From: Segetibacter sp.
GTDB lineage: Bacteria > Bacteroidota > Bacteroidia > Chitinophagales > Chitinophagaceae
NCBI GenBank assembly: GCA_025963675.1
Contig: JAOQAJ010000273.1
Span: forward strand, 1-33,867
Length of the DNA stretch: 33,867 nt
Direction: 5' to 3'
Shown here piece by piece: positions 1-33,867 of this stretch; the first letter of the stretch is position 1; each line of letters opens with the position of its first letter. The notes beneath the pieces were generated by a model. That model worked only from the letters and a program-made list of their open reading frames with translations. It made no database searches and was not told the origin of the DNA. Both the position numbers and the translations under genes were made by a program.

Positions 1-480
1 TGCTGTATCGATATCATTTTTGACACCGTCAATAATAGTTGTCGCGTAGATGAAACGTGGTATGAAAGATCCATCCAGGGTGAATTTGTTGGCAAGCAGC
101 TAAGACTGATACCGCCTGAAGAATTAATCTGGTGCAAATTATATGTTCAAAACCGCGAAAGATTCGATGGTGCTGATATCAATCACGTGATGCTGAAATA
201 TGGTCAGAAACTGAACTGGAAACATCTGCTGTTTCGCATGGATCAGCACTGGCATTTACTACTTGCCCAAATCCTGATGTTCCAGTTTGTGTATCCTGCC
301 GATTACCCCGATATTATTCCCAAATGGCTTTTTGATGAATTAATCCGCCGGGCTAATGAACAGTATGACATTCCTCCAGCTCTTGAAAAAGTTTGCCGCG
401 GACCTGTTATAGATCAGACACAATATTGCACCGATATTAAAGAGTGGAATTATAAAGTTTCTACAATTAAAACCACCTAA
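1..480 (+). CDS. Nucleotidyltransferase-like protein, 3' part (5' end outside window)
   Basis: The frame is open from the first base to TAA at 478-480, giving about 159 residues of a truncated protein. It resembles, from memory, the C-terminal part of a bacterial family annotated as nucleotidyltransferase. Recognisable stretches are a hydrophobic D-I-I-F-D strand near the start, P-P-E-E-L-I-W-C-K-L-Y-V, an R-F-D-G-A-D-I-N-H segment, L-N-W-K-H-L-L-F-R, and F-V-Y-P further on. The N-terminal catalytic G-S and D-x-D part would lie upstream of the window, so activity cannot be judged. The stop is 2 bp before the ATG of the metallophosphoesterase, so the two genes are almost certainly co-transcribed. 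Members of this family are, as I recall, often found beside a metallophosphoesterase, which supports the call. An internal ATG at 190 is not the real start because homologous-looking sequence continues upstream. Confidence 0.6.
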   Translation, partial: CCIDIIFDTVNNSCRVDETWYERSIQGEFVGKQLRLIPPEELIWCKLYVQNRERFDGADINHVMLKYGQKLNWKHLLFRMDQHWHLLLAQILMFQFVYPADYPDIIPKWLFDELIRRANEQYDIPPALEKVCRGPVIDQTQYCTDIKEWNYKVSTIKTT

Positions 481-482
481 TT

Positions 483-1220
483 ATGGAAGAAACCGCGAAA
501 ACACGGATAGCGGCGGTAGCCGATATACATGTAAAGGAGACTGACAAAGGAAAATGGGTTAATTGGTTTAAAGAAGCGTCAAGGCAAGCCGATGTGTTGC
601 TGATTTGTGGAGACCTGACAGACACCGGCGACGAAGTGGAGGCGCAGGTACTGGCTGAAGAATTAAAATCATGTACCGTTCCTGTTGTGGCGGTTTTGGG
701 AAATCATGATTATGAAAAAGGTCGGCATAAATTGATCCGGCAAATTGTACAAAGCGAAAATGTGCATATTTTAAATGGGGAGTCTATAGTGGTTGCAGGT
801 GTAGGCTTTGCGGGTGTAAAAGGTTTTGGCGGAGGCTTCGACGGGCACATGCTTTCGATGTTTGGTGAGGGGGCAATGAAGGCTTTTGTGCAGGAGGCTG
901 TTGACGAGGCGTTGCATTTAGACCGCGCTTTGGCAAGACTCGATGGAGACTATCCTGATATAAAAAAAATTGCTGTTCTGCACTATTCGCCTATTAAAGC
1001 GACTGTTGTGGGAGAGCCCGAAGCAATTTTTCCATTTTTGGGTTGTTCCCGTCTTGCCGAGCCCCTGTCTCGTCGCGGTGTTATCGCGGCTTTTCATGGT
1101 CATGCGCATGTTGGTACTTTAGAAGGTGAGGCCTCAGGGGGTGTGAAAGTCTTTAACGTGGCCAAGCCAATTTTATTAAAGGCTGGCTATACTATGCCTT
1201 TTTATATGTTTGAAGTGTAG
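483..1220 (+). CDS. Calcineurin-like metallophosphoesterase
   Basis: This 245-residue cytoplasmic protein carries the full metal-binding signature of the calcineurin-like phosphoesterase fold: D14-I-H16 near the N-terminus, G-D44-L-T-D, G-N74-H75-D, H167 in L-H-Y-S-P, and G-H207-A-H209 near the C-terminus. These residues normally hold two divalent metals that hydrolyse phosphomono- or diesters. The substrate is unknown. There is no signal peptide. The ATG at 483 follows the upstream stop by 2 bp, so translational coupling with the nucleotidyltransferase-like gene is likely, and the pair may act on the same nucleotide or phosphoester. The gene ends about 150 bp before a bidirectional terminator hairpin that it shares with the convergent sigma factor gene. 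Confidence 0.88.
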   Translation: MEETAKTRIAAVADIHVKETDKGKWVNWFKEASRQADVLLICGDLTDTGDEVEAQVLAEELKSCTVPVVAVLGNHDYEKGRHKLIRQIVQSENVHILNGESIVVAGVGFAGVKGFGGGFDGHMLSMFGEGAMKAFVQEAVDEALHLDRALARLDGDYPDIKKIAVLHYSPIKATVVGEPEAIFPFLGCSRLAEPLSRRGVIAAFHGHAHVGTLEGEASGGVKVFNVAKPILLKAGYTMPFYMFEV

Positions 1221-1260
1221 GTTTTTTTGGTGACTAACAGTAGAGCTTTCCTAGACTTTT

Positions 1261-1280
1261 GTTGTGTCACTCACTTGTAC
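1261..1280 (-). repeat. Interspersed repeat, GTGACACAAC type (copy A)
   Basis: Read on the minus strand this is GTACAAGTGAGTGACACAAC. It is identical over 20 bases to the copy at 30524-30543 and differs by one or two bases from the copies at 19745-19764 and 13551-13570. It lies between two convergent genes. Confidence 0.75.
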
Positions 1281-1371
1281 TTTTTGTAAATTAATTCTAC
1301 ATCAGGTTTATTATCAAAATTCTCTTAAAGCATAGAAATAGTTCGGTTTGAAAATATAAAATTGCTGCACA

Positions 1372-1399
1372 AAAAAACCTCCGGTTATGGAGGTTTTTT
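1372..1399. terminator. Bidirectional intrinsic terminator
   Basis: CCTCC at 1378-1382 pairs with GGAGG at 1389-1393 around the loop GGTTAT. The stem is extended by six A:T pairs so that each strand ends in a T run. It lies between the convergent metallophosphoesterase and first sigma factor genes and can serve both. Related hairpins occur at 2349-2374 and 3361-3389. Confidence 0.8.
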
Positions 1400-1470
1400 G
1401 TTGTCGAATTTTAATGGGTAAATCCAAATGGATTTTCCAGGATTAATTATTTAAAACGGTAAGGTGTTTT

Positions 1471-2052
1471 TTATAAAGCCAAATGATTTTCTACCATCAT
1501 TTTTCTCATACTTAATAAACCATAACGCATACGTCCTAAAGCTGTATTAATACTGCAGTTTGTCATTTCTGCTATCTCTTTAAAACTAAGGTTAGCATAA
1601 TGCCGTAACACAATCACTTCTTTTTGTTCCTCAGGCAACAAGTCCAACAACTGGCGGACTTTGTCGTGGCTTTGTCTTTTCATGATTCCTTTGTCAGCAC
1701 TGTCAGCGCATACATTTATCACTTCAAAGATGTCTCTGTCATCACTTGTGGTGATTGTTGGAGTACGTTTAACTTTTCTAAAATGATCAATACAAAGATT
1801 GTGAGCAATACGCATAGCCCACGGCAAAAATTTCCCCTCGTCATTGTAATTGTTCTTACGAAGTGTATCAATGATTTTAATAAACACATCCTGCATCAGA
1901 TCTTCAGCCAGGTACTTGTCTTTTACTAAAATGTTGATAGAAGTAAAGATTTTGTCTTTGTGACGATTAACCAAAATTTCCAAAGCATTGTTATTGCCTT
2001 CCTGAAATGATTGTACTAACTGGTTGTCTGTTGCCTGCGTTAATGTGTTCAT
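1471..2052 (-). CDS. ECF-type RNA polymerase sigma factor (tandem copy 1)
   Basis: This is a 193-residue sigma-70 family factor of the ECF type. Region 2 covers roughly residues 10-90, including the Y-L-A-E-D-L-M-Q-D-V-F motif and an R-I-A-H-N-L-C-I-D-H-F-R segment for core binding and -10 recognition. Region 4 covers about 125-185, with L-P-E-E-Q-K-E-V-I-V-L-R-H and a helix-turn-helix ending in N-T-A-L-G-R-M-R. The frame stays open upstream to 2184. The ATG at 2052 is chosen because it aligns with the start of the neighbouring paralogue and the upstream residues do not look like a sigma factor. No anti-sigma gene is adjacent, so control is probably transcriptional or by another mechanism. 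The sequence is about 80 percent identical by eye to the copy at 2444-3022, and its leader and terminator are duplicated too. Confidence 0.9.
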   Translation of the reverse strand: MNTLTQATDNQLVQSFQEGNNNALEILVNRHKDKIFTSINILVKDKYLAEDLMQDVFIKIIDTLRKNNYNDEGKFLPWAMRIAHNLCIDHFRKVKRTPTITTSDDRDIFEVINVCADSADKGIMKRQSHDKVRQLLDLLPEEQKEVIVLRHYANLSFKEIAEMTNCSINTALGRMRYGLLSMRKMMVENHLAL

Positions 2053-2214
2053 AGTGGGGGATTTTGACGGAGAATGATGGATGAAGTTTTTAAAAGAATT
2101 TTTGGTTTGGAAAGTGTTGATCAACATTCCCGGGGAATATTCCCTTTTTTGGATCGTTGTTGATAACACCACGAAGAAAGGCAATAAGTTAGGTAATGTA
2201 TAAGCAGTAGAGGT

Positions 2215-2246
2215 AAAAGGATAACCGAAAAAGACACTTTCCCAAA
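2215..2246 (-). promoter_or_regulatory. Putative promoter of sigma factor copy 1
   Basis: On the minus strand TTTG (2243-2246) is followed after 19 bases by TATCCTTTT (2215-2223), resembling the Bacteroidota -33 TTTG / -7 TAnnTTTG pattern. The block is conserved upstream of copy 2. It predicts a leader of about 150 nt. No transcript evidence is available. Confidence 0.45.
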
Positions 2247-2348
2247 TTGGAATAAAAGTGCAGAATTGGGAATTGAACGAATTAGAGAAAGCTTCATCAC
2301 AGTCAGGACAACTTTTTTACAACGCGTAATCCAGTCTCATTAAAATAA

Positions 2349-2374
2349 AAAACCCCCGGATTAGAGGAGGCTTT
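2349..2374 (-). terminator. Intrinsic terminator upstream of sigma factor copy 1 (serves copy 2)
   Basis: The minus-strand RNA forms AAAGCCUCC / GGGGGUUUU with loop UCUAAUCC. Two of the pairs are G-U wobbles, and both would be A:C or C:A mismatches on the plus strand. It lies downstream of the minus-strand gene at 2444-3022 and is related to the perfect hairpins at 1372 and 3361. Confidence 0.65.
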
Positions 2375-2443
2375 CTGTTGAGTAATATTAAGGGGTTAAT
2401 AAATCCAGGTACGGATATAAAGTTTACAATTATTTCTTTCTAA

Positions 2444-3022
2444 TTAAGCAATTTGTTTCTCCTCCATCATTTTTCTCATGTTCAGCAAACCATAACGCAT
2501 ACGTCCTAATGCTGTATTGATACTACAATTTGTCATAGCAGAAATTTCTTTGAAGCTAAGGTCAGCATAATGACGTAACACAATCACTTCTCTCTGCTCC
2601 TCCGGTAAACGATCTAATAAGCGACGTACGTTATCATGAGTTTCATTTTTTATAATCGCCGTATCTGCACTATCTGCTGATACATTTATCACTTCAAAAA
2701 TGTCTCTGTCATCGCTCGTAGTAATTGAAGGAGTGCGTTTTACCTTTCTAAAATGATCTACACACAGGTTGTGTGCAATACGCAAAGCCCATGGTAGAAA
2801 TTTGCCTTCCTCATTGTAGTTGTTCTTACGTAGTGTATCAATGATTTTGATAAAAACATCCTGAAATAAATCTTCAGCCAGGTATTTATCTTTTACAAGA
2901 ATGTTGATAGAAGTAAAGATTTTGTCTTTGTAGCGATTCACCAAAACTTCCAAAGCACTGTTGTTGCCTTCCTGAAATGATAGTACCAATTGATTGTCGG
3001 TGGCCTGAAGTAAATTGTTCAT
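2444..3022 (-). CDS. ECF-type RNA polymerase sigma factor (tandem copy 2)
   Basis: This 192-residue ECF sigma factor is paralogous to the gene at 1471-2052, collinear over its whole length and nearly identical in region 2 (Y-L-A-E-D-L-F-Q-D-V-F, R-I-A-H-N-L-C-V-D-H-F-R-K-V-K-R) and region 4 (L-P-E-E-Q-R-E-V-I-V-L-R-H-Y, N-C-S-I-N-T-A-L-G-R-M-R). The most variable part is the linker between the two regions. The ATG at 3022 is the natural start. The stop-to-stop offset from copy 1 is 973 bp, and the leader, promoter-like block and terminator are duplicated as well. It differs from copy 1 by a (TTTGGG)4 tract in the leader about 16 bp before the ATG. The target regulon cannot be read from the sequence. 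Confidence 0.9.
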   Translation of the reverse strand: MNNLLQATDNQLVLSFQEGNNSALEVLVNRYKDKIFTSINILVKDKYLAEDLFQDVFIKIIDTLRKNNYNEEGKFLPWALRIAHNLCVDHFRKVKRTPSITTSDDRDIFEVINVSADSADTAIIKNETHDNVRRLLDRLPEEQREVIVLRHYADLSFKEISAMTNCSINTALGRMRYGLLNMRKMMEEKQIA

Positions 3023-3037
3023 AGAGGGGGATTTTGA

Positions 3038-3062
3038 TTTGGGTTTGGGTTTGGGTTTGGGG
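3038..3062. repeat. (TTTGGG)4 microsatellite, G-quadruplex-forming pattern
   Basis: Four perfect TTTGGG units, the last followed by an extra G, give four G-runs with three-base loops on the plus strand. The mRNA of the downstream sigma gene carries the C-rich complement. The tract ends about 16 bp upstream of the sigma copy 2 ATG and is absent from copy 1. Confidence 0.85.
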
Positions 3063-3196
3063 TAATTTTTTGATTAAGAATTATCGGCTTTTGTTTTTGT
3101 TCATCAACATTTCCGAGAGCTTTCTTTTTTTTTGATTGTTGTTGATAACAGTACGAAGAAAGGGAATATGTCGGCTACTCGGTAAGTATTAGAGGT

Positions 3197-3228
3197 AAAA
3201 GGATGACCGAAAAAGACACTTTCCCAAA
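3197..3228 (-). promoter_or_regulatory. Putative promoter of sigma factor copy 2
   Basis: This is the duplicate of the block at 2215-2246: TTTG (3225-3228), 19 bases, then CATCCTTTT (3197-3205) on the minus strand. The first base of the -7 box is C instead of T, so this copy may be weaker. It predicts a leader of about 165 nt. Confidence 0.35.
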
Positions 3229-3360
3229 ATGGTGCTTTTTCTCATGAGTATGAGGAATTACCAAAAAAGGGACGAAAATGATCGTAAGGAAGGGATAGCT
3301 GCGGTTAAAGATGGATAGTAGATAATATAAAAAAGAGGACGAGGCCAACTCATTCAACTA

Positions 3361-3389
3361 AAAAGCCTCCTGATTAGAGGAGGCTTTTT
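3361..3389. terminator. Intrinsic terminator downstream of trhO
   Basis: AAAAGCCTCC (3361-3370) pairs perfectly with GGAGGCTTTT (3379-3388) around TGATTAGA. It follows the end of the minus-strand trhO gene and separates it from sigma copy 2. The flanking tail between the gene stop and the hairpin is also shared with the two other hairpins of this family. Confidence 0.75.
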
Positions 3390-3433
3390 GTCGAGTATTA
3401 TTAAGGGATAAATCTGAATAACAAATATAAGAG

Positions 3434-4498
3434 CTACACTTTTTTGGTAGTTGAAACAAAAGTTAAATCACTAAGTTTAGGTCTTAACCTTTGCTTGGAT
3501 TTATTAAAAACCATTACACCATTTTGTTGTCCTTCCCGCAATTTTCTTTGTTCTTCTACCGGTAGATTGTATACCGTTTGGCACTCTGCTGTGCAACAGC
3601 CATCATACTTTTTTTCACATTCTTCGCATTGTATGAAGAGTAAATGGCAAGAGTCATTTTTACAGTTGGTATGTGTATCCGCCGGCTTTCCACATTGATG
3701 ACATTTTGCAATGACATCTTTAGTTATCCTCTCTCCCAGCCTGTTATCGAACACGAAGTTCTTTCCGATAAACTTGCTTTCAAGTTCATTTTCTTTAACC
3801 TCTTTGGCGTAGTTAATAATGCCGCCTTCTAAGTGAAAAACGTTATTAAAACCTTTGTGCAACATGTAAGCACTTGCTTTCTCGCAGCGTATACCACCGG
3901 TGCAATACATGATAATGTTTTTGTCTTTTTTGTCTTTTAATAGTTCTACAGCCATTGGTAGTTGTTCCCTAAAAGTATCACTTGCAACTTCGAGCGCTTT
4001 TACAAAATGTCCTACTTCATATTCATAGTGATTTCGCATATCTACCACGATAGTATCTTGATCTTGTAGCAGGTCATTCATTTGTTTTGCATTCACGTAT
4101 TTACCCTTTCTCTCCATGCTGAATTCAGGGTCTTCAATACCGTCAGCTACAATTTTTTCACGCACCTTTATCTTTAATACCCAAAACGATTTGCCATCGT
4201 CATCTACTGCGATGTTCAATCTTATTGCACTAAGGAAAGAATAGGAGTATAAAAAGTCTTTGAAAGCATGATAGTTGGAAGCGGGCACACTTACCTGTGC
4301 GTTGATGCCTTCTGTAGCGACATAAATACGACCAAAAACTTTAAGGGGATCCATTCCCTTATACAACTCATCTCTGAGTTCCCGGGGATTTTGAATAGGA
4401 TGATACTGGTAAAAACTAATAGTAGTGCGAGGTTCAGTTTCCTGGTATAAACGTTCCTTCAGTTCTTTTTGAGAAACCCTGTTGTGTAGTACTGCCAT
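3434..4498 (-). CDS. trhO: Oxygen-dependent tRNA uridine(34) hydroxylase (rhodanese family)
   Basis: This 354-residue cytoplasmic protein matches the TrhO/YceA family, which hydroxylates uridine 34 at the tRNA wobble position on the route to 5-(carboxy)methoxyuridine. An N-terminal alpha/beta domain (about 25-120) contains [14 protein letters not shown]. It is followed by a rhodanese domain (about 135-235) with [10 protein letters not shown] and the active loop M-Y-C199-T-G-G-I-R-C-E-K-A. The C-terminal part (about 262-310) has clustered cysteines in C-x2-C pairs, typical of the longer family members and probably metal binding. ATG at 4498. It stands alone: the next minus-strand gene upstream is 300 bp away and a strong hairpin follows it. 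Confidence 0.92.
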
Positions 4499-4605
4499 GT
4501 TTTATTTACATTTTCAGACATCTGTCGTTTCTTTTATTTTAAGAAAAAGACCAACAAATGTTCCATTTCTATGGATCTGCTTGCGTTGCAGACAAAATTG
4601 CGAGG

Positions 4606-4635
4606 CAAAAATAAGAAAGCGTTTTTCATGTCAAA
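4606..4635 (-). promoter_or_regulatory. Putative trhO promoter
   Basis: On the minus strand TTTG (4632-4635) and TATTTTTG (4606-4613) are separated by 18 bases. The second box matches the Bacteroidota -7 consensus TAnnTTTG. The predicted leader is about 100 nt. Confidence 0.5.
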
Positions 4636-4727
4636 AGAACAGCCCGAAGTTTAAGAGTTCGTTGCAAAAGTCGCCAGTTTTTAAAATGATACAACAAACG
4701 TTAATCACTGCTGAAATAGGGAAAAAT

Positions 4728-4746
4728 GTACAAGAGTGCGACGCAA
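4728..4746 (+). repeat. Interspersed repeat, TGCGACGCAA type (copy B)
   Basis: GTACAAGAGTGCGACGCAA combines the GTACAAG half of the copies at 1261, 13551, 19745 and 30524 with the TGCGACGCAA core of the copies at 19636 and 33825. It therefore links the two versions of the family. It lies between trhO and the MDR gene. Confidence 0.65.
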
Positions 4747-4797
4747 GTAAAGTATAATTAAAGAGATGCAGTCGGGCCCATAATAATAACTCAACGT

Positions 4798-5751
4798 TTA
4801 TTCTTCCATTGACACCGTAACAACCACCTTACCCCTCGTTTTTCCTGTTTCAACTTGTTTGTGCGCTTCAGCTATCTGGTCAAAAGAATACTCTTTAAAT
4901 ACGTGAGACTTTAACGTGCCCGCTTCAAGAAGTTCGGCTATTTGCTCCATATCATCGCCGTTGGAATGTACGAGGTATGCGGTTGCCTTAATATTTTTTC
5001 GTTCTGCTAATTGCTTAAGTTCATCTGTAATGCCTCCGGCAATAGCCACCAGTCTTCCGCCTTCTTTTAATGTATCAAGCGAACGAAGAGGGTTTAAACC
5101 GCCGACCGTATCGAAAACTACATCCACATCTTTAATTGAGTCCTCAAATAATCCCTGTGTGTAATCAACAAACTCATCGACACCGAGCTCTTTTACAAAA
5201 TCGTAATTTGCGTCAGAAGCGGTGCCTATGACAAATGCACCAAGGTACTTGGCAATTTGTACCGCATAATGGCCTACTCCACCGGCGGCGGCATGAATTA
5301 AAACTCTTTCACCCGGCTGTACATTTGCCTGGTCAATTAAAACCTGCCAGGCAGTTAAAGCTGCCAATGTACCGGCAACAGCTTCCTGCGGTGTAATTAA
5401 TTCAGCCCTTTCAGCAAGGTGGTTGGCAGGGGCTGCAACGTATTCGGCATAAGCTTTACCATGGCCGGGGAAGTTTACCATTCCAAACACCTCATCTCCT
5501 TCTTCGAGCGTAGTTACACCTTCACCAACTTCTACCACTTCGCCTGCGATATCCCAACCCAGTATCACCGGCCCGTCCTCTTTTAAAGTATTATAAAGTG
5601 CAAGGCCTTTTCTTGTTTTTATATCAACAGGGTTTATGCTAATTGCTTTCACTTTCACCAAAACCTCACCTTCTTTAGGTACGGGCATCGGTATTTCCGT
5701 CACGACCAGATTCTCCGTTCCTCCAGCTTCGTTCAATATTATTGCTTTCAT
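4798..5751 (-). CDS. NADP-dependent medium-chain (quinone-type) oxidoreductase
   Basis: This 317-residue protein belongs to the medium-chain dehydrogenase/reductase superfamily, zeta-crystallin/quinone reductase branch. The N-terminal GroES-like domain spans about 1-120 (N-P-V-D-I-K near 40, G-W-D-I-A-G-E-V near 65). The nucleotide-binding motif is A-A-A-G-G-V-G at 154-160. The cysteine and histidine ligands of zinc alcohol dehydrogenases are absent, which supports a zinc-free NAD(P)H-dependent reductase of quinones or activated alkenes. The exact substrate is unknown. It is a single gene with ATG at 5751, preceded by a -7-like box. There is no signal peptide, so it is cytoplasmic. Confidence 0.85.
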   Translation of the reverse strand: MKAIILNEAGGTENLVVTEIPMPVPKEGEVLVKVKAISINPVDIKTRKGLALYNTLKEDGPVILGWDIAGEVVEVGEGVTTLEEGDEVFGMVNFPGHGKAYAEYVAAPANHLAERAELITPQEAVAGTLAALTAWQVLIDQANVQPGERVLIHAAAGGVGHYAVQIAKYLGAFVIGTASDANYDFVKELGVDEFVDYTQGLFEDSIKDVDVVFDTVGGLNPLRSLDTLKEGGRLVAIAGGITDELKQLAERKNIKATAYLVHSNGDDMEQIAELLEAGTLKSHVFKEYSFDQIAEAHKQVETGKTRGKVVVTVSMEE

Positions 5752-5782
5752 ACATTTCTATTTTAGTCCGTCTGTCTCACCT

Positions 5783-5790
5783 CAAAATTA
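5783..5790 (-). promoter_or_regulatory. Putative -7 box of the MDR oxidoreductase gene
   Basis: TAATTTTG on the minus strand fits TAnnTTTG and lies 32 bp before the ATG. No clear TTTG was found at the expected -33 distance, so this is a weak call. Confidence 0.3.
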
Positions 5791-5965
5791 GCTTAAGAAT
5801 CTGCTTTGAAGAAGAATTACCACAAATTGTATTGGCTTTTCTATCGCATTTTCCCGAAAAAGAGGAAACGAAACCGGTTAAAAATAACCGATGTAATTAA
5901 GCAAGCTTGAAATATAAAATTAAAGGGAACGTCTATTTGCTTCGATAACTATGTTGTCACTTCAT

Positions 5966-6826
5966 CTAAAATTGATGGAAACTTTTAGAAACAAACTCAA
6001 GAACGTCGGGTAAAGAAGTGCGCCAATAAGTCCAGTTGTGGCCACCATCCCGAATGCGGAATTCATGCGGAATTTCTTTTTTTCTCATAGCTGTATGTAC
6101 AAGATTATTGCCTTCATATAAAAAATCATCATCGCCTACATCAATGTACCAGCGGACAGCTTTTTTCAAGCTGTCAGGCACGTTATTAATAAGTGATAAC
6201 ACGCTTTGACGTTTAAAATAGGAATTGATGGTGGTATCAGCTAGCTGAGGATTGTCTCTAACCAGGCGGGTTTTCGCCTCTTCAACATTAAGCGGACCGG
6301 TGGCGGCGCTAAGCGGACATGCTGAAGAAAACAACTCAGGGTGATGCAAAGCATAAGTAAAAGTTCCGCCGCCCCCCATAGACAAGCCGGAAATAGCGCG
6401 GTATCGTTTGTCAGATTTTATCCTATAAGTCTTCTCTACATAAGGCATTAGCTCCTGGAAGAAAAAATCCTCGTACCGCCATTTGTTTAAAACATCATTT
6501 TCATAACCACGTTTGCCCGTATTGGCGTCAGGCATTACAATGATCATTGGTGTTGCCGAGCCCTCCTTGATAGCCTTATCAGCAATATTTAAAACCTCAC
6601 CAAATTGTACCCATCCGGTGTGGTCGTCTCCCGCCCCATGCAGCAAGTATAAAACCGGATAGCTTCTTTCTGAGGTTGTATAGTCGGGAGGAAGATAAAT
6701 GGCGAACTTTCTATCCATGTTCAAAATCTTACTCTTTATAGAAAGGTTGTCCATCACCTTTCCTGTTTGCGAGTATGAAAGCGAACAAAAACAGGTAATT
6801 AATAAAAGGCAGGTAAATCTTAGCAT
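5966..6826 (-). CDS. Secreted alpha/beta-hydrolase esterase (esterase D/feruloyl esterase type)
   Basis: This 286-residue hydrolase has a clear signal peptide (about residues 1-19, ending S-Y-S-Q). It has the alpha/beta fold of the esterase D / XynZ-like family: oxyanion region L-L-H-G-A-G-D-D-H-T-G-W (61-72), nucleophile elbow G-L-S149-M-G-G, an acidic residue in D-V-G-D-D-D (about 232-234), and the catalytic H263 in D-G-G-H-N-W. Such enzymes remove ester side groups, often feruloyl or acetyl groups, from plant xylans, though some act on unrelated esters. A role in hemicellulose breakdown fits the fucosidases, the GH9 enzyme and the xylose genes elsewhere in the window but is not proven. ATG at 6826. 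The gene is monocistronic. Confidence 0.85.
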   Translation of the reverse strand: MLRFTCLLLITCFCSLSYSQTGKVMDNLSIKSKILNMDRKFAIYLPPDYTTSERSYPVLYLLHGAGDDHTGWVQFGEVLNIADKAIKEGSATPMIIVMPDANTGKRGYENDVLNKWRYEDFFFQELMPYVEKTYRIKSDKRYRAISGLSMGGGGTFTYALHHPELFSSACPLSAATGPLNVEEAKTRLVRDNPQLADTTINSYFKRQSVLSLINNVPDSLKKAVRWYIDVGDDDFLYEGNNLVHTAMRKKEIPHEFRIRDGGHNWTYWRTSLPDVLEFVSKSFHQF

Positions 6827-7140
6827 AGTCGTTATGTTGGTTTTTTATTTATGTTGCAAAAAATGGTGCTTCTTTCAGCATCGTTTCATCAGCCAGCGAT
6901 ACTGTACCGGAAGCACTTTTTTTTGCATGTTCCCGAAGATACTTACTCCTGTTAATAATAAAAGCCTTCCGAAAAAATGTCTTCGTTAATTACAACATCA
7001 ATTTTGTAAATACGTTCTATGAAACCCTTATTGGTAATTGTCGAAAAGTAGGCTAATCAATGGAAAAGAAGTTATTCCTTCCTAGTGTATCTAAAGTCAA
7101 ATCTATATCTTTAAGGCAGTGTTGAGGAAGTAATTATAAA
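6827..7140. other. Divergent intergenic region
   Basis: 314 bp between the esterase (minus) and the lipoprotein (plus). It must hold both promoters. A TATCTTTAAG box at about 7108-7117 could be the -7 element of the plus-strand gene, but no matching -33 box is evident. I see no gene or repeat. Confidence 0.5.
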
Positions 7141-7965
7141 ATGATAAACCCTGGTATGAAAGTAGCCCTTATAAAAAATTGTTGGAGAGTTGAGATTCAA
7201 ACTTTTCTTACTTTACTTGCTTTTATTCTTATCTGCTCGTCTTGTCAAAAAGAAGCGACATTAGAAATTGACCCCACCACCCAACCACCTACTACCCCTC
7301 CGCCAACTAATGGCGCTCATAAAGTAAAAACATACACCGAAGATGTAACCTACGGCGGTGGACAGCATGTGAAAGAAACATTCAATTTGACTTATGATAA
7401 TAACGACAGGCTGCTGAGTTTGATTTCTACAACTGTCCTGGGTAACAAACTCGTGTATCAATACAATAGTGATAATACTTATACAATGGATATCTATGTT
7501 GCAAACGTTTTATCCATTCACGAATTGTTCTACCTAAACACTATCCCGCTGGTTGATAGTACCGTTCAATATGATGCTGTTGGCAAAGACACCACTACCG
7601 AAAAATATATCTATAATTCAAGCAAACAGTTAGTGACATTGAAGGAATATCGCTATTCAAAAACAACTGGAGCAACGTTATTAGCACAGACTAATTCTAC
7701 ATATGATAATTCCGGCAACTTAATAAAAGAAGCTAGCACCGGCTATACAGCTACCTATGATTATTACCCTGATTTAGTTAACAATTTCTCTGTCGGCCTT
7801 ATATACTATTATCAAAGTAAAAATCTCGTAAAAACTACTACTGAAAACAGCGGTTCTACCGTAACCATTAACCATACTTATACTTTTGACAGTAGCAACA
7901 GACTTCTATCAGAAAAAGAAGTATTCAGTGATGGCAATGTCACTATTAAGAGCTACACTTATTAA
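7141..7965 (+). CDS. Lipoprotein with YD/RHS-like beta repeats, function unknown
   Basis: The 274-residue product has a signal sequence with a lipobox ending at C35 (I-C-S-S-C), so it is probably a lipidated outer-envelope protein. After C35 comes a Pro/Thr-rich linker (about 44-58). The rest is beta-strand rich with spaced Y-D-N-x-x-R/N-L motifs (Y-D-N-N-D-R-L, Y-D-N-S-G-N-L, F-D-S-S-N-R-L). These resemble the YD repeats of RHS proteins, but the protein is short and has no toxin tip. Proteins of this layout are common in Bacteroidota and unassigned. The start could be the ATG at 7141 or the one at 7156, which gives a shorter n-region. No operon partner is visible. Confidence 0.7.
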   Translation: MINPGMKVALIKNCWRVEIQTFLTLLAFILICSSCQKEATLEIDPTTQPPTTPPPTNGAHKVKTYTEDVTYGGGQHVKETFNLTYDNNDRLLSLISTTVLGNKLVYQYNSDNTYTMDIYVANVLSIHELFYLNTIPLVDSTVQYDAVGKDTTTEKYIYNSSKQLVTLKEYRYSKTTGATLLAQTNSTYDNSGNLIKEASTGYTATYDYYPDLVNNFSVGLIYYYQSKNLVKTTTENSGSTVTINHTYTFDSSNRLLSEKEVFSDGNVTIKSYTY

Positions 7966-8417
7966 TTGATGTACTTCTAAAACTGACGTCACTCGACACT
8001 GGATTTTTTTAGTGAAAAAACGATCTCACCTATATAAAACTCACTCTTCAGTGACGGGTTAATGAACTTCCTTCTGCAGCAGCCAACATCTATTTCACCT
8101 GGTCCCAACACTTTTCTGTTTCGGTGGTAGAGTTTGGGAAACTCGCTCAGCAGCTACCTCACAGTTTTTCCTTCATCTTTCCAAAAAGGTTATTCATTGT
8201 ATTATTAGAAATAACAGAAAGGCATGGAATTTTATTGTCTTATTTAAGACTGGAATAAAGGGCATTTAAAAAGATAATATCGCCTTTAACGATAACAAAA
8301 AATTGCCGAAATGATTAGCGGTTTAGAAAACGATCAAGCCTTTTCTAATAACATTTTTATGATATCGTGAAAAAATATTCTCAGTTTAAAACCTCTAATT
8401 TTTAAACTTTCAGACTT
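7966..8417. other. Intergenic region without recognised gene
   Basis: 452 bp with stops in all frames. Small hairpins are visible: TCACT/AGTGA at 8041-8054 and GAGTTT/AAACTC at 8130-8144. The second is enclosed by GGTAG (8126-8130) and CTACC (8154-8158). No T run follows either one. I cannot assign a function. Confidence 0.45.
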
Positions 8418-8894
8418 ATGAAAAAGAATTTTTATTTAGCAGTAGTCACAGTGTTATTAGCAATTGCTCTGAGTCAGCCATCGTTTGCTCAGAAGTATAA
8501 GCAGGCAGATTCTCTGAAGCTACTAAAGGATTACGCGCAGGCTTCGAAAGATGTTGCCGGGCTTAAAGAAAAATTGACTGAAGCGCAAAATGAATTGCCT
8601 GATCTTCAATCAAAAGCATTGGCACAAACTGCACAAGCCCAGGCAGCTGCCAGAGAAAGCAGCCAGGAGGCATCGAAAGCAACAAGCGGAGATTTAAGTG
8701 AAATAAAAAAGGCTAAAAGAAAAGCAAACGCGGCGGTAGACGAAGCTGAAGATGCAAAAAACGCAGAGAAGAAGGTAAACAATCAAAATAAGAAAATCGA
8801 AAAATTGCAATCGCAGCTCGAGAAAAAACAAAAAAAGTTGCAGGAATTAGAAACGAAGCGTGCCGAAATATTTGGCAGCGCCTCAGGTAGCTAA
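8418..8894 (+). CDS. Secreted alanine/lysine-rich coiled-coil protein
   Basis: This 158-residue protein starts with a good signal peptide (residues 1-24, ending P-S-F-A before Q-K). The mature part is almost entirely charged and helical with heptad-like spacing of Leu and Ala: A-E-D-A-K-N-A-E-K-K-V near 113-123 and long K/E/Q stretches to residue 150. This predicts an extended coiled coil in the periplasm. No cysteine or enzyme motif is present, so a structural or spacer role is possible but not shown. The ATG at 8418 is the only reasonable start. A strong terminator follows 30 bp downstream, so the gene is a transcription unit of its own. Confidence 0.75.
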   Translation: MKKNFYLAVVTVLLAIALSQPSFAQKYKQADSLKLLKDYAQASKDVAGLKEKLTEAQNELPDLQSKALAQTAQAQAAARESSQEASKATSGDLSEIKKAKRKANAAVDEAEDAKNAEKKVNNQNKKIEKLQSQLEKKQKKLQELETKRAEIFGSASGS

Positions 8895-8920
8895 CAAGAG
8901 GATAATTTTGTGCAATTCAA

Positions 8921-8960
8921 AAAAGCCTTTCAACTTGTGCAGTAGTTGAAAGGTTTTTTT
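8921..8960 (+). terminator. Intrinsic terminator after the coiled-coil gene
   Basis: A perfect 10-bp stem, CCTTTCAACT (8926-8935) with AGTTGAAAGG (8944-8953), loop TGTGCAGT, is followed by seven T. An A run precedes the stem. Confidence 0.9.
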
Positions 8961-9032
8961 ATGGTGAAAATTCAAATGAACGTTAGCCTCGTGCGCTTTA
9001 TTAATTGATCTTATCTTTAGTTAAAGTTGTGC

Positions 9033-9581
9033 ATGGAAACCTATATCTCCATTTTAAGAGGAATTAATGTAAGTGGCCAAAAGAAGGTTGAAATGGTGGG
9101 TTTGAAAGCGTTGTTCGAAGAATTGAAGTTTCAAAGTGTTAAGACGTACATCCAATCAGGAAATGTAATTTTTAAAACTCGGGAACCGGCTGATACTAAT
9201 AGAATTGGAAAAGCTATAGAAAAGGCAATTTTTGAAAAGTATTACTTTGATGTGCCTGTAATTGTAAGAACACTACAGGAACTTCAAACCGTCATTTCCA
9301 ATAATCCTTTTCTTGAAAAAGCAGATACAGACGTAGAAAAGCTACATGTTACTTTTTTAGCAGAAAAGCCGCAGGAAGCAAAAATAACCGCCATCGAAAA
9401 TGGAGATTACCTTCCTGATGAATTTGTAATAAAAGATAAGGAGGTGTACGTGTACTGCCCCGCGGGTTATGGAAATACTAAATTGAATAATAATTTCTTC
9501 GAAAATAAATTGAAGGTTGCTGCGACTACCAGAAATTGGAGAACTGTAAATAAGTTATTTGAACTGGCGGCAGGTGATTAA
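9033..9581 (+). CDS. DUF1697 domain protein
   Basis: This 182-residue cytoplasmic protein has the DUF1697 signature: Y-I-S-I-L-R-G-I-N-V-S-G at the N-terminus, a Y-I-Q-S-G-N-V-I-F motif around residues 45-53, a V-I-V-R-T segment in the middle, and T-R-N-W-R-T-V-N-K-L near the C-terminus. The family is widespread and its biochemical role is not established. The ATG at 9033 is preferred. The frame also allows a TTG at 9027, but the family begins directly with the strand containing Y-I-S-I-L. A TATCTTT box 15 bp upstream (9012-9018) may be part of the promoter. It is convergent with the minus-strand gene ending at 9589. Confidence 0.88.
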   Translation: METYISILRGINVSGQKKVEMVGLKALFEELKFQSVKTYIQSGNVIFKTREPADTNRIGKAIEKAIFEKYYFDVPVIVRTLQELQTVISNNPFLEKADTDVEKLHVTFLAEKPQEAKITAIENGDYLPDEFVIKDKEVYVYCPAGYGNTKLNNNFFENKLKVAATTRNWRTVNKLFELAAGD

Positions 9582-9588
9582 GCGCGAG

Positions 9589-10284
9589 TTACAGGGTTCC
9601 AATCGCAAGTTTCATGCACGGCCCGTTTGACATCATTTTTACTCCTTTCTGCGTTCCTTTTACCACTTCCCTTCCTGAAATTATATAGCCGTTTTTTCTT
9701 AGGTAACCAGCAATTTTATTGCCGTTCTCCGCATTACTGTCATCAATGATTTGTATGCTGATGCAGTTAACCGGTTTATTCGACTCATTTTTCTGCGTTC
9801 TTACATCATTCAATATTTCTGCCATTTGTTCATCACTAACTGCGCTGGCTTTTTTTATTTCTGCTGGTTTTGCGACCGGTAAGATTGCGGAATCTTTTAA
9901 TGGTTTTCGCTTTGCAATTTTTAATTTTTCAACAACGGGTTTTATAATTTGCGGGGTATCTTTTTTAGCAATTAGAGGTGCCACGTTTTTAGCAATCGTG
10001 TCTTTTGGTGGGGTTGTTACAATTACTTGTAACGGAGTAGCAGGGATATTTGTGGTTGTATCTTTTTTAACTTCAGCAATTGTTTGGGGTGATGGTTGCT
10101 TTGGCTTTTCCGAGATTTTTGCAGTTGCCTTCTTTGCTTTGTTATTATGTAAAACCACTAAAATTACCACTTCGATAATGGCTAGCAATGCAGTTACTAA
10201 TAATATATTTTTCAGAATCACCGCAGTTCTACCCTGCCTTTTATTTCGGTGCATCACTATTTCTCTATTCTTTTTTGCTCCCAT
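9589..10284 (-). CDS. Single-pass membrane protein with Pro/Lys-rich linker, unknown function
   Basis: The 231-residue product has a short basic N-terminus (K-K-N-R ... R-N-K-R-Q-G-R), one transmembrane helix (about residues 24-46, rich in Ile, Leu and Val), then about 110 residues of Lys/Pro/Thr/Ala-rich low-complexity linker. A small C-terminal domain (about 160-231) contains two cysteines (N-C-I-S-I-Q-I-I and G-P-C-M-K-L). The layout (N-in helix, periplasmic spacer, small terminal domain) resembles TonB-like or SPOR-type proteins, but neither motif is convincing. The ATG at 10284 is preferred over a TTG at 10314. I do not recognise the family. Confidence 0.65.
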   Translation of the reverse strand: MGAKKNREIVMHRNKRQGRTAVILKNILLVTALLAIIEVVILVVLHNNKAKKATAKISEKPKQPSPQTIAEVKKDTTTNIPATPLQVIVTTPPKDTIAKNVAPLIAKKDTPQIIKPVVEKLKIAKRKPLKDSAILPVAKPAEIKKASAVSDEQMAEILNDVRTQKNESNKPVNCISIQIIDDSNAENGNKIAGYLRKNGYIISGREVVKGTQKGVKMMSNGPCMKLAIGTL

Positions 10285-10600
10285 GTTTTTAGTGTATAGT
10301 AAGTGTTGTACCAATTGTCCTTTTTAATATGTAATGTGCCTCACAGTGAATCTATTTGCTATTCATCTTGTTATTAATAGCATCGCAGGTATTTCCTTTG
10401 TCTACGTTGAATGAACAGGTTCTGTGCGATTTGTTAATTTAAAAGTACAAAGTAGTAATGAAAGCCAAACAACGTTCGGCAGTGCAGTCATTATATAGAT
10501 TACAAAATTTAAACCCAAAAATTGACCATTTAATACCAATAGTAGACGAGTGCGACGCAGCGGAAGTCGCATTTGTATTCAATGTTGGGTCAAAAAAAAG
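10285..10600. other. Intergenic region with repeat fragment
   Basis: 316 bp between two minus-strand genes. It contains a partial member of the interspersed repeat family, GAGTGCGACGCAG at 10548-10560, whose TGCGAC (10551-10556) can pair with GTCGCA (10566-10571). A 67-codon plus-strand frame at 10458-10661 runs into the GH9 gene and was not accepted. Confidence 0.5.
10548..10571 (+). repeat. Interspersed repeat fragment with small hairpin (copy C)
   Basis: The GAGTGCGACGCA core is shared with copy B (4728). Here it is followed by GTCGCA, giving a 6-bp stem with a 9-base loop. The GTACAAG half is not recognisable. Confidence 0.5.
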
Positions 10601-12424
10601 CTACTTCCTGTGGCTGTACTTTATATTGTATTGCAAAGCCTCAATTGCATTTGAAAGATAAACAAACGGGGAATTCCAATTGATAGCAATTTCATTTGTT
10701 GAATAGGAACAGTCGTGATCGAGAAAAGTTGTTTCAGGTTCAGAAAACTCATAACCGGCGCATTTATCCTGCTTACCAGGATTAGGGCCGCCTGACAAGA
10801 GTCCCGGAACAGGTTCCGTAACGCCATCTGCAACAGAAGGACGGTGATGAGGATGCATGATAGATTTACTACCGATACCGGAAAGAAATGAATAGCCTGT
10901 TGCATTTCTTCCAAGAATATAATCGAGATTGGTTAATGCATTATCAATATACTTTTTGTCTTTGGTAACGAGGTAAGCATTGATTAAGACAATACCCTGG
11001 TTCGCTGCATTTGAATTGCTGCCCCAGTTAAAATCCCTGGTTGATTGTCCCATAATAGTCTGAAAAGCATTGGTAGAAACATTTGAAATATAACGGTCTG
11101 CCAACCTTGTTACAAAAGACGACAGTAATGTGGCGTCAGCTTGTGCATAAGCAGGAAGTTTCTTTTGAAAACGAAGAATAGTATAATGACCAAGCAGTTC
11201 AACACCGGCCCATGAAGGCAAAGAAATGCTGTCCTTCTTTTGCTTTTTGTATACATCATAATACTGCTTGTTTCCTGTTGTGGCAAATAACTCTGCTGCT
11301 GCCCATGTCCACTCATCAGTAAATGATCTGTCGCCATATCCGCCTGTACTTATCTTCGGTTCGTGCTTTTGATTAATGGCGTTTTGGTTGTACTCCATCG
11401 CCGGATTTTTCTCCGACCATTGCCATGCTTTTACTGAAGCTTTCATACAACTATCCGCTAAGCCGGGCATCTGCCTCGAAAACTTTTTCAAAATCCTGCC
11501 AGCTTGGGCGGTCACAGCTGCAAAATCTAAAGTGGCGCCTGTTCCTTTTTGAACTACATAACGCGGTGCAGAAGTTACCCCCGGCATTACCATTCCATCA
11601 AAAGATGCATTAGTGCACTTGTTATAAACCCCACCATCGTTTGGATCCTGCATTGTCAGCATCCAGCGTAGGTTGTAGATCAACTCATTTAGTAGATCCG
11701 GAACCTGGTCATTACTTTCAGGAATGTTTGTTTTTAACGTATCGAAATAAGCAGGGAAATCTTCGTAGGCCGACAACATGGTTCCCATTGTAATCCCACT
11801 ATTCACTATGTACTTATTGTAATCGCCCGCATCATACCAGCCTCCCGGCGTTGATATTTTTGTTCCCGCGGGCCGATCTTTGCTGGCAGCCGAAGGGTGA
11901 ATATAAACGACATTGTCAGGGTGTCCGGCAGAACGATGCCACTTGCCCGCATACTTCTCCTGCAAAGGCATCGATACCCTTTGAAAATAAAACCCTTTCA
12001 ACCCTGCAACAGCAGCAGCATGATTGACATTTTTGCGAATACTAAATACGTATGAATGGCCGATGCCGGGAATAAAAACAACGTAAGTTCCTGGCGTTTT
12101 AAACGAGGAAAAATCGGCAATTTTTGTTTTTGTTGATGAATTTTTAGACGTCATCTCATTACTTAAATTTCCCCTGAACAAAGTGTCTTTGATATTTGTA
12201 GAAGTAATAAAAAAAGTTAGAGCATCGGTAGAGCCGGTTACGACAGCAATTTTCGGAGCATTGGTATAAAAACCAAGTTGATTGAGATGTATGCGGGTTG
12301 TGACCATTTGAGAATGAGCAACAATGGAAAATGAAATAAACAGCAGGTATAATTTTATTGTTTTGTTTTGCAGCAAAGACTTTAACCGGCGAAGAAAAAA
12401 AGTGCTATTGAGACTATCAGGCAT
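10601..12424 (-). CDS. Secreted glycoside hydrolase family 9 enzyme (endoglucanase-like)
   Basis: With the ATG at 12424 this is a 607-residue secreted enzyme. A signal peptide (hydrophobic core L-Y-L-L-F-I-S-F-S-I-V, cleavage near A-H-S-Q) is followed by an N-terminal Ig-like CelD_N domain (about 40-130) and a GH9 (alpha/alpha)6 domain. GH9 hallmarks are G-G-W-Y-D198-A-G-D201-Y-N-K-Y, which holds the catalytic aspartates, a P-H-H-R-P-S motif, and N-E578-I-A-I-N-W-N-S-P near the end, where E578 is the proposed general acid. The family is inverting and cleaves beta-1,4-glucans, including cellulose, mixed-linkage glucan and xyloglucan. An ATG at 12463 and a TTG at 12376 are alternative starts. 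The TTG would give the most typical signal peptide. It is divergent from the aldo/keto reductase with only 55 bp or less between start codons, so the two promoters must overlap. Confidence 0.9.
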   Translation of the reverse strand: MPDSLNSTFFLRRLKSLLQNKTIKLYLLFISFSIVAHSQMVTTRIHLNQLGFYTNAPKIAVVTGSTDALTFFITSTNIKDTLFRGNLSNEMTSKNSSTKTKIADFSSFKTPGTYVVFIPGIGHSYVFSIRKNVNHAAAVAGLKGFYFQRVSMPLQEKYAGKWHRSAGHPDNVVYIHPSAASKDRPAGTKISTPGGWYDAGDYNKYIVNSGITMGTMLSAYEDFPAYFDTLKTNIPESNDQVPDLLNELIYNLRWMLTMQDPNDGGVYNKCTNASFDGMVMPGVTSAPRYVVQKGTGATLDFAAVTAQAGRILKKFSRQMPGLADSCMKASVKAWQWSEKNPAMEYNQNAINQKHEPKISTGGYGDRSFTDEWTWAAAELFATTGNKQYYDVYKKQKKDSISLPSWAGVELLGHYTILRFQKKLPAYAQADATLLSSFVTRLADRYISNVSTNAFQTIMGQSTRDFNWGSNSNAANQGIVLINAYLVTKDKKYIDNALTNLDYILGRNATGYSFLSGIGSKSIMHPHHRPSVADGVTEPVPGLLSGGPNPGKQDKCAGYEFSEPETTFLDHDCSYSTNEIAINWNSPFVYLSNAIEALQYNIKYSHRK

Positions 12425-12479
12425 GAGTTGAAAGGTTGTTTGTTGATACTTTTTATTAATCATTTTCAAATTTTATTAT

Positions 12480-13463
12480 ATGCAGTACCGTTCATTTAAA
12501 GGAACGAAAGTTTCAGAGGTTGGGCTAGGAACCTGGCAATTAGGAAGCGCTGACTGGGGCGTCGTTAGTGAAGAAGAAGCGTTTACTATTTTACAGGCTT
12601 TTACAAAGGCAGGAGGTAATTTTATCGACACCGCTGATGTATATGGAATGGGCATTAGTGAAAAAGTAGTTGGCAGGTTTAAGAAAACAGTGAACGAACA
12701 AATATACGTTGCAACGAAGTTAGGACGTAGAAGCGATAAAGGGTTTGGAGGCCAGGAAAACTTCACCTACGACGGCCTGAAACGCCAGGTAGAAAGTTCG
12801 CTGGAAAACCTCGATGTACCACAACTGTTTCTCGAGCAACTCCATTGTATTCCGACAGAAGAGTTGCGCAAGGGCGATGTATTTACTCATTTGCGCACAC
12901 TACAGCAACAGAAATATATTGCTCATTGGGGTGTAAGTGTTGAGACAAGCGAAGAGGCATTAATCTGTCTTGAACAGGAAGGTCTTGCTTCTTTGCAGAT
13001 TATTTTCAACCTGTTCAGACAACATGTAGCCGATGAAATATTTGCAAAGGCAAAAGAGAAAGATGTCGCTTTGATCGTTAGGGTGCCACTTGCAAGCGGA
13101 TTGCTGGCAGGCAAGTTTAGCGAGCATACGACGTTTGCAGAAAAAGATCATAGAAACTTCAATGCAAATGGAGATGCATTTAACGCAGGCGAAACATTCT
13201 CAGGAATTGAATTTTCCAAAGGCGTAGAACTATCACGGGAAATTAAGAATTTGTTACCTGACGAAAGAATGGCACAATGGTCAATACGTTGGATTTTGGA
13301 TCATCCGGAAGTAACGACCGTGATACCGGGAGCATCGAAAGTATCGCAGGTAGCAAGCAATGTCGCAGCATCAGCCCTACCGCGCTTAGCCGAAGAAACA
13401 CACCAGAGATTAAGGTTGCTCTACGATGAAAGGATTAAACCAATTATTCGGGGACATTATTAA
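12480..13463 (+). CDS. Aldo/keto reductase
   Basis: This 327-residue cytoplasmic (beta/alpha)8 oxidoreductase has the complete catalytic tetrad of the family: D50 (N-F-I-D-T-A-D), Y55 (V-Y-G), K80 (A-T-K-L-G) and H122 (Q-L-H-C). The C-terminal cofactor-binding region is visible as T-V-I-P-G-A-S-K-V near residue 285. It should reduce an aldehyde or ketone using NADPH. The substrate cannot be predicted, although sugar aldehydes are plausible given the neighbours. The start ATG at 12480 is fixed because the conserved G-L-G-T-W strand begins at residue 15. It is divergent from the GH9 gene and followed directly by a strong terminator. Confidence 0.92.
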   Translation: MQYRSFKGTKVSEVGLGTWQLGSADWGVVSEEEAFTILQAFTKAGGNFIDTADVYGMGISEKVVGRFKKTVNEQIYVATKLGRRSDKGFGGQENFTYDGLKRQVESSLENLDVPQLFLEQLHCIPTEELRKGDVFTHLRTLQQQKYIAHWGVSVETSEEALICLEQEGLASLQIIFNLFRQHVADEIFAKAKEKDVALIVRVPLASGLLAGKFSEHTTFAEKDHRNFNANGDAFNAGETFSGIEFSKGVELSREIKNLLPDERMAQWSIRWILDHPEVTTVIPGASKVSQVASNVAASALPRLAEETHQRLRLLYDERIKPIIRGHY

Positions 13464-13487
13464 TCGAGGTATTGCCATACTAAACCT

Positions 13488-13520
13488 ATAACTCCGGTAT
13501 GTGTCGGAGTTATTTTTTTT
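13488..13520 (+). terminator. Intrinsic terminator after the aldo/keto reductase
   Basis: A perfect 9-bp stem, ATAACTCCG (13488-13496) with CGGAGTTAT (13505-13513), loop GTATGTGT, runs into a stretch of eight T. Confidence 0.9.
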
Positions 13521-13550
13521 GTAACAAGCATTCGTTTTTCAATCGACATC

Positions 13551-13570
13551 GTTGTGTCACACCCTTGTAC
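13551..13570 (-). repeat. Interspersed repeat, GTGACACAAC type (copy D)
   Basis: The minus strand reads GTACAAGGGTGTGACACAAC, followed by GATG as in copy F. It sits just after the aldo/keto reductase terminator and just before the 79-bp tandem repeat. Confidence 0.75.
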
Positions 13571-13605
13571 TTGTAATCTTTATTGAACCCAGGGAATCTG
13601 TTTTT

Positions 13606-13761
13606 TCCAACTTGCGATTTCCCGTTCACTTGCGACTCTGATCGTTGATCGCTAGGTCGTTAATCGCTAGTTTAATCGTGGTGGTCCAACTTGCGATTTT
13701 CCGTTCACTTGCGACTCTAATCGTTAATCGCTAGTCGTTAATCGCTAGTTTATCGTGGTAG
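13606..13761. repeat. 79-bp tandem repeat (two copies) with nested 14-mers
   Basis: Two adjacent units begin with TCCAACTTGCGATTT at 13606 and 13685. They are nearly identical (a few substitutions and single-base gaps). Each unit contains TTGCGA twice, a CCGTTCACTTGCGACTC segment and two copies of TCGTTRATCGCTAG, so the 14-mer occurs four times in all. Stops occur in all frames, so it is non-coding. The sequence is more GC-rich and more ordered than the DNA on either side. Confidence 0.85.
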
Positions 13762-14236
13762 TCCGTGAATTATCATTAACTACTAATCAGCAAAAAGTGT
13801 ATTTAATGCAAGAATTAGAAAAAAGCCAGAGATAGGAATACAAAGAAACGATTAAGACGGAAGTCAACAGATATCACGCCTCGCTCAAATTCGGATATGA
13901 AGAAGTTATTAAGCATGCTTTATTTATGTTGGCGCAATTACGGCTCTTGCAAGTATTCCAATTTTCATTTGGGGCCAAACAAAATAATAGAAAAGCTAAA
14001 CTTGCTTTAAAAGGAGAAACTGTTTCATTCGGAAAGAAAAGGCTTAGCAACTCTTATTACACTGCTCTTTCCTTTACAATTCGCTTCTAAAAACGACATA
14101 AAATCTTTTTAAAATTTCATCTGACTATTTGCAATTAGGAGAGGCATTCTCAATTCAATCTAATAATACACTTTAATAGACCGTATAGTATCGTTAAGTT
14201 TGTTTTTAGAAACCAACAGCTATCGAATTAAGCGAC
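13762..14236. other. Intergenic stretch upstream of the AAA+ gene
   Basis: 475 bp without a gene I can support. A plus-strand frame free of stops runs from 13836 to 14090 (84 codons), but its first ATG is near 13929, it has no recognisable family, and codon use is not convincing. It could be the remnant of an older gene. No terminator or tRNA was seen. Confidence 0.45.
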
Positions 14237-15691
14237 ATGCCAAAATTATTATTAGAGTACCAGGGAGTTCCGGCCATATTAAACCACAGGTTAAAGAAAA
14301 TTGATGAAATAAACTACATCACTGTTTATACAACCGGCGAAAATGACTACAAGCGTAAAGATTTTAAAACGTTAGACGAGGCGTTGGATTTTAAACCTGA
14401 AAACGCCACCCTCAAGCTCAACTTTATTTATATAAAGTCTGTAGACAATGGAATTAACTATGTCATCTATCAGTCAATCGCTTTCTTTAACAACAAGCTT
14501 CTTATTGATAATGTGGTTCGTTTGATTTATAAAGGATTCCTGTTTACAGTTGATTTTGGCTTTGAATCATTTAACCTGAAAAAAGTAAGGCCGGAGGTAA
14601 AAGGAGGAGCACGGCCCGTTTACGACATTAGTTACATTAGAAGAAAAACAACTAAAACAGCAACAGGTAAGACATTTGAACTGCTTGAATCTTACTACGA
14701 AATTTTCCCACGCCTGGAGGATATTTTTCTTGAAACACTTTTCATGTTAGACATTATGACGACAAATTTTGATGTCACAAATAAAAATGAATTAGAAGCA
14801 TATTTTTTAAAGGGAAAACTCGGAATTGAAAAAAATACCACGACGCCAAAAGAAAAATTATTTTCTGAAGAGGGTGAAAATAGTTTTCAATCAGATGAGC
14901 ATATTGAGCTTTCAAATTTGATTGGATTAGATAAAATAAAGTTGGAAATAGAAGAATTGAAAAGCCTGGCTCAATTCAGAAAAAAAAGGATTGAACTACG
15001 TTTACCGGTTACGCCTTCTACGTTGCATATGGTGTTTACCGGCAATCCCGGAACCGGGAAGACGACCGTAGCAAGACTATTAGGGCAGGTATACTATGAC
15101 ATTGGTTTATTAGCTTCAAACAAGGTTGTTGAAGTTAGCAGAGGCGATCTGGTCGGACAATATGTGGGGCATACCGCACCAAAAACACAAAAAGTTTTTG
15201 AAAGTGCTTTGGGCGGAATCCTGTTTATTGATGAAGCTTATTCTTTGTTTAAAGCCGGAACTGATTTTGGAAGCGAAGCGGTTGAAACGCTTATCAAATT
15301 AATGGAAGATAACCGCGAAAGAATTGTGGTAATTATCGCCGGTTACCCGAGAGAAATTGAAGAATTGCTCTCATCAAATCCTGGCATCAAATCGCGGTTT
15401 TCTAAAAGTCTTCACTTCGACGATTACTCGAAGGAGGAGTTGATTCAGATTTTTTATAAGATGGTTGCCGATTACCACAACCAGTTGACTGAAGAGGCTA
15501 AGTTAAAAATTATAGACCTGGTAGATGATTATTACGATTCAGGTTTCTTTACATCAAATGCACGATCGATCAGAAATGTATTTGAGGAAACTGTAAAACG
15601 GCAATCAAACCGATTATCGAAAATAGACAACCCGACACAAGAAGATATCAGGACTTTTGTTGATAAAGACATTCCGGACGAGTTGCGTTAA
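14237..15691 (+). CDS. CbbX/SpoVK-type AAA+ ATPase with unknown N-terminal domain
   Basis: This 484-residue protein has two halves. Residues 1-210 are beta/alpha and unlike any family I recognise. Residues 222-484 form a classical AAA+ module of the CbbX/SpoVK/EccA clade: Walker A G-N-P-G-T-G-K-T (269-276), a pore-loop-like R-G-D-L-V-G-Q-Y-V-G-H-T (302-313), Walker B G-I-L-F-I-D-E-A (327-334), I-I-A-G-Y-P sensor 1 region, arginine finger R387 in I-K-S-R-F, and sensor 2 N-A-R-S-I-R-N (441-447). All key residues are present, so it should be an active hexameric remodelling ATPase. There is no Rubisco, sporulation or type VII secretion gene nearby. The N-terminal half probably selects the client. 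It is convergent with the GH95 gene, with 11 bp between stops. Confidence 0.85.
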   Translation: MPKLLLEYQGVPAILNHRLKKIDEINYITVYTTGENDYKRKDFKTLDEALDFKPENATLKLNFIYIKSVDNGINYVIYQSIAFFNNKLLIDNVVRLIYKGFLFTVDFGFESFNLKKVRPEVKGGARPVYDISYIRRKTTKTATGKTFELLESYYEIFPRLEDIFLETLFMLDIMTTNFDVTNKNELEAYFLKGKLGIEKNTTTPKEKLFSEEGENSFQSDEHIELSNLIGLDKIKLEIEELKSLAQFRKKRIELRLPVTPSTLHMVFTGNPGTGKTTVARLLGQVYYDIGLLASNKVVEVSRGDLVGQYVGHTAPKTQKVFESALGGILFIDEAYSLFKAGTDFGSEAVETLIKLMEDNRERIVVIIAGYPREIEELLSSNPGIKSRFSKSLHFDDYSKEELIQIFYKMVADYHNQLTEEAKLKIIDLVDDYYDSGFFTSNARSIRNVFEETVKRQSNRLSKIDNPTQEDIRTFVDKDIPDELR

Positions 15692-15702
15692 CCTAATAAT
15701 CG

Positions 15703-18033
15703 CTACTGCAACCGGCCATTAAAACTATAGCTCTTTCCTTTTTCTGTTTTCACAGTTATTACCTTATCAGCATATCGTACTATTGCTGTATTGCCAAGTT
15801 TAGATAAGAATTTCACTTGTTTAAGTTTACCAGCTTCCCAGTCAATGTCTACTTCAAAACCACCTCTTGCTACAATGCCATGAATGTATCCTTTCTGCCA
15901 TGCTTTTGGCAAAGCAGGCAGCAATTGCATTTCACCCGCCTGGCTCTGCAACAACATTTCTGTTATTCCGGCAGTCGCACCAAAGTTGCCATCAATCTGA
16001 AAAGGGGGATGATTATCAAAGAGGTTAGGCAGTGTAGACTTTCTTAATAATGCCAGTAAGTTTTCATAAGCTGCTTCTCCATCTTGCAGACGTGCGAAGT
16101 AGTTGATGATCCAGGCTCGACTCCAACCGGTATGTCCGCCGCCATTAGCTAAACGATAATCAATTGTTTTGCGCGCCGCCTGTAATAATTCCGGTGTCTT
16201 TTGCTGATTGATTTGTCTTCCGGGGTACAAACCAAACAGGTGCGATATATGGCGGTGTCCTGGTTCTGGTTCCCGGAATTCTTCTGTCCATTCCATTATT
16301 CGTCCATCACTTCCGACTTTTGTTGGTGCTAGCCTGCTTAATGTTAGCTGAAGTCGTTTAATAAAACTTGCGTCCTTTTGCAGAGATCTGGCAGCGTCGA
16401 TGGTATTTAAAAGGAGGTCCCGTATGATCATATGGTCCATTGTTGGCCCCATCACCATTGTAGCACTCTCACCACTTTTCGTTATGAACCTATTTTCGGG
16501 TGAAATGGATGGTCCGGATACTAATTGTTTTGTCACTGGGTTTTCCACCAGCCAGTTTACGCAAAATTCTGCTGCTTCTTTCATTACCGGATAAGCGAGC
16601 TCATTTAAATATTGCTTGTCTTCGGTAAACAAATAATGCTCCCATAAATGTTGCGCAGACCATGCAAATCCCATTGGCCACATCGCCCATTGTGGTTCGC
16701 CATAAGGCTCAGTAAAATGCCATGGATCAGTGCTGAAATGAGCAACTGTTCCTTTCAGCCCATACATGTCTTTGGCAGTCTTCCTTGCATCAGGTTGCAG
16801 GTCTTTCAAAAATTGCAGGAACGGCAAGTGCAGCTCACTCAAATTAGTAATTTCCGAGGGCCAGTAGTTCATTTGGATATTGATGTTGATGTGGTAGTCA
16901 GCACTCCAGGGTGGATATAGGCCGTCAGCCCAAATACCTTGTAAGTTTGCGGGAAGATTTCCGGGACGAGAACTGCTTATCAACAGATACCTTCCAAACT
17001 GATAGTATAGCTTTATTAGTTGCGCGTCTACATATCCGTTTTGCGTGGCGGCGAGACGTGCATCTGTTGGAAAATATGAACCGTCGCTTGTACCAAGGTC
17101 AAGGTCTACCCTTTTAAAGTATTGCTGGTAATCGGCAACATGATCTTTTTTAATAGCTTCATAATTTCTGTTATTCATCTTTGACACTTGAGCAGCAGAA
17201 ATAGCCATTGGATCTGCTCCCCTATAGTCTGTCGCTGCTGTTAAGAGCAATGTTACAGCATCAGCTTTTTCAACACTTAAGCTATCCCCGACAAGGGATA
17301 CTGTACCGTTTTCATTCACCACTTTTAGCCTTCCAACCATCTTTACTCCAACCCCATCTCCTACATCTTCGGTCATTACGATTTCGTTGTTTGCAACTGC
17401 AAACTTTGCCTTATTTCCCGGCCGGCTTAAACTAACTTTAAATGTTATTGACCCTTGTTTACTTGCAGTGAGCCGAACAACCAAACACTGGTCAGGGAAG
17501 CTGGAAAGAACTTCCCGGGTAAATGAAACATTACCTGCATTGTATTTAACCGTTGCAATGGCGGAATCTACATTAAGTTCACGACGATAGTTTAAAATAT
17601 CTCCACGGGGATGTTGAAAATTAATGTTTAGATCACCAAGGGTTTGATAAGTACTATGTACTTTTTTATCGCCCATCATTTTCTCTTTTGCCATCTTTTG
17701 CGCTTCGGCATACTTTCCTGCAAATAGTAGTTTTCTAACTTCCGGGAGTGCTGCTTTTGCTGCCGGGTTTATAAAATCTACGTCTTTTCCTGTCCACACG
17801 GTTTCTTCATTTAGCTGTAGCCGTTCTGATGTAATTCCACCAAAAACCATTGCACCTAAGCGTCCGTTTCCTACAGGCAAAGCTTCGTTCCAATTAGCAG
17901 CAGGATGGGTAAACCACAGTTTCAAATCATTTGAGCTGTTTTGTGATTGTGCTTTTGAAGCGTTTGTTGATAAGAGTAAAAACGATAAGTGTAGGAGTAA
18001 CGAAAAAGGAAAGGAATTACGGGCAGTAGACAT
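15703..18033 (-). CDS. Secreted GH95 alpha-L-fucosidase
   Basis: This 776-residue enzyme has a signal peptide (about 1-28). Its domain order is that of GH95: an N-terminal beta-sandwich (W-N-E-A-L-P-V-G-N-G-R-L-G near 48-60 and L-N-E-E-T-V-W-T-G near 74-82), then the (alpha/alpha)6 catalytic barrel and a C-terminal beta domain. The expected active-site pieces are present: H-I-N383-I-N385-I-Q-M-N-Y-W, G-R-I-M-E581-W-T-E-E as the proposed general acid region, and F-Q-I-D681-G-N-F-G. Family members are inverting enzymes that remove terminal alpha-1,2-L-fucose from plant xyloglucan, host glycans or milk sugars; some act on galactose instead. It lies downstream of xylA on the same strand but behind a strong terminator, so it probably has its own promoter. 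Confidence 0.93.
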   Translation of the reverse strand: MSTARNSFPFSLLLHLSFLLLSTNASKAQSQNSSNDLKLWFTHPAANWNEALPVGNGRLGAMVFGGITSERLQLNEETVWTGKDVDFINPAAKAALPEVRKLLFAGKYAEAQKMAKEKMMGDKKVHSTYQTLGDLNINFQHPRGDILNYRRELNVDSAIATVKYNAGNVSFTREVLSSFPDQCLVVRLTASKQGSITFKVSLSRPGNKAKFAVANNEIVMTEDVGDGVGVKMVGRLKVVNENGTVSLVGDSLSVEKADAVTLLLTAATDYRGADPMAISAAQVSKMNNRNYEAIKKDHVADYQQYFKRVDLDLGTSDGSYFPTDARLAATQNGYVDAQLIKLYYQFGRYLLISSSRPGNLPANLQGIWADGLYPPWSADYHININIQMNYWPSEITNLSELHLPFLQFLKDLQPDARKTAKDMYGLKGTVAHFSTDPWHFTEPYGEPQWAMWPMGFAWSAQHLWEHYLFTEDKQYLNELAYPVMKEAAEFCVNWLVENPVTKQLVSGPSISPENRFITKSGESATMVMGPTMDHMIIRDLLLNTIDAARSLQKDASFIKRLQLTLSRLAPTKVGSDGRIMEWTEEFREPEPGHRHISHLFGLYPGRQINQQKTPELLQAARKTIDYRLANGGGHTGWSRAWIINYFARLQDGEAAYENLLALLRKSTLPNLFDNHPPFQIDGNFGATAGITEMLLQSQAGEMQLLPALPKAWQKGYIHGIVARGGFEVDIDWEAGKLKQVKFLSKLGNTAIVRYADKVITVKTEKGKSYSFNGRLQ

Positions 18034-18078
18034 TTACATGAATTTTTTAGGAGCATAAATTTAAAGACCCTTTTAGCC

Positions 18079-18105
18079 AAAAAATGAGAAATCATTTCAT
18101 TTTTT
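18079..18105. promoter_or_regulatory. AT-rich perfect inverted repeat upstream of the GH95 gene
   Basis: AAAAAATGA (18079-18087) and TCATTTTTT (18097-18105) form a perfect 9-bp inverted repeat with a 9-base spacer, about 45 bp before the GH95 ATG. It may be an operator or an additional terminator. Function not shown. Confidence 0.35.
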
Positions 18106-18124
18106 CACTTACGTATATAGATGC

Positions 18125-18162
18125 AAAAAGAGCAAGACAAAGAGTGATGTCCTTCGTCTTGC
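18125..18162 (-). terminator. Intrinsic terminator after xylA
   Basis: On the minus strand GCAAGACGAAG pairs with CTTTGTCTTGC (11 bp with one G-U pair), loop GACATCACT, followed by TCTTTTT. It starts about 20 bp after the xylA stop. Confidence 0.8.
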
Positions 18163-18182
18163 CCTTACAAATGCTATTTTGA

Positions 18183-19517
18183 TTAAATATACCTGTTAAC
18201 CAAATTTTCCAAATACTCCTGTCTGCCACTTCTTACTTCAGGCTCACCATTTTCTATCGCATATTGTCTCAAATCTTCAAGCGACAATTGTCCTTTTTCA
18301 AACTCAGCACCTTTACCGCTGTCAAATGAAGCATAACGATCTGCACGAATCTTTTTATATTCAGATTTGTTCAAAATAGTTTCTGCACTGATCAGTGCTT
18401 TTGCAAAAACATCCATACCACCGATATGACCATAAAAAAGATCTGTCGGATCGGTGGAATTTCTACGGATGCGGGCATCGAAGTTTACACCACCGCCTTG
18501 TAATCCGCCTGCTTCCAACACGATTAGCATTGCCTCTGTCAACTCTTCAACACTGTTTGGAAACTGATCAGTATCCCATCCATTTTGGTAGTCGCCGCGG
18601 TTTGCATCCATTGAACCTAACATTCCTGCGTCAGCAGCAACCTGCACCTCATGAGCAAAAGTATGACCGGCTAGAGTAGCATGGTTTACCTCAAGGTTAA
18701 TTTTAAAATCATCAGCCAAACCATAATGACGTAGGAATCCTACAACCGTGGCAGCATCATAATCATATTGATGTTTTGTTGGCTCCATCGGTTTAGGCTC
18801 TATAAAGAAAGTTCCTTTAAAACCTTGCTTTCTCGCATAATCTTTTGCAGTCTGTAAAAACCTTGCTAAGTGTTCCTGTTCCCTTTTCATGTTTGTATTT
18901 AGCAGGCTCATATAACCTTCTCTTCCACCCCAGAACACATAGTTTTGGCCACCCAATGCAATGGTTGCATCCAATGCACCCTTTACCTGTGTAGCTGCAT
19001 GCGCCAACACGTGAAAGTCAGGATTGGTAGATGCACCATTCATATATCGACGATGAGAAAACACATTAGCTGTGCCCCATAGTAATTTAATGCCTGTTTT
19101 AGCCTGCTTTTCTTTTGCATATTCAACCATCGCCTGCAAGCGTCTTTCATACTCCACCACGTCACTTGTATAGTCAACCACGTCAAGGTCATGAAAGCAA
19201 TAGTACTCAAGACCGAGCTTGGTCATAAATTCAAATGCTGCATCCATCTTGTCTTTTGCCCGTTCAACAGCGTCGCCTTTTTGGTTCCATGAATGAATGA
19301 ATGTCGGGCCGCCAAAAGGATCTGCCCCATCGTAGCAGAACGAATGCCAGTAGGCACAGGAAAACTTTAAATACTCTTTCATCGTTTTACCTGCAATCAT
19401 TCTATTTTCATCATACCATCTAAAAGCCAAAGGATTATCGCTTTCAGGCCCTTCGTATTTTATCTGCTGAATGCCTGGAAAAAATTCTTTTTCTCCAATT
19501 AAAACTGACATAGACAT
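18183..19517 (-). CDS. xylA: Xylose isomerase
   Basis: This 444-residue cytoplasmic enzyme converts D-xylose to D-xylulose. It is a class II (longer) xylose isomerase of the Bacteroidota type. Catalytic and metal sites are all visible: C-F-H109-D-L-D112, W-G-G-R-E-G-Y (196-202), F-I-E240-P-K242-P, N-L-E276-V-N-H279, M-D304-A-N-R-G-D, W-D315-T-D317-Q-F-P and N-F-D347-A-R. The start may be M1 (19517) or M3 (19511). It is followed by a strong hairpin, and 405 bp separate it from xylB, a large gap for an operon, filled by two inverted copies of the interspersed repeat. Expression with xylB under the nearby AraC regulator is likely but not demonstrated by sequence. Confidence 0.97.
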
Positions 19518-19608
19518 TGATTTAGTGATTTATTGATTTGTGTGTGAATTGAGAATTGACATTTATTATTTTAGGCCGTTGAAATATTTTCTTTGGACTT
19601 GTTTTTTG

Positions 19609-19660
19609 CTACGGGCATTTATTCTATGATGTTTCATCGTTGCGTCGCATTCCGTTCATC
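19609..19660 (-). repeat. Interspersed repeat, TGCGACGCAAC type (copy E)
   Basis: The 25 bases at 19636-19660 match 33825-33849 with two differences. The associated upstream block C/GTTACGGGCATT (here at 19609-19620) also recurs at 33799-33810 at nearly the same distance, so the repeat unit is at least about 50 bp. Confidence 0.75.
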
Positions 19661-19744
19661 ATTAGATTCGCTGTTTGAGCTTTTCTTACATTATATTTTT
19701 ACTAAGCTTTGTTTATAAGATAATCCGCGATTAGAATTAACTCA

Positions 19745-19764
19745 GTACAAGGGAGTGACACAAC
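19745..19764 (+). repeat. Interspersed repeat, GTGACACAAC type (copy F)
   Basis: GTACAAGGGAGTGACACAAC, followed by GATGATGAG. Its core is the inverse complement of copy E core TCATCGTTGCGTCGCA with a few mismatches, so E and F form an inverted pair around about 85 bp. Confidence 0.75.
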
Positions 19765-19922
19765 GATGATGAGTAGCGAACCGATGCGGGAAACAAAAAA
19801 AGCTTCAAAATATTAACTGCAACCTTTCAAGCATCCACCGTTATTTTTCATTCCTAATTCCAGGTAGCCTTCCATTACTAAGTCCGCCCATCAGCAAATC
19901 ACCACCATATCCCCAAAGCCAC

Positions 19923-21431
19923 CTATGCCTTATACCCTATACCTTCTTCCACCTTGTGCAGATGCATTTCCAATACTTTCTTCCAATCCCGGTAAAGCGC
20001 ATTATAAGTTTGCTGGTCATTTGGCTCCACTAACTGTAGCGGCTTCATTTTACTGAATGCCTCCTGTTCGTTTACGAAGGCCTTCGCTCCTATTCCGGCA
20101 CCGATTGCTGCACCTACGCTACCATCGCTTTCATATAGCTCTACTGGTACCCCCGTAGCATTTACAAATGCTTCGGTAAACAATGGGCTTAAAAACATAT
20201 TAGATTTCCCTGCCCTGATTATTGTTGGATTCATCCCGTTTTCGCGCATGATGTCGACGCCATATCTAAAAGCAAAAGCGATGCCTTCCTGGGTAGCCCG
20301 GAAAATGTGAGAGCGCTTATGAAGATTTAGGTCGATGCCTACAAAATGGGCTCCAACTATTTTATTGTTAAGCATTCTTTCCGCACCATTTCCAAATGGA
20401 AGCACTTTTAGCCCATTGCTTCCCGCTGGTATTTTAGCAGCCTCATTATTTATTTGGGTATAAGACAATTCAGGAGCCATATTATCACGCACCCAGCGAT
20501 TTAAGATACCCGTTCCATTTATACACAACAACACTCCTAGCCGCTTATCCACGCTTGCATGATTAACATGTGCAAAAGTGTTTACCCGAGATTGTTTGTC
20601 ATAAGCCAACTGATCGCTAACACCATAAATAACGCCGGAAGTACCTGCAGTCGCCGCCACTTCGCCTGGCTGAAGTACATTTAAGGATAAGGCATTATTC
20701 GGTTGGTCCCCCGCTTTGTAGGTTACAGGTATTCCCTGCTTTAAACCTAAAGATTGAGCAACTTCCTTTGAAAGATGACCGTGTTCAGAAAACACAGGGT
20801 TTACTTTCGGAATAAAGGACGGATCAAATTTGAAATAATTTATGACATCATCAGATAAACTATCTTTTTGAAAATCCCAGAAAACACCCTCAGAAAGTGC
20901 GGAAGAACTGGTAGTCACTTCGCCGGTCAGCTTCATGGCAATGTAATCACCAGGCAGCATCACTTTGTCTATTGAACCATACACTTTGGGTTCATTTTCC
21001 TTCACCCAGGCTAGTTTTGCAGCAGTAAAATTACCGGGAGAATTAAGCAGGTGTGATAAAGATGTTTGCTCCCCAATTGCCTGGAAAGCTTTTTCGCCAA
21101 AAGGAACTGCGCGGCTATCGCACCAAATAATTGAGTCACGTAACACTGCCTGTTGCTTGTCTACGACGACTAACCCATGCATTTGGTAAGCGATACCAAT
21201 GGCTCCAACATCAGTAAGGTTAATTTTACTTTTCGTGCATACACGTTTAATGGCTTGTTGCACGTGCTCCCACCACATTTCAGCAGACTGTTCTGCCCAC
21301 CCTGGTTGAACTGACTTTATTTCACTCTCAGTATCCGGGAACTGCGCTGAAGCAACACATTGTTGTGTTTGAGAATCGACCACTGAAACTTTTATAGAAG
21401 ATGTACCAACGTCAATACCTAATAATAGCAT
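19923..21431 (-). CDS. xylB: Xylulokinase
   Basis: This 502-residue FGGY-family sugar kinase phosphorylates D-xylulose, following XylA in xylose catabolism. Visible motifs are the N-terminal phosphate loop G-I-D-V-G-T-S-S (5-12), Q-M-H-G (83-86), W-C-D-S-R-A (103-108), the catalytic aspartate D242 in A-G-D-Q-P-N-N-A, the A-G-T-S-G adenine-site strand (262-266), and the C-terminal G-G/A-x-G region around E-S-D-G-S-V-G-A-A. Q-M-H-G and W-C-D-S-R are typical of xylulokinases rather than glycerol kinases. The ATG at 21431 faces the AraC-type gene across 206 bp, an arrangement typical of a regulator and its target. xylA lies 405 bp downstream on the same strand. Confidence 0.95.
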   Translation of the reverse strand: MLLLGIDVGTSSIKVSVVDSQTQQCVASAQFPDTESEIKSVQPGWAEQSAEMWWEHVQQAIKRVCTKSKINLTDVGAIGIAYQMHGLVVVDKQQAVLRDSIIWCDSRAVPFGEKAFQAIGEQTSLSHLLNSPGNFTAAKLAWVKENEPKVYGSIDKVMLPGDYIAMKLTGEVTTSSSALSEGVFWDFQKDSLSDDVINYFKFDPSFIPKVNPVFSEHGHLSKEVAQSLGLKQGIPVTYKAGDQPNNALSLNVLQPGEVAATAGTSGVIYGVSDQLAYDKQSRVNTFAHVNHASVDKRLGVLLCINGTGILNRWVRDNMAPELSYTQINNEAAKIPAGSNGLKVLPFGNGAERMLNNKIVGAHFVGIDLNLHKRSHIFRATQEGIAFAFRYGVDIMRENGMNPTIIRAGKSNMFLSPLFTEAFVNATGVPVELYESDGSVGAAIGAGIGAKAFVNEQEAFSKMKPLQLVEPNDQQTYNALYRDWKKVLEMHLHKVEEGIGYKA

Positions 21432-21637
21432 GGTTAGTTAGATTAATCAAAAAAGAACTGTTTATTTATAGTTGCACATTGAAAGCGGAGAATTGTAGAA
21501 ATGGCAAGCTTTCCAATACCCAACGGGCTGCAAATTAGAATGAATACAATGAAACTTCTACTACTTTTTTATATTTTACCTAAACTATTTTAATAAAAAT
21601 GGTACCTTCAGATACTCTTCTTACTTAATATTGTATC

Positions 21638-22513
21638 ATGAAGCCTCTGATCGAACAACTTACACTTTCTGATAATACTTCCTTTGTTGCCCGAACTCAT
21701 CGCACCCCAAATTTTGAAGTAAACTGGCACCAGCATATTGAGTACGAGCTAATACTTTTGACGGAAGGCGCGGGGCTTAGCTTTATCGGAAACTATGTGG
21801 GCGAATTTGAAGTGGGTGATATTTTCTTTTTAGGTGCAAACCTTCCACATACTTTTAAGAAAAGCGGCGAGCTGGTAACTTCGGCTGTTGTTGTTCATTT
21901 TCGCGAAGACTTTTGGGGCACTGATTTTTTAAATTTACCTGAGAGCAAACAAATAGCAGACTTGTTGCAAAGATCTTTACAGGGATTGAAAATAACAGGA
22001 AAAAGCAGGGAATTGCTCAACCCGCTAATCCGATCACTTGAAAAAGAAAAGGGATTTAGGCGAATAATAACGTTGTGTGAATGTCTTGAGATGCTTGCCA
22101 AAAAAGAAGAATTCATAACCCTTTCTACCCAGGAAGTGAAAGAGGTAAATAATAAAAACAGGGAACGTATTGACCGCATTTTTCACTACACGATGGAAAA
22201 TTTTAAAGAGCCAATACAACTGTCATCTATCGCAAGGTTAGCAGACATGAGTGTGCCGGCGTTCTGTAACTATTTCAAAAAAAGTACGCGTAAAAAGTAC
22301 ATAGACTTTTTAAATGAAGTAAGGATTGGCTACGCCTGCAAGTTGCTAACCAATGATGCTAATATAACTGTGGAAGCAGCCAGCTATGAAAGTGGTTTCA
22401 ACACCATCGCTAACTTTAATAAACAATTTTTAAAAGTAAAAGCAATGACGCCTTCTAAGTATAGAAAAACTTTTTTATTAAGAGAAAATGTCGAACGACA
22501 CCCGGACCTGTAA
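21638..22513 (+). CDS. AraC-family transcriptional regulator, probable xylose-gene regulator
   Basis: The 291-residue protein has an N-terminal cupin-type ligand domain (about 15-90: V-N-W-H31-Q-H33-I-E-Y-E and N-L-P-H71-T-F) and a C-terminal double helix-turn-helix AraC DNA-binding domain (about 185-285: S-S-I-A-R-L-A-D-M-S-V-P-A-F-C-N-Y-F-K-K and S-G-F-N-T-I-A-N-F-N-K-Q-F). The last motif, F-K/N-x-x-T-P-S-K-Y-R-K, is typical. It is divergent from xylB and about 2 kb from xylA, so sensing of xylose or another pentose is a reasonable inference. No clear operator repeats could be read in the 206-bp divergent region. A weak hairpin follows the stop. Confidence 0.88.
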   Translation: MKPLIEQLTLSDNTSFVARTHRTPNFEVNWHQHIEYELILLTEGAGLSFIGNYVGEFEVGDIFFLGANLPHTFKKSGELVTSAVVVHFREDFWGTDFLNLPESKQIADLLQRSLQGLKITGKSRELLNPLIRSLEKEKGFRRIITLCECLEMLAKKEEFITLSTQEVKEVNNKNRERIDRIFHYTMENFKEPIQLSSIARLADMSVPAFCNYFKKSTRKKYIDFLNEVRIGYACKLLTNDANITVEAASYESGFNTIANFNKQFLKVKAMTPSKYRKTFLLRENVERHPDL

Positions 22514-22539
22514 TTTGTGAGAGCTTATTTTATAAAAGC

Positions 22540-22563
22540 AAGCAGTACGTCTTAGCTGCTTTT
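22540..22563 (+). terminator. Weak hairpin after the AraC-type gene
   Basis: AAGCAG (22540-22545) pairs with CTGCTT (22556-22561), then TTG. Six base pairs with a short T tail: a marginal terminator that overlaps the end of the convergent pseudogene. Confidence 0.3.
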
Positions 22564-23911
22564 GACCATGATGTATTCGTCCCGCAAATCCCTTTTTGCT
22601 ATTTCGGATTTCTCAGCAATGTCTCTTGTGATAGAATCTAACTCAATAACATTCTTTTTGAGACACCCCAAAAGTTCGTCAATGTTTAATTCTGATCTGT
22701 CAAAATCATCAAACATGCTTACTATTCCAGGCATGTACCAACGGGGTTCTGACTACATGCGATTGCGTCCAGGCTATTTCTCTCAATTTTAGGTTCTGAT
22801 CCTCCATTGCTTTATTTGCAATTTGCAACCGTTCATTACTTTCCTTTAATTCTTTTGTACGATCATCTACCAAACTCTTTAACCGGGCTTCCTGCCGGTG
22901 TTTGAGATAGAGTTGTATACCAAAAAAAATTGCAATAAATAAAACAAAAACTATAACTGACTTAAACCAAAAGGTCTGATAAAAAAATGGCTTTACCGTA
23001 AATGATAATGGAATAATTTGAGACCATTTTCCATATTGTTCTGCTTTCACTTCGAAAGTAAATTTTCCGGGATTCAAAGAAGTAAAATATGCCGTCCTTC
23101 TGTTACCGGCTGCTTTCCATTCATTGTCGAGACCCTTTAGGCGGTAATAATAGTTGATGGTATTGGGTTGAGTGAAATCAACAGTTGCATAATCAAATTT
23201 CGATATTGTAAATCCCTGCGTTAACCGAAATATTATGAGTAGGCGCATGTTGTTCATTTCCAAAGCTGATAGCCTGAATGTGAATATTTACGTCTGTAAG
23301 ATTGTCGTGGATAGACCATGGTTGTACAATCGCAATACCTTTCACTGTCGGAAACCAAATACTTCCATCCTTCATCTGCCATACACACGGGAATATTCCT
23401 CCATTTGTTTCGGCATTAGCCATTCCATCAGAAGCGCCAAAAAGCCGCGCATGTATTACTTTGGTTTTTCTTTGCTTTAAAGCTTTTAATTCGTCAACAG
23501 CGATGCGCTCCAAACCAAAATTTCCGCTAAGCCAAACGAACCCATTGCCATCATCAATCATCCCATATATAGCTTTGAAGTGAAGGCATTTGATTTATTG
23601 AATAGGATAAAATGATTATTCACATAGCATGCAAGACCTTTTTCAGTTCCTATCCACAACGCTCCTTCACGAACTTTGCATTTTCTAGTATTTCAGGCAG
23701 ATCAATCCTTTTTATTTTTCCCGCAGTATCAAGTACGTGAATACCGCCGGAACTGCATCTTTTGTTCCATAGATGCTTAGAACCAGTTCGGCAGCCAATC
23801 CATCTTTTACCGAATAGTTTGTTATTTTCCCATTGCTTATCTTGCTTACCCTTTGCCGAAAGCACCTGCCCAAACCTCGCCGTTTAAAGTATAGCTATTG
23901 TTAATAATCCT
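22552..23911 (-). pseudogene. Decayed propeller/Y_Y_Y sensor kinase-like gene
   Basis: This is the 3' half of a two-component-type sensor read through several frames. In order: a beta-propeller fragment (Y-T-L-N-G-E-V-W-A-G-A-F), further propeller blades (L-W-I-G-T-E-K-G-L, G-F-V-W-L-S-G-N-F-G-L), a Y_Y_Y domain (Y-Y-Y-R-L-K-G-L-D-N-E-W), one transmembrane helix (about 22920-23000), a coiled coil, then I-A-W-T-Q-S-H-V-V-R-T-P-L and a final N-V-I-E-L-D-S-I-T-R-D-I helix. At least five one- or two-base shifts are needed to join it, for example near 23870, 23770, 23680, 23580, 23210 and 22730. The N-terminal propeller is missing upstream of 23911. The natural C-terminus seems present at 22552. 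Sensors of this type often regulate polysaccharide use. This one cannot be functional. Confidence 0.88.
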
Positions 23912-24053
23912 AATCCTTTACGATAAAAAGAGGGGCTCATAGGAGCGACAGAGATAACAGAATTAAAAGAAATGACACACTTACTACTCTTTTACAAAGA
24001 GATGGTGAGCACGGGATTGGTAATCAAAATGCAAAAGTGGTGGAAATTAAAGG

Positions 24054-24092
24054 GATAAAAAAAGAGCATTAGCGAATCTGCTAATGCTCTTT
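24054..24092 (-). terminator. Intrinsic terminator after ompA copy 1
   Basis: A perfect 13-bp stem, AAAGAGCATTAGC (24061-24073) with GCTAATGCTCTTT (24080-24092), loop of six bases. On the minus strand it is followed by a T run. A related, shorter hairpin follows the second copy at 26039-26068. Confidence 0.85.
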
Positions 24093-24111
24093 ACTATTAA
24101 AAGATTTATAT

Positions 24112-25647
24112 CTATTTTAAATAGAGCTCCATTTCTACCCGCCTGTTTTGCGCTCTTCCAACAGCTGTTTTGTTTGGTGCTATCGGCATTGATTCGCCAA
24201 AACCTTTTGCCTGTAACCTCTCTTCAGAAACGCCCTTAGTTACAAGGTAAGATTTTACTGCATCTACCCTTGCCTGAGAGAGGATTTGATTACTCACCGT
24301 ACTTCCTACAGAATCTGTATGACCGCCGAGCCTAAGATTGTAATCCGGGTACTCGTTGATGATACTAACGATTTCATCAAGCTTGGAGAACGATTCACGT
24401 TTTATAACTGCTTTGCCTGTTTGGAAATAAATTCCCCTGGTGGCAAAATTTAAACGTTTTTTGGTTTCCTCTTTTATTTCAGGGCATCCATTATTAGTTG
24501 CAGGACCGGGAGTGTCAGGACATTTATCTACATCATTAGGAACACCATCTTTATCTCTGTCTACCGGACAACCATTTGCATCTACAACAGTTCCCGCAGG
24601 AGTGTTGGGACATTTATCTAAGTTATCAGGTACTTTATCTCCGTCAGCGTCAAGTGGACAACCATTTGCATCTACCGGAGTGCCTGCAGGTGTGTTAGGG
24701 CAGTTGTCTTTAGAATCCTCTACTCCGTCGTTATCAGAATCAGGGCAGCCGGCAAATTTTGCAAGACCGGGCACTGCAGGACATTTATCATCAATATCTG
24801 CAACCCCATCTTTATCTGTATCAGGACATCCAGCCAATTCCGGCAGACCCGGCTGTTGAGGACATTTATCGATGTGGTCTGCTACGCCGTCACCATCGGT
24901 GTCTACTGGACACCCCTTAGAGTCTACTGTGACGCCGGGAGGAGTGTCGGGACATTTGTCTTTTTTATCCGGTACTCCGTCCTTGTCCGTATCGACAGGC
25001 TTCTTCAACGAGAAGATTAAGCCCAGGTTGTGTTGCAGGTAAATGTCATTTCCACCTCGAACCAAGCCGTCCCAGCTGTCATCAAACGGACGTTGAAAGA
25101 TGCTGGATGCCTCTATCCCAAATGCATCATTAAACCTGAAAAATAATCCGGCTCCAATGGCAAGGTTTGCTTTAGTTACCCCGTCTGAAATTTTTGCGCC
25201 TTCAGCTCCGTTTACAAATTGTCTTGAATTTATACGGGTCGCGCCTATACCACCTATTACAAAGGGTGCTATGGCTGCATCCTCTTTAAAAAAATATCCA
25301 TTATTAAACTTATATTTCAACATTAAATTCAAAGCAAGGAAGTTTGCATAAACTCCTCTTGCCCCTGCAGCAGCCCTATGTTGCAGGCGGTTGTAAGAAA
25401 GCATCTCAACCAAATTGAATGATGGGTTAAGGTATTGCTGTAACGAGATAGCACCTCCGGGTTTAAAAGATTTAAACTTGTATAGAGTATAATTGTGCCT
25501 CCAAACACCATTGCTGTTGATAGCACCTAAATCTCCTATATATTCTGTAGCCGTACCATAAAAACCTATTGCGCTTCTTTGCGCCCTTAATTGAGAGAAG
25601 TCAGAGAGGAAGAAAATAGCAAGAAGTAGTAATGTGAATTTTTTCAT
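24112..25647 (-). CDS. OmpA-family outer membrane protein with TSP3 repeats (tandem copy 1)
   Basis: With the ATG at 25647 the product has 511 residues: signal peptide (about 1-22, ending L-R-A-Q), an N-terminal beta-barrel-like domain (about 23-205), a run of calcium-binding thrombospondin type 3 repeats (about 212-375: repeated D-x-D-x-D-G-V-x-D and C-P-x-T-P), and a C-terminal OmpA domain (about 395-511) with G-H-T-D-S-V-G and A-x-N-R-R-V-E for peptidoglycan binding. It likely links the outer membrane to the cell wall, with a Ca-stabilised spacer. A start at 25680 is possible but would put extra residues before the signal. It is nearly collinear with the gene at 26090-27628. Confidence 0.93.
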   Translation of the reverse strand: MKKFTLLLLAIFFLSDFSQLRAQRSAIGFYGTATEYIGDLGAINSNGVWRHNYTLYKFKSFKPGGAISLQQYLNPSFNLVEMLSYNRLQHRAAAGARGVYANFLALNLMLKYKFNNGYFFKEDAAIAPFVIGGIGATRINSRQFVNGAEGAKISDGVTKANLAIGAGLFFRFNDAFGIEASSIFQRPFDDSWDGLVRGGNDIYLQHNLGLIFSLKKPVDTDKDGVPDKKDKCPDTPPGVTVDSKGCPVDTDGDGVADHIDKCPQQPGLPELAGCPDTDKDGVADIDDKCPAVPGLAKFAGCPDSDNDGVEDSKDNCPNTPAGTPVDANGCPLDADGDKVPDNLDKCPNTPAGTVVDANGCPVDRDKDGVPNDVDKCPDTPGPATNNGCPEIKEETKKRLNFATRGIYFQTGKAVIKRESFSKLDEIVSIINEYPDYNLRLGGHTDSVGSTVSNQILSQARVDAVKSYLVTKGVSEERLQAKGFGESMPIAPNKTAVGRAQNRRVEMELYLK

Positions 25648-25725
25648 AAGTAAGTGTTTTGTTAAATCACTTACATGCAATTCTCAGACCTGATTGAATA
25701 CATCATTTTAAATATAAATGTGGGC

Positions 25726-25733
25726 AAACATAT
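25726..25733 (-). promoter_or_regulatory. Putative -7 box of ompA copy 1
   Basis: TATGTTTG on the minus strand fits TAnnTTTG and predicts a leader of about 72 nt to the ATG at 25647. At the matching place in copy 2 the sequence is AATATGTTTTG, which no longer fits as well. Confidence 0.4.
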
Positions 25734-25793
25734 ATTAAAAGACAAAATGCTTGTTGCCATTTTAAATATAATGAAGTTGATAATATCTTTCCG

Positions 25794-25884
25794 TCAAAAC
25801 TTCAACACTTGCATAAACCTTTTCAATTCGGAAATCTCTTCATCAAAAAGCACTTTATTGTTTTTATATTTTTATTTAGAAAAG
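25794..25884 (-). pseudogene. Copied 3' fragment of the 27773-28201 gene
   Basis: The minus strand reads F-S-K-stop-K-Y-K-N-N-K-V-L-F-D and E-I-S-E-L-K-R-F-M-Q-V-L-K-F-stop. This matches the last 28-30 residues of the protein at 27773-28201, with an internal stop and several substitutions. Its stop codon lies 1979 bp from the parent stop, and the two ompA stops are 1978 bp apart. It is therefore the edge of the tandem duplication. Confidence 0.9.
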
Positions 25885-26038
25885 ATGACCTGAATATTTT
25901 AACGGTAATGAGAGTTGAATCGAACGGATGGAATAGCAAAATATAAAAACCGATAACAATTACTCCTTTTGCAAGGACCTGCTGAGTAAAATTGTGGTGA
26001 TGAAAATGCGGAAGTGGCGGAAATTAAAGGGATAAAAA

Positions 26039-26068
26039 AAAGAGCATTGATTGCTACCAATGCTCTTT
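26039..26068 (-). terminator. Intrinsic terminator after ompA copy 2
   Basis: AAAGAGCATTG (26039-26049) pairs with CAATGCTCTTT (26058-26068), loop ATTGCTAC, with a T run on the minus strand. This is the duplicate of the hairpin at 24061-24092, two base pairs shorter. Confidence 0.8.
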
Positions 26069-26089
26069 GAAATTTAAATCATCTATAAT

Positions 26090-27628
26090 CTATTTTAAAT
26101 AAAGCTCCATTTCTACGCGCCTGTTCCGCGCTCTTCCAACAGCTGTTTTGTTTGGTGCTATCGGCATTGATTCACCAAAACCCTTTGCCTGTAACCTCTC
26201 TTCGGAAATGCCCTTAGCTACCAGGTAAGATTTTACTACATCTACCCTTGCCTGGGAGAGAATTTCATTCCTCACTGTACTTCCTACAGAGTCTGTATGT
26301 CCCCCGAGTCTAAGGTTGTAATCCGGGTACTCGTTGATAATACTAACGATTTCATTTAGCTTCGAGAACGATTCACGTTTTATAATTGCTTTGCCTGTTT
26401 CAAAATAGATTCCCCTGGTTGCAAAATTTAAACGTTTTTTGGCCTCCTCTTTTACTCTAGGGCATCCATTATTAGTTGCAGGACCGGGAGTGTCAGGACA
26501 TTTATCTACATCATTAGGAACACCATCTTTATCTCTATCGAGCGGGCAACCATTTGCATCTACAACAGTTCCTGCAGGAGTGTTGGGACATTTATCTAAG
26601 TTATCAGGCACTTTATCTCCGTCAGAGTCAAGTGGACAACCATTTGCATTTACCGGAGTACCTTCAGATGTGTAAGGGCAATGGTCTTTAGAATCCTCTA
26701 CTCCGTCATTATCCCAATCAGGGCAGCCAGCAAATTTTGCAAGACCATGTACTGTAGGACATTTATCATCAATATCTGCAACGTCATCATTATCTGTATC
26801 AGGACATCCAGCCAATTCTAATGAGCCCCGTTGTTGAGGACATTTATCTATATAGTCTGCAACACCATCACCGTCTCCGTCTACCGGGCAACCTTTAGAG
26901 TCTACAGTAATGCCGGAAGGAGTATCAGCGCATTTGTCTTTTTTATCCGGCACGCCATCTTTATCGGTATCTACGGGTTTTTTCAATGAGAAAATTAGCC
27001 CGAGGTTGTGCTGTAAGTAGATATCATTTCCCCCGCTGATCAAACCATCCCAGGCATCATAAAACGGACGTTGAAAAATGCTGGAGGCTTCTATCCCGAA
27101 TGCATCGTTAAATCTGAAAAACATGCCTGCACCTATTGCAAGATTTGCTTTTGTTTCACCTTTCGAAATCTTGTTGCCTTCAACGCCATTTAAAAGCTGC
27201 CTTGAATTTATTCGTGTTGCACCTAGTCCACCAATGATAAAAGGAGAAATGGGGGCATCTACTTTTAACAGGTAGCCATTGCTTAGCTTGTATTTCAGCA
27301 TTAAGTTAAAAACTACAAAGTCAGCATCGACCCCAACAGATTGACGGTTTAGTTGGTATTGTAGTCGGTTGTAAGAGAGCATTTCAACAAGGTTAAGTGA
27401 AGCGTTTATGTATTGTTGCAATGAAATAGCAGCTCCGGGTTTAAAGTATTTAAACTTGTATAAGCTGTAATTATGCTTGAGCGGGTATGAGTTGAAATTA
27501 TGATTGTTTAAATCTCCTATATATTCTGTAGCCGTGCCATAAAAACCTATCGCACTTCTTTGGGCATTCAATTGACAAAAATTTGAGAGGAAGAAAACCG
27601 TAATAAGTGATAATGTAATTTTTTTCAT
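26090..27628 (-). CDS. OmpA-family outer membrane protein with TSP3 repeats (tandem copy 2)
   Basis: The 512-residue product has the same layout as its neighbour: signal peptide (1-22, ending L-N-A-Q), beta-barrel-like domain, TSP3 repeats and C-terminal OmpA domain (G-H-T-D-S-V-G, A-R-N-R-R-V-E). Start ATG at 27628 gives a normal signal sequence (M-K-K-I-T-L). Compared with copy 1 the signal, barrel and OmpA domains are well conserved. The calcium repeats have drifted: D-N-D-D-V for D-K-D-G-V, H-C-P-Y-T-S for N-C-P-N-T-P, and D-W-D for D-S-D. This suggests altered Ca binding or relaxed constraint. It is probably in the original context, since the flanking gene at 27773 is intact. Confidence 0.92.
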   Translation of the reverse strand: MKKITLSLITVFFLSNFCQLNAQRSAIGFYGTATEYIGDLNNHNFNSYPLKHNYSLYKFKYFKPGAAISLQQYINASLNLVEMLSYNRLQYQLNRQSVGVDADFVVFNLMLKYKLSNGYLLKVDAPISPFIIGGLGATRINSRQLLNGVEGNKISKGETKANLAIGAGMFFRFNDAFGIEASSIFQRPFYDAWDGLISGGNDIYLQHNLGLIFSLKKPVDTDKDGVPDKKDKCADTPSGITVDSKGCPVDGDGDGVADYIDKCPQQRGSLELAGCPDTDNDDVADIDDKCPTVHGLAKFAGCPDWDNDGVEDSKDHCPYTSEGTPVNANGCPLDSDGDKVPDNLDKCPNTPAGTVVDANGCPLDRDKDGVPNDVDKCPDTPGPATNNGCPRVKEEAKKRLNFATRGIYFETGKAIIKRESFSKLNEIVSIINEYPDYNLRLGGHTDSVGSTVRNEILSQARVDVVKSYLVAKGISEERLQAKGFGESMPIAPNKTAVGRARNRRVEMELYLK

Positions 27629-27772
27629 AAGTAGCTGATGATTGTTAACCCATTCGACGCAATTCGTAGACCTCGTTGCAATATTATCATAATTACCAAC
27701 GGAGGCAAAACATATTAAAATGACAAAACCCTTATTGGTGTTTAAAATATAATTAATTGGATGATATCCCCA

Positions 27773-28201
27773 TCAAAACTTCAATACTTGCTTAAACCTT
27801 TTTAGTTCAGTAATCTCTGCATCAGAAAGCACTTCATTGTTTTCATATTTTGATTTAAAAAATAATACTCTTTTGTGTTGAGGATATTTTGCCAAAATTT
27901 CTTCGATTATTCCGCCGGGACCTTCCTGTTTTTCTTGTATTGGTTTTGGTGCAGGAATTTCTGATTTATCTCTTGTCGGCATTTTATTTATAATGGCCTC
28001 TACAGTTGCAAGTTTGCCTGGCGATAAATCTTTTATTTTAGAAGCCTTACTATGCAATCCCTGCAATTGTTTTTTACTAAGACTTCCCCGTTCCTGGTAT
28101 TGTTTGTATAAGCTAATGACAAATGACGAAACCGGGTAAGCAAGAATGCATGCTTCCAACACTTCATTAACAATATCAAGTCCTTGCTTTTTCTGTATCA
28201 T
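27773..28201 (-). CDS. Conserved-looking small helical protein, unknown function
   Basis: The 142-residue product is mostly helical and charged. An N-terminal helical part (about 1-85, with L-D-I-V-N-E-V-L-E-A near the start) is joined by a Pro/Glu/Gln-rich linker (P-A-P-K-P-I-Q-E-K-Q, about 88-98) to a C-terminal helix pair ending in E-L-K-R-F-K-Q-V-L-K-F. No signal peptide, cysteine or enzyme motif. The frame extends to 28234, but the ATG at 28201 is chosen because a good promoter lies at 28222-28250, which would put the earlier start upstream of transcription. Its 3' end was copied with ompA, leaving a fragment at 25794-25884. I do not recognise the family. Confidence 0.65.
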   Translation of the reverse strand: MIQKKQGLDIVNEVLEACILAYPVSSFVISLYKQYQERGSLSKKQLQGLHSKASKIKDLSPGKLATVEAIINKMPTRDKSEIPAPKPIQEKQEGPGGIIEEILAKYPQHKRVLFFKSKYENNEVLSDAEITELKRFKQVLKF

Positions 28202-28221
28202 ATAATAGGTTGCTCTAAAAA

Positions 28222-28250
28222 CAAATGTAATCAAGTCTTTTGTGCAACAA
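28222..28250 (-). promoter_or_regulatory. Putative promoter of the 27773-28201 gene
   Basis: On the minus strand TTG (28248-28250), 18 bases, then TACATTTG (28222-28229), a match to TAnnTTTG. Transcription would begin about 15 nt before the ATG at 28201. Confidence 0.5.
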
Positions 28251-28423
28251 TCAAATGGCTAATTTATCACTTACAATATCCTTCCTTAAATTATATACAC
28301 AGCTTAACTGGCAAAACTTACCGCTCATTCATTTCTGACTTTACATATTTTCTATTTAAAAACAGCTTTGCACCTGAAAAAACAATTTTAAAAAAAATCA
28401 GAGACGGGTAAAAAAGCATTGAA

Positions 28424-28700
28424 ATGAAAAAGATATTAAAGTGGTTCTTTTTAATCATACTTGCAATTGCAGCGGGGATCGCAATTGTAACAGCCACAAG
28501 TCAACATAAAAAATATACAGCGCCCTATCCGCCCATTAAAGCATCTACGGATATAAAAGTTATTGAAAGGGGAAACACCTCGTGTTTGACATTGCGCATT
28601 AGCAACAGCGCCAGTTGAAAAATGGGCGTCGCCTAAGTGTGATGATTGCTTAAGTGCGTTTGTTCAATTTCTTTATTCATTAAGAAAGGCAGATATTTAG
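28424..28700 (+). pseudogene. Broken membrane-anchored cytochrome c gene
   Basis: The first 50 codons read well: basic start, a transmembrane helix (about 4-25), then Y-T-A-P-Y-P-P-I-K-A-S-T-D-I-K-V-I-E-R-G. This looks like the N-terminus of a membrane-bound c-type cytochrome, where K-H-L-V-x-x-x-A-H-C-x-x-C-H would follow. Here a one-base loss after E-R-G shifts the frame, K-H-L-V-F-D-I-A-H appears in the next frame and runs into TAG. A-P-V-E-K-W-A-S-P-K appears in the third frame and ends at 28700. The C-x-x-C-H haem site itself is damaged. About three quarters of a normal gene is missing. In the original frame a stop occurs at 28616-28618. Confidence 0.8.
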
Positions 28701-28729
28701 CTTTCAAAGTATCTGATAAAACTTTTCGA

Positions 28730-30201
28730 ATGAAAAAAGAAATTTTACTATCAATAATAACGGCAATTGCTTTAGGCATTTTATCACTTGCCTACAAGCC
28801 GGTAGTAAAGAAGGTAAAGGTTGCTCCGCCGGCACCTGTTTATCCATTACCATCGGAAAAGCAAATGGGATGGCATGAAATGGAGATGAATGCTTTTATT
28901 CATTTTACAACAAATACGTTCACAGGTCTTGAATGGGGTTTTGGAAATGAAAGTGAGTCTATTTTCAATCCTTCATCTTTAAATGCTTTGCAATGGGTAA
29001 GAACATTAAAAGATGCTGGTTTTAAAGGAGTGATTTTAACCTCTAAACACCACGACGGCTTTTGTTTGTGGCCCAGCAAATACACCGATCATTCGGTTAA
29101 GAACAGCCCCTGGAAAATGGTAAAGGCGATGTTGTAAAAGAAGTATCTGAAGCATGCAGAAAAGAAGGATTAAAATTCGGCGTGTACCTTTCTCCGTGGG
29201 ACAGGAACAGGGCTGACTATGGGAAGCCATCGTACGTAGATTATTACCGTAAACAATTGCAGGAGTTATTTACGAGTTATGGCCCGGTCTTCGAGATGTG
29301 GTTTGATGGCGCAAATGGCGGAAACGGATATTATGGCGGAACAAATGAAACACGTAAGATAGACGGCGCTACCTATTATGACTGGCCAAGGACTTTAGAG
29401 CTGGTAAGAAAAATGCAACCAAATGTCCTGTTTTTTAGTGATGCCGGGCCTGACCTCAGATGGTGTGGAAATGAGAGAGGTACGGCTGGAGAAACCAACT
29501 GGAATACCATAACAAACGATACACTCTTTGCTGGCAAGCCGAGGATTGAAAGGCTTTTAAATACCGGATCTGAAGATGGAAAAAAATGGGTTCCTTCTGA
29601 AGTAGATGTGTCAATAAGGAAAGGTTGGTTTTATCATCCGCAGGAAGATTCGCTTGTTAAGTCTCCTGAAACGCTTTTCAAAATTTATCTTACAACCGTT
29701 GGTCGCGGCTCAACATTACTGCTAAATGTACCTCCCGACAAGCGAGGTCTGTTTCATGAAAACGATGTGAAGGCTTTGCAGGGATTTAAGCAACTACTTG
29801 ATAAGGAGTTTAAAACAAACCTTGCAAAAAATGCAATAGTTAAGTCGAACGATGTCAGAGGCAATGATGCAGCATATGCCTCCGCAAGAGTAACTGATGG
29901 AAGAAAAGATACTTATTGGGCAACAAATGATAATATCACGAAAGGTTTCCTGGAAATAGATTTAGGTAAAATACAACCTGTAAAGTATGTTTTGGTGCAG
30001 GAGTACATTAGGTTGGGACAACGGGTAAAGGCTTTTTCTGTAGATGTCTGGTCAGACAATGAGTGGAGAAAAGTTGCTTCAGCAACAACGATTGGTTATA
30101 AAAGAATTTTGAAATTAGATGATGTAAAAACAAACAAGATTCGAATAAACATAGAGGCCGCTAAAGCTTGCCCGCTTATATCTAACGCGGAAATCTATTA
30201 A
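28730..30201 (+). pseudogene. GH29 alpha-L-fucosidase with C-terminal F5/8-type domain, one-base frameshift
   Basis: The ATG at 28730 begins a signal/anchor ([13 protein letters not shown]) and the GH29 barrel: [31 protein letters not shown]. The frame then stops at 29137. One extra A in the A run at 29114-29117 would restore [10 protein letters not shown] and a single protein of about 490 residues with G-V-Y-L-S-P-W-D and the nucleophile region F-E-M-W-F-D193-G-A-N-G. Residues about 365-490 form a discoidin (F5/8 type C) carbohydrate-binding-like domain (D-G-R-K-D-T-Y-W-A-T, L-E-I-D-L-G). The enzyme removes alpha-linked L-fucose with retention. Apart from this one base no other damage is seen, so it may be a sequencing error or a very recent mutation. 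Confidence 0.85.
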
Positions 30202-30651
30202 TTAAAAATGGTTTGGTTGCGGTTGCTTTTGATAAATTAAACGTACTATTTCCAGCATGAACCTTGCCGGGAAAACTTGTTGAGGGCAACTATAGTCGAA
30301 AGATTTGATGCAACGTTCCAAGCCCATTATTATTTTACCTCATCCCCTGTTTGCCATTCGGTTACAGGAATTGGTATTACAAAACAATGCTGATTTCCAC
30401 TTAAACCTAATAACGTTTTTGTAACAGCTTTAATCACTAACATTGCCCGTTTTTCACAAAAGCACTATGTAAGCTGAATAAGGCTTATAACAATTAGAAC
30501 TAAGGCTTAACCCGGTGATAAAAGTACAAGTGAGTGACACAACAATGTTGAAAAAGGTTCTGAAGTTGGTCAACAAACAATCCTGCTTTTCTGTTGATGT
30601 AAGTGAATTGAGCCAACTTGAAAACGAGGAAAAAAGCACTAAAAGATTAGA
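30202..30651. other. Intergenic region with repeat
   Basis: 450 bp between the fucosidase and the TonB-dependent receptor, with no gene I can support. It holds copy G of the interspersed repeat (30524-30543). The 60 bases before it resemble those before copy F (AAGGCTTATAACAATTAGAA against a similar AT-rich run at about 19700-19745). Confidence 0.55.
30524..30543 (+). repeat. Interspersed repeat, GTGACACAAC type (copy G)
   Basis: GTACAAGTGAGTGACACAAC followed by AATG. It is identical over these 20 bases to copy A (1261-1280, opposite strand), although the two are 29 kb apart. Confidence 0.8.
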
Positions 30652-32970
30652 ATGAGATTATTTAAATATTTGGTTTTTTTACTGTCCCCTCTAGTTGCGT
30701 TTTCGCAAACGAAACATACCGTTAGCGGAACCATCAGGGATAAAAATACAGGTGAAGTTTTGATTGGTGCAAACGTAAGTTTATTATCTACTTCCCGAAT
30801 CGGCGTGGTTAGTAATGCTTATGGATTTTACTCTTTAAGTGCACCGGCAGGTACCTATGATATGGTCGTGAGTTTCGCCGGCTACCAAACGGATACCCTG
30901 AAACTTGACTTACGGAAAAATATTTTACTTCCTGTTGAGCTCAATTTTGCGTCGACGCAATTGCAAGCTGTAATCGTAAGTACCCGGCGCAAAGATGAAA
31001 ATGTTACCCAGCCGATAATGGGCGTACAAAAACTATCGATGAACGAGGTGAAGAACGTACCGGTTTTGTTTGGTGAAAAGGATATTTTAAAAACGATACA
31101 GTTACTTCCGGGCATAAAATCGGCCGGTGAAGGTAGCAGCGGTTTCTATGTGCGTGGGGGTGCTTCTGATCAGAACCTGATTTTGCTGGACGAGGCGACT
31201 GTTTACAATGCCTCTCACCTGTTAGGCTTTTTTTCGACCTTTAATTCTGATGCTATAAAAGACGTTACCGTTTATAAAGGTGGAATGCCTGCAGAATATG
31301 GCGGAAGATTGTCATCGGTGGTCGACATAAAAATGAACGACGGAAACGATAAGAAGTTTGTTACAACCGGTGGCATAGGCCTCATTTCTTCCAGACTAAA
31401 TGTGGAAGGCCCTATTATAAAAGACAAAGGATCTTTCTCAATTAGCGGCAGGAGAACCTATGCTGATCTTTTTTTGAAAATTTCGAATGATACTGCCATC
31501 AATAGAAACAGCTTATATTTCTATGATCTCAATTTAAAGGCAAACTATAAAATCAATCAAAAAAACACGATCTACCTATCAGGCTATTTTGGTAAAGACA
31601 ACTTAGGACTTGGTAAAACATTCGGTCTTAGCTGGGGCAACTCAACCGGAACAATTCGTTGGAACCACATCTTCAATAGCAGGCTTTTTTCGAACACTTC
31701 TTTAATTTATAGCAATTACAATTACGTCGTTAAATTAAACTCAGGAGAGAATGACATCAACGTTAATTCACAGATTCGTGACATCAACCTGAAACAAGAC
31801 TTTCAATATTATGTAAACGCAAACAACAAGATCAACTTCGGTTTCAATATCATTCATCATAATATTTTGCCTGGCAGCATCACAGCATCTATAGGTTCAT
31901 CTTTTAATTCGCTTTTTCTTCAAAAGAAATATTCGATAGAAAGCGCTGCGTATGTTTCTAATGCATGGTCTCCTGTAGAAAGACTGCAATTCAATTATGG
32001 ATTAAGATTAACCAATTACAGCATTTTAGGTCCGGGTAATTTTTATACCTATAACAAGGCTGGCGAAGTAACCAATACCCTGACTTACAGGAAGGGCAAA
32101 ATTGTAGAGAATTATTTCAACGCAGAGCCTCGTTTTAGCACCAGTTTCCAGGTTTCTAAAACAAGCTCAGTTAAGGCTTCTTTCACACGCAATGTTCAAA
32201 ATCTGCATTTACTTTCTAACTCCACGTCAAGCAATCCGACGGACTTGTGGTTGAGCAGCAGTAATAATGTAAAGCCCGAAATTGCCGACCAGGTTGCCTT
32301 GGGTTATTACCGCAATTTCCAGGATAACCGTTTCGAGTTTTCATCGGAGATCTATTATAAAAAGCTTCAAAACCAGATAGATTATAAAAACGGGGCGCAA
32401 CTGCGAGCCAATGAAAATGTAGAGTCCCAACTTTTGTTTGGAAATGGAAGAGCTTATGGACTTGAACTGTTTCTGAAAAAAAGATACGGCAAATTAACGG
32501 GCTGGATAAGCTATACCTTGTCACGAACAGAAAGAAAGTTTGATGAGATAAACCATGGATCTTATTACCCTGCAACCCAGGACAGAATTCACGATTTCTC
32601 AATTGTAGGCATTTACCAGGCAAGCCCAAAATGGACTCTATCATCTACCTGGGTTTATTATACAGGCAATGCTATTACCTGGCCTTCAGGAAAGTATGAT
32701 GTAAACGGGCGGGTTGTTCTTTATTATACCGAACGAAATGGGTATCGAATGCCTTCCTATCACAGGCTGGATCTAAGCGCCACCTTGCAGGGCAAGAAAA
32801 AGCCCAGGTATGAAGGTAGCTGGACCTTCTCTGTCTACAATGCATATGGAAGGGAGAACCCTTATACCATCTCTTTCCGGCAAAGTAAAACAGAACCACA
32901 AAAAACAGAAGCGGTGCAATTATCGCTTTTCAGATTCATTCCATCTGTCACCTACAATTTCAAATTTTAG
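30652..32970 (+). CDS. TonB-dependent outer membrane receptor with carboxypeptidase-regulatory-like domain
   Basis: This 772-residue outer membrane transporter has a signal peptide (1-19, ending A-F-S-Q), a CarboxypepD_reg-like beta domain (about 22-105: G-T-I-R-D-K-N-T-G-E-V-L-I-G-A-N-V), a TonB plug (about 120-230: D-I-L-K-T-I-Q-L-L-P-G-I, G-F-Y-V-R-G-G-A-S-D-Q-N-L-I-L-L-D) and a C-terminal barrel ending with the aromatic Y-N-F-K-F signature. It is shorter than SusC proteins and lacks a SusD partner. It is followed after 6 bp by a DUF4249 lipoprotein, a pairing common in Bacteroidota whose cargo is not known. The two genes almost certainly form an operon. A peptide, metal chelate or small organic cargo is as likely as a sugar. 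Confidence 0.93.
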   Translation: MRLFKYLVFLLSPLVAFSQTKHTVSGTIRDKNTGEVLIGANVSLLSTSRIGVVSNAYGFYSLSAPAGTYDMVVSFAGYQTDTLKLDLRKNILLPVELNFASTQLQAVIVSTRRKDENVTQPIMGVQKLSMNEVKNVPVLFGEKDILKTIQLLPGIKSAGEGSSGFYVRGGASDQNLILLDEATVYNASHLLGFFSTFNSDAIKDVTVYKGGMPAEYGGRLSSVVDIKMNDGNDKKFVTTGGIGLISSRLNVEGPIIKDKGSFSISGRRTYADLFLKISNDTAINRNSLYFYDLNLKANYKINQKNTIYLSGYFGKDNLGLGKTFGLSWGNSTGTIRWNHIFNSRLFSNTSLIYSNYNYVVKLNSGENDINVNSQIRDINLKQDFQYYVNANNKINFGFNIIHHNILPGSITASIGSSFNSLFLQKKYSIESAAYVSNAWSPVERLQFNYGLRLTNYSILGPGNFYTYNKAGEVTNTLTYRKGKIVENYFNAEPRFSTSFQVSKTSSVKASFTRNVQNLHLLSNSTSSNPTDLWLSSSNNVKPEIADQVALGYYRNFQDNRFEFSSEIYYKKLQNQIDYKNGAQLRANENVESQLLFGNGRAYGLELFLKKRYGKLTGWISYTLSRTERKFDEINHGSYYPATQDRIHDFSIVGIYQASPKWTLSSTWVYYTGNAITWPSGKYDVNGRVVLYYTERNGYRMPSYHRLDLSATLQGKKKPRYEGSWTFSVYNAYGRENPYTISFRQSKTEPQKTEAVQLSLFRFIPSVTYNFKF

Positions 32971-32976
32971 TTTTGT

Positions 32977-33765
32977 ATGAAGCGTAATAAAATTTTTCTT
33001 TTAATTCTTATAATCATCGGCACATACTCTTGCGAAAAAGTGATTTCAATAGATTTAAATAGTGCAGCGCCGCAAGTTGTTATTCAAGGGGAAATCACCA
33101 ATGAAGCCGGGCCGTACCACGTGAAAATTACCAAGACAGTCAACTTTTCTACCAACAATGTTTTTCCTGCCGTTTCTGGTGCAACCGTCAAAATCACTGA
33201 TAATGCCGGGGCCGCCGACATACTTACCGAAACATCTCCCGGTATTTATACAACAAATACTATCGACGGAAAACCTGGCAATACATATTCATTGTCTGTA
33301 ACGGCCGAGGGCAAAGAATATACTGCAACATCTACCATGCCTGCCATGGTTCCTTTTGACTCAATTTCTTTTGAAAAGACCAACTTTTTTAATGACAAGC
33401 GAACTTTTGCCATGGTTAATTTTCAGGACCCTCCCGGCTTAGGCAATTATTACCGCTTTACCCAATATGTGAATGGAAAGGTCGTTCCTGATGCTTTTGT
33501 GATTGAAGACCGCTTATCAGATGCCAAATATATTTCCCGCTCCTTGTACACCGACACTTCCAAATTAAAAACCGGTGACAATCTTTTAATTAATATGAAT
33601 TGCATTGATGCAAACATTTACAACTATTTCCGAACCTACCGTTTGGTTACCAGCAACGACAATCAATCTGCATCGCCGGCAAATCCTATTGGCAATATCA
33701 GTAATGGCGCCTTAGGTTATTTTAGCGCACATACAATTCAGTCGAAACAAACGATAGTTAAATAG
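32977..33765 (+). CDS. DUF4249 lipoprotein, partner of the TonB-dependent receptor
   Basis: The 262-residue product has a lipoprotein signal with lipobox Cys at residue 19 (I-G-T-Y-S-C-E-K). The mature part follows the DUF4249 pattern: V-V-I-Q-G-E-I-T-N near the start, a G-P-Y-H-V-K-I-T-K-T motif, and V-S-G-A-T-V-K-I-T-D-N, then a second half rich in beta strands and Asn/Tyr. It is thought to sit on the outer membrane beside the receptor; its biochemical role is unknown. The ATG at 32977 follows the receptor stop by 6 bp. The frame ends at TAG 33763-33765 and the length is on the short side for the family. Confidence 0.88.
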   Translation: MKRNKIFLLILIIIGTYSCEKVISIDLNSAAPQVVIQGEITNEAGPYHVKITKTVNFSTNNVFPAVSGATVKITDNAGAADILTETSPGIYTTNTIDGKPGNTYSLSVTAEGKEYTATSTMPAMVPFDSISFEKTNFFNDKRTFAMVNFQDPPGLGNYYRFTQYVNGKVVPDAFVIEDRLSDAKYISRSLYTDTSKLKTGDNLLINMNCIDANIYNYFRTYRLVTSNDNQSASPANPIGNISNGALGYFSAHTIQSKQTIVK

Positions 33766-33798
33766 AAAGTCTAAATTGATTTGTAGTGAAACCTTTTT

Positions 33799-33849
33799 GT
33801 TACGGGCATTAGTTGGCCCGGCGTCATTGTTGCGTCGCATTTCGTTCAT
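33799..33849 (-). repeat. Interspersed repeat, TGCGACGCAAC type (copy H)
   Basis: The block 33825-33849 matches copy E (19636-19660) with two differences, and GTTACGGGCATT at 33799-33810 recurs at the same relative place as in copy E. It lies downstream of the DUF4249 gene and may continue past the window edge. Confidence 0.75.
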
Positions 33850-33867
33850 CGGCAAGTCAATTCTGAG

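Follow-up and report, generated by a model that had tools for sequence, protein, structure and literature searches.

In bacterial genomes, an ordinary tandem duplication leaves abutting head-to-tail copies with a truncated piece of the neighbouring gene at their junction. Mosaic evolution has been described for the outer membrane proteins of Escherichia coli (PMC12175518). The locus analysed here combines features of both. It lies in a Segetibacter sp. genome, on a contig (JAOQAJ010000273.1) of which the whole stretch of 33,867 nucleotides is referred to as the window, and it carries two ompA genes in tandem that have diverged unevenly along their length. An OmpA-family protein with a TSP3 linker in the related genome G005, where it is single copy, has the same domain order and is 68% identical to one of the two proteins (copy A). 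Our literature search returned no match for an OmpA protein with thrombospondin type 3 in Bacteroidetes, nor for OmpA in Segetibacter. An earlier sequence-only reading of this DNA recognised the duplication and overlooked its mosaic history and uneven divergence.

Two abutting units and the gene end copied with them

Both proteins consist of a signal, a predicted barrel, TSP3 repeats and an OmpA domain, in this order (Table 1). The C-terminal OmpA domain (PF00691) scores 73.8 and 72.2 bits, above the curated cut-off of 27.2 in both copies. In the structure model of copy A, which serves as a rough guide (mean pLDDT 73, pTM 0.41), eight long strands lie between residues 24 and 214; at the C-terminal end, a mixed helix-strand domain coincides with the position of the OmpA domain.

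Table 1. Features of the duplicated ompA locus (positions in the window).
Feature	Position	Strand	Basis or remark
Segment lacking from the locus in G009 and G006, which have a 55-aa gene there	22515-27772	.	Synteny and alignment
Unit A of the duplication	~23906-25883	-	Offset repeats, alignment, edge tests; left edge uncertain by tens of bases
Terminator hairpin, copy A	24061-24092	-	-19 kcal/mol, z -6.6
ompA copy A, 511 aa	24112-25647	-	ORF, Pfam OmpA and TSP_3, structure model
Diverged barrel tract, copy A, codons 67-259	24871-25449	-	Residue-keeping codons that differ (counts in text)
Decayed tail copy	25791-25883	-	Gapless match to 27770-27862; premature TAA
Unit B of the duplication	~25884-27862	-	Offset repeats, alignment, edge tests
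Terminator hairpin, copy B	26039-26068	-	-15.9 kcal/mol, z -5.7
ompA copy B, 512 aa	26090-27628	-	ORF and Pfam; domain order as copy A
Matching barrel tract, copy B	26849-27427	-	Coordinates from codon alignment
Intact neighbour gene, 142 aa, source of the tail	27773-28201	-	ORF; without Pfam match

The sequence-only reading had proposed that the two genes and their flanks repeat at an offset of 1978-1979. In agreement, families of direct repeats with offsets of 1976-1981 connect 23989-25883 to 25966-27862, covering the gene, its upstream region and its terminator region, and in both copies the strong hairpin and the T run that follows it are retained. The homology that the reading had suggested following through the intergenic region is continuous: one local alignment, the leftmost part of which is chance, covers 23841-25883 and 25808-27862, and the intergenic stretch alone (25648-25790 against 27629-27769) shows identity at 102/138 positions with 8 gap positions. 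Its alignment score of 50 compares with a mean of -7.8 (sd 4.9, maximum 8.0) for 300 shuffles.

The edges of the units follow from two comparisons. The 78 bases adjoining the tail fragment (25884-25961) resemble the left end of unit A (23906-23984) more closely than any of 1000 shuffles, and the tail fragment itself is without a match left of 23906 (25797-25883 against 23820-23905, 267 of 1000 shuffles equal or better). We therefore place the left edge at about 23906 and the border between the units at about 25883/25884. The units, each of about 1,978 bp, thus abut head to tail, as a simple tandem duplication predicts. The right edge previously put at about 25885/27864 is indeed fixed by the copied tail; it is refined here to 25883/27862, and the left edge is added.

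The breakpoint lies inside the neighbouring gene, as had been claimed. The tail copy, 93 nt long, corresponds to the last 29 codons and the stop of this gene and is identical to its source at 80 of 93 positions. A six-frame search extends the fragment match to 25907, with two TAA, but we take 25884-25907 as ambiguous because these bases also belong to the stretch matching the unit's left end. The sequence-only reading further held that the fragment (given as 25794-25884, with an internal stop) is decaying, and the pattern of substitutions is in line with this: the 12 coding mismatches between the tails of units A and B are spread 4/5/3 over codon positions 1/2/3. When the intact tail B is compared with relatives, differences fall most often on the third codon position at 15 of the 18 usable loci (6, 5 and 14 by codon position against L002 of G009, for instance, and 5, 3 and 12 against L007 of G008), and the first position is the commonest in L013, L019 and L020. 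These 18 loci are those of 20 that gave the gene end; L012 and L021 matched the wrong place and were dropped. The neighbour gene is present in 21 of 59 genomes, own included.

At the sites where tails A and B differ, relatives side with B, by 8 to 1 in G009 (neither, 3), 7 to 2 in G006 (L003; neither, 3) and 10 to 0 in G008 (neither, 2). Moreover, tail A agrees with tail B at 75/87 positions and with any of the 18 usable relatives at no more than 57/87. Given these two observations and the codon-flat mismatches, we conclude that the fragment arose in this lineage and decayed afterwards. The same mismatches bear on the question of an assembly artefact. The genome is fragmented (4.93 Mb in 444 contigs, 88% complete), and two alleles or strains might have been merged into a false tandem. 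Yet the copies are only 83% identical in amino acids, both lie inside one contig in which the flanking gene order on both sides is common to two relatives, and joined alleles would not be expected to leave a codon-flat, decayed tail where they meet, so that an artefact appears exceedingly improbable.

The locus and its homologues in related genomes

In G009 and G006, the order of genes is fucosidase, neighbour gene, 55-aa gene, AraC-type regulator, xylulokinase and xylose isomerase, with no ompA. The comparison of the locus is based on these two relatives, the other six genus members read around the neighbour gene having a different gene order. The 55-aa gene (L023 10036-10200; L024 8744-8908) occurs in 8 of 59 genomes; these eight belong to the nine other genus members covered, and the window's own genome lacks the gene. 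The 5.3-kb segment, in which the two ompA units and a decayed sensor gene lie, has probably replaced the 55-aa gene here; alternatively, ompA may have been lost in G009 and G006.

Of 394 family genomes, 7 (the window's own among them) carry homologues at E <= 1e-100, and none but the window's has two (three candidates were scored per genome). Within the genus, one homologue at E <= 1e-90 occurs in each of 3 out of 10 genomes. A single-copy precursor, with the neighbour gene followed by one ompA, was not found among 10 loci from 8 genus genomes, an ompA next to the neighbour gene being seen only in the window; in the stretches read of G005 and G008, the ompA homologue and the neighbour gene are not adjacent.

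The variability of the locus, where the whole segment is missing from G009 and G006, would suit another origin of the second unit, namely a foreign piece (tail plus ompA) that came from another strain or species organised in the same way, or arrived through an element integrating at the gene's 3' end. Against such an import stand the codon-flat differences of the tail copy and its greater closeness to the window's intact tail than to any usable relative, and the ORF list (80 aa or more) contains no integrase-like ORF between the units. We consider this origin improbable.

Several further features of the surroundings were noted. The sensor gene adjoining the left edge of the ompA units (22570-23900) is a two-component sensor with a Y_Y_Y domain and several frame changes. 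The alpha-L-fucosidase gene (GH29-like, 28646-30201) is present as two ORFs in different frames, split near 29101-29137, either by a true frameshift or by an assembly error; in L023 and L024 both match pieces lie in one frame by coordinates. Finally, two nearly identical homologues (L036 6001-7500 and L037 6001-7500), about 57% identical to copy B, come from records titled Ohtaekwangia koreensis and uncultured Bacteroides sp., which may reflect horizontal transfer or a mislabelled MAG.

Uneven divergence along the two copies

Synonymous differences between copies A and B amount to 136/180 (0.76) in codons 1-272 and to 34/161 (0.21) in codons 273-511. Against G005, synonymous differences are near saturation in the 5' and 3' parts of both copies (copy A, 0.85 and 0.71; copy B, 0.78 and 0.74). 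Fourfold sites give the same picture, with 36 matching and 44 differing in the 5' part of the A/B comparison and 84 and 17 in the 3' part (p 1e-7); the same test against G005 yields p 0.13 and 0.39. Introducing one break improves the log-likelihood by 30.8 units, against 9.3 for the best of 500 permutations. Among codons that keep their residue, the differing fraction rises from 12/46 in codons 1-66 to 83/149 in codons 67-259 and falls to 31/223 in codons 260-511. The first block is less diverged than the barrel core (p 0.0006) and slightly exceeds the 3' half (p 0.048). Synonymous divergence between A and B thus climbs steeply over a limited tract, with conserved sequence on either side.

Five nearby genes compared between this genome and the syntenic G009 and G006 have pS values of 0.56-0.81, a range that includes the barrel pS of 0.76. 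The barrel tracts of A and B are therefore as different as genes of different species, and the remainder of the unit is far less so. A single duplication of a single age, as the sequence-only reading had implied, does not fit a barrel part at species-level synonymous divergence next to a 3' half, non-coding pieces and a tail that are far less diverged; at least one recombination event must be added to the duplication.

Amino-acid differences are distributed as 19/66 (codons 1-66), 36/147 (67-213), 5/46 (214-259), 18/141 (260-400) and 9/111 (401-511). By eye, in the alignment read against the model, they cluster in two predicted loops, residues 40-61 (10/22 differ) and 92-96 (5/5 differ), which we take to be outer loops by the usual OmpA topology. 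This clustering would agree with faster divergence of the barrel by selection alone after a simple duplication, a reading that is contradicted by the location of the excess at synonymous sites (codons 67-259 against 260-511, counts above) and that we reject as having next to no probability. In codons 260-400, where numbers are small, 10 derived residues fall to B and 3 to A, with 5 undecided (outgroup G005).

A foreign copy is not told by GC3 (5' part, 0.397 in A and 0.359 in B; 3' part, 0.300 and 0.292), all ompA parts lying within the range of six other window genes (0.266-0.417). In trees of ten homologues, one genome per species, the barrels of A and B are sisters (support 0.989 and 0.977), and no barrel donor is found among these homologues.

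The decayed tail allows the duplication to be dated separately from the barrel. Under a Jukes-Cantor model, with tail A assumed neutral and tail B changing at synonymous sites only, 13.0 mismatches are expected at dS 0.25, the age of the 3' half, and 39.2 at dS 1; 13 are seen (P 4e-9 under dS 1). The comparison of substitution rates between ompA and the fragment, which had been put forward earlier, thus shows the tail to fit the 3' half and not the barrel. Pooled together, the tail, intergenic and terminator pieces differ at 62/316 positions, which is not different from the 3' half (p 0.72). The non-coding pieces are heterogeneous, however, with the left end included (40/117, p 0.001) as well as without it (p 0.04).

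A possible history, and comparison with known mosaics

Since the tail clock and the pooled non-coding pieces match the 3' half, we think it probable that the duplication is the younger event of the two dates considered and that a divergent homologue afterwards replaced the barrel segment in one of the copies. An ompA-type gene would already have stood downstream of the 142-aa gene when a unit of about 1,978 bp, reaching from within the neighbour's last codons to a point some 206 bp beyond the ompA stop, was duplicated. The copied tail, severed from the rest of its gene, would have drifted neutrally. After the duplication, for which the synonymous distance is now about 0.25, codons ~67-259 of one copy may have been replaced through homologous recombination with a divergent relative. 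The data show the tandem structure, the unit edges, the decay of the tail and the uneven divergence directly; we infer that the new barrel came from outside and that a single copy was its recipient. Because the A and B barrels remain sisters, the donor would be an unsampled close relative. The outcome would be two OmpA proteins that share a similar peptidoglycan-binding end and TSP3 linker and differ in barrels and loops. The pair likely forms two anchors with different outer faces; any benefit might lie in varied surface loops, and a role of the differing barrels in escape from phages or predators is conjecture.

The divergence of codons 1-66 and the heterogeneous non-coding pieces leave room for several conversion events. 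In a less probable account, duplication and barrel divergence are of the same age, and gene conversion between the copies has since made their 3' halves alike and, independently, their upstream and tail sides, leaving the barrel untouched. The low-divergence 3' tract, bounded downstream by the more diverged left end, and the sister position of the barrels would agree with this, but this account requires two or more conversions, flanking the barrel on both sides, and a neutral tail of barrel age should carry about 39 or more mismatches in 93 positions. We retain this older duplication as a tentative alternative because of the heterogeneity, the excess in codons 1-66, the lack of a known donor and the sister barrels. 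It is also conceivable, but doubtful, that the tandem pair acts as a two-slot store of barrel variants, the anchor end and upstream side being kept alike by recombination and barrels being exchanged with other species; one tested barrel would then be kept while another is sampled.

With the favoured replacement, the locus would add a candidate barrel exchange in an environmental Segetibacter relative. It also illustrates that plain identity between tandem copies can mislead on age, and that a decaying gene fragment can serve as an internal clock dating a duplication separately from the divergence of its barrel. The mosaic proteins of E. coli (PMC12175518) have in common with the present pair a conserved sequence with a locally recombined, diverged stretch. 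Unlike those mosaics, the present case involves two tandem copies in one genome, and its tract spans most of the barrel instead of individual loops. From an ordinary tandem duplication, the copies differ only in their later, uneven divergence. The event is thus an ordinary tandem duplication plus mosaicism of the sort known in outer membrane proteins.
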